This document shows positions 1 through 64,000 of a stretch of DNA of 64,000 bases, piece after piece. Below the pieces are notes generated by a model. It was not told the DNA's origin and did no database searches. It worked only from the letters and a program-made list of their open reading frames with translations. The position numbers were made by a program, and so were the translations under genes. Every line of letters starts with the position of its first letter. Positions within the stretch are counted from its first letter, which is position 1. The DNA comes from Jiangella mangrovi (lineage in GTDB: Bacteria; Actinomycetota; Actinomycetes; Jiangellales; Jiangellaceae): positions 1,240,001 through 1,304,000 of the forward strand of contig NZ_JACHMM010000001.1 of the NCBI RefSeq assembly GCF_014204975.1. The letters are read 5' to 3'.

Positions 1-1431
1 GAACCGGGCCTCGAGCGCTCGCTTGGCGGCGTAGAGGCCACCCATGCCGTGCACCGCAGGGCCAGGCGGCGTCGAGCCGGAGCAGAGGTAGACGCCGGGC
101 ACGGGGGTGGCGAACGGGTTCCACTTGATGCTGGGCCGGGCGAAGATCTGCCACAGGTTCATGGCGCCCGCGGCGATGTCGCCGTCGCGGTAGTTGGCGT
201 TGTGGTCGGCCATCTTCGCCGCCGGGATGGTGTGCCGCTCGACGACGAGGTCGCCGAAGCCGGGGGCGAACCGCTCGATCTGAGCCTGCACCGCGTCGCC
301 GACGTCGATGCTCGAGCCGGCGGGCACGTGGGCGTAGGTCCAGAAGGGCCGCAGCCCGGCCACCTCGCGCCCGGAGTCGAAGACGGCGGGGTCGGAGGCG
401 AGGATCATGGGGCGATCGGCGTGCCGGCCGGCGGCCACCTCGGCCTCGGCCTCCGACATCTCGGCCAGGGTGCCGCCGACGTGGATGGTGCCGGCCCGCC
501 GGACCTCGGGGTGCGCCCACGGCACCGGGCCGGAGAGCACGAAGTCGACCTTGGCGGCGGCGTTGCCCGCCTTGAACCGGTCGATGGCGCGGCGGTAGCG
601 CGACGACAGCTCGTCGCCCAGGATGCGGGCCAGGATCCACGGGTTGGTGTCGAACAGGTAGGCGCGCGCCTGCGGCAGCTGCGCCATCGAGGTGACCTCG
701 ACCCCGGTGTGGACGGTGCCGCCGTGCGCCTCGAGGTCGGCCACCAGGGCGTCGACGATGGCCTGGCTGCCACCGACCGGCAGCGGCCAGCCCGGCGAGT
801 GCGCCAGCGCGCCCAGCGAGAGCGCGGTGCCGGCCGCCGTGAGGGTGGGGATGCGCGAGATGGCGTGTGCCGCGACGCCCATGAGCAGCGACGGCGCGAC
901 CTCGTCCTTCCAGCGGACCTTGCCCAGCGCGCTGCCCTGCTCGAGCATGCTGAGCGCGAACTGCGCCGACGTCAGCAGGTCGGGCGGCAGGCTGCGGCGG
1001 TCGGACAGCGCCAGCTCGACGACGGCGGGAGAGTGCCGCACGAGCGGGCGCATGAGCCGCCGCCACGAGGGGCCGTCGGCGCCGAGGCCCTCGACGGTGC
1101 GGTCGAGGTCGCGGTAGGCGATGCCGGCGCGGCCGCCGTCGAGCGGCTGGGCGTAGGAGACGTCGGGGTAGTTCAGCCGCACGCCGCGGGCGGTGAGGTC
1201 GAAGGCGCGGAAGAACGGCGACGCGGCCGCCATGGGGTGCACCGCCGAGCAGATGTCGTGGACGATGCCGGGCGCCAGCCCGAGGTCGAGGGTGCGAGCG
1301 CCGCCGCCGATGGTCCGCTGCGCCTCGAAGACCTGGACCCCCAGGCCGGCCCTGGCGAGCACCACGGCCGCCGCCAGCCCGTTCGGGCCGGACCCGACGA
1401 CGACGGCATCAACCTGCTCCGATGCCTTCAC
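1..1431 (-). CDS. FAD-dependent oxidoreductase, phytoene desaturase-like (3' end off window)
   Basis: Predicted NAD(P)/FAD-dependent oxidoreductase of the phytoene dehydrogenase/CrtI-like superfamily; the substrate cannot be told. The GTG start at 1431 is the first possible one, since an in-frame TAG lies at 1443-1441. A Rossmann dinucleotide-binding motif, VVVGSGPNGLAAAVVLARAG, begins at about residue 10 and is followed by an FEA motif. The visible end carries GVYLCSSSTPPGPAVHGM, which matches the C-terminal FAD-binding motif of this family (usually GLYLCGSSTHPGGGVHGM). About 477 codons are present, so only a few C-terminal residues should be missing beyond base 1. No carotenoid genes are nearby, so carotenoid desaturation is not implied. 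Confidence 0.85.
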   Translation of the reverse strand, partial: MKASEQVDAVVVGSGPNGLAAAVVLARAGLGVQVFEAQRTIGGGARTLDLGLAPGIVHDICSAVHPMAAASPFFRAFDLTARGVRLNYPDVSYAQPLDGGRAGIAYRDLDRTVEGLGADGPSWRRLMRPLVRHSPAVVELALSDRRSLPPDLLTSAQFALSMLEQGSALGKVRWKDEVAPSLLMGVAAHAISRIPTLTAAGTALSLGALAHSPGWPLPVGGSQAIVDALVADLEAHGGTVHTGVEVTSMAQLPQARAYLFDTNPWILARILGDELSSRYRRAIDRFKAGNAAAKVDFVLSGPVPWAHPEVRRAGTIHVGGTLAEMSEAEAEVAAGRHADRPMILASDPAVFDSGREVAGLRPFWTYAHVPAGSSIDVGDAVQAQIERFAPGFGDLVVERHTIPAAKMADHNANYRDGDIAAGAMNLWQIFARPSIKWNPFATPVPGVYLCSGSTPPGPAVHGMGGLYAAKRALEARF

Positions 1432-1452
1432 GATCTCATCCTATGTCCGCCC

Positions 1453-1857
1453 TCAGCGCGGCGTGGGCGGAGGCGTCATCTCGTCGTCGTAGAGCAGCCG
1501 GCCGCTCGGCGCGACCTTCAGGCTCGCGGTGGTGAGCAGCGCGTCGCGCAGGTCGGCGGGGGTCATGCCGTTGAGCTCGGCCACGTGCTCGAGCCGTTCG
1601 CCCAGCGCGTCGATGGCCTCCTGCCCGCCCATCGGCTCCGGCAGCAGGTCGTCCTGGCCGCCCGGCGCGAGCGTGCCCGTGGTCGGCGCGGGCGGGTCCG
1701 ACGGCACCGCCACCGCGCCACCGTCGGCGCCATCGTCGTCATCCCCGGAACGGCTGGTCAGCCAGACCGCCGCCATGACGGCGACCGCCACCAGCACGAG
1801 GGCGGCCGCCACAGCCAGCACGGTGGTGCGGCGCTGCTTCGCGGTGGAGTCGGCCAT
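1453..1857 (-). CDS. Small single-pass membrane protein of unknown function
   Basis: 134 aa, no family recognised. A short basic N-terminus (KQRR) precedes one hydrophobic helix at about residues 13-34, then an Asp/Gly and Pro/Thr-rich stretch, then a compact charged C-terminal domain of about 60 residues that should lie outside the cell. The start is supported by a strong Shine-Dalgarno (AAGGAGGT, about 9 nt upstream). It lies 89 nt downstream of the protease gene on the same strand and 21 nt before the oxidoreductase. Co-transcription is possible, but an inverted repeat sits directly before it. Confidence 0.7.
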   Translation of the reverse strand: MADSTAKQRRTTVLAVAAALVLVAVAVMAAVWLTSRSGDDDDGADGGAVAVPSDPPAPTTGTLAPGGQDDLLPEPMGGQEAIDALGERLEHVAELNGMTPADLRDALLTTASLKVAPSGRLLYDDEMTPPPTPR

Positions 1858-1860
1858 GTG

Positions 1861-1888
1861 CGTCAGACCTCCTTCACCAGGTCTGACG
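1861..1888. promoter_or_regulatory. Perfect 10-bp inverted repeat at the ribosome-binding site
   Basis: Arms CGTCAGACCT (1861-1870) and AGGTCTGACG (1879-1888) are separated by 8 nt. The repeat lies 58 nt downstream of the protease stop and includes the Shine-Dalgarno of the small membrane protein starting at 1857. It could be a terminator for the protease gene, an operator, or an RNA hairpin that hides the ribosome-binding site. There is no T-run. Confidence 0.45.
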
Positions 1889-1946
1889 CACGAGCGCCCC
1901 CGCAGGTTTCGCCAGCGGCGTCAGCGAGCGCGGCAGCCGGCGACGC

Positions 1947-4316
1947 TCAGCCGGTGACGGTCCGCCGGGTGCGCGTGTACAGGGCGGCGCCCAGGGTGAG
2001 CAGGACCACGCCCACGGCCAGGATCATCCGGTTGGCCGCCGTGCCGGTGTCGGGCAGGTCGGAGCCGTCCTCGTCGCCGTCGTCGCCACCGTCCTCGGAG
2101 CCGTCGTCACCGCCGCCGGACCCGTCGTCGCCGGTCGCGACGTCGACGGTGAAGGTGAGCGAGTCGGTCTGCGCGGAGGTGGCGCCGTTGATCGACTGGA
2201 CGGCGCTCACCGAGCACTGGCCGTTGGGCAGCTCCGAGCCCGGCGTGAACGCCCAGGCGCCCTCGCCGTTCACCTCGGTGCTGCCGGACCAGGTGTCCTC
2301 GCCGCAGGTGATGCTCAGCTCGACGACGGCGCCGGGGATGCCCTCGCCGCTGAACGTCGGTGTCGCGGTGGTGGCGGTGTCGCCGTCGACCGGCCGCGTG
2401 ATGGTCGGCGGGCCGACCGGCACGACGACGGTGACCGACGCGGTCTCGGGCACCTCGATGTCGCCGACGGTCTGCTGCGCGGTGACGGTGGACTCGCCGA
2501 ACGGCAGGTCCGTGGTGAGCACGATGCTCCACGTGCCCTCGTCGTCCGTGCTGCCCTGACCGGCGGGCTCGTCGCCGACGGTGAGCGTGACCGTCGAGCC
2601 GGGCTCCGCCGACCCGGTGATCTCGACCGGCGTGGACTGGACCTCGTCGCCGTCCTCGGGCGAGATGATCGTGATGGGCGCGGCCTCGAACGCGGCGGCC
2701 GTTCCGCTGACGGTGTAGTTGCCGAGGCTGCCGTAGTCGGTGTAGCCGGAGCCGTTGCTCGCGGTGTTGCCGGCGGGGTCGCCCTGGCCGACGCCGCTGA
2801 CGCGGAGGTAGTAGACGCCGGCCTCGACCTCGGCCTCGAGCTGGGCGTCGAGCCCGGAGGCGGTGCGGTCCGTGGGCGGGCTGGCGGGGTCGGTGCCCGA
2901 CTCGGGGGCCGCGTCGCCGACGCGCTCGCCGGCGCCGTCGATGAGCTCGAGGCGCAGGTCGAGGTTCTGGCCGACGGTGGCGCCCTCGGCCGTGGCGGTG
3001 ACCGGGCCGCCGTCGGTGACGAACGTGAACACGTCGCGCTCGCCGGAGCTGCCGATGACGCCGGTGGCGCTGAACTGGCCGGTCGCGTTGTCGAGCGCGG
3101 TCGCCTCGTCGAGCCCGTCGCCGTGGTCGTCGGCGGCGTAGGCGGCGCGGTCGGCGTAGTGGAACTCGAGCGTGAGCGGGTCGCCGGCGGGGTCGCAGGT
3201 GCCCTGGGCGTTCGGCTTGAAGACGCTGTCGCCGGGCTGCGGGTCGTCGGGGTCCTCGGCGTCGGTGCAGTAGGAGTCCAGCCACATCTGGTCGCCGTCG
3301 TAGACCATGAAGGTCTGCAGAACCGTGCCTGTGGCGGTGATCTCGGCGAGGTCGTCCTCGCCGGGGCGGCTGGCGCCGGCGTAGTCGCCGGGCGACCACT
3401 GCGACAGCGGCGCGGACCACGGGGCGCCCATGATCGGGCCCCAGAGCGAGGCCGGGTCGGCCTGCGTGTCGCCGTAGTACTCGTCGTCGCCGATGCCGTC
3501 GTGGTTCAGGCCGAACGTGTGGCCGACCTCGTGCGACACGACGTTGCCGACGTCGGGCGCGTTGCTGTCGCGCGCGACCGGCGCGAAGATCATGGCCGGC
3601 GACAGGAACGCGTTGCCGAACCCGCCCGCCCACGCACGGCCGCTGGCGTCGACCGCCGGCTCGATGTCCGTGGTGTCGGTGACGACCGCCGTCATGCCGT
3701 ACTCGTCGTCGTCGGGCGAGGTCTTGTGCAGCGCGTCGGCGCCGGGGTCCGTGGTGGTGACGTTGACGTCGAACGGCGCGTAGTCCTCGGCCACACGCGC
3801 CCACACCTGGTACACGTACGCGGCGTCGGCGGCGGCCGCGTTGGGGGCGAGCTCGAACACGTCCTGCTCGTAGTAGCGGTTCCACTCCGTGTTCCGGATG
3901 GTGGCGCCGTCGAAGTCGAGGTAGACGGTGTACGGCGCGCCGGGCCGGGAACCGCCGGCGGGGTCGCCCGGGACGTCCGCGACAGGCGCCGCCGGCTCCG
4001 ACTCGCCGGCGTGGTCGTCAGGAGCCTCGAACTCGTCGGTGTACGACAGCACGCCGCTGGCACCGACGACGGCCGCACCGGACTCCACGAGCTCGCGGAC
4101 GGCGTCGGCGGCGAGGCCGACGCGGTCGGCGGCGGTCTCGAGCGTCTCGGCCACCAACTCGGCGGCCGACAGGTCGACCAGCTCCGTCAGGTCGGTCAGG
4201 CCGTTGGTGAGGTCGTCGGTGGCGGCCGCCGGCGGGGCGGTGCCGGCGAACGCGAGCACACCGGCGCCCGTCGCCGCCGCCACGGCCAGCAACCGCCGCG
4301 GGATTCCGCGATTCAT
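1947..4316 (-). CDS. Secreted, sortase-anchored metzincin-type metalloprotease
   Basis: 789 aa. An N-terminal signal peptide (RRLLAVAAATGAGVLAFAG, then an AAAT cleavage region) is followed by a propeptide-like region, a zinc metalloprotease domain with SHEVGHTFGLNHDG at about residues 261-274 (metzincin HExxHxxGxxHD), and a pre-peptidase C-like domain at about 410-540. Two Ig-like repeats starting PITIISPEDGDE and PTITRPVDGDT span about 550-725, and an acidic Gly/Asp spacer follows. The C-terminus is a full cell-wall sorting signal: LPDTG at 754, a hydrophobic helix and RTRRTVTG. The gene is divergent from a class E sortase, its probable anchoring enzyme. The protein substrate is unknown. Confidence 0.88.
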   Translation of the reverse strand: MNRGIPRRLLAVAAATGAGVLAFAGTAPPAAATDDLTNGLTDLTELVDLSAAELVAETLETAADRVGLAADAVRELVESGAAVVGASGVLSYTDEFEAPDDHAGESEPAAPVADVPGDPAGGSRPGAPYTVYLDFDGATIRNTEWNRYYEQDVFELAPNAAAADAAYVYQVWARVAEDYAPFDVNVTTTDPGADALHKTSPDDDEYGMTAVVTDTTDIEPAVDASGRAWAGGFGNAFLSPAMIFAPVARDSNAPDVGNVVSHEVGHTFGLNHDGIGDDEYYGDTQADPASLWGPIMGAPWSAPLSQWSPGDYAGASRPGEDDLAEITATGTVLQTFMVYDGDQMWLDSYCTDAEDPDDPQPGDSVFKPNAQGTCDPAGDPLTLEFHYADRAAYAADDHGDGLDEATALDNATGQFSATGVIGSSGERDVFTFVTDGGPVTATAEGATVGQNLDLRLELIDGAGERVGDAAPESGTDPASPPTDRTASGLDAQLEAEVEAGVYYLRVSGVGQGDPAGNTASNGSGYTDYGSLGNYTVSGTAAAFEAAPITIISPEDGDEVQSTPVEITGSAEPGSTVTLTVGDEPAGQGSTDDEGTWSIVLTTDLPFGESTVTAQQTVGDIEVPETASVTVVVPVGPPTITRPVDGDTATTATPTFSGEGIPGAVVELSITCGEDTWSGSTEVNGEGAWAFTPGSELPNGQCSVSAVQSINGATSAQTDSLTFTVDVATGDDGSGGGDDGSEDGGDDGDEDGSDLPDTGTAANRMILAVGVVLLTLGAALYTRTRRTVTG

Positions 4317-4440
4317 GACTTCATATCTCCTGATGATTCACGTGATTCTCAGGGCATACGCTCGACGCACGGTAGCAGACCGAATCGGCCGGTCCCGGGG
4401 CTCCGATGAGATCAGGTCCCGGCGCGGAAGGGTCGCCGGT

Positions 4441-4446
4441 TAGGCT
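4441..4446 (+). promoter_or_regulatory. Predicted -10 element for a leaderless sortase mRNA
   Basis: TAGGCT fits the actinobacterial TAnnnT -10 pattern and ends 7 nt before the ATG at 4454. Transcription would begin at or next to the start codon. This supports the inner ATG over the longer reading frame that opens at 4406. No clear -35 was seen. Confidence 0.45.
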
Positions 4447-4453
4447 CTTGGGC

Positions 4454-5185
4454 ATGCATCGCAAGGCGGCCAAGGGGCGTCGTAGAGCCTCGGCCCGGAA
4501 CAAGCCGCAGCAGCCGGCCAAGCGCAACGTCGCCGCCCTCATCGCGGGCGGCGTCGGCGAGCTCATGCTCACCGCGGGCGCCGTCGTGCTGCTGTTCGTG
4601 GTCTACACGCTCTGGGGCACCGGCATCCAGACCGCCAACGCGCAGGACGACCTCCGCGACCAACTCGGGATCGGCCTCGACGCCGGCCAGGTCGAGAAGG
4701 AGCCCATCCCGCTCGACCAGCTCGAGGTGGGCGACGCCTACGGCATCATCCGCATCCCCCGCTTCGGCGAGGACTGGGAGTGGATCATCGTCCAGGGCAC
4801 CGAGGACTCCGACCTCAAGAACGGCCCCGGCCACTACCTCGACAGCGTCGACCCCGGCAACATCGGGAACTTCTCCATCGCCGCGCACCGTTCGGGACAC
4901 GGCGAGCCGTTCGCGCAGTTCCCCGAATTGGAGGTCGGCGACATCGTCGAGATCGAGACGAGCACCGGCACGTACCTCTACCAGCTCGACAACGCGCCGA
5001 ACGGCGACCCCGACGGCAACCGCATCGGCATCAGGGACAGCTGGGTGGTCGACCCCGTGCCGGGCGAGTCCGAGGAGACCGAGCCCACCGAACGGCGCAT
5101 CACGCTCACCACGTGCTGGCCGCGCTGGGGCTCGTCACACCGCATGTACGCGACCGGGATCCTCATCGGCGGAGAGGAAGTCTAG
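4454..5185 (+). CDS. Class E sortase
   Basis: 243 aa transpeptidase predicted to cleave sorting signals of secreted proteins and attach them to peptidoglycan. A basic N-terminus (RKAAKGRRR) and one transmembrane helix (about residues 30-54) place the catalytic domain outside. Catalytic residues are visible: His145 in SIAAHRSG, Cys221 in TLTTC, and an Arg near 230 in SSHRMYATG. The AAHR/TLTTC pattern fits the class E family. The divergent neighbour is an LPDTG protease, and a second LPDTG protein is encoded at 33030. Class E enzymes are better known for LAxTG signals, so substrate matching is an inference. A 51-aa membrane protein follows 4 nt after its stop. Confidence 0.9.
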   Translation: MHRKAAKGRRRASARNKPQQPAKRNVAALIAGGVGELMLTAGAVVLLFVVYTLWGTGIQTANAQDDLRDQLGIGLDAGQVEKEPIPLDQLEVGDAYGIIRIPRFGEDWEWIIVQGTEDSDLKNGPGHYLDSVDPGNIGNFSIAAHRSGHGEPFAQFPELEVGDIVEIETSTGTYLYQLDNAPNGDPDGNRIGIRDSWVVDPVPGESEETEPTERRITLTTCWPRWGSSHRMYATGILIGGEEV

Positions 5186-5189
5186 ACAG

Positions 5190-5345
5190 ATGTACGCCTG
5201 GGTCTGGCGGCACCTGCCGGGACCGTGGCCGATTCGGCTGCTGATCTACTTGATCCTCATCGCCGCGATCGTCTACGCGCTATTTATTTGGGTCTTCCCG
5301 TGGGCGGAAGACGCCTTCAACATCAGTGAAGTGACCGTCGGCTGA
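5190..5345 (+). CDS. 51-aa membrane protein in the sortase operon
   Basis: The ATG is 4 nt after the sortase stop, so translation is probably coupled. The peptide has an aromatic, Trp-rich N-terminus (MYAWVWRHLPGPWP), one long hydrophobic helix at about residues 16-38, and a short acidic tail ending in SEVTVG. Short Trp/Pro-containing membrane proteins of this kind often follow class E sortase genes in actinomycetes. It may be a sortase partner or chaperone, but its role is not known to me. The last 4 codons and stop lie in the first copy of a 62-bp tandem repeat. Confidence 0.7.
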   Translation: MYAWVWRHLPGPWPIRLLIYLILIAAIVYALFIWVFPWAEDAFNISEVTVG

Positions 5346-5469
5346 TCCGGCTCCTCCGCACAGGCAGACGACGCCTCTCACCATGCAGCGAGGTCACCGT
5401 CGGCTGATCCGGCTCCTCCGCACAGGCAGACGACGCCTCTCACCATGCAGCGAGGTCACCGTCGGCTGA
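5334..5469. repeat. 62-bp tandem duplication (2.2 copies)
   Basis: Two identical 62-bp units occupy 5334-5395 and 5396-5457, and 12 bp of a third follow at 5458-5469. The unit starts at ACCGTCGGCTGA, the end of the small membrane protein gene, and runs into its 3' flank. One arm of the downstream hairpin belongs to the repeat, so the duplication probably arose from the region before the terminator. Confidence 0.9.
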
Positions 5470-5481
5470 CGGTGACCTCGC
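5450..5481. terminator. Hairpin between convergent sortase and thrC operons
   Basis: A perfect 14-bp stem (GCGAGGTCACCGTC / GACGGTGACCTCGC) closes a 4-nt loop, GGCT. It sits between the sortase operon (+) and the MoaD-like/thrC operon (-) and could end transcription from both sides. It lacks a T-run, as is usual for actinobacterial terminators. Confidence 0.65.
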
Positions 5482-5503
5482 GGGGACGGGGTCGACGACG
5501 GGG

Positions 5504-5788
5504 TCAGCCGCCGGCGACCGCCGGGATGACGGAGATCTTCGCGCCCGACGGCGTGGGCGTCTGCAGGCCCGACGCGAACCGGACGTCGTCCTCGTTCACG
5601 TAGACGTTGACGAACCGGCGGATCTGGCCGGTGTCGTCGAGCACGCGCGCGCCGATGCCCGGGTAGGCGGCGTCCAGCGCCCCCAGCACGTCACTGAGGG
5701 TGGCGCCGTCGGGCACCTCGACGGTGACGTCGGACTCGCCCTTGGTGTAGGTGCGCAGGATGGTCGGGACTCGTACGGCGACGCTCAT
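5504..5788 (-). CDS. MoaD/ThiS-family ubiquitin-like sulfur carrier protein
   Basis: 94 aa with a beta-grasp pattern and the diagnostic C-terminal Gly-Gly (ISVIPAVAGG). In this family an E1-like enzyme adenylates the C-terminus, which is then made a thiocarboxylate to donate sulfur. The gene starts 2 nt after the threonine synthase stop and is co-transcribed with it. The closest known analogue may be CysO of mycobacteria, which feeds sulfur to cysteine synthesis from O-phosphoserine, but no CysM or Mec-type protease gene lies here. Molybdopterin or thiamine genes are also absent, so the acceptor pathway is open. Confidence 0.85.
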   Translation of the reverse strand: MSVAVRVPTILRTYTKGESDVTVEVPDGATLSDVLGALDAAYPGIGARVLDDTGQIRRFVNVYVNEDDVRFASGLQTPTPSGAKISVIPAVAGG

Positions 5789-5790
5789 GT

Positions 5791-7038
5791 TCAGCCTCCG
5801 TTGACGAGGCTGTGGAACGCCTCGGTAGTAGGTGCGATGGTGCCGGCGGGGCCGACCACGGACGAGACGGCGTCGAGGGTCTTGAGCCCGTCGCCGGTGT
5901 TGAAGATGACGGTCTCGGCGTCGGGGTCGAGCTTGCCGTCACGCAGCAGCTTGGCCAGGACGGCGACGGTGACCCCGCCGGCGGTCTCGGCGAAGATGCC
6001 CTCGGTGCGGGCCAGCAGCCGGATGCCCTCGACGACCTCGTCGTCGCTGACGTCGTCGACCGCGCCGCCGGTGCGCCGCGCGACGTCGAGCACGTACGGC
6101 CCGTCCGCCGGGTTGCCGATGGCCAGCGACTTCGCGATGGTGTCGGGCCGGACCGGCCGCACCACGTCGTGGCCCTCCTTGAACGCCGTCGAGACCGGAG
6201 AGCACCCCGTCGCCTGGGCGCCGAAGATGGCCGGCGCGTCGCCCTCGACCAGGCCGAGCTGCACCAGCTCGCGGAACGCCTTGTCGACCTTGGTCAGCTG
6301 CGAGCCGCTGGCGACCGGGATGACGACCTGCTTCGGCAGCCGCCAGCCGAGCTGCTCGGTGGTCTCGTAGCCGAGCGTCTTCGAGCCCTCGGCGTAGTAG
6401 GGCCGCACGTTGACGTTGACGAACGCCCAGTCGTCGTGCTCGCCGGCCAGCTCCGACGCGAGCCGGTTGACGTCGTCGTAGTTGCCCTCGACGGCGACCA
6501 GCGTGGTCCCGTAGACGGCGCTCGTCACGATCTTCGGCAGCTCGAGGTTGCTGGGGATGAACACGTAGCTGGTGATGCCGGCCCGGGCCGCCGCCGCGGC
6601 GACCGCGTTGGCGAGGTTGCCCGTGGACGGGCAGGCCAGGACCGTGAAGCCCAGCTCGCGCGCCGCCGCCAGCGCGACGGCCACCACGCGGTCCTTGAAC
6701 GAGTGCGTGGGGTTGGCGGCGTCGTTCTTGATCCAGAGATCCTTGATGCCGAGCTCGCGGGCGAGGTTGTTCGCGCGGACCAGCGGGGTGAACCCCGGGT
6801 CGGTGTTCGGGATGTCGGCGACGTTCTCGGGCACCGGCAGCAGGTCGCGGTAGCGCCAGATGGACCGCGGGCCGCTCTCGATGCGCTCGCGCGTGATGGT
6901 GCCGAAGTCGTAGGCCACCTCGAGCGGCCCGAAGCACTCGAGACACGCGTAGTAGGGCCCGAGCTCGACGGTGGTGCCGCACTCACGACATGAAAGATGC
7001 GTGGCGCGCCCCAAGGAGGTGGTGCTGGTGACGGTCAT
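5791..7038 (-). CDS. thrC: Threonine synthase
   Basis: 415 aa, PLP-dependent; converts O-phosphohomoserine to threonine. Lys115 in NPTHSFKDR is the predicted PLP Schiff-base lysine, and a glycine-rich phosphate-binding segment, CPSTGNLANAVAAAAA, follows. The N-terminus holds four Cys (17, 20, 32, 35) spaced CxxC...CxxC, a zinc-ribbon-like element seen in many class II actinobacterial and archaeal enzymes. The gene is first in a two-gene operon with the sulfur carrier. The 220 nt upstream show no riboswitch or attenuator that I can recognise. Confidence 0.93.
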   Translation of the reverse strand: MTVTSTTSLGRATHLSCRECGTTVELGPYYACLECFGPLEVAYDFGTITRERIESGPRSIWRYRDLLPVPENVADIPNTDPGFTPLVRANNLARELGIKDLWIKNDAANPTHSFKDRVVAVALAAARELGFTVLACPSTGNLANAVAAAAARAGITSYVFIPSNLELPKIVTSAVYGTTLVAVEGNYDDVNRLASELAGEHDDWAFVNVNVRPYYAEGSKTLGYETTEQLGWRLPKQVVIPVASGSQLTKVDKAFRELVQLGLVEGDAPAIFGAQATGCSPVSTAFKEGHDVVRPVRPDTIAKSLAIGNPADGPYVLDVARRTGGAVDDVSDDEVVEGIRLLARTEGIFAETAGGVTVAVLAKLLRDGKLDPDAETVIFNTGDGLKTLDAVSSVVGPAGTIAPTTEAFHSLVNGG

Positions 7039-7259
7039 GCTGCTGCGGATCCCTTCTCATCTCTCCCACTCGGGTGAGCGGGCCGGAATTGGCACCGTCG
7101 TCGCGCGGGTCGGCGCGGACGGTTGCCGGAGCTTCGACGGGCCGGTCCCTCGGCTCCTCTGGATGAGGACAACTGATGGTCACACTACGTGGCACGTTTG
7201 GATCCAGACAGGACGAGTCCGCGATACGAGACAAATCTGTATCGCATCGTGGATGGTCG

Positions 7260-7455
7260 TCACTCGAGTGGGCGACGCCGCACGTGCTCTGGCCCGGCGA
7301 CGACTCGGACCTCGAGCTCACGCATCCGGGCCGCTTGGGCAAGGTACTCGCGGATCGCGATCAGCGCCTCTTCCTCGGGCGATCGACCCGAACGTTCGGC
7401 AAGGGCGCTGTAGCGCCGCAACCTCCTCGTCGGTGAGGGTGATGGAGAGCTCCAC
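7260..7455 (-). pseudogene. Frameshifted ribbon-helix-helix (antitoxin-like) gene
   Basis: A GTG at 7455 opens VELSITLTDEEVAALQR, a typical start of a CopG/RHH DNA-binding protein. The natural continuation, RYSALAERSGRSPEEEAL and IAIREYLAQAARM, is in another frame that ends at 7260. The frames join at GCGCTACAGCGC. Restoring one extra copy of an 8-bp direct repeat (CGCTACAG) there would give VAALQRYSALAERSG in one frame, so loss of one repeat copy explains the break. No toxin gene follows towards thrC. It could instead be expressed from the second frame alone, but that frame lacks the N-terminal strand. Confidence 0.5.
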
Positions 7456-7606
7456 CTCGTGATGGTGGCAGCGCCGCCGGGGTTCGCGCCACTCGCGGAG
7501 CGGCGCCTCGCGAGCGCCTTGGCACGGCTGGCCACCCTGGAGATGGGACGAAACGGACACCCGAGCGACGATGAGCCGTGCCAAGCACGTCGCCAGGCGT
7601 GCAAGG

Positions 7607-8389
7607 TCAGTCGAGCGCGGCGAGCTCGCGGAGCAGGGCCTGGACCCCGGGCGGACCGGGGACGACGACGTCGGCCGCGGCCCGCAGGTCGGCCGATGCC
7701 TCCTCGGCGTCGGAGCAGACGACCAGCCCGGCCTCGATGGCGCGCGACGACACCAGGTCGCGCACCGCCGCCACCGCGGGCAGGTCGCCCAGGTCGTCGC
7801 CGCCGTAGAGGACGGCCGCGGCGCCGGTCTCGGCGACCAGGGACCGGATGGCGACGCCCTTGTCGACCCCCACGGGCCGCAGCTCGAGCACGAACCGGCC
7901 GGGCGTGACCTGCAGGCCGGCCTCGGCGGCGACGGCGTCGGCGTGGGGGCGCAGCTCGGCCAGGGCGGCGGCGGGGTCGGCGGCGGACCGGGTGTGCAGC
8001 GCCACCGAGTGGTGCTTGTCCTCGACGGTGACCCCGGGTCGGGCTGCGGCCAGCTCCGTCGCCCGGCGGCGGGCGACGTCGACGCCGTCGTCGCTGTCGG
8101 GAGTACTCAGCGTGCCGCCGGACCAGCGCTGCAGCCCGTAGTGACCGAGCACGACCAGGCCGGGCACGTCCGCCAGCCCACCGAGGCGGACGGCGTCGGC
8201 GGCGGGCCGGCCGGTAACGACGGCGACCCGGGCCACCCGCGCGGCCACCGCCGTCAGGACCTCGGCGGTGCCGGGCAGCGCGACGGCGCTGGCGGGGTCG
8301 GGCACGATCGGCGACAGCACGCCGTCGAAGTCGAGAGCCACGAGGGTGCGGTCCAGCAGGCCGGACAGGGGTCGCAGCTCGGGCGTCAC
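7607..8389 (-). CDS. otsB: Trehalose-6-phosphate phosphatase
   Basis: 260 aa, HAD-superfamily hydrolase that removes phosphate from trehalose-6-phosphate. The nucleophile motif ALDFDGVLSPI has Asp20 and Asp22. Motif II lies in AVVTGRPAAD, and a late acidic Mg-binding motif, GGDDLGDLPA, lies at about residue 196. The start overlaps the end of the LytR_C gene by 4 nt (ATGA). The synthase otsA lies about 1 kb away on the opposite strand, so the two trehalose genes are not one operon here. Confidence 0.9.
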   Translation of the reverse strand: MTPELRPLSGLLDRTLVALDFDGVLSPIVPDPASAVALPGTAEVLTAVAARVARVAVVTGRPAADAVRLGGLADVPGLVVLGHYGLQRWSGGTLSTPDSDDGVDVARRRATELAAARPGVTVEDKHHSVALHTRSAADPAAALAELRPHADAVAAEAGLQVTPGRFVLELRPVGVDKGVAIRSLVAETGAAAVLYGGDDLGDLPAVAAVRDLVSSRAIEAGLVVCSDAEEASADLRAAADVVVPGPPGVQALLRELAALD

Positions 8390-8940
8390 TCCGACTCGAC
8401 CTCGTCGAGGTAGTCCTCGGCCAGCACGACGACCAGGCGGGTGTCGTTGAACGGCTCGACGGTGGGGCGCTGGCGGCCGATCTCGGGGAACTGCGCCATG
8501 AGCGCCTCGGCGGCCTCTTCCATGCCCTCGGGCACGTAGACCGTGGTCTCGGGGACGGTGCCGGTGAACTCGCTCATGGCGGCGACCTCCCAGCCGCCGT
8601 CCTCGAACCGCTCGCTGGCCTGCTCCTCGATGCCGGGCTCGCCGGTCTGGTTCAGCACACCCAGCGGCTCGACGACGTCGGGGTCGGCGGTGACGGGCTC
8701 GCTCGGCTCGGTGGGCGCGTCCGTCGGCGCGTCGGTCGGCGGAGGCTCCGTCGCGGGCGGCTCGGTGGCGGGAGGCTCGGTCGCCGGGGGCTCCGCGCCG
8801 GCGGCGTCACCCGCCGCGACGTCGTCCGGGCTGCTGTCCTCGACGTCGTCGCCGAAGTACCAGAGCAGTGCGAGGACGACCGCGACGGTTCCGACGAGGG
8901 CGACGAGGGACGGCCAGAGCCGCTGGAGCCGGTCACTCAT
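8386..8940 (-). CDS. Membrane protein with C-terminal LytR_C domain
   Basis: 184 aa from the ATG at 8940; a GTG at 8967 would add nine residues. Order: short N-terminus, one transmembrane helix (about residues 11-31), a Pro/Thr/Glu-rich linker with three ATEPP-type repeats (about 50-75), then a LytR_C-like domain starting at VLNQTGEPGIEEQASERF. LytR_C domains are found at the ends of LytR-CpsA-Psr wall-polymer ligases and in stand-alone anchored proteins such as this one, probably binding cell-wall material. The gene overlaps otsB by 4 nt and is translationally coupled, though no functional link to trehalose is evident. Confidence 0.75.
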   Translation of the reverse strand: MSDRLQRLWPSLVALVGTVAVVLALLWYFGDDVEDSSPDDVAAGDAAGAEPPATEPPATEPPATEPPPTDAPTDAPTEPSEPVTADPDVVEPLGVLNQTGEPGIEEQASERFEDGGWEVAAMSEFTGTVPETTVYVPEGMEEAAEALMAQFPEIGRQRPTVEPFNDTRLVVVLAEDYLDEVESE

Positions 8941-9049
8941 CGTCACAGGACCAGGAGAGTACGCCACCGGCCTGTGTCCATGCGAGGCACTCGGCCCTGG
9001 CGCCGATGATCAAGATCGGCGACACTGTCGTATGGACTGGCGCGGCCGC

Positions 9050-9304
9050 TCATGCCTCCGCGGCGAGCGAGCGCCCGGAACCGGTGCGCGTACGGCGCGA
9101 GCGCTGCCGTCGCAGCCGCCGCACCAGCAGTGGGTCGTGCGCCAACGCCTCGGGCCGATCGATGAGGGCGTTGAGCACCTGGTAGTACCGCGTGGCCGAC
9201 ATGCCGAACTCTCGGCGCACTGCTTGTTCCTTGGCTCCTGGGTACTTCCACCAGCGGTGCTCGAAGTCGAGGATCGCGCGCTCGTGGGAGTCCATGTCAG
9301 CCAT
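9050..9304 (-). CDS. DUF3263 family small DNA-binding-like protein
   Basis: 84 aa. It contains ERAILDFEHRWWKYPGAKEQ and FGMSATRYYQVLNALID, highly typical of DUF3263, an actinobacterial family with a helix-turn-helix look and no established function. A basic tail (RRLRRQRSRRTRTG) follows. ATG 9304 was taken as start; ATG 9295 is also possible. The longer frame to 9325 would run into otsA sequence. It lies between otsB and otsA and is divergent from otsA, a neighbourhood seen in other actinomycetes. A role in trehalose control is only a guess. Confidence 0.82.
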   Translation of the reverse strand: MADMDSHERAILDFEHRWWKYPGAKEQAVRREFGMSATRYYQVLNALIDRPEALAHDPLLVRRLRRQRSRRTRTGSGRSLAAEA

Positions 9305-9372
9305 CGTAGGCAAGGGCTGTGACAACCATGCAACACAACTCGGTTACCGTTGTCGGCACGAGGAGGCCCCAT

Positions 9373-10773
<1,401 letters not shown>

Positions 10774-10789
10774 CCGCGGCCCGACGGCG

Positions 10790-11056
10790 TCAGCGGCGGT
10801 CGTCGCGCTCCGGCTCGGCGTCGGTGTAGGCGAGCCAGGCCTGCGTGTCGGCGGAGTCCGCGGGCTCCGGCGCGGTGGCCGGCTCGGACAGCGCGGCCAG
10901 CCGCCGCTCCGCCGCCTCGACGTTGCGCAGCTCCATCTGGGCGAGGGCCATGAGGTCGCGCAGGCCCTCGGCGCCGAAGCGATCGCGCACGTTCATGACG
11001 GCGGAGGTCACCATGGGGTCGACTTCGGGGGTCTGAGGCTGCAGTCGTGGGTCCAT
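10790..11056 (-). CDS. Small acidic protein of unknown function
   Basis: 88 aa from the ATG at 11056, which has AGGAG 8 nt upstream; the long upstream extension of this frame is Arg-rich shadow sequence. The protein is helical and charged (RDRFGAEGLRDLMALAQMEL), followed by an Ala/Pro/Glu/Asp-rich tail ending EPERDDRR. It has no signal peptide or membrane helix, and no family is recognised. It converges with otsA, 16 nt apart, and is divergent from the Pro/Glu-rich protein gene. Confidence 0.65.
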   Translation of the reverse strand: MDPRLQPQTPEVDPMVTSAVMNVRDRFGAEGLRDLMALAQMELRNVEAAERRLAALSEPATAPEPADSADTQAWLAYTDAEPERDDRR

Positions 11057-11265
11057 GCGATCACTCCTGGGAGGAATTACTGAGAGTCGGGACGTACCGT
11101 AACCCGCGTCACTGCTCCGCCGGGCGCCGACCCGGGCTCCGGGCGTCACCGGCGGGCCGCCGTGACAGGATCGCGACACATCGACGATGATGTGGCTGCA
11201 CAGGCCTGAGGGACACGGGGGTGACTCCGGCCTGCCCGCGAGATTTCCCAACGTAACGGTGGTCG

Positions 11266-11991
11266 ATGCTCCCTCGACGGTTCGCCCTCGTCCGCCACGT
11301 CGACTACACCGGAGTCTCCGGGGTCGGGGTGGTGGCCTACGGCGTCGTCTTCGCCGACGGGCACGTGGCACTGCGCTGGGCCTCGACGCACCCGGCCACC
11401 AGCCTGTGGAGCTCGATCGACGACCTCGTGGCGGTGCACGGCCACGGCGAGGCCACCAGCATCGAGTGGCTCGACCCTGCCACCGACCCGTTCGCCCAGC
11501 CCGCCGCCTCGCGCGGCGCCGGCCGGCGGGCGCGGCGGGTGACCCCCGACCCCGAGGTCCCGGAGCCCATCGTCGAACCCGACGTCACCCGGCCGACCCG
11601 GCCCATCACCCTCGAGCCGGAACCGGAACCGGAACCGGTGCCGGCGGAGCCCGAGGCCGCGGCCCGCCCGGAGCCGGCGGCCAGCCCGGAGCCCGCGGCC
11701 CGCCCCGAACCGGGCCGGCCCGACCCCGTCACGCCGGAGATGCTGGGCCGTCTCCCCCACCCGGAACCGCTCAAGCCCCGGTCGCAGGCGGAGCCCGCGG
11801 CGCCGGCTCCGGCCCCCGCCACCACGGAGACGCCGCCGCCACCGCCGCCCGTCGAGGCTCGCGCGGCCGACCACGCCGCCCGGTCCGCGCACCCGCGGCT
11901 GCCGGCCCAGCGGGGAGCGGGACGGCACCGCCGCAGCGGTGCCGAGTCGCCGTCGCGGACGACGTACCAGGTCGAGAGTGACGGCACATGA
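11266..11991 (+). CDS. Pro/Glu-rich protein of unknown function
   Basis: 241 aa. Residues 1-75 form a compact, strand-rich region (FALVRHVDYTGVSGVGVVAYG, FADGHVALRWAS) with no family I recognise. The rest is low complexity, with Glu-Pro repeats (EPEPEPEPVPAEPE) and Ala/Pro runs, probably disordered. Its stop overlaps the start of the first DUF202 gene by 4 nt (ATGA), so it heads a three-gene transcription unit. The 209 nt before it should hold the promoter shared with the divergent small acidic protein gene. Confidence 0.7.
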   Translation: MLPRRFALVRHVDYTGVSGVGVVAYGVVFADGHVALRWASTHPATSLWSSIDDLVAVHGHGEATSIEWLDPATDPFAQPAASRGAGRRARRVTPDPEVPEPIVEPDVTRPTRPITLEPEPEPEPVPAEPEAAARPEPAASPEPAARPEPGRPDPVTPEMLGRLPHPEPLKPRSQAEPAAPAPAPATTETPPPPPPVEARAADHAARSAHPRLPAQRGAGRHRRSGAESPSRTTYQVESDGT

Positions 11992-12353
11992 CCGACGACC
12001 GGCGCTGGCCGCGCAGTGTCTACGAGTCCGGCAGCGAGCCCGACCCGCGCTTCACCTTCGCCAACGAGCGGACCTTCCTGGCCTGGATCCGGACGGCGCT
12101 CGCGCTGCTGGCGGCCGGCATCGCGCTCGAGGCGCTCGAGATCCCGGAGCACACGGCGCTGCGGCTGGTGCTGGTGGTGGCGCTGGCGCTGCTCGGCGCC
12201 ACCTGCAGCGTCATGGCGTTCGTCCGCTGGGCCCGGGCCGAGAAGGCGCTGCGCGAGTCGCGGCCGCTGCCGTCGCCCGCGCTGGCGCCGGTGCTGGCGT
12301 TCGGGCTGGCGGTGGCGGCCATCGTCATCGTCGTCGTGCTCGTCGCGCCGTGA
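11988..12353 (+). CDS. DUF202 (YidH-type) membrane protein, first copy
   Basis: 121 aa. The sequence FTFANERTFLAWIRTALALLAAG is the hallmark of DUF202/YidH proteins. Three membrane helices are expected, at about residues 34-50, 57-77 and 98-119. Function is unknown in the family. The start overlaps the upstream stop by 4 nt and the second DUF202 gene begins 4 nt after the stop, so the pair is co-translated and may form a heteromer. Confidence 0.88.
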   Translation: MTDDRRWPRSVYESGSEPDPRFTFANERTFLAWIRTALALLAAGIALEALEIPEHTALRLVLVVALALLGATCSVMAFVRWARAEKALRESRPLPSPALAPVLAFGLAVAAIVIVVVLVAP

Positions 12354-12357
12354 CGTC

Positions 12358-12687
12358 ATGACCGAGGAGACGTACGACCGCGGCGCCCAGAACGAGCGGA
12401 CGGCGCTCGCCTGGATCCGCACGTCGCTCGCCCTGCTGGTGGGCGTGGTCCTGGCCAGCCGGCTGGCAGCGGAGCCGCTGGGCCCGGCCGCGGTGGTGTT
12501 CGGGCTGGTGGTCGCGCCGGTCGCGCTACTGGTCCTGGTGCTGGCCCGGCGCCGCTACCGCCGCTCGCACGAGGCCCTGCACGCCGACCGCGCCCTGCCC
12601 GACGGCAAGCTGCCCGGCCTGGTCGCGCTGGTCACGCTGCTGCTCGGAGTGCTCGAGATCGCCTACGCGATCGCCGCGCGCACGTAA
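12358..12687 (+). CDS. DUF202 membrane protein, second copy
   Basis: 109 aa. The motif QNERTALAWIRTSLALLVGV shows the DUF202 family, and three hydrophobic helices follow (about residues 20-38, 45-63, 86-106). It is shorter than the first copy and only moderately similar, so this is an old duplication or paired family members. Its last 25 nt overlap the 3' end of murQ on the other strand. Confidence 0.85.
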   Translation: MTEETYDRGAQNERTALAWIRTSLALLVGVVLASRLAAEPLGPAAVVFGLVVAPVALLVLVLARRRYRRSHEALHADRALPDGKLPGLVALVTLLLGVLEIAYAIAART

Positions 12688-13562
12688 CCGCCGGCCGCGG
12701 CGAGCCGGCGGCGTGCCTCGTCGGCGCCCACCCCGGCCAGCAGCATGACCGTCGCCGTCTTGGTCTCGTCGCCGCCGGCCGCCAACGCGGCAGCGACCGC
12801 CTCGTCGGACTCGCCGGTGGCCTCCTGGACGATCCGCTGCGCCCGGCGGCGCAGCTTGTCGTTGGTGGCGCGCACGTCGATCATGAGGTCACCGTGGGTG
12901 TGCCCGAGCTGCACCATGACCAGCGTCGAGATGGTGTTGAGCACCAGCTTCGCCGCCGTGCCGGCCTTGAGCCGGGTGGAGCCGGCCACCACCTCGGGGC
13001 CGGTGAGGGCCTCGACGGCGACGTCGCAGGCGGCGGCGATGGGCGAGCCGGCGTTGTTGACGACGGCGACGGTGTACGCGCCGGCCGCGCGGGCGGCGGC
13101 CAGGGCGCCCAGCACGTACGGCGTGCGGCCCGACGCGCTCACCGCCACGACGACGTCATCGGGCCCGGGCCCCAGCGCCGACAGGTCGGAGCGGCCGCCG
13201 TCGTGGTCGTCCTCGTCGTGCTCGGCGGCCGAGCGGACCGCGTCGAAACCCCCGGCCATGACGGCGACCACCTGCCGCTCGTCGACACCGAAGGTGGGCC
13301 GGCACTCGGCGACGTCGAGGACGGCGAGCCGGCCCGGCGTGCCGGCGCCCACCTCGATGAGCCGGCCGCCGCGGCGCAACCGGACCACCGTCGCGTCGAC
13401 CGCCTCGACCAGCCGGTCGCGGGTCGCGGCGACGGCGTCGACCGCCACCCGGTCCTGCTCGGCCATCAGGTCGACCTGCTCGCGGGTGGACCGGAGATCC
13501 AGGTCGGCGGCTGCGGCGAGCCGTCCCTCCGTCGCCAGCCGGTCGAGCTCGGAGTTCCTCAC
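12663..13562 (-). CDS. murQ: N-acetylmuramic acid 6-phosphate etherase
   Basis: 299 aa from a GTG at 13562 whose bases overlap the GntR stop (GTGA). MurQ cleaves the lactyl ether of MurNAc-6-phosphate to give GlcNAc-6-phosphate and D-lactate, a key step in peptidoglycan recycling. Seen: ELDRLATEGRLAAAADLDL (family N-terminal helix), a SIS sugar-isomerase domain with VGAGTPGRLAVLD, AVSASGRTPYVLGAL, the signature GPEVVAGSTRLKAGTAAKLV, and TNDKLRRRAQRIVQEATG. The C-terminal end carries the UBA-like helices typical of the family. No MurNAc kinase, PTS or NagZ gene is in the window, so the source of its substrate is unresolved. Confidence 0.92.
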   Translation of the reverse strand: MRNSELDRLATEGRLAAAADLDLRSTREQVDLMAEQDRVAVDAVAATRDRLVEAVDATVVRLRRGGRLIEVGAGTPGRLAVLDVAECRPTFGVDERQVVAVMAGGFDAVRSAAEHDEDDHDGGRSDLSALGPGPDDVVVAVSASGRTPYVLGALAAARAAGAYTVAVVNNAGSPIAAACDVAVEALTGPEVVAGSTRLKAGTAAKLVLNTISTLVMVQLGHTHGDLMIDVRATNDKLRRRAQRIVQEATGESDEAVAAALAAGGDETKTATVMLLAGVGADEARRRLAAAGGYVRAAIA

Positions 13563-14281
13563 TCGGCCGCCCTGGCCGGCCGGCGGGCCGGCTGCAACTC
13601 GACGCGGAACTGGTAGCGGTCGCCGCGGTAGACCGAGCGGACGAACTCGACCACCCGGCCCTCGGCGTCGCGCGAGATGCGCTCGAACAGGAACGCCGGC
13701 GAGTGCAGCGGCACCCCGAGCAGCTCGGACTCCGTCTCGTCGGTGACCGTCGCCTCGATGGTCTGCACGCCGCCGGACAGCTCCAGCCCGTACACGTCGT
13801 GCAGCAGCTCGTAGAACGAGCCGTCGGCGAGCATGCCGCCGTCGAGCCCGGGCGCGATGCTGCGCGGGACGTGCAGCGTCTCGACCGCCATGGGCGCGTC
13901 GTCGGCCAGCCGCAGCCGGGTCACGCGCACCACGCTCTCGCCCGGTGAGATCTCCAGCCGGCGGCCCAGCGGCGCGCCCGCCAGCACGTCGTCGACGGCC
14001 AGCGTGCGGCTGGACGGGACGGCGCCGCGCTGGCGCATGTCCTCGGAGAACGACGTCACCGCCAGCCCCTGGGCGATCTTCGGACCGGCGACGAACGTGC
14101 CGGCTCCCTGCCGGCGGACCAGCCGCCCCTCGCGCACCAGCTCTTCGACGGCCCGGCGCAGCGTCATGCGCGAGACCCCGAACCTTGGCGCCAAGGTACG
14201 CTCGGCCGGCAACGCGTCGCCGACGCCGAGCTCTGCCACCAGGTCGAGGATCTCGTCCCGGATCGAGTGATATTTCGCCAC
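13559..14281 (-). CDS. GntR/HutC-family regulator (DasR-like)
   Basis: 240 aa from a GTG at 14281 with a G-rich ribosome-binding site 7 nt upstream; the frame to 14335 would cover the operator region. The N-terminal winged helix reads LGVGDALPAERTLAPRFGVS and RMTLRRAVEELVREGRLVRR. A UTRA effector domain (about residues 85-235) follows, as in DasR, NagR and other amino-sugar-phosphate sensors. It is co-transcribed with murQ and divergent from a GHL10 glycosidase gene. A DasR-like palindrome lies between them. Likely ligands are GlcNAc-6-P, GlcN-6-P or MurNAc-6-P (inference). Confidence 0.85.
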   Translation of the reverse strand: MAKYHSIRDEILDLVAELGVGDALPAERTLAPRFGVSRMTLRRAVEELVREGRLVRRQGAGTFVAGPKIAQGLAVTSFSEDMRQRGAVPSSRTLAVDDVLAGAPLGRRLEISPGESVVRVTRLRLADDAPMAVETLHVPRSIAPGLDGGMLADGSFYELLHDVYGLELSGGVQTIEATVTDETESELLGVPLHSPAFLFERISRDAEGRVVEFVRSVYRGDRYQFRVELQPARRPARAAE

Positions 14282-14311
14282 GCCCGCACCCCCCTGTAGA
14301 CGTATCGGGCA

Positions 14312-14326
14312 AAGTCTTCCAGACTT
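14312..14326. promoter_or_regulatory. Inverted repeat in the GntR/GHL10 divergent promoter region
   Basis: AAGTCT-TCC-AGACTT: perfect 6-bp arms around 3 nt, 30 nt upstream of the GntR start and 38 nt before the glycosidase start. It is a candidate second operator for the GntR regulator, possibly for autoregulation. Confidence 0.45.
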
Positions 14327-14335
14327 AGGGCCCAT

Positions 14336-14351
14336 ATTGGTCTAGTCCATC
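14336..14351. promoter_or_regulatory. DasR-like operator (dre-type site)
   Basis: ATTGGTCTAGTCCATC matches the Streptomyces DasR-responsive consensus ACTGGTCTAGACCACT at 12 of 16 positions, including the core GGTCTAG and CCA. It lies directly before the Shine-Dalgarno (GAGGAGGA, 14352-14359) of the GHL10 gene, where bound regulator would block transcription. The adjacent HutC-family regulator is the likely binder. Confidence 0.65.
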
Positions 14352-14364
14352 GAGGAGGACCAGC

Positions 14365-15942
14365 GTGAGCCGACGTCGCCTCACACTTCCCGCCATCGTG
14401 GCACTCGTCCTGGCCGTCGCCGGCGCTCCCTCGACCACCGCCGCCCCGGCGGCTCAGGACGCGCCCCCGGAGCAGTGGCGCGGCTACTGGGCCGACGCCT
14501 TCAACGAGGGCATCTACACGCCCGCGCAGGTCGAGGAGCTCGTCGGCGACGCGCTCGAGGTCAACGCGAACGCGCTGATCGTGCAGGTCGCCCGCCGCTA
14601 CGACTGCTTCTGCAACCGCGCCGACTACCCACGCACCGACGCCGCCATCGCGCCGGCGCCGTACGACCCGCTGGACGAGGTCATCGAGCAGGCGCACGCC
14701 GCCGGGCTCGAGGTGCACGCGTGGGTCAACTTCGGCACGCTGTGGAACTCGGCGACGGCGCCGCGCTCGCCCGACCACGTCTTCAACACCCACGGCCCGA
14801 GCGCCGCCGGGGCCGACCGCTGGCTCAACCGGCGCGCCGACGGCACGGAACTGGTCGGCAACAACAGCTTCCTCGACCCCGCCAACCCGGCCGCCCGCGA
14901 CTACGTCGTCGGCGCCATCCAGAGCATCGTCCGCGAGTACGACGTCGACGGCATCAACCTCGACTACATCCGCTACCCGGACCACAGCTCCACCACCACG
15001 CACAGCGACTGGGGCTACAGCGAGACGTCGATCGCGCGGTTCCAGGCCGCCACGGGCCGCACCGACGTGCCGGCGCCGTCGGACGCCCAGTTCACCGAGT
15101 GGCGGCGCGAGCAGATCACCAGCATCGTCCGCCGCATCTATCTCGGCATCTTCGAGATCGACCCGACGGTGCGGCTGAGCAACGACGGCATCACCTACGG
15201 CTTCGGCCCGCAGAGCGTTGGCGGCTGGGAGCAGACTCGCACGTACGCCGAGGTCCTGCAGGACTGGAAGGGCTGGCTCGACGAGGGGATCATCGACACC
15301 GTCGTCGCCATGAACTACAAGCGCGAGTGGATGCCCGACCAGGCGCAGATGTTCGCCGAGTGGAACGAAGTCCTGGCCGACTGGCAGGGCGACCGGCAGA
15401 CGGTGTCCGGGCCGGCGCTGTACCTCAACGAGATCGACGACAGCGTCCAGCAGGTCCACGACCTGCTGACCCCCACGGCCGCCGGCAACACCGTCGCCGG
15501 CTGGAGCGGCTACTCCTACGCGAACCCGTCGCTGACGGCGGCCGCCGGGTCCCCGGCGGTGAAGGACGCTGAGCGGGCCGAGTTGGCCGCCGCGCTCACC
15601 ACCGGCCCGGACGCCCCGTTCGCCGAGGACGCCGCCGTCCCGTCCATGCCGTGGAAGGAGGACCCGACCACGGGGAACGTGGCCGGCACGCTGCGGCTGC
15701 GCAGCGGCGCCGCGCTCGACGGCGTCAGCGTCACCCTGAAGCCGGTGGTCGGCGACGGCGAGACGCGGACGCAGGTCAGCGACGGCTCCGGCTGGTTCGG
15801 CTTCGTCGACGTGCCGCCCGGCGTCTACCTCGCCGTCTACGACCTGCCCGACCGCGTGGTCGGCGCGCCGATCAGCGTGGTCCGGGTCCGCGCCGGCGAG
15901 CTGGCCGGCACGCGCACGCCGCCGTTCATCGGTCTCCCCTAG
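14365..15942 (+). CDS. Secreted GHL10-family glycoside hydrolase
   Basis: 525 aa with a GTG start 5 nt after GAGGAGGA. Signal peptide at residues 1-30 (RRRLTLPAIVALVLAVAG). The catalytic domain at about 35-400 is a GHL10 (glycosyl hydrolase-like 10, formerly DUF187) TIM barrel: EQWRGYWADAFNEG, HAWVNFGTLWNS, DGINLDYIRYPD (conserved acidic barrel residues) and TVVAMNYKREW. A carboxypeptidase-regulatory-like beta domain (about 435-520) ends the protein. A characterised GHL10 member, E. coli DigH, cleaves peptidoglycan glycan strands. Divergence from a murQ operon across a DasR-like operator supports a wall-glycan substrate here. Confidence 0.85.
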   Translation: MSRRRLTLPAIVALVLAVAGAPSTTAAPAAQDAPPEQWRGYWADAFNEGIYTPAQVEELVGDALEVNANALIVQVARRYDCFCNRADYPRTDAAIAPAPYDPLDEVIEQAHAAGLEVHAWVNFGTLWNSATAPRSPDHVFNTHGPSAAGADRWLNRRADGTELVGNNSFLDPANPAARDYVVGAIQSIVREYDVDGINLDYIRYPDHSSTTTHSDWGYSETSIARFQAATGRTDVPAPSDAQFTEWRREQITSIVRRIYLGIFEIDPTVRLSNDGITYGFGPQSVGGWEQTRTYAEVLQDWKGWLDEGIIDTVVAMNYKREWMPDQAQMFAEWNEVLADWQGDRQTVSGPALYLNEIDDSVQQVHDLLTPTAAGNTVAGWSGYSYANPSLTAAAGSPAVKDAERAELAAALTTGPDAPFAEDAAVPSMPWKEDPTTGNVAGTLRLRSGAALDGVSVTLKPVVGDGETRTQVSDGSGWFGFVDVPPGVYLAVYDLPDRVVGAPISVVRVRAGELAGTRTPPFIGLP

Positions 15943-15945
15943 CCT
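15940..15945 (+). promoter_or_regulatory. Predicted -10 for a leaderless methyltransferase mRNA
   Basis: TAGCCT overlaps the GHL10 stop codon and ends 6 nt before the methyltransferase ATG at 15952. This spacing is typical of leaderless actinobacterial genes. No clear -35 was found. Confidence 0.4.
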
Positions 15946-15951
15946 GGGCCG

Positions 15952-16512
15952 ATGACGGGATTCGGCGCCGTCGGGGCGCGGCTCTACGCCTGGTTCAACC
16001 GCCATCCGGAGGCGAACCGGGCGGTGGTCGACGTCGCGGCGCTGCGCCCCGGCGACCACGTCCTCGAGGTCGGCTGCGGCCCGGGCGTCGGGCTCGAGCT
16101 GGCGGCCCGGGTCGTCGGCGCCGAGCGCGCTGCCGCCGTCGACCCGTCCGAGACGTTCGTCGCCATGGCCCGCAAGCGGGTTCCGGGCGCCGACGTCCGC
16201 GTGGCCGGCGCCGAGGACGTGCCGTTCGACCACGCCACGTTCACGGCGATCTACACGCTCGCCTCGATGCACCACTGGTCCGACCGCGACGCCGGCCTGG
16301 CCCGGCTGATCGCCGTGCTGGCGCCGGGCGGGCGGCTGGTGCTGGGCGAGCGGCTGCTCGACAAGCCCGGTCACGGCATCACGCCGGTGCAGATCGACGA
16401 GGTGACCGCCCGGCTGGCGGCCCTCGGGCAGACCGGTGTGCGGACCGTCGAGCGGCGGGTCGGGCGCAGGACGCTCGCCGTCATCGTCTCGGAGCGGCCC
16501 TTTCAGGCTTGA
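15952..16512 (+). CDS. Class I SAM-dependent methyltransferase
   Basis: 186 aa. The SAM-binding glycine-rich motif I is VLEVGCGPGVGLEL at about residue 38, an acidic loop sits near AAVDPSETFV, and motif IV-like sequence ATFTAIYTLASMHHW lies at about 96-110. It resembles Methyltransf_11 small-molecule enzymes. No substrate can be assigned. It begins 9 nt after the GHL10 stop and is followed 28 nt later by the GH116 gene. Confidence 0.8.
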   Translation: MTGFGAVGARLYAWFNRHPEANRAVVDVAALRPGDHVLEVGCGPGVGLELAARVVGAERAAAVDPSETFVAMARKRVPGADVRVAGAEDVPFDHATFTAIYTLASMHHWSDRDAGLARLIAVLAPGGRLVLGERLLDKPGHGITPVQIDEVTARLAALGQTGVRTVERRVGRRTLAVIVSERPFQA

Positions 16513-16540
16513 CATGGAACGGCGTTGCACGTGAGGTCGG

Positions 16541-19003
16541 ATGATGACGCTGACGCCTGACTGGCCGGTCCTGCGCCGGTACGACGCCGACCACTCGCTG
16601 CGCATCGCACTCCCGCTCGGCGGCATCGGCGCCGGGACCGTGTCGCTGGGCGGCCGCGGCGACCTGCGCGACTGGGAGATCCGCAACCAGCCGGCCAAGG
16701 GCTTCGCGCCGCGCGACAGCTTCTTCGCCGTCCGGGCGGGCGACGTCGTCCGTGCGCTCGAGGGCCCCGTCGACCCCGTCCTGTACGAGGGCTGGGAGGG
16801 CGCCGCGGTGCCCAACCACAGCCTGCCGCGGTTCGCCCGCTCGGAGTTCCTGGCCGCCTACCCGCTGGGCCAGGTGTGCCTCGACGACCCGGACGTGCCG
16901 GTATCGGTGCGGCTGCAGGCGTTCAACCCGCTGGTCCCGGCCGACGTCGACGCCAGCTCACTGCCGGTCGCGGTGCTGCGCTACGCCGTCACCAACACCG
17001 GGACCGAGCCGATCCCCGTCACGGTCGCCGGCAGCGTCCGCAACCCCGGCACGGATCCACGCAACGAACCGCGGCCCGACGGCGTGGTGCTGCGGTCCGG
17101 CAACGGGGCCGACCGGCAGGACGAGCAGTGGGGCTCGCTCGCCCTCGCCGTGCTGGACGAGGACGACGTCACCGTGCGCACGGCGTGGGCCGGGTCGAGC
17201 TGGGGCGGACCGCTGCTGGACTTCTGGGACGACCTCGCGGCCGACGGACGACTGGACGAGCGGCCGGCGGACGGCGAGCCGGTGGCCTCCGTCGCCGCCC
17301 TGCGCATGCTGGGGCCGGGCGAGACGCACGCGTTCACGTTCCTGCTGACCTGGCACTTCCCGAACCGGCGCGACTGGCGCGGCGAGACCGTGATCGGCAA
17401 CCACTACGCCTCGCTGTACGACGACGCCTGGGACGTCGTCAACGCGACCGCGCCGAAGCTGGCCGACCTCGAGGGGCGCACCGTCGCCTTCGTCGCCGCG
17501 CTGACGGGCGCCGACCTGCCGGCCGCGCTCGTCGAGGCCGCGCTGAGCAACGTCAGCACGCTGCGCTCGCCGACCTGCTTCCGCGCCGCCGACGGCCGGT
17601 TCTACGGCTGGGAGGGCTGCCACGACGACAGCGGCAGCTGCTACGGCAACTGCACGCACGTGTGGAACTACGAGCACACGACGCCGTACCTGTTCGGCGA
17701 GCTGGCGCGGTCCATGCGCGAGCTGGAGTTCCACCACGCCACCGCCGACGACGGCCACATGAGCTTCCGGCTGGAGCTACCGCTGGACCGGTCGCGCGAG
17801 CACGGCGTGGCGGCCGCCGACGGGCAGATGGGCTGCCTGGTCAAGCTGCACCGCGAATGGCGGCTCAGCGGCGACGACGACCTGCTGCGCTCGCTCTGGC
17901 CGGCCGCGCGGCGCGCGCTGGAGTTCGCCTGGATCCCCGGCGGCTGGGACGCCGACCGCGACGGCGTCATGGAGGGTTCCCAGCACAACACCATGGACGT
18001 CGAGTACTTCGGCCCGAACCCGCAGGTCGGCAGCTGGTACCTGGCGGCGCTGCGGGCCGCGGAGGAGATGGCCCGGCACCTCGGCGACGACGAGTTCGCC
18101 GCCACCTGCGCGGACCTGTTCGCCCGCGGCAGTGCCTGGATCGACGCGCACCTGTTCAACGGCGAGTACTACCGGCACGAGATCCGCCCGCCGGGCAGCG
18201 AGGACGCCATCGCGCCGGGACTCCGGCTGCCCGGCATCGGCGCCCGCGACCTCACCGAGCCGGAGCTGCAGATCGGCGACGGCTGCCTCACGGACCAGCT
18301 GGTCGGGCAGCACGTGGCGCGGCTGACCGGGCTCGGCGACCTGCTCGACGACGCGCACGTGCGCACGACCCTGCAGAGCATCGTGCGGCACAACGACCGC
18401 ACCGCGCCGGGCGCGCCCTTCAACCCCAAGCGCAGCTACGCCCTGGCCGGCGAGCCGGGGCTGCTGGTCGCCTCCTACCCCCGCGGCAACCGCCCGGCCC
18501 GACCGTTCCCGTACTTCGCCGAGGTGTGGACAGGGCTGGAGTACACCGCGGCCATCGGCCTGCTGCAGGCCGGGCTCGCCGACGACGGCGTGCGCGTCGT
18601 CGAGGCGGTCCGCAGCCGCTTCGACGGCCGCCGCCGAAACCCGTTCGACGAGGCCGAGTGCGGCCACCACTACGTGCGCGCCATGGCGGCGTGGGGCACG
18701 CTGGTCGCCTTCACCGGCTTCGGGTACGACGGCGTGAGCGGCGGGCTCCGCTTCGCCCCGGCCGACCTCACCGGCGGCCCGGTCACCTGGTTCTGGGCGA
18801 GCGGCGACGCGTGGGGGACGGTGACGCAGGCGGCCGGGGGCGGGGGCGTCGACGGCGTCGACGTCACCGTCGCGGTGCACGGCGGCCGGCTGCGGCTCCG
18901 CACCCTGAAGCTGACCGGAGCCGGCACCGTCGAGCTGCCGGACCGCGTCCTCTCGACCGGTGAGACCGCGGGTGCAACCGTCGCGGCTCCTCGGCTGTCA
19001 TAG
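16541..19003 (+). CDS. GH116-family glycosidase (GBA2-like)
   Basis: 820 aa, no signal peptide, so probably intracellular. The N-terminal beta-sandwich domain (about 10-300; LPLGGIGAGTVSLGGRGDL is the family opening) is followed by an alpha/alpha-barrel catalytic domain (about 330-790). The likely nucleophile is Glu378 in THVWNYEHTTPYLFGE and the likely acid/base is Asp486 in QHNTMDVEYFGPN. Family members cleave beta-glucosides, beta-xylosides, glucosylceramide or beta-N-acetylglucosaminides. The last activity would fit the neighbouring murQ block, but the link is inference. ATG 16541 was taken as start; ATG 16544 follows directly. Confidence 0.85.
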   Translation: MMTLTPDWPVLRRYDADHSLRIALPLGGIGAGTVSLGGRGDLRDWEIRNQPAKGFAPRDSFFAVRAGDVVRALEGPVDPVLYEGWEGAAVPNHSLPRFARSEFLAAYPLGQVCLDDPDVPVSVRLQAFNPLVPADVDASSLPVAVLRYAVTNTGTEPIPVTVAGSVRNPGTDPRNEPRPDGVVLRSGNGADRQDEQWGSLALAVLDEDDVTVRTAWAGSSWGGPLLDFWDDLAADGRLDERPADGEPVASVAALRMLGPGETHAFTFLLTWHFPNRRDWRGETVIGNHYASLYDDAWDVVNATAPKLADLEGRTVAFVAALTGADLPAALVEAALSNVSTLRSPTCFRAADGRFYGWEGCHDDSGSCYGNCTHVWNYEHTTPYLFGELARSMRELEFHHATADDGHMSFRLELPLDRSREHGVAAADGQMGCLVKLHREWRLSGDDDLLRSLWPAARRALEFAWIPGGWDADRDGVMEGSQHNTMDVEYFGPNPQVGSWYLAALRAAEEMARHLGDDEFAATCADLFARGSAWIDAHLFNGEYYRHEIRPPGSEDAIAPGLRLPGIGARDLTEPELQIGDGCLTDQLVGQHVARLTGLGDLLDDAHVRTTLQSIVRHNDRTAPGAPFNPKRSYALAGEPGLLVASYPRGNRPARPFPYFAEVWTGLEYTAAIGLLQAGLADDGVRVVEAVRSRFDGRRRNPFDEAECGHHYVRAMAAWGTLVAFTGFGYDGVSGGLRFAPADLTGGPVTWFWASGDAWGTVTQAAGGGGVDGVDVTVAVHGGRLRLRTLKLTGAGTVELPDRVLSTGETAGATVAAPRLS

Positions 19004-19008
19004 GAGGA

Positions 19009-21771
19009 GTGAGCACCCCAGTCGAGATCGACCTGCTCGGCCCCATGCGCCTGCGGGCCGGCGGGCGGCCGGTCGAGGTCACGACAGGCCGGCTGCGGGC
19101 GCTGATCGCGGTGCTGGCGCTGTCGGCCGGCCGCACGGTCACCGTCCAGCAGCTCGTCGCCGCGCTGTGGAGCGACGCCCTGCCGGCCAACCCGCGCCGC
19201 AGCGTGCAGACCTACGTCACCCGGCTGCGGACGCTGCTCGGCGCGGACCTCATCGAGACCTCCGCCACCGGCTACGTCCTGCATGCCGACGAGGCCGCCG
19301 TCGACGTGCTGCGGTTCGAGCGGCTGCTCGAGCGGGCCGACGGCAACGCCGACCCGCTGCGCCAGCGCGCCTGCCTCGCCGAGGCGCTCGAACTCTGGCG
19401 CGGCCGGCCGTTCGACGACGTGGACTCCGAGTGGTTGTCCGGCACGGAGGCCCCGCGGCTGGAGGAGCGCCATCTCGCGGCGCGGGAGCGGCGGATCACC
19501 CTCGACCTCGACCTGGGCCGGCCCGCGGACCTCGTCCCCGAGTTGCGCGAGCTCACCGCCGCCCACCCGCTGCGCGAGCCGTCCTGGGCGCTGCTGCTGG
19601 GTGCGCTGGAGCGCTCCGGGCGCCGGGCCGAGGCACTGGTGCAGTACGAGCGGGTGCGTGCGCGGCTGGTCACCGAACTGGGCACCGACCCCGGGCCGCA
19701 GCTGCAGGCGGTCTACGCGCGGCTGCTGGCCGAGCCGCCGCCGCAGACCAGGACGTCGGCCCGGCCGGTCCCCCGGCAGCTCCCGGCCGACGTGCCGGAC
19801 TTCGTCGGCCGCGCCGACGCGCTGGCGCTGCTCGACCACGCCGCCACCACGGCACCCGTCGCGACCGTCTCCGGCACCGCGGGCGTCGGCAAGACGACAT
19901 TGGCCGTGCACTGGGCGCACCGGGTCGCGGACCGGTTCCCCGACGGCCAGCTCTACGTCAACCTGCGCGGCTTCGACCCGGACCGGCCGCCCGTCGACCC
20001 GACCGACGCGATCCGCGGCTTCCTCGACGCGCTGCGGGTGCCGCACGAGCTGATCCCCGCCGACGCCGACGGCCAGGCCGCGCTGTACCGCAGCATGCTG
20101 GCCGGACGCCGCGTCCTGGTGCTGCTCGACAACGCCCGCGACGCCCGGCAGGCGCGGCCGCTGCTGCCCGGCTCGGCGGACTGCCTGACGCTGGTGACCA
20201 GCCGCGACCAGCTGATCGGACTGACGGCGACCGCCGGCGCCCGGGCCGTCACGCTGGACCTGCCGCCGGCCGCCGACGCCCGCGAGCTGGTGACCCGGCG
20301 CATCGGCGGCGACCGCGTCGCGGCCGAGCCGGACACCGTCGACGAGCTGGTCACCCTGTGCGCTCGGCTGCCGCTGGCGCTCGCCGTCGCCGCCGCCCGT
20401 GTCGCCGGCCAGCCCGAGTCGCTGGAATACCTGGTCGCGCAGCTGCGGGCGGCCAGCGGCGGGCTCGAGGCGTTCGCCGCCGACGACGCCACCATCGACC
20501 TGCGCTCGGTGTTCTCGTGGTCCTACGACGGCCTGAGCGGTCCGGCCGCGCGGCTGTTCCGGCTGGTCGGCTCCACGCCGGGCCCGGACATCGGCGCCCC
20601 CGCGGCCGCCGCCCTCGCCGACCAGGACGCCGACACCGTCCGGTCACTGCTGGGCGAGCTCACCCGGGCGCACCTGCTCACCGAGCACACGCCCGGGCGC
20701 TGGTCCGCGCACGACCTGCTGCGCGCGTACGCCCGCGAGCTGGCCGGACCGGGATCCCGCCCGGCGCTGGGCCGGCTGCTCGACCACTACCTCGCGACGG
20801 CGCTCCTGGCCAGCGGGTTCCTGCGCTCGGACCGCGAGACGTTCGAGCCGCAGCCGCCGCCGTCGGCGGCCCCGGACGTCGCCGAGCCGCTGCGCGGCGC
20901 CGACGCCGCCCGGGCCTGGTTCGCCGCCGAGCGGCGCACCCTGCTGGCCGCGGTCGACGCCGCCGCCGACCGCGGGTACCCCGTCCACGCCTGGCAGCTG
21001 GCCTGGGCACACACCATCGACCTGGACTGGCGCGGCCGGTGGCGCGACATCGCCCGCGTCAACGGCTCGGCGCTGCTGGCCGTCCGCGAGCTCGACGACA
21101 CCGAGGCCGAAGCGCACCTGCACCGGCTGCTCGGCCGCGCCCACGGCTACCTCGACCGGCACGACGACGCGCGCGCCCACCTGGAACGGGCCCTGGAGCT
21201 GTACGCGGCCCGCGGCGACCTCGTCGGGCAGGCCCGCACGCAGCGATCGCTGGGCGTGGTCAAGGAGCGCACCGGGCGGCACGAGGAGTCGCTCGACCAC
21301 GACCTCGCCGCGCTGGAGCTGTTCCGCCGCATCGGCCAGCCGGCTGGGCTGGCAGGCGCACTCAACGCCGTCGGCTGGGCGCACGCCATGCTCGGGCGGT
21401 ACCAGCGGACACTGGAGTTCGCCGGCCAGGCGCTGACCGCGTTGCAGGGCCTGGACGACCGGCTCGCCGAAGCGGCCACGTGGGACACCCTCGGCTTCGC
21501 CCACCACCGGCTCGGCGCGTACGACCGCGCCGTCGACTGTTTCGAGCACGCGCTGGACCTGCTGCGCGAGCTCGGCGGGCTGTACTACGAGGTCGTGACG
21601 CTGCGCAAGCTCGCCGACAGCCACGAGGCGGCCGGCGACGACACGGCCGCACGGCGAGCGCGCGACCTGGCCGACGCCGGCCTCGCGGAACTGGGCGAGC
21701 TGCCTGCTACTGCGCCGGGCGGGCCTGCGGCTCGGCCGGAGCGGCAGCCGGCGCGGCCGGGGTCTCGGTAG
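19009..21771 (+). CDS. AfsR/SARP-type transcriptional regulator with NB-ARC and TPR domains
   Basis: 920 aa with a GTG start preceded by AGGAGG. The OmpR-like winged helix (residues 1-95; TVQQLVAALWSDALPANPRR) and bacterial transcriptional activation domain (95-245; EARLVTELGTDPG-type end) together define a SARP. An NB-ARC ATPase with P-loop SGTAGVGKTTLAVHWAH at about 285-300 and LVLLDNARDARQARPLLPG (Walker B region) follows. C-terminal TPR repeats span about 680-900 (LGVVKERTGRHEESLDHDLA, ALNAVGWAHAMLGRYQRTLE). Such proteins activate secondary-metabolite or morphological genes. The target is unknown. Its last 65 nt overlap tatA. Confidence 0.9.
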   Translation: MSTPVEIDLLGPMRLRAGGRPVEVTTGRLRALIAVLALSAGRTVTVQQLVAALWSDALPANPRRSVQTYVTRLRTLLGADLIETSATGYVLHADEAAVDVLRFERLLERADGNADPLRQRACLAEALELWRGRPFDDVDSEWLSGTEAPRLEERHLAARERRITLDLDLGRPADLVPELRELTAAHPLREPSWALLLGALERSGRRAEALVQYERVRARLVTELGTDPGPQLQAVYARLLAEPPPQTRTSARPVPRQLPADVPDFVGRADALALLDHAATTAPVATVSGTAGVGKTTLAVHWAHRVADRFPDGQLYVNLRGFDPDRPPVDPTDAIRGFLDALRVPHELIPADADGQAALYRSMLAGRRVLVLLDNARDARQARPLLPGSADCLTLVTSRDQLIGLTATAGARAVTLDLPPAADARELVTRRIGGDRVAAEPDTVDELVTLCARLPLALAVAAARVAGQPESLEYLVAQLRAASGGLEAFAADDATIDLRSVFSWSYDGLSGPAARLFRLVGSTPGPDIGAPAAAALADQDADTVRSLLGELTRAHLLTEHTPGRWSAHDLLRAYARELAGPGSRPALGRLLDHYLATALLASGFLRSDRETFEPQPPPSAAPDVAEPLRGADAARAWFAAERRTLLAAVDAAADRGYPVHAWQLAWAHTIDLDWRGRWRDIARVNGSALLAVRELDDTEAEAHLHRLLGRAHGYLDRHDDARAHLERALELYAARGDLVGQARTQRSLGVVKERTGRHEESLDHDLAALELFRRIGQPAGLAGALNAVGWAHAMLGRYQRTLEFAGQALTALQGLDDRLAEAATWDTLGFAHHRLGAYDRAVDCFEHALDLLRELGGLYYEVVTLRKLADSHEAAGDDTAARRARDLADAGLAELGELPATAPGGPAARPERQPARPGSR

Positions 21772-22036
21772 CGGCCGACGGGGCCTCGGCAGCCGGAGCA
21801 GGGGTCGCCTGCGCGGCCTCTGCCTGGGCGGTCGGTGCCTGGGCGGGAGCCGGCGCCGGGTTCACGATGACGGCGTTCGACGCATCGCTGTCGGCAGGCT
21901 TGGCCGCCATCTCGGTCTTGAAGATCTTCAGCGACTGGCCGATGCCGCGGGCCATCTCGGGCATCCGCTTCGCCCCGAAGAGCAGGAAGATGACGATGAG
22001 GCCGATGATCAGCTCAGGCGTACCGATACTAGGCAT
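21707..22036 (-). CDS. tatA: Twin-arginine translocase subunit TatA/TatE
   Basis: 109 aa. MPSIGTPELIIGLIVIFLLF is the single TatA membrane helix, FGAKRMPEMARGIGQSLKIFK the amphipathic helix with the FG hinge, and an unusually long Ala/Pro-rich tail (about residues 58-109) follows. TatA oligomers form the pore for folded Tat substrates. tatB and tatC are not nearby, so this is a solitary tatA. The 3' end overlaps the SARP gene by 65 nt on the opposite strand, which partly explains the low-complexity tail. Confidence 0.9.
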   Translation of the reverse strand: MPSIGTPELIIGLIVIFLLFGAKRMPEMARGIGQSLKIFKTEMAAKPADSDASNAVIVNPAPAPAQAPTAQAEAAQATPAPAAEAPSAATETPAAPAAAPAEPQARPAQ

Positions 22037-22164
22037 TGGGTCACTTCTTCCCTGACAGGTACGGGTCCTCCTTATCGTACGCCCCCGGGGTAGCGGGTAT
22101 GGTTGGCGCGGTTCGGGGACGGATCGTCATGTGCCCCTGCGACGGCGTGTCAGGAGGTCGAACA

Positions 22165-22548
22165 GTGTCCGGTCACCGCTCCGGAGGCCGCGCGGGCAGC
22201 CGCGTGCTCCGGAAGACCTGGACGCTCCCCGCCATCCTGCTCTCCGGCGCCCTCATGCTCATCTCGTCCGGCCCGCCGGCCGCCGCGTCGGCCGACCGCG
22301 CGGGTGGCGACCGATACCCGTCGGCCTCCGCCGTCGCCGGTGCCGACGACGTCCCGGACACCGTCGCCGTCGCCGCCGGCGGCACCGCCAAGCTCGGCTA
22401 CGCGCCGCCCGCGCCCGCGAGCACCGTCGTCGGGCCGCTCGATCTCTTCCTCGTCGACGCCGGCTCCGGTCCGGCCGACCGGGTGCCCGCGGACTCCGCG
22501 TGGACGCCCACCGATCCGCAGCGCGGCCCGCCCGCGACCCAGCAGTAG
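22165..22548 (+). CDS. Secreted or membrane-anchored protein of unknown function
   Basis: 127 aa from the GTG at 22165, which has AGGAGG 7 nt upstream; the frame continues to 22036 but that part overlaps the tatA start. A signal-like segment, TWTLPAILLSGALMLISSG, lies at about residues 17-36 with an AAASA cleavage region, and a Pro/Ala/Asp-rich outer part follows. No family is recognised. It precedes secDF by 75 nt and may share its transcript. Confidence 0.6.
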   Translation: MSGHRSGGRAGSRVLRKTWTLPAILLSGALMLISSGPPAAASADRAGGDRYPSASAVAGADDVPDTVAVAAGGTAKLGYAPPAPASTVVGPLDLFLVDAGSGPADRVPADSAWTPTDPQRGPPATQQ

Positions 22549-22623
22549 ACGTCCCCTGCCTTCCTCGCCCGACGGCGCGCCGGCCTGTGCCAGCGCCGCC
22601 GGGTACGCCCTTTGGAGACTCCT

Positions 22624-25242
22624 GTGGATCGCATGACCGCGCTCTACCTCGTCGGCGGTGCGACGGCCGTCATCCTGGTCACGTACGCACTGTTCAGACG
22701 GCGCGCGAAGAAGCGCGGCGACGGCGCGTCCGACGGCGGCCGCGCGGCCCGCGCCGTCACCGCCCTGCTGGTGCTGGCCGGCTCCGCCTTCGTCACCCTC
22801 ACCGCCTCCCCGAACCTCGGCCTCGACCTCGAGGGCGGTGCGCAGATCGTCCTCGAGACGCAGAGCACCGACACCGTCGAGGCCAACGCCGAGTCCACCG
22901 ACCGCGCCCTCGAGGTGCTGCGGCGCCGGGTCGACGCCCTCGGCGTCTCCGAACCGTCGCTCAGCCGGTCCGGCGACCGGCGCATCATCGTCGAGCTGCC
23001 CGGGGTCTCCGACCCGCGCGAGGCCGCCGACGCCCTGGGCCAGACCGCCCAGCTGACGGTGCACGCCGTCACCGGCTACGACACCTCCGGCCTGCCTCCG
23101 GTGGAGACACCTGCTCCGGGTGAGACGCCGCCCGCGACCCCGCCGGCCGAGACGCCGCCGGCCACGCCACCCGCCACGCCGCCCGCCACCGAGGGCAGCG
23201 TCGGCGGCGCCATCGAGCCTTCGACCTCCACCGGCGACACCGGCACCGACGTGCTCGCCGGCACCACCCCGGCACCCACCGACCCGGCCGCCCCGGCCGA
23301 GACGCCCGCACCCGGCGAGACCCCGGCGCCCGGCGGCGAGGACCAGCTGGTGCTGCCGGACGAGTCCGGCCAGCCGCTGCTGCTCGCCCCGACGGCCATG
23401 ACCGGCGAGGAGATCGACGGCGCCGACGCCATCTTCGACGTCCAGCGCGGCGGCTGGCTCGTCACCCTCGACTTCACCGGCAACGGCGGCGACACCTGGG
23501 CCAACCTGACCAGCGAGGCCGCCTGCCAGCCCGACGGCGACCCCCGCCGGCGCATCGCGATCGTCCTCGACGAGACCGTCATCTCCTCGCCCAACGTCAC
23601 CACCAGCGTCCAGTGCGGCGTCGGCATCCGCGGCGGCCAGACCGAGATCACCGGCGACTTCTCCGAAGAGGAGGCGAAGGACCTCGCCGCCCTGGTCGAG
23701 GGCGGCGCGCTCCCCGTCGACGTCACCACCGTCGAGCAGCGCGTCGTCGGCCCGACGCTCGGTGACGAGGCCATCGAGGCCAGCGCCTGGGCGGCGATCA
23801 TCGGCATGGCCGCCACCGCCATCTTCATCGGCATCGCGTACCGCATGGTCGGCCTCATGGCCATCCTGGCGCTCGTCGGATACGCCGGCATCGCCTACGC
23901 GGCACTGAGCGTGCTGGGGGCGACGTTGACGCTGCCCGGCCTCGCCGGCTTCGTCCTGGCCATCGGCATGGCCGTCGACGCGAACGTCCTGATCTTCGAA
24001 CGCGCCCGAGAGGAATACGTCGACGGCACGACGAAGAGCCTGCGGGGCGCGGTCCAGAACGGCTTCAAGAACGCGCTGTCCGCCATCGCCGACTCCAACG
24101 TCACCACGCTGCTGGCCGCCGGGCTGCTGTTCTTCCTGGCCTCCGGCCCGGTCCGTGGCTTCGGCGTGACGCTGACCATCGGTGTGCTGGCATCGCTGCT
24201 GTCGGCGCTGGTTCTGAGCCGGGTGCTGTGCGAGTGGGTGGCCGACCGCCGCTGGCTGCGCGAGCACCCGCATGCCAGTGGCCTGGCCCACCACGGCCGG
24301 GTCCGGCTGTGGCTGCGCGAGCGCAACCCGCAGCTCATGACCCGGCCGCTCCGCTGGCTTCTGATCTCCGCGGTCGCGGTCGTGCTCGCCGTCGGCGGCA
24401 TCGTCGTCCGCGGTCTCGAGTTCGGCATCGAGTTCACCGGCGGCCGGCTGGTCGAGGTGTCCACGACCGAGCCGATCGACGTCGACGACGCCCGCGCCGC
24501 CGTGGCCGACGCCGGGTTCCCGACCGCCATCGTCCAGGAGTCCGGCGACGACGACATCACCGTCCGGGCCAGTGACATGTCCGACGACCAGGCGGCCGCC
24601 GTCATCGAGGCGATCGGCGAGCTCGGCGGCGGCTCCGAACTGGTCCGCGACGAGCTGATCGGACCCAGCCTCGGCGACGAGCTGCAGCGCAACGCGCTCA
24701 TCGCGCTGGGGGTGGCGCTGGCGGCACAGCTGGCGTACCTCGCCATCCGGTTCCGCTGGACGTTCGGCACCGGCGCCGTCGTGGCGCTGTTCCAGAACGT
24801 CGTGGTCACCGTCGGCATCTTCGCGTGGATCGGCAAGCCGCTCGACGGCATCTTCCTCGCGGCCCTGCTGACGATCATCGGTTACAGCGTCAACGACGCC
24901 GTCGTCGTGTTCGACCGCATCCGCGAGACGTGGACCCGCAAGGACGGCGAGAAGTTCAGCGACGTCTCCAACACGGCCATCCTCAACACCCTGCCGCGGT
25001 CGGTGAACACCGGCGCCAGCACCTTGTTCATCCTCATCGCCCTGCTCATCCTGGGCGGCGACTCGCTGTCCGACTTCGCTCTGGCTCTCGTCCTGGGCAT
25101 CGTGATCGGTACGTACTCGTCGAACTTCACGGCCGTGCCGCTCACGATCCTGCTCGAGGACAAGCAGCCGGCTCCGCCGCCGGCCCCGAAGAAGGTCGAC
25201 AAGCGCAGCCGCGAAGACCCGAACTACGGCGCCGTCGTCTGA
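22624..25242 (+). CDS. secDF: Fused SecDF protein-export membrane protein
   Basis: 872 aa from a GTG with GGAG 6 nt upstream. SecD half: NLGLDLEGGAQIVLE (classic D-x-x-GG), P1 periplasmic domain, RVVGPTLGDEAIEAS and helices with GLAGFVLAIGMAVDANVLIF. SecF half from about 580: GIEFTGGRLVEVS, a second P1-like domain, then ALLTIIGYSVNDAVVVFDRI. SecDF uses the proton gradient to help SecA/SecYEG release secreted proteins. Oddities are an additional N-terminal helix followed by RRRAKKR before the first canonical helix, and a Pro/Thr/Glu-rich insert of about 90 residues within the SecD P1 domain. Actinomycetes usually have separate secD and secF near ruvB, so this may be a second, fused copy. Confidence 0.9.
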   Translation: MDRMTALYLVGGATAVILVTYALFRRRAKKRGDGASDGGRAARAVTALLVLAGSAFVTLTASPNLGLDLEGGAQIVLETQSTDTVEANAESTDRALEVLRRRVDALGVSEPSLSRSGDRRIIVELPGVSDPREAADALGQTAQLTVHAVTGYDTSGLPPVETPAPGETPPATPPAETPPATPPATPPATEGSVGGAIEPSTSTGDTGTDVLAGTTPAPTDPAAPAETPAPGETPAPGGEDQLVLPDESGQPLLLAPTAMTGEEIDGADAIFDVQRGGWLVTLDFTGNGGDTWANLTSEAACQPDGDPRRRIAIVLDETVISSPNVTTSVQCGVGIRGGQTEITGDFSEEEAKDLAALVEGGALPVDVTTVEQRVVGPTLGDEAIEASAWAAIIGMAATAIFIGIAYRMVGLMAILALVGYAGIAYAALSVLGATLTLPGLAGFVLAIGMAVDANVLIFERAREEYVDGTTKSLRGAVQNGFKNALSAIADSNVTTLLAAGLLFFLASGPVRGFGVTLTIGVLASLLSALVLSRVLCEWVADRRWLREHPHASGLAHHGRVRLWLRERNPQLMTRPLRWLLISAVAVVLAVGGIVVRGLEFGIEFTGGRLVEVSTTEPIDVDDARAAVADAGFPTAIVQESGDDDITVRASDMSDDQAAAVIEAIGELGGGSELVRDELIGPSLGDELQRNALIALGVALAAQLAYLAIRFRWTFGTGAVVALFQNVVVTVGIFAWIGKPLDGIFLAALLTIIGYSVNDAVVVFDRIRETWTRKDGEKFSDVSNTAILNTLPRSVNTGASTLFILIALLILGGDSLSDFALALVLGIVIGTYSSNFTAVPLTILLEDKQPAPPPAPKKVDKRSREDPNYGAVV

Positions 25243-25303
25243 CGGCGCCCCCGCCCGACGCAGTGGAGGGGACGGTGCCCGCTCGGGTACCGTTTCCTCT
25301 CCT

Positions 25304-25377
25304 GCCCGAATAGCTCAGCTGGTCAGAGCAACCGCCTTGTAAGCGGTAGGTCGTCGGTTCGAATCCGACTTCGGGCT
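25304..25377 (+). tRNA. tRNA-Thr (anticodon TGT)
   Basis: A full cloverleaf can be drawn. The acceptor GCCCGAA pairs with TTCGGGC, the D-arm GCTC pairs with GAGC, the anticodon stem ACCGC/GCGGT holds the loop CTTGTAA with anticodon TGT (reads ACA/ACG), and the T-arm GTCGG-TTCGAAT-CCGAC follows. The discriminator is T, and CCA is not encoded (CCG follows). Confidence 0.96.
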
Positions 25378-25476
25378 CCGCAAGAATCGACCAATCTCCA
25401 GAGGTTCTCCGCGTTCAATCGTCCAGGAATCTCACCGATCCGCGAAGTTCTGCGCCGGACGAGTGCAACGCCTGCC

Positions 25477-25520
25477 CCTTCACACAACGGTGTGAGATCG
25501 CTGCGCCGAGTGTGTGAAGG
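25477..25520. promoter_or_regulatory. Nested inverted repeats upstream of a methyltransferase gene
   Basis: Perfect 10-bp arms CCTTCACACA (25477-25486) and TGTGTGAAGG (25511-25520) enclose 24 nt. Inside, CACAC-AACG-GTGTG (25481-25494) can form a smaller competing hairpin that uses the same left arm. The element is about 100 nt downstream of tRNA-Thr and 108 nt before the next gene. It could be an operator or attenuator-like structure; no regulator can be named. Confidence 0.4.
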
Positions 25521-25628
25521 AACTGTGGTCGGGGCGACAGCATCGCCACACCGATCCTGGATGACCATCGTGGGTGGTCGCGGGAAACTCGGATGCCGCG
25601 CCGGGGCCGCCATGGCACGATCCTCGCC

Positions 25629-26432
25629 ATGGCGGACCGGGAGCTGCGCACGATCTTCGACGAGGACGCCGAGCTCTACGACCGCTGCCGGCCGGGCTAT
25701 CCGGAGACGATCTTCGACGACCTCGCCGAGCTGGCCGGTTTGGCGCCCGGACGCCGCGTGGTCGAGATCGGGCCGGGGACCGGGCAGGCGACCCGCCGGC
25801 TGGTGGCGCACGGCACCGAGGTGGTCGCCGTCGAGCTGGGGGCGAACCTCGCGGCGGTGCTGCGCGAACGGACCGCGGGGCAGCCGGTCGAGGTGGTGGA
25901 AGCGGCGTTCGAGCACTGGTCGGCGGGTGCGCCGGTGGCCTCGGCCGACCTGGTCGCGTCGTTCACGGCCTGGCACTGGCTGGACCCCGGCATTCGAGGC
26001 GAACGCGTGGCGCGAGTACTGCGGCCCGGCGGCGCGCTGGCCACGGTGACGACCGAGCACGTGCTCGGCGGCACGGCGGACTTCTTCGCCCACGTGCAGG
26101 ACTGCTACGAGCGCTGGGACCCGGCCACCCCGCCCGGTCTGCGGCTCACCCCGGCCGACGACATCGCGCCCATCACCGATGAGGTCGACGACTCGCCGCT
26201 GTTCCAGCCGGCCGTCCGCCGCCGCTACCGCGCCGACGTCACCTACGACCGGCAGGGCTACCTCGACCTGCTGTCGACGTACTCCGGGCACCGCGCTCTC
26301 CGGCCCGACCTGCGCCGCGGGCTGTTCGACTGCATCGGCGGCCTGATCGACGGGAGGTACGGCGGCCACATCACCAAGGCCTACCTCTACGAGCTCAGGG
26401 TCACCCGCACGTGGCCGTCGAAGAGCCACTGA
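25629..26432 (+). CDS. Class I SAM-dependent methyltransferase
   Basis: 267 aa from ATG 25629; the frame opening at 25593 adds a basic, unlikely N-terminus. It contains DEDAELYDRCRPGYPETIFD (typical of this enzyme family), motif I VVEIGPGTGQATRRL at about residue 44, an acidic loop VVAVELGANL, and ADLVASFTAWHWLDP as the motif IV region. Substrate unknown. The end overlaps the following phosphotransferase gene by 22 nt, suggesting one transcript. Confidence 0.85.
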   Translation: MADRELRTIFDEDAELYDRCRPGYPETIFDDLAELAGLAPGRRVVEIGPGTGQATRRLVAHGTEVVAVELGANLAAVLRERTAGQPVEVVEAAFEHWSAGAPVASADLVASFTAWHWLDPGIRGERVARVLRPGGALATVTTEHVLGGTADFFAHVQDCYERWDPATPPGLRLTPADDIAPITDEVDDSPLFQPAVRRRYRADVTYDRQGYLDLLSTYSGHRALRPDLRRGLFDCIGGLIDGRYGGHITKAYLYELRVTRTWPSKSH

Positions 26433-27136
26433 CCGGCGGCCGCCTCACGCCGGGAGTCGTCCGCGTGGGAGACACGGTCCGCAGGCCCATCGGTTCGCAT
26501 TCCGAGTTCACCGCGGCGCTGCTCCGCCTGCTCGAAGAACGTGGCTTCGACGGCGCACCCCGCCACCTGGGCACCGATGCCGCCGGCCGCGACATCCTGA
26601 GCTTTCTGGACGGCGAGGTCCCGGCCCGATTCCGCCCGTGGGCCGACGACCAGGTGCACGCCGCCGCGGCGCTGCTGCGCCGCTTCCACGACGCGACTCG
26701 CGGAAGCCGGCTGACCGGCCCGGATCCCGTCGTCTGCCATCACGACCCCGGCCCCAACAACACCGTCTTCCGTGCCGAGCTGCCGGTCGCGCTCATCGAC
26801 TTCGACCTCGCCGCGCCGGGCGAGCCGCTCGAGGACGTCGGCTACCTGGCGTGGACCTGGTGCGTCTCGTCAAAGGATTCCGCACCGAGCCCTGATGTGC
26901 AGGCCCATCAGCTGTGGATCGCGGCCGACGGATACGGCCTCGACCGCGAGCAGCGGCAGGGGCTGGTCGACGCCATGCTCGAGCGCCAGGAACGCAACGC
27001 GCGGTGGTGGGCCGCCTGCACCGAGCCCGCGGCGCCGGAGCGCGCGGCGTGGTCGTGGCGCGAGCACGCCTTCACCCGCGCCCACCGCGAGAGGTTCACG
27101 GCTGGTCTCGGCGTCGACGGCGGCGGGCGGCGATGA
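26411..27136 (+). CDS. Aminoglycoside phosphotransferase-like kinase (APH family)
   Basis: 241 aa with a GTG start inside the upstream gene. The C-lobe shows the Brenner motif VCHHDPGPNNTVF (catalytic Asp and metal Asn) and the metal-binding IDFDLAAPG, then the conserved YLAWTW helix. The N-lobe is short (about 80 residues) and lacks an obvious Lys-containing strand, as in many small APH-like proteins. Despite the family name it need not give antibiotic resistance; the small-molecule acceptor is unknown. The 3' end overlaps the convergent MFS gene by 41 nt. Confidence 0.82.
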   Translation: MAVEEPLTGGRLTPGVVRVGDTVRRPIGSHSEFTAALLRLLEERGFDGAPRHLGTDAAGRDILSFLDGEVPARFRPWADDQVHAAAALLRRFHDATRGSRLTGPDPVVCHHDPGPNNTVFRAELPVALIDFDLAAPGEPLEDVGYLAWTWCVSSKDSAPSPDVQAHQLWIAADGYGLDREQRQGLVDAMLERQERNARWWAACTEPAAPERAAWSWREHAFTRAHRERFTAGLGVDGGGRR

Positions 27137-28409
27137 CGTCGCGGATCGGCGGGACGACGACGCCGCTCTCGGCCATGCGGCGGCGGGCCAGCCGGCGTGA
27201 GCGCAGGATCCCGATCAGCCCGATCGCCCACATGACGTACTGCACGCACATCGCGACCCGGAAGTCGCCCAGGTCGTAGGACGTCGAGCCGCCCGAGCGG
27301 GCATCGAGCACGAGGCCGATCGCCAGGATCGTCAGCAGCGAGGCCAGGAAGCCTCCCACGTTGACGATGCCCGTGGCGGTGCCGAGCCGGTTCGGCGGGT
27401 TGAAGGTGCGGGCGAAGTCGAAGCCGATCATCGAACCGGGGCCGCTGAGCGCCATCGACAGCACCAGCAGGACCAGCAGCCAGCCCGGCGCGCGGCCGGA
27501 CAGCAGCAGGACGGCGGTCCAGGCGGCCGCGTTCGCGACCACGATCCCGAGCACCAGCCACGAGCGGCGCAGCGGATGCCGTTGCACCATGACACCGATG
27601 ACCGGCCCCGCGACGACGCCGGCGAGCACCGTCAGCGTCAGCAGGGCGCCGGCGGCGGTCTCGGACAGCCCCTCGCCGGACACCAGGAACGGGAAGCCCC
27701 ACATCAGCGCGAACACCGTGCCGGAGAACTGCGTCGTGAAGTGGGTCCACAGCCCCAGTCGCGTGCCCGGGTGCCGCCAGGCCTTGACGAGATCCGCACC
27801 GAGGTGGCGCATCGAGCGGTCCTGCACCGGCTGGGCGCGCGCCGACGGGGTGTCGCGCAGCGCGGCAGCGGCGAGGACGCACACCAGGACGCCGGTCGCG
27901 GCCGCGGAGCCGAACGCCGCGCTCCACCCGTAGGAGTGCAGGACGAGGACGAAGGGGACGGCGGACAGGATCTGACCGGACTGCCCGACCAGGCCGGTGA
28001 GCTGCGTCATCACCGGCACCCGGCCGGGCGGGAACCAGGCCGACACGATGCGCAGCACGCTCACGAACGTCAGTGCGTCGCCCATGCCGACGAGGACGCG
28101 GCCCGCCGCGGCCATGGGGACCGACTCCGCCACCGCCAGCAGCAGCTGTCCCGCCGCCATGAGCAGTGCGCCGGCGATGACCAGCCGGCGGCCGCCGACG
28201 CGGTCGAGCAGCAGGCCGATGGGGATCTGCAGCCCCGCGTAGACCACCAGCTGCAGTACGACGAACGACGCGAGCACGCTGGCCGACACGTCGAACCGGT
28301 CGGCGGCGTCGAGCCCCGCCACCCCGAACGTGGTGCGGTGCATGACCGCGACGATGTACGCGGATATGCCGACGGCCCAGATCATCCAGGCGCGGCGGGG
28401 AGTCGGCAT
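27096..28409 (-). CDS. MFS transporter
   Basis: 437 aa from ATG 28409; GTG 28427 is an alternative. Twelve hydrophobic helices are expected. The loop after helix 2 carries IGLLLDRVGGRRLV, matching the MFS motif A (GxLaDrxGrrxxl), and helix 5 carries VGQSGQILSAVPF. A His/Arg-rich first helix end (VAVMHRTTFG) resembles the nitrate/nitrite and organic-acid branches, but the substrate is unknown. The C-terminus is strongly basic (ARRRRRRDQP) and overlaps the phosphotransferase gene. Confidence 0.85.
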   Translation of the reverse strand: MPTPRRAWMIWAVGISAYIVAVMHRTTFGVAGLDAADRFDVSASVLASFVVLQLVVYAGLQIPIGLLLDRVGGRRLVIAGALLMAAGQLLLAVAESVPMAAAGRVLVGMGDALTFVSVLRIVSAWFPPGRVPVMTQLTGLVGQSGQILSAVPFVLVLHSYGWSAAFGSAAATGVLVCVLAAAALRDTPSARAQPVQDRSMRHLGADLVKAWRHPGTRLGLWTHFTTQFSGTVFALMWGFPFLVSGEGLSETAAGALLTLTVLAGVVAGPVIGVMVQRHPLRRSWLVLGIVVANAAAWTAVLLLSGRAPGWLLVLLVLSMALSGPGSMIGFDFARTFNPPNRLGTATGIVNVGGFLASLLTILAIGLVLDARSGGSTSYDLGDFRVAMCVQYVMWAIGLIGILRSRRLARRRMAESGVVVPPIRDVIAARRRRRRDQP

Positions 28410-28763
28410 CAGGGTTCCATTGTCCACCGTCGCCCGCCGTGGTGAACGCGAAGGACCCGGCACCCCAGGATGGGGCGCCGGGCCCTCCGGCTCCGGTCAC
28501 GAGGGCATGTGACCATTCCGACTGCGGGTTTGATTTCAGGCGGTCCCCACAACCGGATGTGGCGGCTCGAAAACCACCACGTCCGAGAAATGCGCGGCTG
28601 CTCACAACGCATGACAATCTCGCGCAAATTTAGAACGGGCAAAGACTTCCAGAAATCGACTTGTCGTGCATGTCGACGCGCCCGGACCTGGGAACACGCT
28701 GACCGATTTGCCGCTTAACGTCGGGAAAGATCGGCCGATCGGTGGATAGAGGAATCAGACAAT
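28410..28763. other. 354-nt intergenic region, no gene seen
   Basis: It lies between the CBS-domain gene and the MFS gene, both on the minus strand. Base composition is less GC-rich than the flanks around 28510-28760, and no reading frame has a plausible start with ribosome-binding site. It contains a strong hairpin (28453-28485) and should contain the MFS promoter. Confidence 0.6.
28453..28485. terminator. GC-rich hairpin upstream of the MFS gene
   Basis: CCCGGCACCCC (28456-28466) pairs with GGGGCGCCGGG (28472-28482) around a 5-nt loop, with one A/C mismatch, and two further G-C pairs lie outside. It is about 280 nt downstream of the CBS-domain gene and could end that transcript, or lie in the MFS leader. 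There is no T-run. Confidence 0.4.
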
Positions 28764-29204
28764 TCAGGTGGCCGCCGTGCGAATGTACGACGAGAGCGAA
28801 TCGCGTTCCACCTCGAGCTCGGTGATGCGGATCTTCACGACGTCGCCGATGCTGACGATGCCGTCGAGCCGGCCGTCGTCGGCGACCACCGGCATGTGCC
28901 GGAATCGGCCCAGCGTCATGGCGGCGGCGAGCTCGTCGATGTGCGCACCGGACGCACAGGTCTGGACCTCGGCGGTCATGATGGCCGAGACCGGCTCGGA
29001 GAGGACGGTGGCGCCGCGCTCGGCCAGCGCGCGCACGATGTCGCGCTCGGAGGCGATGCCGTCGATGGTGGTGCCGTCGGCCGACACCACGACGGCGCCG
29101 ATCCGGTTCTCGGCCAGGACGGTGAGAAGGGTGCGGACGTCGGTATCGGGCGGCACCGTCACGACGGACCTGCCTTTGGTCCGGATGATGTCGGAGATGC
29201 GCAT
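28764..29204 (-). CDS. CBS-domain pair protein
   Basis: 146 aa, ATG with AGGAGG upstream. Two CBS domains fill the protein: about residues 8-62 (IGAVVVSADGTTIDGIASERD) and 75-128 (FRHMPVVADDGRLDGIVSIGD). Stand-alone CBS pairs bind adenine nucleotides or SAM and are often stress or dormancy regulated, as with the HRP1-like proteins of mycobacteria. No enzymatic domain is present. The 96 nt to the LacI gene contains a perfect 10-bp palindrome, ACCGTACGGT (29248-29257), of unknown meaning. Confidence 0.88.
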   Translation of the reverse strand: MRISDIIRTKGRSVVTVPPDTDVRTLLTVLAENRIGAVVVSADGTTIDGIASERDIVRALAERGATVLSEPVSAIMTAEVQTCASGAHIDELAAAMTLGRFRHMPVVADDGRLDGIVSIGDVVKIRITELEVERDSLSSYIRTAAT

Positions 29205-29300
29205 CGGGGGCCTCCTCGCCGGCTCGGAGTACTCCTGGTGCCTTTGAACCGTACGGTGTTCGCGCCGATCCGGAAAGGCTTCTGAACGGGTGAGGGTGAT

Positions 29301-30338
29301 TTACCCCGGAACCTCCACCCCATGAGCGCCCGCCGGCGCGGCCCCCGTCGAGCCGCGCACCACCAGCTCCGGTGTGAACAGCAGTTCCGACCGGTCGGCG
29401 GGCACGCCCGCGATCTGCTCCATCAGCACCTGGACGGCCGCGGCCGCCATGGCCGGCACCGCCTGCCGGACGGTGGTCAGCGGCGGGTCGGTGAACGGGA
29501 TGAGCGGGGAGTCGTCGTAGCCGATGACGGAGACGTCGCCCGGCACCGACAGCCCGCGCTGGCGGACCGCCCGCACCGCGCCGAGCGCCATGAGGTCCGA
29601 CCCGCACACGATGCCCGTGCAGCCGGCGTCGAGCAGCTGCGAGGCGCAGGCCCGTCCGCCCTCGACCGTGAAGAACGAGGTCGCGACCAGTCCCTCGGGC
29701 GACGGCGCCCCGGCGACCCCGCGCAACGCCCGCGTGAACCCCTCGATCTTCCGCGCAGCCGGGACGAACCGGCGCGGCCCGATGGCCAGGCCGATGCTCC
29801 GGTGCCCGAGCGAGACCAGGTGCTGCACGGCGAGCTCGGCCGCCGCGACGTCGTCGGTGGAGACGAAGGGCGCGTCGAGCCCGGCCACGAACCCGTTGAC
29901 CAGAGCGATGGGCAGCCCCAGCTCGCGCAGCCGGTGATAGCGGGCGGGGCTCGCGGTGCTGTCGGCGTGCAGCCCGGAGACGAACAGGATGCCGGCGACG
30001 CCGCGGTCGAGGAGCATCTCGACGTACTCGTCCTCGGTGACTCCGCCGGGCGTCTGCGTGCACAGCAGCGGCGTGTACTCGCGCTGCGCCAGGATCGTCT
30101 CGATGACCTGCACGAACGCCGGGAAGACGGGGTTCTCGAGCTCCGGCACGATCAGCCCGATGAGCCCGGCGCTGGTCGAGCGCAGCCGGCTCGGCCGCTC
30201 GTAGCCCAGCACGTCGAGCGCCGCCAGCACCGCCTGCCGCGTCTGCGCGGCCACGCCGGGCTTGGCGTTGAGCACCCGGCTGACCGTCGCCTCGCTGACG
30301 CCGGCGTGCTGGGCGACGTCGCTGAGCCGCACCGTCAT
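29301..30338 (-). CDS. LacI-family transcriptional regulator
   Basis: 345 aa. The N-terminal helix-turn-helix is VRLSDVAQHAGVSEATVSRV, with hinge helix LGYERPSRLRS, followed by a periplasmic-binding-like sugar sensor domain (about 62-335; GLIGLIVPELENPVFPAF, SVIGYDDSPLIPFTDPPLTT). It is divergent from msiK and may control it or a distant carbohydrate operon. A 10-bp palindrome sits 7 nt upstream of the start and may be its own operator. Confidence 0.9.
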   Translation of the reverse strand: MTVRLSDVAQHAGVSEATVSRVLNAKPGVAAQTRQAVLAALDVLGYERPSRLRSTSAGLIGLIVPELENPVFPAFVQVIETILAQREYTPLLCTQTPGGVTEDEYVEMLLDRGVAGILFVSGLHADSTASPARYHRLRELGLPIALVNGFVAGLDAPFVSTDDVAAAELAVQHLVSLGHRSIGLAIGPRRFVPAARKIEGFTRALRGVAGAPSPEGLVATSFFTVEGGRACASQLLDAGCTGIVCGSDLMALGAVRAVRQRGLSVPGDVSVIGYDDSPLIPFTDPPLTTVRQAVPAMAAAAVQVLMEQIAGVPADRSELLFTPELVVRGSTGAAPAGAHGVEVPG

Positions 30339-30344
30339 GAACGG

Positions 30345-30354
30345 ACGGTACCGT
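30345..30354. promoter_or_regulatory. Palindrome at the LacI gene start
   Basis: ACGGTACCGT is a perfect 10-bp palindrome, 7-16 nt upstream of the LacI-family ATG. LacI regulators commonly repress their own gene through such sites. A second inverted repeat, CGTCAC-N6-GTGACG, lies at 30373-30390 in the same divergent region. Confidence 0.35.
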
Positions 30355-30518
30355 GCAGCTGGTCGTGACCTACGTCACGCCCGGGTGACGCAGCGCACGT
30401 CGACCTATAGTGTCTCGTAACACCCGCAACCTCTCGGAAACCTGCGGGACAACTTCATACCTCGTCCACTTCACAACGGATCGTCCGGCACGTACCTGCC
30501 GGTGAAGGGAAATCAACG

Positions 30519-31640
<1,122 letters not shown>

Positions 31641-31710
31641 TCCACGCCTCTGAGCACCACCTGATCGACTGACGGCGAGGGTCCGCGGCTCCGTACGGGA
31701 CAATGTCCCC

Positions 31711-32979
31711 ATGGAGCTTCGGATCCTCGCCGCACCACGCGAGCAGCAGGCGCTCCTCGACCTGCCGTGGGACATGCCGCTCGAGCAGTGGCCCGAGTGG
31801 TACCTGGTCGCGCTCCCCCGCGGCATCTCTCGGCACGTCGTCCGCTTCACCCGGCTCGGCGGCAACGTCTACGCGCTCAAAGAGATCGTCAAGCCGTTCG
31901 CCGACCGCGAGTACCAGATGCTGCGCGACCTCGCCCGGCTCGACGTCCCCGCGGTGCAGGCCGTCGGCGTCGTCAGCGGCCGCGAGGCCCCTGACGGCTC
32001 GTCGCTCGACTCCGTCCTCGTCACCCGGCACCTGCAGTTCTCCCTGCCCTACCGGGCGCTGTTCGCCCGCATGATGCGCCGCGACACCGTCGACCGCCTC
32101 ATCGACGCCCTCGTCGTCCTCATCGCCCGGCTGCACCTCACCGGCTTCTACTGGGGCGACTGCTCGCTCTCGAACACGCTGTTCCGCCGCGACGCCGGGG
32201 CGTTCGCCGCGTACCTCGTCGACGCCGAGACCGGCGAGCTGCACAACTCCCTCAGCGACGGTCAGCGGGCCCACGACCTCGACACCGCGCGCACGAACAT
32301 CGCCGGCGAGATGATGGACCTCCTCGCCGCCGGCCAGCTCGACAAGACCGTCGACCCCATCGCCGTCAGCGACCAGGTGGTCGAGCGGTACGAGGCGCTG
32401 TGGACCGAGCTGACGGAGTGGGAGGCGTTCGACGTCAACGAGCGCTGGCGCATCGCGCGGCGGGTCGACCGCCTCAACGAGCTGGGCTTCGACGTCGACG
32501 AGCTCGACATCGTCACCGACATCGGCGGGCGCACCATCCGGGTGCAGCCGAAGGTCGTCGACCCCGGGCACCACTCGCGCCGGCTGCTCCGGCTCACCGG
32601 CATCGACGCTCAGGAGAACCAGGCCCGCCGGCTGCTCAACGACCTCGACACCTACGCCGCGGTCACCGACCAGCAGGGCGAGGACGAAGAGATCGTCGCC
32701 AACGCCTGGGTCATGGACGGCTACGAGCCGGTGCTGCGGGCCATCCCGCGCGAGTTGCGCGGCAAGCTCGAGGGCCCTGAGATCTTCCACGAGGTGCTCG
32801 AGCACCGCTGGTACCTCTCCGAGCAGCACGGCCGCGACGTGGGCCTCGAGGAGGCCGCGCGCGACTACGCCGAGAACGTGCTGCGGCACAAGCCGGACGA
32901 GCTGGCCATCCTGGGCGGCACCAGCGCCGAGCCCGACACCACCCAGCCGTTCCGCATCACCTGGAACGACCTCCAGTAA
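31711..32979 (+). CDS. DUF4032 / LPS-kinase-like protein
   Basis: 422 aa. The N-terminal half looks like a kinase fold: GGNVYALKEIVKPFADREYQ carries a plausible ATP-binding Lys and Glu, FYWGDCSLSNTLF is catalytic-loop-like (Asp, Asn), and YLVDAETGEL is metal-binding-like. The C-terminal half (about 235-410) is the DUF4032 domain found mainly in actinobacteria. The substrate is unknown. It follows msiK by 70 nt, but GGGACAATGTCCC just before the ATG looks like promoter or operator sequence, so it may be transcribed separately. Confidence 0.85.
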   Translation: MELRILAAPREQQALLDLPWDMPLEQWPEWYLVALPRGISRHVVRFTRLGGNVYALKEIVKPFADREYQMLRDLARLDVPAVQAVGVVSGREAPDGSSLDSVLVTRHLQFSLPYRALFARMMRRDTVDRLIDALVVLIARLHLTGFYWGDCSLSNTLFRRDAGAFAAYLVDAETGELHNSLSDGQRAHDLDTARTNIAGEMMDLLAAGQLDKTVDPIAVSDQVVERYEALWTELTEWEAFDVNERWRIARRVDRLNELGFDVDELDIVTDIGGRTIRVQPKVVDPGHHSRRLLRLTGIDAQENQARRLLNDLDTYAAVTDQQGEDEEIVANAWVMDGYEPVLRAIPRELRGKLEGPEIFHEVLEHRWYLSEQHGRDVGLEEAARDYAENVLRHKPDELAILGGTSAEPDTTQPFRITWNDLQ

Positions 32980-32989
32980 TCCCACCTGT

Positions 32990-32995
32990 TAGGGT
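32990..32995 (+). promoter_or_regulatory. Predicted extended -10 of the LPDTG beta-propeller gene
   Basis: TGTTAGGGT gives an extended -10 (TGn + TAGGGT), ending 34 nt before the ATG at 33030. The leader then has GGGAAG near the start codon as a possible ribosome-binding site. Confidence 0.4.
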
Positions 32996-33029
32996 GCTGC
33001 GCGCGGGCACATGAACATGGGAAGACTGG

Positions 33030-34412
33030 ATGAGGCACCACACCATACGTACCCGCAGTGTGTTCGCTCTCGCGGCCGCCGCTTCGGGCGCCGTTCTCGT
33101 TCTCGCCGCGGCGGGCTCGGCGAGCGCCCAGGACGTGCCGCTCACCACTGAGAACCCTCGGCCCAACTCCGCCCCACTGACCGGCGGCGACGCGGCCTAT
33201 GAATACGCTCCGACGATCATCGCCGAGAACGGCGTGTACCGCATGTGGTACTGCGCGCAGGACCCGCAGGGCGCCGTGCCCGGCGACGACATCCTGTACG
33301 CGGAGTCCTCGAACCTGAACGGGCCGTTCACCGCTCCCGGCGGGGGCGACCCGCTCATCGTCTTCGAGGGCCGCGGCGACGGCAGCTTCGACGGGCAGCA
33401 CACCTGCGACCCGTCGATCGTCAAGGCCGACGGCACCTACTACATGTACTACGGCGCGGCGGTGAACGACGGCGCCACCACCATCGGCGTCGCCCGCAGC
33501 TCCGACGGCCTGAGCTGGGAGCGCATGGTCACCGCGCCCATCATCGCGCCGGCGAACCAGCAGGACACCGGCAACGACTACGGCGCCGGCCAGCCCAGCG
33601 CGGTCTACCTCGACGGGCAGTTCTACCTGATCTTCACCGACACCACCGGTGCGGGCGCGCTGGCCAGCAACGGCGCCGGCCAGTTCGCGTGGCGCTCGTC
33701 CGACCCGACGTTCGCCACCGGCACCGAGGTGTTCACGGCCGAGGGCTGGCAGGCGAGCACGCCGGAGAACAACCGGAGCTTCTCCGTCGCCAACGCCTTC
33801 TCGGCCGACTGGCAGTACTCCGACGAGCTCGAGTCGTTCATCATCGCCCACAACAACGACGCCGGCCGCACCACGCTGACGTTCCTGGGCACCGAGAACC
33901 TCGCCGAGCACCCGTACGCCCCGGTGAACATCGAGGGCGTCTGGGTCGAGGGGCCGGGCGTCGTGTCGCTGCCGGACAAGCACGCCGTCGACGACGGCGC
34001 CGAGGAGTGCGGGCGGGTGCCGGTCGACGTCATCCACTCCAGCCGGGCCGACGGCGTCCCGCCGCAGGACCTCGTGCACAAGGGCATCGACCTCGTCGCT
34101 CCGATCGACTGCGAGACGCCGACGCCGACCCCCACCGAGGACCCGACGGACGAGCCGACCGAGGACCCGACCGACGAGCCCACGGACGAGCCCACCGAGG
34201 AGCCGACCCAGGAGCCCACGGACGAGCCGTCCGAGAGCCCCACGCCCACGCAGGAGCCGACCGAGGACCCGACCCCGTCGCCGTCGCCCACCGATGACGA
34301 CGACCTGCCCGACACCGGCGCCGGCGGCACCGGCCTGCTGGTGACGCTCGGCGCGGCCCTCGTGGCCGGGGCGGCGCTGCTGTACCGCTACCGCCGCGGC
34401 ACGGTCGCCTGA
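33030..34412 (+). CDS. Secreted GH43/62-like beta-propeller protein with LPDTG wall anchor
   Basis: 460 aa. A signal peptide (residues 1-34, RSVFALAAAASGAVLVLAAA) is followed by a five-bladed-propeller-like domain (about 45-350) resembling glycosyl hydrolase families 43/62/68: YEYAPTIIAENGVYRMWYCA, CDPSIVKADGTYYMYYG and GAGQPSAVYLDGQFYLIFTD. An Asp/Pro/Thr/Glu repeat spacer (about 365-425) leads to the sorting signal LPDTG at 426, a hydrophobic helix and YRYRRGTVA. It is probably a wall-attached polysaccharide-binding or -cleaving protein. The sortase at 4454 is a candidate anchor enzyme. Confidence 0.85.
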   Translation: MRHHTIRTRSVFALAAAASGAVLVLAAAGSASAQDVPLTTENPRPNSAPLTGGDAAYEYAPTIIAENGVYRMWYCAQDPQGAVPGDDILYAESSNLNGPFTAPGGGDPLIVFEGRGDGSFDGQHTCDPSIVKADGTYYMYYGAAVNDGATTIGVARSSDGLSWERMVTAPIIAPANQQDTGNDYGAGQPSAVYLDGQFYLIFTDTTGAGALASNGAGQFAWRSSDPTFATGTEVFTAEGWQASTPENNRSFSVANAFSADWQYSDELESFIIAHNNDAGRTTLTFLGTENLAEHPYAPVNIEGVWVEGPGVVSLPDKHAVDDGAEECGRVPVDVIHSSRADGVPPQDLVHKGIDLVAPIDCETPTPTPTEDPTDEPTEDPTDEPTDEPTEEPTQEPTDEPSESPTPTQEPTEDPTPSPSPTDDDDLPDTGAGGTGLLVTLGAALVAGAALLYRYRRGTVA

Positions 34413-34442
34413 CGCGAGGACGCACGACAGCACGAGCACGCA

Positions 34443-34478
34443 CGAGGGGCGGGTCACCACACGGTGGCCCGCCCCTCG
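34443..34478. terminator. Strong bidirectional terminator hairpin
   Basis: A 16-bp stem (CGAGGGGCGGGTCACC / GGTGGCCCGCCCCTCG, one G-T wobble) closes a 4-nt loop ACAC. It lies between the convergent LPDTG protein gene (+) and the YciI gene (-) and suits both. Confidence 0.8.
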
Positions 34479-34481
34479 CCG

Positions 34482-34862
34482 TCAGATGCGGTAGGGCGCC
34501 TCGCCTCGGACGAGGTCGGTGACCTCTTCGTTCACGGGCCGGATCTCGACCGCCCCGCCGGCGCCGCACGGAATGCGCGCCGCGATGGCCGCCGCCTCCT
34601 CGGGCGTCTCGCACTCGACCAGGTAGTAGCCGGCCAGCAGCTCCTTGGCCTCGATGAACGGCCCGTCGGTGACGGCGGGCGCCTCGCCCCGCGACGACAA
34701 CCGGACCGTCCGCACGCCGTCGTTCTCGCGCAGCGCGGCCGAGCTGAGCACCGTCCCCGACGCGTCGAGCTCCTTGAACAGCGTCATGTGCCCCTGCAGG
34801 CGCGCCTCGGCGTCGAGGTCGGGGCCGGTGGCGGTGTTGTAGATGAGCAGCATGTACTTCAC
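34482..34862 (-). CDS. YciI/YCII-related protein
   Basis: 126 aa. MKYMLLIYN start and VTDGPFIEAKELLAGYYLVE are diagnostic of the YCII-related (DGPF) family, small dimeric ferredoxin-like proteins. In actinomycetes such genes often sit beside ECF sigma factors, but here the divergent neighbour is an MFS transporter. Function unknown. Confidence 0.88.
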   Translation of the reverse strand: MKYMLLIYNTATGPDLDAEARLQGHMTLFKELDASGTVLSSAALRENDGVRTVRLSSRGEAPAVTDGPFIEAKELLAGYYLVECETPEEAAAIAARIPCGAGGAVEIRPVNEEVTDLVRGEAPYRI

Positions 34863-34995
34863 GGGTCCACCCTCTCACGGCAGCTGTGTGACCCAGGTCA
34901 CATGAAGTCGTCGCCAGCCGGTGTCGAAATCGCCGCGGCCACCGCGACGTACCGGGTGACAGCGCGATCGAGAAGGATCTGAGAGAGGGATCATC

Positions 34996-36594
34996 GTGAC
35001 GACCATCGACACCGCAGCCCCCATCGAGCGGGCCGGCAAGCGCGAGTGGATCGGCCTGGCCGTCCTGGCCCTGCCCACCCTGCTCCTCGCGCTCGACATG
35101 AGCGTGCTCTACCTGGCCCTGCCGCACCTGGCGGCCGACCTGCAGCCGACCAGCACCCAGCTGCTCTGGATCACCGACATCTACGGCTTCATGGTGGCCG
35201 GCTTCCTCATCACCATGGGCACCCTGGGCGACCGGATCGGCCGGCGCAAGCTCCTGATGATCGGCGCGGTCTTCTTCGCCGCCGCCTCGGTGGCTGCGGC
35301 CTGGGCCTCGAGCGCGGAGATGCTGATCGCCACCCGCACGGCGCTGGGCATCGCCGGGGCGACACTCATGCCGTCGACGCTGGGCCTCATCACCAACATG
35401 TTCAAGGACCCGAAGCAGCGCGGCGTCGCGATCGCGGTGTGGATGAGCTGCTTCATGGGCGGGACGGCGCTCGGCCCGGCCGTCGGCGGCGTGCTGCTCG
35501 AGGCGTTCTGGTGGGGCTCGGTGTTCCTGCTGGGCGTTCCGGTCATGGTCCTGCTGCTGGTCACCGGCCCGATCCTGCTGCCCGAGCACCGCAACCCCGA
35601 CGCCGGCCGGCTCGACCTCGTCAGCGTGGGCCTGTCGCTGGGCACCATCCTCCCGGCCATCTACGGCCTCAAGGAGCTGGCGAAGGACGGCGTCAGCGCC
35701 ACCGCCGTCGCCGCGATCGTCTTCGGTGTCGCCGTGGGTGTGGCGTTCGTCCGCCGGCAGCTGCGTCTGACCGACCCGCTGCTGGACCTGCGGCTGTTCC
35801 AGAACAAGCGCTTCACCTCGGCCCTGGGCATCTTCTCCGTCGGCGGGTTCGCGATGGGCGGCATCTTCCTCTTCGTCAGCCAGTACCTGCAGCTGGTCGA
35901 GGGCCTCTCGCCCCTGCAGGCCGGGCTGTGGCTGGTGCCGCCGTCGGTGGCGATGATCGGCGGGACGATGTTCGGCCCGGCGCTGAGCCAGCGCATCGGC
36001 ACCGGCTGGGTGATCGGCGGCGGCATGGCCCTCGCGGGGATCGGCCTGCTCGTCATGACCCAGGCGGGCGCCACCGGCGGCCTCGGCCTGATCGTCAGCG
36101 GCCTGATCGTCGCCACCGTGGGCCTGGGCCCGGGCGCCGCTCTGACCGCCGACATCGTCGTCAGCTCCGCCCCGCCGGAGAAGGCCGGCTCCGCGGCCTC
36201 GGTCTCCGAGACCAGCGGCGAGTTCGGCATCGCGTTCGGCATCGCCGCCCTGGGCAGCCTGGGCACCGCGGTCTACCGCTCCGAGCTGGCCATCCCTGAC
36301 GGCACCCCGGCCGAGCTGGCCACCGCCGCACAGGACTCGCTGGCCGGCGCCTCCGTGGCCGCCGCCCAGCTGCCCGGCGACGTGGCGGCGCCGCTGCTGG
36401 AGGCCGCTCGCGAGGCCTTCATGACCGGCCTGAACACGGTGGCGAGCATCGGCTCGGTCGCGATGATCGCCTTCGCGGTGGTCGGCGTGGTGCTCTTCCG
36501 CCGCTTCCAGCCGGCCGCACCCGTGGCCGAGGAGCCCGCCACCGACGAGCCGGTCGCGGACGCCGACCACGAGCCGGAGCCCGTCGCCGCCTGA
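34996..36594 (+). CDS. MFS drug transporter, DHA2 (EmrB/QacA) family
   Basis: 532 aa with a GTG start and AGAGAGGGAT upstream. About 14 hydrophobic helices. Motif A, GTLGDRIGRRKLLMIG, follows helix 2, motif D1-like LALDMSVLYLALPHLAADL is in helix 1, and motif C-like GPAVGGVLLE is in helix 5. This arrangement matches SmvA/QacA-type proton-driven efflux pumps for cationic drugs and antiseptics. The C-terminal tail is acidic (EEPATDEPVADAD). No adjacent TetR regulator is present. Confidence 0.9.
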   Translation: MTTIDTAAPIERAGKREWIGLAVLALPTLLLALDMSVLYLALPHLAADLQPTSTQLLWITDIYGFMVAGFLITMGTLGDRIGRRKLLMIGAVFFAAASVAAAWASSAEMLIATRTALGIAGATLMPSTLGLITNMFKDPKQRGVAIAVWMSCFMGGTALGPAVGGVLLEAFWWGSVFLLGVPVMVLLLVTGPILLPEHRNPDAGRLDLVSVGLSLGTILPAIYGLKELAKDGVSATAVAAIVFGVAVGVAFVRRQLRLTDPLLDLRLFQNKRFTSALGIFSVGGFAMGGIFLFVSQYLQLVEGLSPLQAGLWLVPPSVAMIGGTMFGPALSQRIGTGWVIGGGMALAGIGLLVMTQAGATGGLGLIVSGLIVATVGLGPGAALTADIVVSSAPPEKAGSAASVSETSGEFGIAFGIAALGSLGTAVYRSELAIPDGTPAELATAAQDSLAGASVAAAQLPGDVAAPLLEAAREAFMTGLNTVASIGSVAMIAFAVVGVVLFRRFQPAAPVAEEPATDEPVADADHEPEPVAA

Positions 36595-36612
36595 TCCCTT
36601 CACCACTCGCGC

Positions 36613-36651
36613 AGAGCTGGGTCCGGTCGATTCTCGACCGGCCCCAGCTCT
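36613..36651. terminator. Long bidirectional terminator hairpin
   Basis: AGAGCTGGG-T-CCGGTCGA pairs with TCGACCGG-C-CCCAGCTCT around the 3-nt loop TTC: 17 base pairs with a single T/C mismatch. It lies 19 nt after the MFS stop and 5 nt from the end of the convergent fic pseudogene. Confidence 0.85.
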
Positions 36652-36655
36652 CGTG

Positions 36656-37242
36656 TCATCCAATGAGGTCCAAGACCTCGCGCGCAATGTAGGCCGTCGC
36701 TCCTCGCTCGATGACCTTGGTGTGCAGGATGCCGGCCCGACGCAGCTCTTCCAACGCTGCAGTCGCCGCAGGGAACGAGACGTCGAGGATCCGCCTCAGC
36801 GTGGTCGCGGTCACGACCGGCGCTTCCGGGAACTGCGCCAGAAGACGCGCGACGGCTGCTCGGGCAGCAGCGAGGCGTGCAGGTCGACGATGCCCTCGAC
36901 GGTCAGCAACTCAGCTTCGACCAGCTCTGTCGTCGAGCGGCGTACGACGGTCAGGTTGTTGGCGACGAGACGAGCCTGCTCGCTCACGCCCCTGACCGAT
37001 TCCGACTGTCCCAACTCCGCGAGCGCCACCTGCTGCGGAGCGGACGCGATGCTCTCGATACGAGAGCTGGCGATCGCCTCGGAACGCAACAGGAACCGGG
37101 AGATGCCCGCAAGCCCGTCCGCGTCGGAGCCGTTGAGCACGCGGATGCCTCGCTCGACCCTGGTGACCTGCCGGGAGAGGTCGCCGCGGGAACGACGCAA
37201 GGATGCCGACGATGCACGACAGCCTTGCAAGGATCCGTACAC
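36656..37242 (-). pseudogene. Decayed Fic-family gene lacking its catalytic core
   Basis: The 5' part (37242 to about 36815) encodes a Fic N-terminal domain: RFLLRSEAIASSRIESIAS, EQARLVANNLTVVRR and VEGIVDLHASLLPEQPSR. The 3' part, in a different frame, encodes the C-terminal winged helix of such proteins: VVTATTLRRILDVSFPAATA, ALEELRRAGILHTKVI and YIAREVLDLIG, stop at 36656. The central Fic domain with HxFxDGNGR is absent. A deletion and frame change at about 36845 therefore removed the AMP-transferase core. The N-terminus is also short: an in-frame TGA lies just upstream. Not expected to be active. Confidence 0.7.
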
Positions 37243-37262
37243 CTGGCTGTTACGGTGCGTTC

Positions 37263-38018
37263 ATGAAAGACCCGGCCGGCCGACTCCGGTTCATCACTCC
37301 ACCGGCGCCTCTGGACGACGCCCGCTACGTCATCGGCCGGGCCCTGCTGCTGGTCAGCGCAGCCATCATGGCCCTGCACGCCGTCTCCGTCGTGGTACGG
37401 ATCCGGACCCGGCCCGAGGCCGGCGCCCTGGCCGACGTCCTGGCGTTGCTGAACGGCGGCCACGAGCGCTCGCTGGCGAGCTGGTGGACCGCGGCGCTGC
37501 TGGTGACCTGCAGCGTGGCCGCTCTCCTCGCCGCCCGGCTCGCTCGCGGCGACGGCGACCCCCGCGCCGGGCGGGCCTGGGTGGTGCTGGCCGTCGTCTT
37601 CGCCCTGCTGTCGCTGGACGAGGCCGTCTCCCTGCACGAGCGCGGCGCCGAGTGGGCCGGCGCAGTCTTCGACTCCGGCTCGGTGCTGGCGCGGCTCGGC
37701 TGGACGCTCCCGGCCGCCGCGATCATCGTCGTCTCGCTCGCGGCGCTGGTGCCGGCCTTCCGGGCCATCCCGTCGCGCTCGCGCAGCATCATCGTCGCGG
37801 GGCTGGCCACGTCGATCGCGGGCGCCCTGGGCATGGAGGTCGTGAACGTCCTGCTGGTCGACGCCGGGGCGCGGTACCTGTGGCGGCACCTGGTCATGGC
37901 GATCGAAGAGGCGGCCGAGATGGCCGGCGTCGTGATCGCCCTGCTCGGGGTGCTGACCACCGTGCGGGTGAGCGGGACCGACCGCGGAGTGGCTCTGGCC
38001 TACGACGCCGGCCGCTGA
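37263..38018 (+). CDS. Six-helix integral membrane protein of unknown function
   Basis: 251 aa from ATG 37263; the frame to 37203 overlaps the fic remnant. About six hydrophobic helices (near 25-45, 72-92, 103-120, 148-168, 177-200, 220-238). The acidic motif LSLDEAVSLHERGAEW after helix 3 is a recurrent feature of an uncharacterised actinobacterial membrane family, and AIEEAAEMAG precedes the last helix. No catalytic assignment is made. Its end overlaps the convergent TrmH-type gene by 19 nt. Confidence 0.75.
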   Translation: MKDPAGRLRFITPPAPLDDARYVIGRALLLVSAAIMALHAVSVVVRIRTRPEAGALADVLALLNGGHERSLASWWTAALLVTCSVAALLAARLARGDGDPRAGRAWVVLAVVFALLSLDEAVSLHERGAEWAGAVFDSGSVLARLGWTLPAAAIIVVSLAALVPAFRAIPSRSRSIIVAGLATSIAGALGMEVVNVLLVDAGARYLWRHLVMAIEEAAEMAGVVIALLGVLTTVRVSGTDRGVALAYDAGR

Positions 38019-38815
38019 GGATCCCGGCTGCGCTGGCGCAGCGCCTCGTAGAGGACGACGGCGCCAGCGGCGGCCGCGTTGAGCGAGCTGGCGCCGCCGG
38101 TCATGGGGATCCGGACCGTCACGTCGCAGCCGTCGCGCCACGCTCGGCTCATGCCGGTGGTCTCGTTGCCGATGACGACGACGGCGGCAGCGGTCAGCGG
38201 GGCGGCGGGCAGCTCGACGTCGCCGGACTCGTCGGTGCCGATGACCGTCGCGCGCCCCGTGGCCCAGTCCAGCAGCGGCGCCGGGCCGCTGAGCCGCAGC
38301 ACCGGCAGCGAGAAGATCGACCCGGTGCTGGCCCGCACGGACTGCGGGTCCCACGGGTCCGCCGCGTGCCCCGTCACCACGACGGCGTGAGCGCCCAGCG
38401 CGTCGGCCGAGCGCACGAGCGACCCGATGTTGCCGGGCGACGACGGCCGGTCGAACGCCACGACCAGCGCGTCCGGCACCTCCGGAAGCGCGGCCACGTC
38501 GTCGGAACCGGGATGGCGGACGACGGCGAGCAGCTCCGGCGCGCCGTCGGAGCGCTCCCCCAGCTCGGCCAGCAGGTCCGGCGCCACCCGGGTCACCGGC
38601 GCCAGGCCGGACGCCATGAGCTCCGCCGCCCACGACGAGGGCCGCGGCCGGCCGTCGAACAGCAGCGACACGAACGGCACCCCGGCCGCGACCGCCATGG
38701 AGATGGGCCGGACGCCCTGCACGATCAGCTCGCCGCTGGACTGCCGCTTCGCACGGTTGGTGAGCAGCGCCTGCCACTGCTGGAACGTGGCGTTGCGGCG
38801 TTCGACGGCCCGCAC
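38000..38815 (-). CDS. TrmH/SpoU-family RNA 2'-O-methyltransferase
   Basis: 271 aa with a GTG start 4 nt after the acyl-CoA dehydrogenase stop. N-terminal substrate-binding region: FQQWQALLTNRAKRQSSGEL. The SPOUT domain with the trefoil-knot motifs is visible: motif 1 PSSPGNIGSLVRSADALGAH, motif 2 VVVIGNETTGMSRAW, motif 3 MTGGASSLNAAAAGAVVLYE. It methylates ribose in rRNA or tRNA; the position is unknown. It is distinct from RlmB, encoded 1.2 kb upstream. Confidence 0.88.
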   Translation of the reverse strand: MRAVERRNATFQQWQALLTNRAKRQSSGELIVQGVRPISMAVAAGVPFVSLLFDGRPRPSSWAAELMASGLAPVTRVAPDLLAELGERSDGAPELLAVVRHPGSDDVAALPEVPDALVVAFDRPSSPGNIGSLVRSADALGAHAVVVTGHAADPWDPQSVRASTGSIFSLPVLRLSGPAPLLDWATGRATVIGTDESGDVELPAAPLTAAAVVVIGNETTGMSRAWRDGCDVTVRIPMTGGASSLNAAAAGAVVLYEALRQRSRDPQRPAS

Positions 38816-38819
38816 GTGG

Positions 38820-39974
38820 CTACCGGCCGCCCGGCGGGCGGAGCATGCGCGCGATGACCAGCCGCTGGATCTGGTTGGTGCCCTCGAAGATCTGCATGAC
38901 CTTCGCCTCGCGGAAGTACCGCTCGGCCGGGTGGTCGCGGGTGTACCCGGCGCCGCCGAGCACCTGGACGGCGTCGGTGGTGACCCGCATGGCGTTGTCG
39001 GTGGCCACCAGCTTCGCCACCGACGCCTGGTGGCGGAACGGCAGGGCGGCGTCGCGGCGGCGGGCGGCCACGATGTACAGCGCGCGGGCGCTCTCGACCG
39101 CCGCGGCCATGTCGGCCAGCAGGAAGCCCAGGCCCTGGTGGTCGATGATCGGCTTGCCGAACTGCTCGCGCTCGCGGGCGTAGACGACCGCCGTCTCCAG
39201 CGCCGCCTGGCCCAGGCCGGTCGCGATGGCGGCGATGCCGAGCCGGCCGGAGTTCAGCGCCTCGAGCGCCATGCCGAAGCCGTCGCCCTCGCGGCCGATG
39301 CGCCGCTCGGCCGGCACCCGGACGCCGTCGAGGTTGAGGATGGTCGTCGGCGAGCCGGTGAGCCCCATCTTCCGCTCCGGCGCGCCGAACGACAGCCCCG
39401 GAGTGTCGGCCGGGATCAGGAAGCACGAGATGCCGTGCGAGCCGTCGTCGGACGTCCGGGCGAAGACGGTGTAGAAGTCGGCGACGCCGCCGTGGGTGAT
39501 CCAGGCCTTGGTGCCGGTGAGCACGTAGCCGTCGCCGTCGCGCACCGCCCGGGTGCTGATGGCCGCCGCGTCGGACCCCGCCTGCGGCTCGGACAGGCAG
39601 TACGCGCCGAGCAGGTCGCCGCCGATGAGGTCGGGCAGCCATCGCTTGCGCTGCTCGAGCGTGCCGTGGCTGGCGAGCGGCCAGCACGACAGCGAGTGCA
39701 CGCTGACGGTGAGGGCGACGGTGGCCCAGCGCTCGGCCAGCTCCTCGAGGACCTGCAGATAGACCTCGTAGGGCTGACCCCCGCCGCCGTAGACCTCTTC
39801 GTACGGAAGACCGAGCAGGCCGACCCGGCCGAGCGTGCGGACCAGTTCGCGCGGGTACTCACCCGCCTCCTCGGCGGCCGCGGCTCTGGGCCGCAGCTCG
39901 CGCTCGGCGATGTCGCGAACCAGGCCGATCAGGTCTTCGGCCTCGGGCGTGGGCAGCATGCGCTCCACGGACAC
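38820..39974 (-). CDS. Acyl-CoA dehydrogenase
   Basis: 384 aa FAD flavoprotein. ACAD signatures: AYCLSEPQAGSDAAAISTRA, KAWITHGGVADFYTVFAR, QFGKPIIDHQGLGFLLADM and the C-terminal MQIFEGTNQIQRLVIAR, whose Glu is the likely catalytic base as in short-chain enzymes. It introduces an alpha-beta double bond into acyl-CoA. Chain length or branching cannot be told. It lies between rlmB and the TrmH-type gene, probably in one minus-strand transcript with the latter. Confidence 0.9.
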   Translation of the reverse strand: MSVERMLPTPEAEDLIGLVRDIAERELRPRAAAAEEAGEYPRELVRTLGRVGLLGLPYEEVYGGGGQPYEVYLQVLEELAERWATVALTVSVHSLSCWPLASHGTLEQRKRWLPDLIGGDLLGAYCLSEPQAGSDAAAISTRAVRDGDGYVLTGTKAWITHGGVADFYTVFARTSDDGSHGISCFLIPADTPGLSFGAPERKMGLTGSPTTILNLDGVRVPAERRIGREGDGFGMALEALNSGRLGIAAIATGLGQAALETAVVYAREREQFGKPIIDHQGLGFLLADMAAAVESARALYIVAARRRDAALPFRHQASVAKLVATDNAMRVTTDAVQVLGGAGYTRDHPAERYFREAKVMQIFEGTNQIQRLVIARMLRPPGGR

Positions 39975-40046
39975 GTCCGGATACCTCCGCGCTCGGCGCC
40001 GTGTCCGGGGATCGCCCGGGCGACGGCGTCAGTGGACGGCCGTAGC

Positions 40047-41027
40047 CTACCGTGGCCCGCCTGCGGACCGGGCCCGGGTGATCTCGTAGAGCGCCACCCC
40101 GGCCGCCACCCCGGCGTTCAGCGACTCGACGCTGCTCACGATGGGGATGCGGACCACCAGGTCGCAGGTCTCGGTGACGATGCGCGACATGCCGGCGCCC
40201 TCGGACCCGACCACCAGGCAGACCGGCTGGTCCAGCGCGCGGGCCTCGGCGATGTCGGTCTCGCCGGCACCGTCGAGGCCGATGACGAACAGCCCGGCGT
40301 CCTGGTACGCGCGCAGTGCCCGGGCCAGGTTGGTGGCCTTGGCGACGGGAGTGCGCGCGGCCGCGCCGGCCGACGTCTTCCAGGCGCCCGCCGTCATGCC
40401 GGCGCTGCGCCGTTCGGGCACCACGACGCCGTGCGCACCGAACGCGGCCGCCGAGCGGACGACGGCGCCGAGGTTGCGAGGGTCGGTGACGCCGTCGAGC
40501 GCGACGATCAGCGGTACCTCGCCGGCGTCGAACGCGGCCGCGACGAGGTCGGCGGGATCGGCGTACTCGTACGGCGGCAGCGTCAGCGCCACGCCCTGGT
40601 GGACGGCGCCGCCGGTGACGCGGTCGAGCTCGGAGCGCGGCGCCTCGAGCAGCGGCAGCCCGCGCTCGGCGGAGATCTTCAGGATCTCGCGGACGCGGTC
40701 GTCGCTGTCGATGCGCTCGGCCACGTACAGCGCCTTGACCGGCACGGCGGCCCGCAGCGCCTCGACGACGGCGTTGCGCCCGGCGACGGTCTCAGCGGCG
40801 CCGGGCCTGCCGGTGCCGGAGCCGCCACGGCCCCCGCCGGACCGCTCGGCCGCCCTGCGTTCCGCGGCCGCCTTGCGGGCGGCCGGGTGCGCGGGGCGGT
40901 CCTCGGCCTTCGGCGTGGGGCCCTTGCCCTTGAGCGCCTTGCGCCGCTGGCCGCCGGAGCCGACGACCATGCCCTTCTTCGTGCCCGTCTTGCGCATGGC
41001 GCCGCGGCGCTGGGAGTTGCCGGCCAT
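40047..41027 (-). CDS. rlmB: 23S rRNA (guanosine-2'-O-)-methyltransferase
   Basis: 326 aa. A basic, low-complexity N-terminal extension (about residues 1-80, rich in Lys, Arg, Gly) is typical of actinobacterial RlmB. The substrate-binding domain TVAGRNAVVEALRAAVPVKALYV comes next, then the SPOUT knot with VTDPRNLGAVVRSAAAFGAH, LVVGSEGAGMSRIV and SSVESLNAGVAAGVALYE. It methylates G2251 (E. coli numbering) in the peptidyl-transferase P loop. The start shares one base with the cysS stop (TGATG). Confidence 0.93.
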   Translation of the reverse strand: MAGNSQRRGAMRKTGTKKGMVVGSGGQRRKALKGKGPTPKAEDRPAHPAARKAAAERRAAERSGGGRGGSGTGRPGAAETVAGRNAVVEALRAAVPVKALYVAERIDSDDRVREILKISAERGLPLLEAPRSELDRVTGGAVHQGVALTLPPYEYADPADLVAAAFDAGEVPLIVALDGVTDPRNLGAVVRSAAAFGAHGVVVPERRSAGMTAGAWKTSAGAAARTPVAKATNLARALRAYQDAGLFVIGLDGAGETDIAEARALDQPVCLVVGSEGAGMSRIVTETCDLVVRIPIVSSVESLNAGVAAGVALYEITRARSAGGPR

Positions 41028-42475
41028 CAGGGGGTGCCTCCGAGGTCTCCGGGTTCGTCCGCCAGCTGCCAGCGGGTGCCGTCAGGGTTGTCCTCGACGA
41101 CGATGCCGGCGGCCTTGAGGCGGTCGCGCAGGGCGTCGGCCGTGGCGAAGTCGCGGTTCTCGCGCGCCTGCTGGCGCTGCTCGAGCACCGTCTGGACGAG
41201 GACGTCGACGGCGCCGCGCAGGCGGTCGCCGCCACTGCCGACCGTCCCGAGGCCCAGCCAGGGCTCGGCGAGGGGGTCCAGCCCCAGCACGCCCAGCATG
41301 GCCCGCACGGACGCGAGGTTGGACCGCAGCTCGACCCGCTCGCCCGACGTGAGCAGCGTGTTGCCCTCGCGGACGGTGTCGAACAGGACGGCCAGCGCCT
41401 GCGGCACGGAGAGGTCGTCGTCCATGGCCGCCCGGAACGCCGCGGGCACGTCGGCCGCGGGCTTGACGTCGGTGGTCACCTCGGTGGCGCGCACCACGTA
41501 GCCCTCGATGCGCCGGAACGCGGCGGCCGCCTCGGCCAGGGCGTCCTCGGAGAACTCGACGTGGCTGCGGTAGTGCGGCGCGGCGAGGTAGTAGCGCAGC
41601 TCGATGGGGCGGATGCGCTGGACGACGTCGGCGACGAGCAGGGAATTGCCCAGCGACTTGCTCATCTTCTCGCCGGCCGTGGTGACCCAGCCGTTGTGCA
41701 TCCAGTACCGGACGAACGGATGCCCGGCCGCACGCGACTGGGCGAGCTCGTTCTCGTGGTGCGGGAAGCGCAGGTCGATGCCGCCGCCGTGGATGTCGAA
41801 CTCCTCGCCCAGGTACTTGCCGGCCATGGCCGAGCATTCGAGGTGCCAGCCGGGGCGGCCGCGGCCGAACGGCGCCGGCCAGGAGGCGGTCTCGGGCTCG
41901 CCCGGCTTGTGCCCCTTCCAGAGCGCGAAGTCGCGGGGGTCGCGCTTGCCGCGGGGGTCGGCGTCGGTGGCCGGCTCCATCTCGTCGATCTTCTGGCCGG
42001 ACAGCTCGCCGTAGGAGGGCCACGACCGCACGTCGAAGTAGACGTCGCCGGAGCCGTCCTCGGCCGCGTAGGCGTGCCCGCGCTCGATGAGCAGCTCCAT
42101 GAGCTCGATCATCTCGGGGATGTGCCCGGTGGCCCGCGGCTGGTAGGTGGCCGGCAGGCAGCCCAGCACCTCATAGGCGGCGTCGAGCGCGCGCTCGTTC
42201 TCATACGCCCACGCCCACCACGGCCGGCCCGACTCGGCGGACTTCGTGAGGATCTTGTCGTCGATGTCGGTGACGTTGGCGACGATGGTGACCTCGTGGC
42301 CGTTGTGCTCGAACCAGCGCCGCAGCACGTCGAATACCACTTCCTTGCGGATGTGGCCAATGTGCGGGGGTCCCTGCACGGTCAGCCCACAGTGGTAGAT
42401 CCCGACCTTGCCCGGTGTGACGGGCACGAAGTCGCGGATCTCACTGCTGGCGGTGTCGTACAGGCGAAGACTCAC
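41027..42475 (-). CDS. cysS: Cysteinyl-tRNA synthetase
   Basis: 482 aa from a GTG at 42475; the frame to 42772 is non-coding extension. Class I synthetase motifs: [13 protein letters not shown] (HIGH) and KMSKSLGN (KMSKS). Zinc ligands are Cys29 in IYHCGLT, Cys in [12 protein letters not shown], and the His/Glu of [11 protein letters not shown]. The length and the C-terminal anticodon-binding part ([19 protein letters not shown]) indicate CysS rather than the shorter mycothiol ligase MshC. It is translationally coupled to rlmB. Confidence 0.95.
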
Positions 42476-42572
42476 CGGACAAGGGTAGCCACTCCGCGGC
42501 CCCTCCACGGCCGCCCGGACGACGTCGCCGTTCCCCGATCGGTGCCCTGATGGGGAACAATGAACGCAGACC

Positions 42573-43280
42573 ATGGTGACCGACGACGTTCCGACCCGAG
42601 TGTCCACCCGGCGTGAATGGCCGTGGTGGGCTCCGTCGGTGTCGGCCGGCCTGGTCAGCGCCGCCCTGCTCGGCCTCATGACCTGGCAGGTCCTCGAACG
42701 CGGCTGGTTCATCGCCTGGGACTGGAGTTTCCACGCCCACGTCGACGTCCGCCAGCCCGACGGCATCACCAAGACCCTGCTCGACGCCCTGGCCAGCCTC
42801 GGCGGGCAGCGCCTCTACACCCTGCCCATCATCGCCGCCGTCGGCCTGTACGTCGCGTACCAGCAGCGCCGGGTCCGCGTCCTGGTCGCCATCGTGGCCG
42901 GGCTGGCCACCGTCCTGTTCATCGGCTACTGGATCAAGTTCGGGCTGGGGCGCACACCGCCGGCCAGCGGCCAGGACGTCCTGCACGGCGTCGGCCAGGC
43001 GTTCCCGTCCGGGCACACCGCCAACGCCACGCTCACCTGGTTCCTGCTGGTCGTGGTGCTGTTCGGCGCGCGGGGGCTGAAGCCCGACCGCGTCCGCTTC
43101 CGCCGCTACCTCTGGGTGGCCGCGGCCGGGGTGCTGGTCACCGGGTTCCTCATGACCGCCCTCGACTACCACTGGCTCAGCGACATCCCCGGCGGCTTCG
43201 CGCTGGGGCTGCTGGCGCTCATGGTGTCGGTGACGGTGCTGAGGGCGCCGGCCGTGCGCTGGCCCCGCCGGCGGGGATGA
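42573..43280 (+). CDS. PAP2-superfamily membrane phosphatase
   Basis: 235 aa with about six helices. The three PAP2 motifs are present: [11 protein letters not shown] (motif 1), [13 protein letters not shown] (motif 2) and [11 protein letters not shown] (motif 3 with the catalytic His). Such enzymes dephosphorylate lipid phosphates, for example phosphatidate or undecaprenyl pyrophosphate. Substrate unknown. Its last 62 nt overlap the aldo/keto reductase gene on the other strand. Confidence 0.88.
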
Positions 43281-44211
43281 GCCCGCGCTCCTCGAGGTCG
43301 GCCCACAGCCGCTCGGGGACGGCGGTGTCGAGCCGGACCGCGTTCTGCGCGGCCTCGGCGGGGCTGCGCATGCCGACGACGGCGGAGGCGACGAGCGGGT
43401 GGCGCAGCGGGTAGTGCAGCGCGGCCTGCGGGAGGGTGACGCCGTGGTGCGCGCAGACGGCGGCCAGCTCGCGGGCCCGGTCGAGGATGCGCGGCGGGAC
43501 TGGTCCGTACTCGTACGTGCCGCCCGGGTCCGGGACGTCGGTGGCCAGCAGGCCGGAGTTGTAGATGCCGGCGGCGACGACGGCGACAGCTGCGGTCTCG
43601 CAGGCGGGGAAGAGCTCGTCGAGCGCAGGCTGCTCGAGGAGGGTGAAACGGCCGGCGACCATGACGGCGTCCAGGCCACCGTTGTCGACGAGGGTGGTGA
43701 GGGCTGCCGCGTCCTTCGAGCCGACCCCGACGGCGGTGATGGCGCCCTCGTCGCGCAGCTCGATCAGCGCGGGGATCGCGGTAGCCAGGGCGTCGGGCAT
43801 GCGGTCCTCGGGGTCGTGCAGGTAGAGCAGGTCGACCCGGTCCAGGCCGAGGCGGGTGAGGGAGTCGTCGAGGCTGCGCCGGATGCCGTCGCGGGTGTAG
43901 TCCCAGACGCGGCGGTGTGTGGCCGGGTTGGCGAACCCGTCGTCGACGTCGGTCCGGCCCGAGTCGTCGGGGACGAGCAGCCGCCCGGCCTTGGTCGACA
44001 CCAGGTACTCGTGGCGCGGCCGGCCGGCGAGCGCACGGCCGAGACGCCGTTCGGAGAGGCCGAGGCCGTAGTGGGGTGCGGTGTCGAAGTAGCGCACCCC
44101 CGCATCCCAGGCCGCATCGACGGTCGCGGCCGCGGTGTCGTCGTCGACCGGCGTGTAGAGGCCGGCGATCGGTGCGGCGCCGAAGCCCAAGCGGCTGAGC
44201 GTCAGCGCCAC
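43219..44211 (-). CDS. Aldo/keto reductase, probable L-fucose/aldose dehydrogenase
   Basis: 330 aa. AKR active-site residues: Asp and Tyr in [15 protein letters not shown], Lys in YLVSTKAGR, His in [10 protein letters not shown]. The N-terminus [19 protein letters not shown] resembles D-threo-aldose 1-dehydrogenase (L-fucose dehydrogenase) and pyridoxal 4-dehydrogenase-like AKRs. It overlaps the fuconate dehydratase gene by 10 nt and should act before it, oxidising L-fucose to the lactone. A lactonase is not in the window. The substrate is inferred from context. Confidence 0.8.
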
Positions 44212-45497
44212 ACGGCACCGTCCGGGAACCGGTGCGCCTCGATGGAGGGGACCAGGATCTCCGTGCCCGCTCCGGGCTTCTCCGGCGCGAGGTAGCGGCC
44301 GTTCTCGATGCGGACGGGGTCGGCGAAGTGTTCGTGCAGGTGGTCGACGTACTCGATGACCCGGTCGTCGAGCGACCCGCTCACCGCGACGTAGTCGGCC
44401 ATCGCGAGATGCTGCACCACCTCACACAGCCCGACCCCGCCAGCGTGCGGGCAGACCGGCACGCCGAACTTGGCCGCGAGCAGCAGAATCGCCAGGTTCT
44501 CGTTCACCCCGCCGACCCGGGTCGCGTCGATCTGCACGAACTGCGCCGCCCCGGCCTGCAGCAACTGCTTGAACACCACCCGGTTCGCCACGTGCTCACC
44601 CGTCGCCACCCGCACCGGCGCGATCCGCTGCGCGATCGCCGCGTGCCCGAGCACGTCGTCGGGGCTGGTCGGCTCCTCGACCCACCACGGATCGAACGGC
44701 GCCAGCTCCTTCACCCACCGCACCGCCTCGTCCACGCCCCAGCGCTGGTTGGCGTCGATCGCGATGCGGACGTCCGGCCCGCAGATGTCGCGGGCGATCC
44801 CCAGCCGGCGGACGTCGTCGTCGAGGTCACCGCCGACCTTCAGCTTGATCTGCGTGAACCCGGCCGCCAGCGCCTCACGCGTGAGCCGGGCGAGCTTGGC
44901 GTCGTCGTAGCCCAGCCAGCCCGGCGTCGTCGTGTACGCGGGGTAGCCCTCGGCGACCAGCCGGGCCGCCCGCTCGGCCTTCCCCGGCTCCGCGGCCTGC
45001 AGCAGGTGCAGCGCCTCGATGGGATCGAGCACGTCGGTGAGGTAGCGGAAGTCGACCAGGTCGACGATCTGCTCGGGCGAGAGGTCGGACAGGAGGCGCC
45101 ACAGCGGCACGCCGACCCGCTTCGCCTTCAGGTCCCACAGCGCGTTCACGACCGCGCCGATCGCCATGTGCATGACGCCCTTCTCCGGCCCCAGCCAGCG
45201 CAGCTGCGAGTCGTGCACGAGCCGGCGCCAGGTGCTGCCGAAGTCGTCCAGCAGCGGCTCCAGCTGGCAGCCCACCAGCATCGGCCGCAGCGCGTCGATG
45301 GCCGCGACCTGCACGTCGTTGCCCCGGCCGATGGTGAACACGAACCCGTGCCCGGCCGGGCCGTCACCGTCGTCGGTCCGCACGACCACGTACGCCGCCG
45401 AGTAGTCCGGATCCGGGTTCATGGCATCGGACCCGTCCAGGAAGCGCGACGTCGGGAAGCGCAGGTCGAACGTCTCGAGAGCGGTGATCTGGCTCAT
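44202..45497 (-). CDS. L-fuconate dehydratase (enolase superfamily)
   Basis: 431 aa from ATG 45497 with GAAGGG upstream; the frame to 45758 crosses the operators. Mandelate-racemase-type enolase superfamily: KxK base in [13 protein letters not shown], metal ligands Asp in [10 protein letters not shown], Glu in WVEEPTSP and Glu in VATGEHV, and the His region [16 protein letters not shown]. The N-terminus [20 protein letters not shown] is characteristic of L-fuconate dehydratases. It makes 2-keto-3-deoxy-L-fuconate. Operon with the AKR; divergent from the SDR gene; palindromic operator 35 nt upstream. Confidence 0.9.
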
Positions 45498-45531
45498 GGC
45501 AACCCTTCTGGTCCACGGCACGACGCACAGA

Positions 45532-45542
45532 ACATCGGATGT
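45532..45542. promoter_or_regulatory. Predicted FCD-regulator operator, fuconate dehydratase side
   Basis: ACATCGGATGT, a perfect 5-bp-arm palindrome with one central base, within AACATCGGATGTCT. The same 14-mer (S = C or G in the centre) is found upstream of the ABC importer operon at 57273-57286. It lies 35-45 nt upstream of the dehydratase ATG, where it could repress. Confidence 0.75.
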
Positions 45543-45596
45543 CTGTACCCACAGTGTGCCAGAAGGCACGCAAGGGGTTGTGGTCTGACCAGGGTG

Positions 45597-45607
45597 ACAT
45601 AGGATGT
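45597..45607. promoter_or_regulatory. Predicted FCD-regulator operator, SDR side
   Basis: ACATAGGATGT followed by CT differs from the site at 45532 by one base (C to A). It lies 36-46 nt upstream of the SDR ATG at 45643, so each divergent gene has its own copy. An ATG inside the site is the start of a longer but less likely reading frame. Confidence 0.6.
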
Positions 45608-45642
45608 CTCGCGATCGGACGACGAGTGAGCGGGAGCGGGCG

Positions 45643-46389
45643 ATGGGCGACTTCGACGGCCTGACGGCGGTGGTGACCGGCGGCGCGTCGGGCATCGGAC
45701 TGGCCACGGCGCAACTGCTGGCCGCATCCGGCGCGAACGTGGCCATCCTCGACCGCAAGGTCGACGACGCACCATCCGGCCTCTACGCACTCGACTGCGA
45801 CGTCACCGACTCCGACGCCGTCACCACCGCCGTGAACGCCGTCGCCGAGCACTTCGGCGGCCTCGACATCGTCGTCAACAACGCCGGCATCGGCGCCGCC
45901 GGCACCATCGCCGACAACCCCGACACCGAATGGCACCACGTCTTCGACGTCAACGTCCTCGGCATGGTCCGAGTGGCGCGCGCCGCCCTCCCCCACCTGC
46001 GCCGCTCCGAACACGCCGCCATCGTCAACGTCTGCTCCATCGCCGCCACCGCAGGCCTCCCCCAACGCGCCCTCTACTCCGCCACCAAAGGCGCCGTCCT
46101 CTCCCTCACCCAGGCCATGGCCGCCGACCACATCGGCGAGGGCATCCGCGTCAACGCCGTCAACCCCGGCACCGCCGACACCCCCTGGGTCGGCCGCCTC
46201 CTCGACGCCGCCCCCGACCCCGCCGCAGAACGCGCCGCCCTCGAAGCCCGCCAACCCACCGGCCGCCTCGTCCCGCCGGCCGACATCGCCCACGCCATCG
46301 CCTACCTCGCCGGCCCCCACTCCGGCTCCGTCACCGGCACCACCCTCGCCGTCGACGGCGGCATGCAAGGCCTGCGCCTGCGCAAATAG
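45643..46389 (+). CDS. SDR oxidoreductase, probable 2-keto-3-deoxy-L-fuconate dehydrogenase
   Basis: 248 aa from ATG 45643 with GAGCGGG upstream. Classical SDR: cofactor motif [20 protein letters not shown], catalytic Ser in NVCSIAAT and Tyr-Lys in [11 protein letters not shown], and a C-terminal [10 protein letters not shown]. An Asp after the second strand (AILDRKVDD) suggests NAD. In the Xanthomonas-type pathway this step oxidises 2-keto-3-deoxy-L-fuconate to the 2,4-diketo acid, which a hydrolase splits to pyruvate and lactate. Assignment rests on divergence from the dehydratase and a shared operator. Confidence 0.82.
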
Positions 46390-46461
46390 GCCGCTCACGG
46401 CCCGGCCAGAACGCCCGCCCCGCCCCTAGATTGGGCACATACGGGGCACAGGGGGTGGGCC

Positions 46462-47691
46462 GTGACCAGCGAGTCGTCGGTGATGCTGACCGTGGTCCTG
46501 GCGGTCGCCGTGCTGGCCCCGATCCTCGCCGACCGGCTCTCGCGGTTCGTCACGGTGCCGTCGGTCGTGCTGCAGATCGGGTTGGGCATCCTGATCGGGC
46601 CGGCCGTCCTCGACTGGGTGCGCGCGACCGGGGTCGTCGACGCGCTGTCGGATCTCGGGCTGGCCTTCCTCATGCTGCTGGCCGGCTACGAGCTGGAGTT
46701 CAAACGCATCCGCGGCGCACCGCTGCGGGCCGCGATCTGGGCGTGGTTCGCGTCGCTTGCGCTGGGTGTCGCGGCCGGCCTGCTGATCGCCGGGGTGACC
46801 GCCGGGCTGGTCGTCGGCCTGGCCCTGACCACGACGACCCTCGGCGCGATCCTGCCCATGCTCCGCGACCGCAACCTGGTGAAGACCGAGTTCGGGACCC
46901 GGTTCCTCGCCGTCGGGGCCATGGGCGAGTTCCTGCCGATTGTCGCCGTCGCCTTCGCGCTCAGCGGTGAGCGGCCTTCGCACACGACCCTCGTCCTGGT
47001 GCTGTTCGGCGCGGTGGCGACCACGGCCGCGGCGCTGGCCCGGCGCCCGCGGCACCCGGCCGTCGCCCGCCTGGTCACCGTGACACTGGGGACCAGCGCC
47101 CAGGTGGCGGTCCGGTTCTGCGTGCTGATCTCGGTCGCGATGGTGGCGCTCGCCGAGAGCCTGGACCTCGACCCGGTGATGGGCGCGTTCGCCTCCGGCG
47201 TCGTGATCCACCTGTTCCTCGACACCGGCGTCCCGCGCGAGTCCGACGAGGTGCTGAAGCGGCTCGAGGCCCTCGGGTTCGGCTTCTTCATCCCGATCTT
47301 CTTCATCATGAGCGGCGTGCGCTTCGACGTCGGCGCCCTGGGCGAGCCGGCGACGCTGGCGCTGCTCCCGGTGTTCCTCGTGCTCTTCCTCGCGGTGCGC
47401 GGAGCGCCGACGGCGCTGCTGCAGCGCCCCGCGCTCGGCACCCGGCCCGCGGTGGCGATGGGGCTGCTGGCGGCGACGGCACTGCCACTGCTCGTGGTCA
47501 TCACCCGGATCGCGCAGGACGAGGGCGTCCTGTCGTCGGACCTCGCCAGCGCGCTGGTCGGCGCCGGGATGCTGTCGGTCCTGATCTTCCCGGCGGTGGC
47601 GCTGCGGCTGCTCGGCGCGGGCGGGATCAGCCCGGAGCGGGGTACACCAGCGCGGTCGCCAGCGCGGCCAGACCCTCACCCCGGCCCGTGA
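46462..47691 (+). CDS. Cation:proton antiporter (CPA family)
   Basis: 409 aa with a GTG start and no clear ribosome-binding site. About 11-12 hydrophobic helices. Family segments: [35 protein letters not shown] (Kef/NapA-type G-x-E motif), [18 protein letters not shown] and [15 protein letters not shown]. It exchanges Na+ or K+ for H+. No RCK/TrkA regulatory domain is attached. The last 65 nt overlap ispF on the other strand. Confidence 0.87.
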
Positions 47692-48115
47692 GCCCCAGCC
47701 CGTCGGTAGTGGTGCCGCTGACGCTGACGGGCGCGCCGACGGCCTCGGAGAGCACCGCCGCGGCCTCGTCGCGGCGGATGCCGATGCGCGGGCGGTTGCC
47801 GACGACCTGGACGGCGGCGTTGCCGATCTCGAGCGAGGCCGCGCGGACCAGCCGGGCGGTCTCGGTCAGCAGGGCGACGCCGGACGCGCCGGCCCACTCG
47901 GGCCGGTCGGTGCCGAAGACGGCGCCCAGGTCGCCGAGGCCGGCGGCGGAGAGCAGGGCGTCGCAGAGCGCGTGGGCGGCGACGTCGCCGTCGGAGTGGC
48001 CGACCGGGCCGGCCGGCTCGTCGGCCCAGTGCAGCCCGGCCACCCAGCAGGGCCGGCCGGGCTCGAGCCGGTGGACGTCGACGCCCAGGCCGGTGCGCGG
48101 GATCGGCGGCGTCAT
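47627..48115 (-). CDS. ispF: 2-C-methyl-D-erythritol 2,4-cyclodiphosphate synthase
   Basis: 162 aa, fifth enzyme of the MEP isoprenoid pathway. Zn-binding [14 protein letters not shown] (Asp and His), [20 protein letters not shown] (His plus the substrate loop), [19 protein letters not shown] and the C-terminal [18 protein letters not shown]. It overlaps ispD by 4 nt, so the two consecutive-pathway genes are coupled. Confidence 0.95.
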
Positions 48116-48792
48116 ACGGCGGCCGCCCGCCGGGCGAGCACCGTCGAGGCGAGCAGGAGGTCCTGCGGCCGCGTGACCTTGAAGGCGTCGGCATGGCCGG
48201 CGACGACGTGGACGGGCAGGCCGAGCCGCTCGACCAGGGCGGCGTCGTCGGGGGCATCGGTGTCGCCGCGCTCGACGGCGGCGGCGTGCGCGCGCTCGAT
48301 GACGGTGCGGGCGAAGCCCTGCGGGGTCTGGACGGCACGCAGCTCGGTGCGGTCCGGAGTGGCGGTGACCAGGCCGGCGCCGTCGACCACCTTGAGGGTG
48401 TCGACGACGGCGACCCCGGGAACGACGGCGTCGTGCCCGGCCAGGACGTCGGCGGCCACGTCGTCGTAGAGCGACGGCGGCGCCAGGCAGCGGGCCGCGT
48501 CGTGGATCAGGACGACGTCGGCGTCGGGCGGCAGCACGGCCAGGCCGTTGGCGACCGAGTGCTGCCGCGTGGCGCCGCCGGGCACGACGGTGTCCGCTCC
48601 GCTGAGGGCCGGGTCACCCTCGTACCCGTCGGGCGCCACCACGACGACGTGCGCGACCCGGGCGGACCGGGACGCGGCCTGCAGGGCATGCCAGATCAGG
48701 GGACGTCCGCCGACTTCGACGAACGCCTTGGGGCGCTCTTGGCCCAGCCGCTCGCCACGTCCGGCGGCGACCACGATGCACGCGACGCTCAC
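48112..48792 (-). CDS. ispD: 2-C-methyl-D-erythritol 4-phosphate cytidylyltransferase
   Basis: 226 aa, third enzyme of the MEP pathway, joining CTP and MEP. The nucleotide-binding loop is [18 protein letters not shown]. Further motifs are [23 protein letters not shown] and [13 protein letters not shown], and the end is [16 protein letters not shown]. It follows carD by 32 nt, the usual actinobacterial order. Confidence 0.95.
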
Positions 48793-48824
48793 GACGGGAT
48801 CATGCCCCGAACGACGCGCGCGTG

Positions 48825-49307
48825 TCAGCCCGCGAGGACCTCGTCGAGCAGAGTCTCGGCCTTGTCCTCGTTCGTGTTCTCGGCCAGCGCCAGCTCGGAG
48901 ACGAGCACCTGACGAGCCTTGGCCAGCATGCGCTTCTCGCCCGCGGAGAGACCGCGGTCACGCTCGCGGCGCCAGAGATCGCGCACGACCTCGGCCACCT
49001 TGATGACGTCGCCCGACGCCAGCTTCTCGAGGTTCGCCTTGTAGCGGCGCGACCAGTTGGTGGGCTCCTCGGTGTGCGGCATGCGCAGCACCTCGAAGAC
49101 GCGGTCGAGCCCTTCCTGGTTGACGACATCGCGTACGCCGACGAGGTCGACGTTGTCAGCCGGGACGCGAACGGTCAGGTCACCTTGCGTGACCTTCAGG
49201 ACGAGGTACTGACGTTCCTCTCCTTTGATGACGCGGGACTCGATGGCCTCGATGAGCGCGGCCCCGTGATGGGGGTAGACAACCGTTTCGCCGACCTTGA
49301 AAGTCAT
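48825..49307 (-). CDS. carD: CarD-family RNA polymerase-binding regulator
   Basis: 160 aa from ATG 49307 (AGGAAC upstream); eight more codons are open. The N-terminal RNA-polymerase-interacting Tudor-like domain begins [20 protein letters not shown]. The C-terminal helical domain (about 60-160) contains [21 protein letters not shown] and the conserved Trp in [18 protein letters not shown], which stabilises open promoter complexes. The length is close to mycobacterial CarD. A -10-like TACCAT lies at 49339-49334 on the minus strand. Confidence 0.95.
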
Positions 49308-49609
49308 GTGTTCCTGTCCCCTTTCCCTCACCTATGGTAGCACGAATTTCTCGACTCCGATGAGCGTTTGTGCTGGTCAGCGCCAGTGGTGGGGGTTGAC
49401 AAATCGCCATTCGCCGTGCTGCGGTCGGACGTCATACGCCGCGGGCGGCCGTTCCGTACTGTCCGTTTCGCCCTTTTCCAAGGTCGACGATCTTGATGTA
49501 CCGCCAGGTAGGAGCGGGTGCCGGTGACCGGTCGCCCGGACGACGTGGGTAGCCTTGTCCGCGGTCTGTCCGCACTCCGTCCGCACTGGGCCCCGCTTTC
49601 GAGGAGCAC
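49308..49609. other. 302-nt divergent promoter region, no gene seen
   Basis: It lies between carD (-) and a lipoprotein gene (+). Near carD it has TACCAT as a possible -10. The sequence around 49330-49500 is less GC-rich than its surroundings and has no plausible small gene: frames crossing it lack start signals. No riboswitch or tRNA was recognised. Confidence 0.5.
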
Positions 49610-50170
49610 GTGGTGAAGGTTGCTGTCCGGCGTCTACTTGTCGCCGTCGTCCCCGTCCTGCTGCTGGGCGCGGCCGGCTGCAGCATCCACGAGCAGACGC
49701 AGCGGTGGTACCCGGCCGACAACGGCGTCAACACCGAGGCCGGTGACATCGGCCTGCGCAACGTCCAGGTGATCTCCGACGGCGAGGGCACGGCCACCGT
49801 CGTCGCCACGCTCACCAACCGCGGCACCTCCGAGGACGAGCTCGTCGAGGTGCGCATCGGCGACGTCACCGCCGACCTCGCCGACGGCCCGGTCGAGATC
49901 CCGGTCAGCGGCATCGCCGACATCGGTCCCGAGGCCGACCGCGTCGACGGCTTCGACGTCGAGGCCGACCCCGGGCACACCGTGACGGTCGAGTTCCGCT
50001 TCGGCGCGGCGCCACGCACCACCGTCCACGCGCTCGTGCGGCCCGCCGAAGGTCAGTACGCCGAGGCGCTGCCGGCCGAGCCGCGCCGCCCCGCCGAGAC
50101 CCCTGACGAGGACCAGCAGGGCGACGAGGGCCAGCAGGGCGACGAGCCCACGGACGAGCCCACCGAGTGA
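49610..50170 (+). CDS. Predicted lipoprotein of unknown function
   Basis: 186 aa with a GTG start after GAGGAGC (GTG 49613 is equally possible). The lipobox is LLGAAGC with Cys24. A beta-sandwich-like domain (about 40-145) begins IGLRNVQVISDGEGTATVVA and resembles the copper-chaperone/immunoglobulin-like layout of small actinobacterial surface lipoproteins. The tail is disordered, with Gln/Gly/Asp/Glu repeats (DEDQQGDEGQQGDEPTDEP). It ends 8 nt from regX3 on the opposite strand. Confidence 0.78.
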   Translation: MVKVAVRRLLVAVVPVLLLGAAGCSIHEQTQRWYPADNGVNTEAGDIGLRNVQVISDGEGTATVVATLTNRGTSEDELVEVRIGDVTADLADGPVEIPVSGIADIGPEADRVDGFDVEADPGHTVTVEFRFGAAPRTTVHALVRPAEGQYAEALPAEPRRPAETPDEDQQGDEGQQGDEPTDEPTE

Positions 50171-50177
50171 GGCGGGC

Positions 50178-50858
50178 TCAGGCCTCGAGCTTGTAGCCGA
50201 GCCCGCGGACCGTCAGCAGGTAGGTCGGCGCCGCGGGGTCGGGCTCGATCTTCGCGCGCAGGCGCTTCACGTGGACGTCGAGCGTCTTGGTGTCGCCCAC
50301 GTAGTCGGCGCCCCAGATGCGGTCGATCAGCTGCGCCCGGGTCAGGACCCGGCCGGCGTTGCGCAGCAGCAGCTCGAGCAGCTCGAACTCCTTGAGCGGC
50401 AGCCGGACGGTGTCGCCGTTGACGGTGACCACGTGGCGGTCGACGTCCATGCGCACCGGGCCGGCGCCCAGGACGGCCTGGCTGGCCTCGGTCGGCTCCG
50501 TGCCGCGGCGCAGGACGGCACGGATGCGGGCGACCAGTTCGCGTGAGGAGAACGGCTTGGTGACGTAGTCGTCGGCGCCCAGCTCGAGGCCGACGACCTT
50601 GTCGACCTCGGAGTCCTTGGCGGTCAGCATGATGACCGGGACGTTGGAGCGCTGCCGCAGCTGGCGGCAGACCTCCGTCCCGGACAGGCCCGGCAGCATG
50701 AGGTCGAGCAGAACGAGGTCGGCTCCGCCCCTGTCGAACTCGTCGAGGGCGTCGTCGCCGGTGACGGAGACGGCGACCTCGAAGCCCTCCTTCCGGAGCA
50801 TGTACGACAGAGCGTCGCTGAACGAATCCTCATCCTCGACGACGAGCACGCGGGTCAC
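50178..50858 (-). CDS. regX3: Response regulator RegX3 (PhoB/PhoP-type)
   Basis: 226 aa OmpR-family regulator. Receiver: acidic pocket VVEDED, phosphorylated Asp52 in VLLDLMLPG, and switch Lys in DDYVTKPFSS. The C-terminal winged helix reads LPLKEFELLELLLRNAGRVL and ends KTLDVHVKRLRAKIE. It overlaps senX3 by 4 nt and should mediate the phosphate-starvation response. The 11-nt direct repeats upstream of senX3/phoU are its likely binding site. Confidence 0.93.
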   Translation of the reverse strand: MTRVLVVEDEDSFSDALSYMLRKEGFEVAVSVTGDDALDEFDRGGADLVLLDLMLPGLSGTEVCRQLRQRSNVPVIMLTAKDSEVDKVVGLELGADDYVTKPFSSRELVARIRAVLRRGTEPTEASQAVLGAGPVRMDVDRHVVTVNGDTVRLPLKEFELLELLLRNAGRVLTRAQLIDRIWGADYVGDTKTLDVHVKRLRAKIEPDPAAPTYLLTVRGLGYKLEA

Positions 50859-52036
50859 GGCGTCTCCTTACCAACTGGCGTCTCGAACGCGGACGGTTGC
50901 CCGGTTCGCTGCGGGTGCAGCGGCAGTCGCAGGGTGAAGGTGGACCCTGCTCCCTGCACGCTCCACACGCCTACCTCGCCGCCGTGGCTGGCGGCGATGT
51001 GCTTGACGATGGACAGTCCCAGGCCGGTGCCCCCGGTGGCCCGGGAACGCGCGGGATCGACGCGGTAGAACCGCTCGAAGATGCGGTCCAGCTCGCTCTC
51101 GGCGATGCCGAACCCCTGGTCGGTGACGCTGACCTCGACGAGGTCGTCGCGACGGCGTACTCCGACGGCCACGCGGGTATTGGGAGGGCTGTAGTTCACC
51201 GCGTTCTCGACGAGGTTGCCCAGTGCGATGACCAGCTGCTCGATGTTGCCCAGGACCTGCAGTCCCGGCGTGCCGCCGGAGGTGAGCCGGATCTTGTGCT
51301 TCTCGGCCTCGACCCGGCTGCGGTCGAGGGCGGCCTCGACCACGCTGTCGACGTCGACGGACTCGGGCGAGGCGACGGGGTCGTCGTACTGCAGCCGCGA
51401 GAGGTCGATGATCTCCTGCACCAGCCGCGTGAGCCGGGCCCCCTCGCGCTGCATGCGCTCGGCGAAGCGCTGGACCGCCTCGGGGTCGTCCTTGGCGTCC
51501 TCGACCGCCTCGGCGAGCAGCAGCAGCGCGCCGACGGGGGTCTTCAGCTCGTGCGAGACGTTGGCGACGAAGTCGCGGCGGACCTCGTCGACGCGGATCT
51601 CGTGCGTGCGGTCCTCGACCAGTGCCAGCAGCAGCTTGCTGTTGAGCGGGGCCACCCGGGCCGACACGTACAGCGTCTGGGTGGTGTCGCGCGAGCGCGG
51701 GATCTCGAGCTGGACCTCGCGGATCTGGCCGTCGCGGCGCACCCGCTCGGTCAGCTCGACCAGCTCGGGGACGGCGACGCGGTCGTGGCGGACCAGGCCG
51801 AAGGCGTACGCCGACGGGCTGGCCTTGACGACGTCGAGCGCGCTGTCGAGGACGATGGCGCTGGAGCGCAGCACCGACAGCACCTCGTCGACGCCTTCGG
51901 GCACACGGGACGTCCGCGGGGGTTCGGGCGGGTGCTGGGCGCGCTCACTGGCTTTGAACGCCAGGCCCGCCGCGAGGCCGACCGCTGCGCCGACACACGC
52001 GGCCAGCGCTCCGGCTGTCACGGCATCCACATCCAC
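50855..52036 (-). CDS. senX3: Sensor histidine kinase SenX3
   Basis: 393 aa. One N-terminal membrane segment (about residues 7-27), a PAS-like sensor region (about 45-150), dimerisation and phosphoacceptor motif FVANVSHELKTPVGALLLLA, and HATPase with N-box NLVENAVNYSPP, DQGFGIAESE and GGTGLGLSIVKHI. It phosphorylates RegX3 when phosphate is scarce. Start GTG 52036; an in-frame GTG at 52030 lies 8 nt after a TACCAT -10-like element and could be the start of a leaderless message. Confidence 0.93.
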   Translation of the reverse strand: MDVDAVTAGALAACVGAAVGLAAGLAFKASERAQHPPEPPRTSRVPEGVDEVLSVLRSSAIVLDSALDVVKASPSAYAFGLVRHDRVAVPELVELTERVRRDGQIREVQLEIPRSRDTTQTLYVSARVAPLNSKLLLALVEDRTHEIRVDEVRRDFVANVSHELKTPVGALLLLAEAVEDAKDDPEAVQRFAERMQREGARLTRLVQEIIDLSRLQYDDPVASPESVDVDSVVEAALDRSRVEAEKHKIRLTSGGTPGLQVLGNIEQLVIALGNLVENAVNYSPPNTRVAVGVRRRDDLVEVSVTDQGFGIAESELDRIFERFYRVDPARSRATGGTGLGLSIVKHIAASHGGEVGVWSVQGAGSTFTLRLPLHPQRTGQPSAFETPVGKETP

Positions 52037-52058
52037 CGATGGTATGTGCCACAGCGGA

Positions 52059-52137
52059 GTTCATCTCCACTTCAAGACACTTCACGCCGCGGTTTCGGCA
52101 GCTTGTTCACCCAGACTTCGGGGGGCGTTCACCTTGT
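52059..52137. promoter_or_regulatory. PHO box (RegX3/PhoP direct repeats) between senX3 and phoU
   Basis: Three contiguous 11-nt units, GTTCACCCAGA, CTTCGGGGGGC and GTTCACCTTGT, fill 52105-52137. A second group, GTTCATCTCCA, CTTCAAGACA and CTTCACGCCGC, lies at 52059-52090. Streptomyces PhoP binds 11-nt direct repeats of the form GTTCACC. The location between senX3 (-) and phoU (+) allows autoregulation of both. Confidence 0.7.
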
Positions 52138-52221
52138 GGCGATGCTCGTCCACCAAATGCACCTACGCTGATCAGACGGGAGCAACCTGCCCGCCCCCCA
52201 GTGAACAGGATGACGACGCCA

Positions 52222-52887
52222 ATGCGTGAGGCCTACCACGAGCAGCTGGACGAGGTCAACGGCCGGCTGATCGGCATGATCCGCAAGACCGGTGAGCTGA
52301 TGGGTCTTGCCACCAAGGCGCTGCTCGAGGCCGACCTCGACGCGGCCGAGCAGGCCATGGCCTCCGACTCCAGCATCAACCGCGACCAGCTCGAGATCGA
52401 CGAGCAGGTGCTCGAGCTCATGGCCACCCAGGGGCCGGTGGCCTCCGAGCTGCGCATCGTCACCTCCGCCATGCGCACCACGTCCGACGCCGAGCGCATG
52501 GGCGACCTCGCCGTCCACGTCGCCAAGGTCGCGCGCATGCGCTACCCCGACCACGCCGTGCCCGACGAGCTGCGCGACACCTTCGCCGCCATGGGCAAGG
52601 CGGCCTGCGAGATGTCCGGCAAGGCCGTCGAGGTGCTGCGCACCCGCGACCTCGACGCCGCCGCCGAACTCGCCCAGGACGACAACGAGATGGACCACCT
52701 GCACCGGTCGCTGTTCGCCAGGCTCCTCGACGACCAGTGGGACCGCGGCGTCGAGGCGGCCGTCGACATCGCGCTGCTGGGCCGCTACTACGAGCGCTTC
52801 GCCGACCACGCCGTGCACATCGCCATCAACGTCCGCTACCTCGTCACCGGCGAGATCGAGTGGGCCGACAGCACCGCCGGCCACTGA
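52222..52887 (+). CDS. phoU: Phosphate-signalling regulator PhoU
   Basis: 221 aa from ATG 52222 (MREAYHEQLDEVNG), the usual start of actinobacterial PhoU; ATG 52210 would add four residues, and the longer frame crosses the PHO box. Two PhoU three-helix repeats are seen, with metal-binding signatures ELRIVTSAMRTTSDAERMGD and DIALLGRYYERFADHAVHIA. PhoU couples phosphate uptake to the SenX3/RegX3 sensor and favours kinase inactivity when phosphate is plentiful. No pst transporter genes are in the window. Confidence 0.93.
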   Translation: MREAYHEQLDEVNGRLIGMIRKTGELMGLATKALLEADLDAAEQAMASDSSINRDQLEIDEQVLELMATQGPVASELRIVTSAMRTTSDAERMGDLAVHVAKVARMRYPDHAVPDELRDTFAAMGKAACEMSGKAVEVLRTRDLDAAAELAQDDNEMDHLHRSLFARLLDDQWDRGVEAAVDIALLGRYYERFADHAVHIAINVRYLVTGEIEWADSTAGH

Positions 52888-52888
52888 G

Positions 52889-53566
52889 CTAGGCCGTCAG
52901 CGCCTCGCGCAGCCACTGCTCGACCCCGGCGACGTGCACCGTCGCCCAGGACCGGGCCACGTCGGGCTGGCGGGCCCGGATCGCCTCGACGATGGCGCGG
53001 TGCTCGGCCAGGGTGCGCGCCACCGCCGCCTCCTGGGTCAGGCCGCGCCAGACCCGGGCCCGGTGCGTCGGCCCGGACAGGCTCTCGACCAGCGAGCAGA
53101 GCACCGGGTTGCCGGAGCCCTCGGCGATGAGCCGGTGGAACTCGAGGTCGCTGGTGACCAGCTCCTCGACGCCGGTGTCGGGGCCAAGGGGCGCCATGAT
53201 CTGCTCGAGCTTCTGGATGGCGTCGTCGGTCATCTGCACGGCCGCCATGGCCGCGGCGGCCGGCTCGATGATGCGGCGCACCTCGAGGAAGTGCAGGACG
53301 GTGTCGTCGCGGTGGAAGTCGACGACGAACGCCATGGCGTCGAGCAGCAGGTTGGGCGACAGGCTGGTGACGTAGGTGCCGTCGCCCTGCCGCACGTCGA
53401 GCACGTGGATCAGCGACAGCGCGCGGACCGCCTCGCGCAGTGAGCTGCGCGAGAGCCCCAGCCGTTCGGCGAGGTCGGCCTCGCGCGGCAGCCGGTCGCC
53501 CGGGCTCAGCTCCCCGCTGACGATCATCTGCTTGATCTTCTCGATCGCGACGTCGGTCACTGCCAT
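52889..53566 (-). CDS. GntR/FCD-family regulator, probable controller of the fucose regulon
   Basis: 225 aa. N-terminal winged helix GELSPGDRLPREADLAERLG and SRSSLREAVRALSLI; C-terminal FCD helical bundle (about 85-220) with metal/effector-binding His and Asp residues such as DLEFHRLIAEGSGNPVL and LAEHRAIVEAIRAR. It lies 50 nt after the permease gene on the same strand but could have its own promoter. The palindrome ACATCSGATGT upstream of the importer and the fuconate genes fits the size and symmetry of FCD operators. Ligand inferred: L-fucose or a catabolic acid. Confidence 0.85.
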   Translation of the reverse strand: MAVTDVAIEKIKQMIVSGELSPGDRLPREADLAERLGLSRSSLREAVRALSLIHVLDVRQGDGTYVTSLSPNLLLDAMAFVVDFHRDDTVLHFLEVRRIIEPAAAAMAAVQMTDDAIQKLEQIMAPLGPDTGVEELVTSDLEFHRLIAEGSGNPVLCSLVESLSGPTHRARVWRGLTQEAAVARTLAEHRAIVEAIRARQPDVARSWATVHVAGVEQWLREALTA

Positions 53567-53615
53567 GCGTCGTTCCCCCTTGCGGCCCTGACCGGACTAT
53601 ACGCGCGCGGCCCGG

Positions 53616-54644
53616 TCAATCCTGGGCCCTGCCGGTAGTGAGCCGGGCCAGCACCAGGGCGGCCAGGATGATGCCTCCGTAGATGGCCTGGATCCACTGG
53701 GCCGACACGCCGCCGAGGGTCAGGATGTTGGTCACCAGGCCCAGGACGAGCACGCCGCAGAGCGCGCCGAACACCGTCCCCTTGCCGCCGGACAGCGCCA
53801 CCCCGCCGATGACCGCGGCGGCGAACACGGTGAAGATCATGCCCTCGCCCTGTGCGGCGGCGACGGAGCCGAGCCGGCCGGTCATCAGCACGCCCGCCAG
53901 CGCCGCCAGCGTGCTGGCCGCGATGAGCGCGCCCCACACCACCCGGCCGACGCGGATTCCGCCGGCCCGGGCGGCGTCCTCGTTGCCGCCGACGGCGTAC
54001 AACGCGCGGCCGGAGCGGAACGAGCCGAGGACGACCATGCCGATGGCGAACGCGGCCGCGCAGATCCACACCGACGCCGGCAGGCCGAGCCAGCGGGTCG
54101 AGCCGAGGTAGGTGAACGACTCCGGGATGTCGAAGAGGTTCTGCCCCTCGGTGATGCCGATCTGCAGGCCGCGCAGCACGATCAGCATGCCGAGCGTGAC
54201 GATGAACGCCGACAGCCCGAACCGCACCACCAGCAGGCCGTTGAAGCAACCGATGAGCACGCCGGCCAGCAGGCAGAGCGGCAGCGCCGTCCAGGCCGGC
54301 AGCTCGGTGCCCAGGCCGTTGCTGGCCGCCGGGATGACCAGCGCGATCGCGATGGCCGGAGCCAGGCCGACGGTCGACTCCAGCGAGAGGTCCAGCCGGC
54401 CGGCGATGAGGATGAGCACCTCGGCGAGCACCAGCAGCGACAGCTCGGTCTGCTGCTGCAGCACGTTGATGAGGTTGCCGCTGGTCAGGAAGACCGGGTC
54501 GACGAGCGTCCCGATGACCAGCAGCACCACGATGGCCGGCACCAGGGCGAGGTCGCGGAGCCGGGCGAAGCGCAGCGACGGGCGCCGCGGCGTTCGCCCG
54601 CCCGGGCCGCCGGGCAGCTCGGTGGCGACGGTGGTCTCGGTCAC
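53616..54644 (-). CDS. Sugar ABC transporter permease, ribose type
   Basis: 342 aa with about 8-10 helices, RbsC/BPD_transp_2 family. Family segments: GTLVDPVFLTSGNLINVLQQ, VLILIAGRLDLSLESTVGLA, NGLLVVRFGLSAFIVTLGML, VGRVVWGALIAASTLAALAG and VFAAAVIGGVALSGGKGTVF. It forms the membrane channel of a CUT2 importer. Its start overlaps the ATPase stop by 4 nt. Confidence 0.9.
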   Translation of the reverse strand: MTETTVATELPGGPGGRTPRRPSLRFARLRDLALVPAIVVLLVIGTLVDPVFLTSGNLINVLQQQTELSLLVLAEVLILIAGRLDLSLESTVGLAPAIAIALVIPAASNGLGTELPAWTALPLCLLAGVLIGCFNGLLVVRFGLSAFIVTLGMLIVLRGLQIGITEGQNLFDIPESFTYLGSTRWLGLPASVWICAAAFAIGMVVLGSFRSGRALYAVGGNEDAARAGGIRVGRVVWGALIAASTLAALAGVLMTGRLGSVAAAQGEGMIFTVFAAAVIGGVALSGGKGTVFGALCGVLVLGLVTNILTLGGVSAQWIQAIYGGIILAALVLARLTTGRAQD

Positions 54645-56146
54645 GGTGCGACCCCTTCCGTAGCGGCGACCATCTCGTGGTCGGTCCAGCCGCGCGGCAG
54701 CTCGGTGCTGACGCGGCCGCGGAACATGACGACGACCCGGTCGCAGACGCGCAGGTCCTCGAGCTCGTCGGACACCAGCAGCACGGCCGTCCCGGCGCGG
54801 GCGGCGGCGTCGACGGTGGCCAGCAGCGACTCCTTGGCCCGCACGTCGACGCCGGCGGTCGGGTTGACCAGCACCAGCACGCGTGGGTCGGTGGCCAGGG
54901 CGCGGGCCATGACCACCTTCTGAGCGTTGCCGCCGGAGAGCCCGGCGACCGGCTGCTCCGGGCCGTCGGTCTTGATGTCCAGCTCGCCGATCATGCGCTC
55001 GGCGAACCGGCGCCGCCGGCGGGCGTCGATCCAGCCGAACCGGCCGAGCCGGTCGCCGATGGTGAGGCTGGCGTTCTCGGCCACCGACAGCAGCGGCACC
55101 AGCCCCTCGCGGTGACGGTCCTGCGGCACGTAGCCGACGCCGGCCCGCAGCGCCGCCGGGACGCTACCCGGCTTCGGCTTCCGCCCGGCCACCTCGACGG
55201 TGCCGGCCGACGGCGCGCGCAGGCCGGCCACGACCTCGGCGACCGGCGTCTTGCCGCTGCCGCCGATGCCGGTCAGGCCGACGACCTCGCCGGCCCGCAC
55301 GGTCAGGTCGACGTCCTGGCAGTGCCCGTCGACGGTGAGGCCGCGGACCACCAGGCTCTCGCCGGCGGACGACGGGAGCCCGGGCCGGGCCTCGCGCGCC
55401 GTCGACCCGGCCGCCGCCTCGCCCGTCATCGCGTCGACCAGCCCGCGGTGGGTGATGTCGGCGACCGGCGTGGTGAGCACGTGCTGCGCGTCGCGGTACA
55501 CCGTCACCGTGTGGCAGAGGCCGAAGACCTCCTCGAGGTGGTGCGAGATCATCAGGAACGTCACGCCCTGCGCCTGCAGCGCGCGGATGCGGTCGAACAG
55601 CCGCTCCACAGCCGGGCCGTCGAGCTGCGCCGTCGGCTCGTCGAGGATGACGAATCGGGCGCCGAACGACAGCGACCGCGCGATCTCGACCATCTGCCGC
55701 GCCTCGACGGACAGGTCGCGGGCGTGCGCCGCCGGGTCGACGCCGACGTCCCAGCGCTCCAGCACCTCGGCGGCGCGACGGCGCAGCGCCGGCCAGCGGA
55801 TCGGCCGGCCCCGCTCGCTCTGCCGGTCGAGGAAGAGGTTCTCGGCCACGCTGAGGTCGAGGATGATCGTCGACTTCTGGTAGACGCAGGCGACGGCCTC
55901 GCGCCAGGCATCGCGGTCGGACAGCGACGGCGCCGGGCGTCCGCCGAACGCCAGCTCGCCCTCGTCCGGCGCCTGCAGCCCGGTGAGGATCGAGACCAGC
56001 GTCGACTTGCCCGCGCCGTTGCGCCCGACGAGACCGTGGATCTCGCCGGGCGCCACGACGATGCCGGCGCCGTCCAGCGCGGTGGTCGGCCCGTACCGCT
56101 TGACCAGGCCGCGCGCCGCGACGACGGGAGTGGTGGTGGTCGTCAT
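54641..56146 (-). CDS. Sugar ABC transporter ATPase, ribose type (two ABC domains)
   Basis: 501 aa from ATG 56146. Tandem ATPase domains: the first has Walker A GRNGAGKST and a signature region LSVEARQMVEIARSL; the second has GIGGSGKTPVAEVVAG and the canonical LSGGNAQKVVMARAL. Walker B motifs are FVILDEPTAQLDG and VLVLVNPTAGVDV. In the second domain Asn-Pro replaces the usual Glu-Pro, as is common in RbsA-like proteins, whose C-terminal site is degenerate. It overlaps both neighbours by 4 nt. Confidence 0.92.
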   Translation of the reverse strand: MTTTTTPVVAARGLVKRYGPTTALDGAGIVVAPGEIHGLVGRNGAGKSTLVSILTGLQAPDEGELAFGGRPAPSLSDRDAWREAVACVYQKSTIILDLSVAENLFLDRQSERGRPIRWPALRRRAAEVLERWDVGVDPAAHARDLSVEARQMVEIARSLSFGARFVILDEPTAQLDGPAVERLFDRIRALQAQGVTFLMISHHLEEVFGLCHTVTVYRDAQHVLTTPVADITHRGLVDAMTGEAAAGSTAREARPGLPSSAGESLVVRGLTVDGHCQDVDLTVRAGEVVGLTGIGGSGKTPVAEVVAGLRAPSAGTVEVAGRKPKPGSVPAALRAGVGYVPQDRHREGLVPLLSVAENASLTIGDRLGRFGWIDARRRRRFAERMIGELDIKTDGPEQPVAGLSGGNAQKVVMARALATDPRVLVLVNPTAGVDVRAKESLLATVDAAARAGTAVLLVSDELEDLRVCDRVVVMFRGRVSTELPRGWTDHEMVAATEGVAP

Positions 56147-57222
56147 TGCGTGATCTGGTTGCCCCAGAGCTCGGGGTCGTCGACGTTCTCGATGGTCACC
56201 AGCGGGGCGGGCAGCTGGTCCTCGAGCACCCCGGGCCGCACCTCGATGATGGTGCTGTCGTGGTCGGTCGGGCCGGGCTCGAACGTCTCGCCCTCGACGG
56301 CGGCCTTCGCGTAGAACAGCGCGTACTGCGCGTAGAGGTCGGCCGGCTGCGACACCGTCGCGTCGATGTGGCCCTCGCGGATCGCCTCGAACTCCTGCGG
56401 GATGCCGTCGTTGGACACGATGGTGATGTGGTTCGGGTCGTCGGGTGGCAGCAGCTTGCCCTGGTCGCGCAGCACCTGCAGCGTCGGCGCCAGGAACACG
56501 CCGCCGGCCTGCATGTAGATGCCGTTGATGTCCGGGTGCTGGGTGAGCCGGGTCTGCAGCGCCGCGGCGGCGGCAGCGCCCTCCCACTCCGTCGGCTCCT
56601 CGAACACCTCGATGTCGGGGAAGTTCGCCGCCATGCACTCGGCGAACGCCTCGGACCGGTCGCGGCCGTTGACCGACGACAGGGCACCCTGGAACTCGAC
56701 CACCTTGCCGGTGCCGCCGAGCTGCTCGCCCAGGAACTGGCAGGCCTGCTCGCCGTAGGCGCGGTTGTCGGCCCGGACCACCATGAACACGTCGCCCTCG
56801 TCGGGGCGGGTGTCGACGGTGACGACGGGGACGCCGTCGTCGTTCAGCTGCTCGATGGTCGACGCGATGGCGCCGGTGTCCTGCGGGGCCATGACCACGG
56901 CCTCGGCGCCCTGGCTGGTCAGCGCCTGCACGTTCGCCACCAGCGCGGCGACGTCGTTCTGCGAGTTGGTGGGTTCCATGAGGTCGATGCCCAGCTCGTC
57001 GGCGAACTGCGGGACGTAGCTGGCGTAGGAGTTCCAGAAGTCGGAGTCGGAGCGGGGCAGGTCGAGGGCGATCGGGCCCACCGCGCCGTCACCGCCGCCG
57101 TCGCCGCCGGATCCGCCGTCGCCGCCCGTGCTCGCGGTGCCGCCGTCGTCGCTGCACGCGGCGAGCAGCAGGCTCGCCGCCGCCAGCGCGAGCACGACCC
57201 GGCCGGTCGTCGTGGTCCTCAT
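56143..57222 (-). CDS. Sugar ABC transporter substrate-binding lipoprotein
   Basis: 359 aa from ATG 57222, chosen because GGAGGA lies 7 nt upstream; ATG 57237 is inside that region. Lipoprotein signal TGRVVLALAAASLLLAAC with a Gly/Asp linker, then a type 1 periplasmic-binding fold (about 50-330): IALDLPRSDSDFWNSYASYV, GAEAVVMAPQDTGAIASTI and CMAANFPDIEVFEEPTEWEG. It delivers the sugar to the permease/ATPase. L-fucose is the predicted ligand because its operator matches that of the fuconate genes. Confidence 0.88.
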   Translation of the reverse strand: MRTTTTGRVVLALAAASLLLAACSDDGGTASTGGDGGSGGDGGGDGAVGPIALDLPRSDSDFWNSYASYVPQFADELGIDLMEPTNSQNDVAALVANVQALTSQGAEAVVMAPQDTGAIASTIEQLNDDGVPVVTVDTRPDEGDVFMVVRADNRAYGEQACQFLGEQLGGTGKVVEFQGALSSVNGRDRSEAFAECMAANFPDIEVFEEPTEWEGAAAAAALQTRLTQHPDINGIYMQAGGVFLAPTLQVLRDQGKLLPPDDPNHITIVSNDGIPQEFEAIREGHIDATVSQPADLYAQYALFYAKAAVEGETFEPGPTDHDSTIIEVRPGVLEDQLPAPLVTIENVDDPELWGNQITQ

Positions 57223-57273
57223 CGTCGAGTCCTCCATGAGATCGTGCCTGGCGCTCCCGGTGACATCGGCGAA

Positions 57274-57284
57274 ACATCCGATGT
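57274..57284. promoter_or_regulatory. Predicted FCD-regulator operator, ABC importer
   Basis: ACATCCGATGT, in the context AACATCCGATGTCT, is a perfect palindrome 52-62 nt upstream of the binding-protein ATG. It matches the site at 45532 at 13 of 14 positions, differing only in the central base. Confidence 0.75.
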
Positions 57285-57380
57285 CTAGCCAGGGTTGTAC
57301 CAGTCATCGCGCGCGCGTGTCCAGAGGGCCGCCACGGATCAGCTGTGCGACGGAGAACTCGTCATACGTCTGACGCGAAA

Positions 57381-57411
57381 GGGCGCCACCAGGATCTGCC
57401 TGGTGACGCCC
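57381..57411 (-). terminator. Rho-independent-like terminator after gpmA
   Basis: On the minus strand GGGCGTCACCAGG pairs with CCTGGTGGCGCCC around a 5-nt loop (one mismatch) and is followed by TTTCGCG. It lies 22 nt beyond the gpmA stop and separates gpmA from the ABC importer operator. Confidence 0.75.
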
Positions 57412-57432
57412 TTGCCGACGGTGGACGAGGAA

Positions 57433-58179
57433 CTAGCGGCCCTGGTTCTTGACCGCCTCGATGGCGGCCGCGGCGGCCTCGGGGTCGAGATACTCGCCGC
57501 CGGGGTTCACCGGGCGCAGCGACTCGTCGAGCTCGTAGAGCAGCGGTACGCCGGTGGGGATGTTCAGGCCCGCGATGGCGTCGTCGGAGACGTCGTCGAG
57601 GTGCTTGACCAGCGCCCGCAGCGAGTTGCCGTGCGCGACGACGGCGACGGTGCGGCCGAGGCGCAGGTCGGGCACGATGGCGTCGTACCAGTACGGCAGG
57701 AACCGCTCGAGCACGTCCTTGAGGCACTCGGTGGCCGGCAGCAGCTCCGGCGGCAGGTCGGCGTAGCGGGCGTCGCCGGTCTGGGCGTACTCGTCGCCGG
57801 GGTCGATGGGCGGCGGCGGGGTGTCGTACGAACGGCGCCAGAGCATGAACTGCTCCTCGCCGAACTCCGCCAGCGTCTGCTTCTTGTCCTTGCCCTGCAG
57901 CGCGCCGTAGTGGCGCTCGTTGAGCCGCCAGTGCCGGCGCACCGGGACCCAGTGCCGGTCGGCGACGTCGAGGGTGATGTTGGCGGTGCGGATGGCCCTG
58001 CGCAGCACGCTCGTGTGCAGGACGTCGGGGAGCACGTCGCGCGACTTCAGCAGCTCGCCGCCACGCCGTGCCTCGGCCTCGCCGGCCGCGGTGAGGTCGA
58101 CGTCGACCCACCCGGTGAAGAGGTTCTTCGCGTTCCACTCGCTCTCGCCGTGACGGAGCAGCACCAGGCGGTAGGTCAT
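57433..58179 (-). CDS. gpmA: 2,3-bisphosphoglycerate-dependent phosphoglycerate mutase
   Basis: 248 aa. Catalytic His10 lies in [19 protein letters not shown], and family motifs [27 protein letters not shown] and [18 protein letters not shown] (second His) follow. It interconverts 3- and 2-phosphoglycerate in glycolysis. It is downstream of mshA and the YbjN gene on the same strand, a familiar actinobacterial neighbourhood, and is ended by a hairpin. Confidence 0.95.
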
Positions 58180-58189
58180 GGCGGTCAGT

Positions 58190-58684
58190 TTAGGGCGCGG
58201 GGCGCAGGTGCTCGAAGGCGGCCAGGTTGCGGGTGGACTCGCCGCGGGACAGCCGCCACTCCCACTCCCGCCGGATGGACGTGGCGAACCCGAGCTCGAG
58301 AATGGTGTTGAACGAGGAGTCGGCGGTGTCGAGCACGATGCCGAGCAGACGGTCGACCTCGGCGGTGGTGACGGCGTGCAGCGGCAGCCGGCCGACGAGG
58401 TAGACGTCGCCGGCGGGGTCGACGGCGAACGCGATGCCCGACAGCCGGGTGTTGCGCTCGAGCAACCACCGGTAGACGGCCTCGTGGTTCTCGTCGGGCC
58501 TGCGGGCCACGAACGCGCTGACCACCAGGCTGTGGTCGCGGACGGCGAGGCTGCAGGCTGTCTTCAGCTTGCGCTCGCCGGGCAGCTCGACGGCGAACTC
58601 GCCGGGCGCGGCCTCGTCCCACGGCTGCCCGGACTCGTCCAGGTAGGCGCGGACGACGGCGGCGGGACCGTCGTCGGTCGTCAT
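58190..58684 (-). CDS. YbjN-domain protein
   Basis: 164 aa, soluble. It shows the YbjN/type III secretion chaperone-like fold: [37 protein letters not shown] and [20 protein letters not shown]. The domain is seen in stress-linked proteins of unknown mechanism. It overlaps mshA by 4 nt and precedes gpmA by 10 nt, so all three are probably one transcript. Confidence 0.88.
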
Positions 58685-59949
58685 GCTGTCATCACCTGCC
58701 GGCGCTGCAACGCTGTCGTGTAGACGTCGAGCATACGAGCCGCCGTGGCGTCCCAGCCGAACTCCGCGGCGTGCGCCACCGCACCGGCGCCGAGCCGGCG
58801 CAGCCGCCCGGGGTCGCCGATGATGCCGGCGACGGCGTCCGCCCAGTCGGCGGGGTCGTGGCCGTCGACCAGCACGCCGGAGACGTCGTCGGCGACGGCG
58901 GTGCGCAGCCCTCCCACGGCGGCCGCGACGACCGGCGTGCCGCAGGCCTGCGACTCGAGCGCGACCAGGCCGAACGACTCGCTGTAGGACGGGACGGCGG
59001 TGAGGTCGGCGGCGCGGTACCAGTCGGCCAGTGCCCGCTGCCCCACCGGCGGCTCGAACCGGACGACGTCGGCGACGTCGAGGCAGTCGGCCAGCCGGGT
59101 CAGCGCATGGGGCTCGGCCAGGCCGGACCCCGACGGCCCGCCCACGACGGCGACGACCAGCCGCTCGCGCAGCTCGGGGTCGCGGGCGAGCAGCAGGGAC
59201 GCGGCGCGCACCAGCACGTCGGGCGCCTTGAGCGGCTGGATGCGCCCGGCGAACAGCAGCACGACGGCGTCGGCGGGCAGTCCGAGGCGGGCCCGGGCCG
59301 CGGCCGCCGGGCCGGGCGAGAAGACGTCGAGGTCGACGCCCGGCGGGACGGTGGCGACACGATCGGGATCAGCGCCGTACAGCTCGGCCAGCTGGGCGGC
59401 CTCGTCGGCGGTGCTGGCGACCAGGAGGTCGGCGGCCTCGACCACCTGCTCCTCGCCGAGCTCGCGCTCGCGCGGCTCGGGACGGTCGCCGTCGGCCAGC
59501 GCCAGGTTCTTCACCTTCGACATGGTGTGCATCGAGTGCACCAGCGGCACTCCCCAGCGGCTGGTCGCGAGCCAGCCGACGTGGCCGGAGAGCCAGTAGT
59601 GCGAGTGGACGAGGTCGTACCAGCCGGGCGGGCGCCGCGCCTCGGCGCGCAGCACGCCGGACGTGAAAGCGCACAGCTGGGCCGGCACCTCGGCGACGGG
59701 CAGCAGCTCGTAGGGGCCGGCCGCGACGTGGCGCACCAGGACGCCCGGCGACGTCTCGACCACCGGCGGCTGGTCCGAGGACGTGGCCCGGGTGAACACC
59801 TCGACCTCGATGCCGAGGCGGGCCAGCCGGCGGGCCAGCTCGACGACGTAGACGTTCATGCCGCCGGCGTTGCCGCCGCCGGGCTGGTCGAGCGGGGAGG
59901 TGTGGACGCTCAGCATCATCACCCTGCGCGGTCCGCGCGTGCCCGACAT
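58681..59949 (-). CDS. mshA: D-inositol-3-phosphate glycosyltransferase
   Basis: 422 aa from ATG 59949; the frame continues to 60180 but that part is intergenic. GT4-family enzyme that transfers GlcNAc from UDP-GlcNAc to inositol-3-phosphate, the first step of mycothiol synthesis. Motifs: [20 protein letters not shown] (typical MshA N-terminus), [49 protein letters not shown] and the C-terminal E-x7-E in [19 protein letters not shown]. Its presence confirms a mycothiol-producing actinobacterium. Confidence 0.95.
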
Positions 59950-60182
59950 CACAGTTCGCTCAACCGGCTGCGGCGCCGCCCGATTCCCTGGCACAGTACC
60001 TGGGCGCATTCGATAACGACCGATTCGCGACATAGATCGTGAAAGCCCGAGAGTTCCGTGACTTCGAGACCGAGTCGTAATACACATTGTCGTGTTTCGA
60101 CGGCAACCTGGTCGAGGCTTGACGAGTCTTTCAGGGTGGGAGCGGCGTCGAGGGGACGTCGTCGGGAGGGGAAGGAACAATC

Positions 60183-61325
60183 GTGACGCGAGGCAGGAAA
60201 CTCGGCCTGCTCATCGCCGTGCTCGCCGTCGCCGTGGTCTCGGCCGTGCTCATCGGCCTGAACCAGTTCGGCGGGGACGAGCCGGCGTCGGCCAGCCCGG
60301 GCGGTTCCGGCCGCGCCGCGACGCTGCCGGCAGAGCAGCCGCCGACGGACACCCCGACCCCGACGGCAACCCCGACCCCCACCCCGACGGCCACCTCGAC
60401 GCCGACTCCCACCAGCACTCCCACGCCCGAGGCCCTCATGGCCGCCGGCGCCAGCGGCGACCAGGTCCGCGAGCTGCAGGCCCGGCTCAAGCAGCTGCAG
60501 TGGTACGAGCCCAAGATCACCGGCGAGTTCGACGACGTCACCGTCGCCGCGGTCTCCGGGTTCCAGGGCAAGCGCGAGCTGCCGGCCACCGGCGAGGTCG
60601 ACCAGGCCACCTGGGACACCCTGGTCGGGATGACGCAGACGCCTACCGAGGACGAGCTGAACAACGTCCTGACGCCCGGCCCGGCCATCCTCGGACCCGG
60701 CGACACCGGCGACCAGGTCCGCGAGCTGCAGGCCCGGCTCAAGCAGATCGACTGGTACAGCGGCGATGTCACCGACACCTACGGCGACACCACGGCGGCC
60801 TCGGTCAAGGGCTTCCAGGAGAAGCGCGAGTTCCCCGCCACCGGCGAGGTCGACCAGCGCACCTGGGACAAGCTGGTCTCGATGACCCGCACGCCCACCG
60901 ACGACGAGCTGAACAACCGCGCGCCCGAGAACAACGGCGGCGAGACGGCCGGCCTCGACGACCGCTGCCTCACCGGCCGCGCGCTGTGCGTCGACAAGTC
61001 CACCAACTCGCTGCGCTGGGTGGTCGACGGCGAGGTGCGCATGACGCTCGACGTCCGGTTCGGCACCGAGCTCACGCCGACCCGCGAGGGCGCGTTCCAG
61101 GTCAACTCGAAGTCGCGCGACCACGTGTCCTCGCTCTACGACACCCCGATGCCGTTCGCGATGTTCTTCAGCGGCGGCCAGGCGGTGCACTACTCGCCCG
61201 ACTTCGCGGCCAACGGCTACAACGGCGGCTCGCACGGCTGCGTGAACGTCCGCGACCGCGACGCCATCGAGTCGCTGTTCGACCAGGTGCACGTCGGCGA
61301 CAAGGTCATCGTCTACTGGTCCTGA
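60183..61325 (+). CDS. L,D-transpeptidase with two peptidoglycan-binding repeats
   Basis: 380 aa with a GTG start and GGGAAGGAAC upstream. N-terminal membrane anchor or signal (about 7-27), a Thr/Pro repeat linker (about 55-85), two peptidoglycan-binding_1-like repeats ([13 protein letters not shown]... at about 92 and 176), then the YkuD catalytic domain with [20 protein letters not shown] (His351, Cys353). It forms 3-3 cross-links or attaches proteins to the wall, and is beta-lactam tolerant apart from carbapenems. Its end overlaps the class F sortase gene by 13 nt. Confidence 0.92.
60456..60918 (+). repeat. 252-bp internal duplication inside the L,D-transpeptidase gene
   Basis: Copies begin at 60456 and 60708, exactly 84 codons apart. 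The first 39 bases of the two are identical (GGCGACCAGGTCCGCGAGCT and on), and both end with codons for DELNN. The duplication doubles the peptidoglycan-binding module together with its linker. Confidence 0.88.
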
Positions 61326-61939
61326 GCCAGGGTGGCGAACACCACCAGGTTGTCGACGTAGTGACCGGCGGCCTCGTCGAACGTGTGACACGTGATGAGG
61401 CGCAACTGGCGGTCCGGCACCGGCCCGTAGACCTCGTCGGTCGGGAAGTCGGCCTGCGGGACGGTGTGACTGCCGTCGACCTCGAAGCCGGCGGTGCGCC
61501 CGTCGCTGAGCTCGACCTCGACCCGGTCGCCGGGACGGAGCCGGGCCAGCCGGGCGAACACCGCCGGTCCGCTCGGTGAGTCCACGTGCCCGGCGATGAC
61601 GGCCGGGCCGGGCGCGCCGGGCACGGGTCCGCCGGCGAACCAGCCGGCGGACTGCCAGTCCTGCGGCGCCGCCAGCCGGCCGTCGTCCTCGCGGGTCAGG
61701 GTCTCGAGCGCGCTGTCGACGCCGATGGCCGGGATCCGCACCCGGACGGGCACGGTGTCGTCGACGGGAATCGGCCGGGGACCGGTGGTCGCCTCGGCGT
61801 GGCTCGGCGGTGCCGCAGCGGTCGCCGTCGTCACCGGGCCGGCCCCCGCCGCCGGCACTGTCGCGTCGTCTCGCGCGCAGGCGCCGGCGGACGCGGCCAG
61901 GACGACCGCGACCGCCAGCGCCGTCGCGGCTCGTCTCAT
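61313..61939 (-). CDS. Class F sortase
   Basis: 208 aa from ATG 61939, overlapping the DUF4397 stop by 4 nt. An N-terminal signal/anchor (ATALAVAVVLAASAGACARD, possibly a lipoprotein with its Cys) and a Pro/Ala linker precede the sortase domain (about 70-205): RVRIPAIGVDSALETL, catalytic His in VIAGHVDSPSG, Cys in RLITCHTFDEAAG and Arg-containing GPVPDRQLRLI. Coupling to a DUF4397 surface protein suggests that protein is its substrate. Confidence 0.88.
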   Translation of the reverse strand: MRRAATALAVAVVLAASAGACARDDATVPAAGAGPVTTATAAAPPSHAEATTGPRPIPVDDTVPVRVRIPAIGVDSALETLTREDDGRLAAPQDWQSAGWFAGGPVPGAPGPAVIAGHVDSPSGPAVFARLARLRPGDRVEVELSDGRTAGFEVDGSHTVPQADFPTDEVYGPVPDRQLRLITCHTFDEAAGHYVDNLVVFATLAQDQ

Positions 61940-62769
61940 GCCACGCGTCGCCGGCGCGCCAGCACCCCGGTGACGGCGGTCAGCCCGGCCACCAGCGCGA
62001 CCGCGCCGAGCGGCGTCGACCACCCGGAGCTCTCGGCCTGCCCGCGGCCGCCGGTCTGCACGCCGCCGGCCGGCGACTCGGGCGTGCCGGTGCTGTCGAC
62101 GACGCCGATGACGTTCAGCTCGCCGTCGACGTCGAGCACGAACAGCGTGTTGACGCTGCCGGCCGCGAGGTCGACCTCGGTGCTGCCGGTGCCCGCGTCG
62201 CTGCTGATCTCCAGCGTCCAGCGCCCGCCGGCCACCTCGCTGTAGTCCGTCGCCGTGCCGAACGCGGCGTCGTCGGCCAGGACCTCGCCGGTGTCGGTGC
62301 TGACGTCGACCGACGGCGACGAGACGGCCGCCGAGATGAGCCGCACCCGGGCGTTCCCCGCGGCGGGCGGGGTGAGGTCGTCGACGAGGATCCGGCCGGA
62401 CAGGTCGGCGTTCATGCCGACCGCGGCCACGGTGATCGCGACGCCGTCCTGGATCTCGACGGCCGCGGTGATCACCGGGTCGGAGTCCGCGGGCGCACCG
62501 GCCGGGCGCATCGCCGCGGTGTAGGTGCCCGCGGGCAGCCGCGCGTAGTTGGACACGTCGCCGTAGCCGACGTCCTCGAGCTGCAGGACCGACTCTCCGT
62601 CGAGGCCGGTCAGGCTGACGTCGACCTCGGGGGTGTCGGGCGAGAGGTGGGCGAGGCGGGCCCAGCCCTCGGCCGCCGGCTCCTCGGTCCCCTGGGCGCC
62701 GGTGGCGGTGCCGGCGACCAGGGCGGCGACTCCGACGGCCGTGGCCAGCGATGTGACGAGACGCTTCAT
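61936..62769 (-). CDS. DUF4397-domain surface protein, likely class F sortase substrate
   Basis: 277 aa. Signal peptide (residues 1-25), two DUF4397 beta-domains (about 35-130 with WARLAHLSPDTPEVDVSLTG, and about 140-225 with ARVRLISAAVSSPSVDVST), a Gly-rich stretch PAGGVQTGGRGQAESS, a hydrophobic helix (about 250-268) and ARRRRVA. The tail has sorting-signal architecture without LPxTG. The Pro-x-Gly-Gly-Val-x-Thr-Gly element may be the recognition motif. It overlaps both neighbours by 4 nt. Confidence 0.85.
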   Translation of the reverse strand: MKRLVTSLATAVGVAALVAGTATGAQGTEEPAAEGWARLAHLSPDTPEVDVSLTGLDGESVLQLEDVGYGDVSNYARLPAGTYTAAMRPAGAPADSDPVITAAVEIQDGVAITVAAVGMNADLSGRILVDDLTPPAAGNARVRLISAAVSSPSVDVSTDTGEVLADDAAFGTATDYSEVAGGRWTLEISSDAGTGSTEVDLAAGSVNTLFVLDVDGELNVIGVVDSTGTPESPAGGVQTGGRGQAESSGWSTPLGAVALVAGLTAVTGVLARRRRVA

Positions 62770-64000
62770 GACGATGACTCCTCAGTGGTGATGTCAGGTG
62801 CTGCGGGGAGCAGGCCGCCGGGAGCGGCCAGCGAGTAGGTGGCGACGACGGTCGTCCCGTCGGTGTCGACGTTCGCCGGCGTGAACGGCGCGGGCTGCCC
62901 GAGCAGCCACAGCGCCAGCCGGGCGGCCTCGTCGTCGGTCGGCAGCCCGCTCAGCACCAGCTGCCGCCGGGTGCCCGCGTCCTCGCCGGGCAGTGCCGGC
63001 AGTGCGATGTCCAGCTCGTGCGTGCCCGAGAGCTTGCCGAGGACGATCACGAGCCGCGGGTCGATCCGGCCCGCGGCCGCGATCTCCCGGGCGGCGGCGT
63101 CGAAGGTCAGGGCGTCGTTGCGCATCAGCTGGCCGGCGGCGTACTGGACCCGGCGTCTCTCGTCGGCGGCCACGGCCTCGGCGACCTCGCGGCCGAACGG
63201 GTGGATCGCGCGGATCTCGACGCGGTCGTCGCCGGTGCCGAACTCGGCGACCGGCGTCGACTCGGCCAGCGCCGCCCGGACGTCGGGCCGGTCGGTGTCG
63301 TCGGCACGCAGCGCGGCCGTCGACACCACGTAGTCGTAGTGCGTCCAGCCCGGCGGCCGCGGCTCGAACCGCTGCGCCACCGGAACGGCGGCACCGAGCG
63401 GCCGCGCCTCCGCCGGGAGCTCGGCCGTGCGGAAGCTCGTGAACGGCAGCACCCCGCCCGCGCCGAACCCGGACCGCAGCAGGTCCGCCCGCATGGTGTG
63501 GTCGACGACCAGCCGGCCGTCGCGGGGCACGTTCGCCTCGAGCCAGCGCTCGGCCTGCTCGACCGGCGCGATCGGGTTGTCGCGCAGCAGCGGGCGCAGC
63601 TCACCCGGCCAGGTCGCCGCGACGGCCACGACCAGCACGGCCGCCGCCGTCGTCGCCATGATGCCCAGCGGGGTCGCCTCGGGCCGGCCGCGCACGGCGA
63701 TCAGCCGGACCGCCAGCCGGTGCGCGCCCGCCGGGAGCAGCAGCGCCGCCAGCGGCACCGCGGCGACCGTCAGAGCGACGGGTGCCGACCCGGCCGGCAG
63801 CACGATCAGCAGCACGAGGGTGAGCAGTGCGGCGCCGAGCGGTCGCAGCGGCCGGAACAGCAGCGCGCCGATCGCGGCCACCGGCGTCAGCGCCAGCAGC
63901 ACCGGATCCAGCGCCCACAGGTCGCCGAGCGACTCCTCGCCCGGCAGCGGCTCCCGGCCGATGAGCGTGACCAGCACGTACGCGTAGCCTCCGACGGCCG
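62766..64000 (-). CDS. Large integral membrane protein, N-terminal part off window
   Basis: The visible 411 codons are open to base 64000 and continue beyond, so the first possible GTG at 63977 is not the true start. At least four hydrophobic helices occupy the visible N-terminal 150 residues (VLLALTPVAAIGALLF, AALLTLVLLIVLPAG, ALTVAAVPLAALLLP, IMATTAAAVLVVAVA). A soluble extracellular domain of about 270 residues follows (NPIAPVEQAERWLEANVPRD onward). This layout matches the C-terminal part of GT39-like or dolichyl-mannosyltransferase-like membrane proteins. It overlaps the DUF4397 gene by 4 nt, forming a three-gene envelope operon with the sortase. Confidence 0.7.
   Translation of the reverse strand, partial: AVGGYAYVLVTLIGREPLPGEESLGDLWALDPVLLALTPVAAIGALLFRPLRPLGAALLTLVLLIVLPAGSAPVALTVAAVPLAALLLPAGAHRLAVRLIAVRGRPEATPLGIMATTAAAVLVVAVAATWPGELRPLLRDNPIAPVEQAERWLEANVPRDGRLVVDHTMRADLLRSGFGAGGVLPFTSFRTAELPAEARPLGAAVPVAQRFEPRPPGWTHYDYVVSTAALRADDTDRPDVRAALAESTPVAEFGTGDDRVEIRAIHPFGREVAEAVAADERRRVQYAAGQLMRNDALTFDAAAREIAAAGRIDPRLVIVLGKLSGTHELDIALPALPGEDAGTRRQLVLSGLPTDDEAARLALWLLGQPAPFTPANVDTDGTTVVATYSLAAPGGLLPAAPDITTEESSS

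Follow-up and report, generated by a model that had tools for sequence, protein, structure and literature searches.

A conserved palindrome as the predicted operator of a GntR/FCD regulator of L-fucose use in Jiangella and related soil actinobacteria

In the 64-kb stretch of Jiangella mangrovi DNA analysed here (the window), genes for L-fuconate breakdown and genes for a sugar importer share a short palindrome, which raises the question of whether a single regulator governs both. An earlier note on this DNA had proposed one regulator for fucose uptake and catabolism from separate loci, and genome comparison supports it: the palindrome was found before the GntR gene in other genera, before fucD, and before varied importers and GH29 and GH95 genes. 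With a probability of about 0.88, the GntR/FCD regulator encoded at 52889-53566 has ACATCSGATGT as its operator and would control three loci, most likely as a repressor released by an acid derived from L-fucose. The features concerned are listed below in window coordinates.

43219..44211, minus strand: aldo-keto reductase (AKR), probable L-fucose dehydrogenase; PF00248, role assigned from gene neighbours
44202..45497, minus strand: fucD, L-fuconate dehydratase of the enolase superfamily; best PDB match 2hne, PF13378 and PF02746
45531..45543, unstranded: predicted operator 1, AACATCGGATGTC, before fucD; exact core, 12/12 Jiangella, one of three genome core sites
45596..45608, unstranded: predicted operator 2 (weaker), GACATAGGATGTC, before the SDR gene; one core mismatch
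45600..45605, plus strand: TAGGAT within operator 2, probable -10 box of the SDR gene; invariant in 12/12 Jiangella
45643..46389, plus strand: SDR, probable 2-keto-3-deoxy-L-fuconate dehydrogenase; PF13561 and PF00106, role assigned from gene neighbours
52889..53566, minus strand: GntR/FCD regulator, predicted operator binder; PF00392 and PF07729, palindrome before homologues in 48/80 loci
53616..54644, minus strand: importer permease of CUT2 type; PF02653
54641..56152, minus strand: importer ATPase with two ABC domains; PF00005 in two stretches
56143..57222, minus strand: sugar-binding lipoprotein-like protein (SBP) of the importer; PF13407
57273..57285, unstranded: predicted operator 3, AACATCCGATGTC, before the importer genes; exact, also before the orthologous importer of Jiangella genome G008

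A letter search of the window found exact copies of AACATCSGATGTCT at 45531-45544, reading AACATCGGATGTCT, and at 57273-57286, reading AACATCCGATGTCT, which confirmed the palindrome that the earlier note had placed on the fucD side and at the importer. Its one-mismatch copy on the SDR side was also recovered, as GACATAGGATGTC at 45596-45608 rather than 45597-45609. The sites are close upstream of start codons as claimed, with gaps that differ from the 35-62 nt given: 33 nt from operator 1 to the fucD ATG (45497), 34 nt from operator 2 to the SDR ATG (45643), and 50 nt from operator 3 to the importer ATG (57222, with GGAGG upstream) or 35 nt if the in-frame upstream ATG at 57237 is taken as the importer start. 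The "two loci 7 kb apart" correspond to perfect sites separated by 11.7 kb, the SDR and GntR genes being about 6.5 kb apart. When up to three mismatches were allowed, the window held 8 matches against 3.4 expected, a number reached in 3 of 100 shuffles, so such loose matches carry little meaning.

The fucD product matched the L-fuconate dehydratase 2hne, its best PDB match, over the full length (640 bits, residues 2-430) and fell under the cutoffs of the NCBIfam models listed. The AKR and SDR genes adjoin fucD and belong to families that fit the dehydrogenases of the pathway, the substrate not being readable from the sequence; PDB matches of the SDR were generic members of its family. The CUT2 sugar importer set is complete in one run (PF13407 protein, double-domain ATPase and PF02653 permease), its substrate equally not readable, and the GntR/FCD gene said to lie beside it is the last gene of the run SBP-ATPase-permease-GntR.

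Scanning the genome, a single contig of 7,162,500 bases (7.16 Mb), gave no exact match to RACATCSGATGTYT beyond the two window sites. The core ACATCSGATGT occurred at three sites, before fucD, before the importer and, 3.3 Mb away at genome position 4,619,236, before a GH95 gene. Its likely start is about 30 nt from the site, whereas its longest open frame starts upstream and would contain the site. The product of this gene is predicted to be secreted and carries a catalytic domain of GH95, an alpha-L-fucosidase family, together with a galactose-binding domain. Since the third site fronts the GH95 gene, all three of the three core sites precede genes for fucose release, uptake or breakdown. The GH95 gene has an acetyl xylan esterase gene as its divergent neighbour, and this is followed (L033:993-3441, genome about 4615.2-4617.6 kb) by genes for a PfkB sugar kinase, a KDPG/KHG-type aldolase and an IclR regulator.

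Allowing up to two mismatches gave 50 genome matches (both strands counted). Twelve regions were inspected, one of which was the GH95 locus. The other 11 sites fell within gene calls in nine cases and were intergenic in two (L040, L042); four of the nine (L031, L032, L036, L037) were about 45 nt or less from the called start, and the true start may lie downstream of them. None of the genes at these 11 sites had a fucose-linked look. The earlier note had called for a genome scan for sites before lactonase, hydrolase or fucosidase genes; a core site was found before the fucosidase-family gene and none at a lactonase or FAH gene. Two FAH-hydrolase genes (C1:1328692-1329537 and C1:5170065-5170910), each 72% identical to the FAH of the G039 fucose cluster, are both far from the fuc genes. 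For fuconolactonase, the amidohydrolase of the G019 cluster used as query gave genome matches of only 37% and 39% identity, the latter with an in-frame stop. These points count against the regulon picture: a lactonase match of at most 39%, FAH copies that carry no core site, and an importer whose binding protein has ribose-binding proteins as its nearest PDB entries by sequence.

A 19-row alignment served to search for homologues of the GntR/FCD regulator. Of the matches listed, the best 80 loci were kept; going by record titles, they cover 24 genera, mostly of soil actinobacteria. Neighbour genes were identified by tblastn in stretches of up to 9 kb on either side. Near the GntR gene of these best 80 loci, fucD was found in 40 (39 at 45% identity or more), the SDR in 45 (some just 32-35% identical), the importer binding protein in 28 (50-78% identical), the AKR in 31, a lactonase in 20, a FAH hydrolase in 18 and a mutarotase in 15. 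Regulator, importer, SDR, fucD and AKR are adjacent in loci of Amycolatopsis, Nonomuraea, Micromonospora and Streptomyces, and the window is a split form of this actinobacterial fucose cluster.

The operator also accompanies genes that differ from genome to genome. A hand count of the 48 core sites in 22 family genomes placed 32 before fucD, importer, GH29, GH95, mutarotase or this GntR gene, several of them within the longest open frame but ahead of a likelier gene start. The remaining 16 were unlinked, including one in G011 (L181:4549), where the palindrome persists at a locus that lost its GH95 gene and no GH95 match is left; this site was counted as unlinked. For the 13-mer RACATCSGATGTY, 18 of 21 sites in these genomes were linked to the same gene set (hand count). 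The importer of the window is present in 2 of 12 Jiangella genomes (G000 and G008), with the site in each. Between permease and GntR genes, G008 carries a GH29 alpha-L-fucosidase gene with its own palindrome (L175:5694; 5676-7919); the window lacks that gene and has a permease-GntR gap of about 50 nt. In G006 it is other importers, accompanied by GH95 and GH29 genes, that have the operator upstream.

Six genomes outside the family contained 13 core sites, of which four were before GntR (G039, G060, G061, G062), three at fucose genes and six unlinked. In Microtetraspora sp. NBRC 16547 (L333) the site is flanked by a fucD-SBP-ATPase-permease run at about 170 nt and a GH95 gene at about 250 nt; in Streptomyces aurantiogriseus (L332) a GH95-like gene (41%) begins about 240 nt after it; and in G053 (L316) it is between FAH/SDR and fucD. 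G037 had unlinked sites only, and S. resistomycificus a single site, before GntR. The G037 and G053 sites were examined in 3-kb stretches.

The gene content bears on the identity of the sugar. The same regulator and operator could serve a look-alike of L-fucose, for example L-galactose or D-arabinose: L-galactose dehydrogenases are the best PDB matches of the AKR, GH95 also contains L-galactosidases, and the enzymes for fucose and its look-alikes share stereochemistry. We consider this unlikely, in view of the recurrent pairing with GH29 (Pfam Alpha_L_fucos) and GH95 and of a fucD that is closest to L-fuconate dehydratase. L-fucose is retained as the probable substrate in what follows.

Comparison within the genus and family showed how the individual sites are kept. 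All 12 of the 12 Jiangella genomes had the exact core upstream of fucD, with the 13-mer beginning 39-48 nt before the start; its central base alternates between C and G while the arms are constant. Across the family, the core preceded fucD in 19 of the 30 homologues found. Those without it were eight distant copies (55-64% identical), G018, G016 (two mismatches) and G012 (one mismatch). Among the complete family genomes with fucD, G018 alone has no better GntR match than a 32% relative, and it has no site before fucD. In G016 the GntR gene adjoins fucD and the SDR gene, yet only two-mismatch sites are found.

The SDR side is less constant. Its 11-mer core (ACATCCTATGT on the fucD strand) was kept in 7 of 12 Jiangella genomes, had one extra mismatch in two and was decayed in three. 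By alignment, TAGGAT oriented toward the SDR gene was retained in all 12, including those with decayed palindromes, and it is probably the -10 box of this gene. A strict sigma-70 consensus scan of 45400-45750 gave no promoter. The odd base of operator 2 is best read as constrained by the overlapping -10 box. Between operators 1 and 2, at 45581-45591, lies TGGTCTGACCA, a palindrome of the usual FadR/FCD type that 9 of the 12 Jiangella genomes carry without change; it is possibly a second regulator's candidate site for the SDR gene.

In the proposed mechanism, the regulator would control fucD-AKR and the divergent SDR gene, the run of CUT2 importer genes with its own gene at the end, and, 3.3 Mb away, the gene of the secreted GH95 fucosidase-family protein. 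It would most likely be a repressor occupying sites at promoters or near gene starts. Repression appears most likely because the probable -10 box falls within operator 2, operators 1 and 3 are near starts, and most FCD regulators of catabolic operons repress until an acid of the pathway relieves them. The position of sites does not by itself settle the direction, and the regulator could be an activator; this seems improbable given the site over the -10 box, the relatives' sites 12-90 nt before the GntR start and the general habit of FCD regulators. With repression as the favoured mode, the effector can be considered. D140, H144, H189 and H211 were present in 80 of 80 best homologues and invariant in the 19-row alignment; this Asp and three His presumably form the FCD metal site. 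They fit a carboxylate ligand, for which reason the FCD domain would bind L-fuconate or 2-keto-3-deoxy-L-fuconate rather than the sugar, whereupon the DNA would be released. The sequences themselves show where the sites lie, how they are conserved, which genes adjoin them and that palindrome and regulator are tied across genera; from these patterns we infer that the regulator binds the sites and represses rather than activates, what its effector is, and that the natural substrate is L-fucose.

The tie between regulator and palindrome was examined by a de novo count, in which all inverted repeats with 5-nt arms and spacers of 0-5 nt were collected from the 400 nt before the GntR gene and no motif was supplied. 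ACATC-N1-GATGT ranked first, before GntR in 48 of the 80 best loci, and the next non-overlapping repeat reached 6; with S at the centre it was found in 46 of the 80. The other 32 loci lacked this repeat within the 400 nt. It preceded GntR in 18 of 27 loci with no fucose-type gene in the stretch and in 28 of 53 loci with one, so the repeat does not simply track sugar genes. The flanks of 65 core sites, unselected in the search, were nearly fixed, giving the 15-bp A(G/T)ACATCSGATGT(C/A)T. When the same inverted-repeat count was applied to other genes of the cluster loci, the repeat ranked first before FAH (13/18), which is often the first gene of a run, and second before fucD (6/38 versus 12/38 for a TCGAG palindrome). 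It was outside the top six before SDR, SBP and AKR, as expected for genes that sit inside runs.

These counts bear on the ownership of the site. The palindrome could serve another fucose-gene regulator, e.g. of LacI type, with the GntR gene just travelling with the cluster: the site is not of the usual FadR/FCD type (as excerpts of PMC4494728 describe it), the window has no core site directly before its GntR gene, and an IclR-type regulator is encoded at the GH95 locus. Against this, the palindrome precedes GntR in 18 of the 27 loci that lack nearby fucose-type genes and is the top inverted repeat before GntR overall, and in G053, G060 and G061 the regulator lies away from the fucose genes, yet a site is found at fucD or GH95. 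We therefore regard a different owner as quite improbable, more so than a different sugar or activation. The palindrome is very probably the docking site of one regulator of L-fucose use in Jiangella and many related soil bacteria.

Abundance was tried as evidence for the core and rejected. Under a first-order model with window composition, the expected genome counts were 0.009 per strand for the 14-mer, 0.5 for the 13-mer RACATCSGATGTY and 1.5 for the 11-mer core, against 2, 2 and 3 observed. The control palindrome ATCACSGTGAT, with identical dinucleotides and equal expectation, was commoner than the core, both in the genome (9 versus 3) and in the 22 family genomes (217 versus 48), so the evidence lies in position and conservation. 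A reversed-core control with 0 matches was disregarded as unfair, since it contains CTA/TAG, taken as rare in such genomes. A chance repeat, which the commoner control might suggest, is practically discounted by conservation at fucD in 12 of 12 species and de novo recovery over 24 genera.

The regulator belongs to the FadR/FCD proteins by domain content, with PF00392 at 65 bits and PF07729 at 94 bits, both over the gathering score. For the FadR subfamily, the excerpts of PMC4494728 give a common consensus of TKGT/ACMA boxes, usually with 3 nt between GT and AC, name NanR and BioR as exceptions to it, and pair position 28 of the HTH (Arg35 of E. coli FadR) with the G/C of the operator there. 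The operator ACAT-CSG-ATGT departs from TKGT-N3-ACMA as given in that source, and that G is absent. The earlier statement that FCD regulators bind short palindromes of this type is loosely right, for a site that is atypical by the same consensus. Residue 30 of the homologues, which matches FadR Arg35, was Ala, Ser or Pro in 80 of the 80 best, whereas Arg40, Arg44 and Gly61 were present in all 80 and residue 60 was Gln in 78. Residues were matched by Table 1 of PMC4494728 (in excerpt), invariant landmarks of the 19-row alignment and comparison with a FadR sequence.

Near-sites with a GGG/CCC centre, such as GACATCCCATGTT and GACATGGGATGTC, were seen at L096, L101 and L103 beside GntR relatives about 45-48% identical, hinting, from these few loci, at a shifted operator in a distant GntR clade. 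We would give even odds to a broader reading, in which a widespread actinobacterial FCD clade changed its DNA code, with loss of the position-28 Arg, a shift from TKGT-N3-ACMA to ACAT-CSG-ATGT and a roughly 47% relative that seemingly pairs with ACAT-GGG-ATGT, and in which the constant regulator-operator pair recruits non-orthologous importers and fucosidases. If so, operator sites alone could reveal unknown fucose importers and fucosidases in Streptomyces and relatives.

Among known systems, members of the FadR subfamily (e.g. LldR, UxuR, ExuR and DgoR) have the same PF00392 and PF07729 make-up and likewise have palindromic sites near where catabolic and transport genes start. The arrangement in which each of two divergent genes has its own site close by recalls the double sites in excerpts of PMC4494728; the operator, ACAT-CSG-ATGT instead of TKGT-N3-ACMA, and the absence of the position-28 Arg from all 80 best homologues set the present regulator apart. 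The window shares fucD and, going by gene neighbours, probably the SDR and a sugar dehydrogenase with the oxidative L-fucose pathway of Xanthomonas campestris, and other actinobacterial clusters also share its FAH hydrolase, lactonase and mutarotase homologues. Unlike in that pathway, the genes of this Jiangella genome are spread over three loci, no lactonase match above 39% identity was found and the FAH is unlinked. Excerpts of PMC5507952 describe a FucR predicted for Halomonas and others, which would regulate an oxidative fucose/fuconate locus and its transporters; it resembles the present regulator in being a prediction and is not actinobacterial.

In the literature, as judged by titles and abstract openings, no description of this regulator, its operator or an actinobacterial fuconate regulon was found, and the papers with literal operator strings, among the matches listed, were all unrelated by title. 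The regulon is well supported as a prediction from genome sequences. It is probably undescribed as a member of its kind and ordinary in that kind, its unusual operator being the most interesting feature. For a regulon found again and again across 24 genera, mostly of soil actinobacteria, the analysis puts a name to the regulator and its operator and proposes a likely substrate. Secreted fucosidases and sugar importers may be sought with the operator as a probe, and the regulator would offer a simple test case of how an FCD protein reads DNA without the usual arginine.
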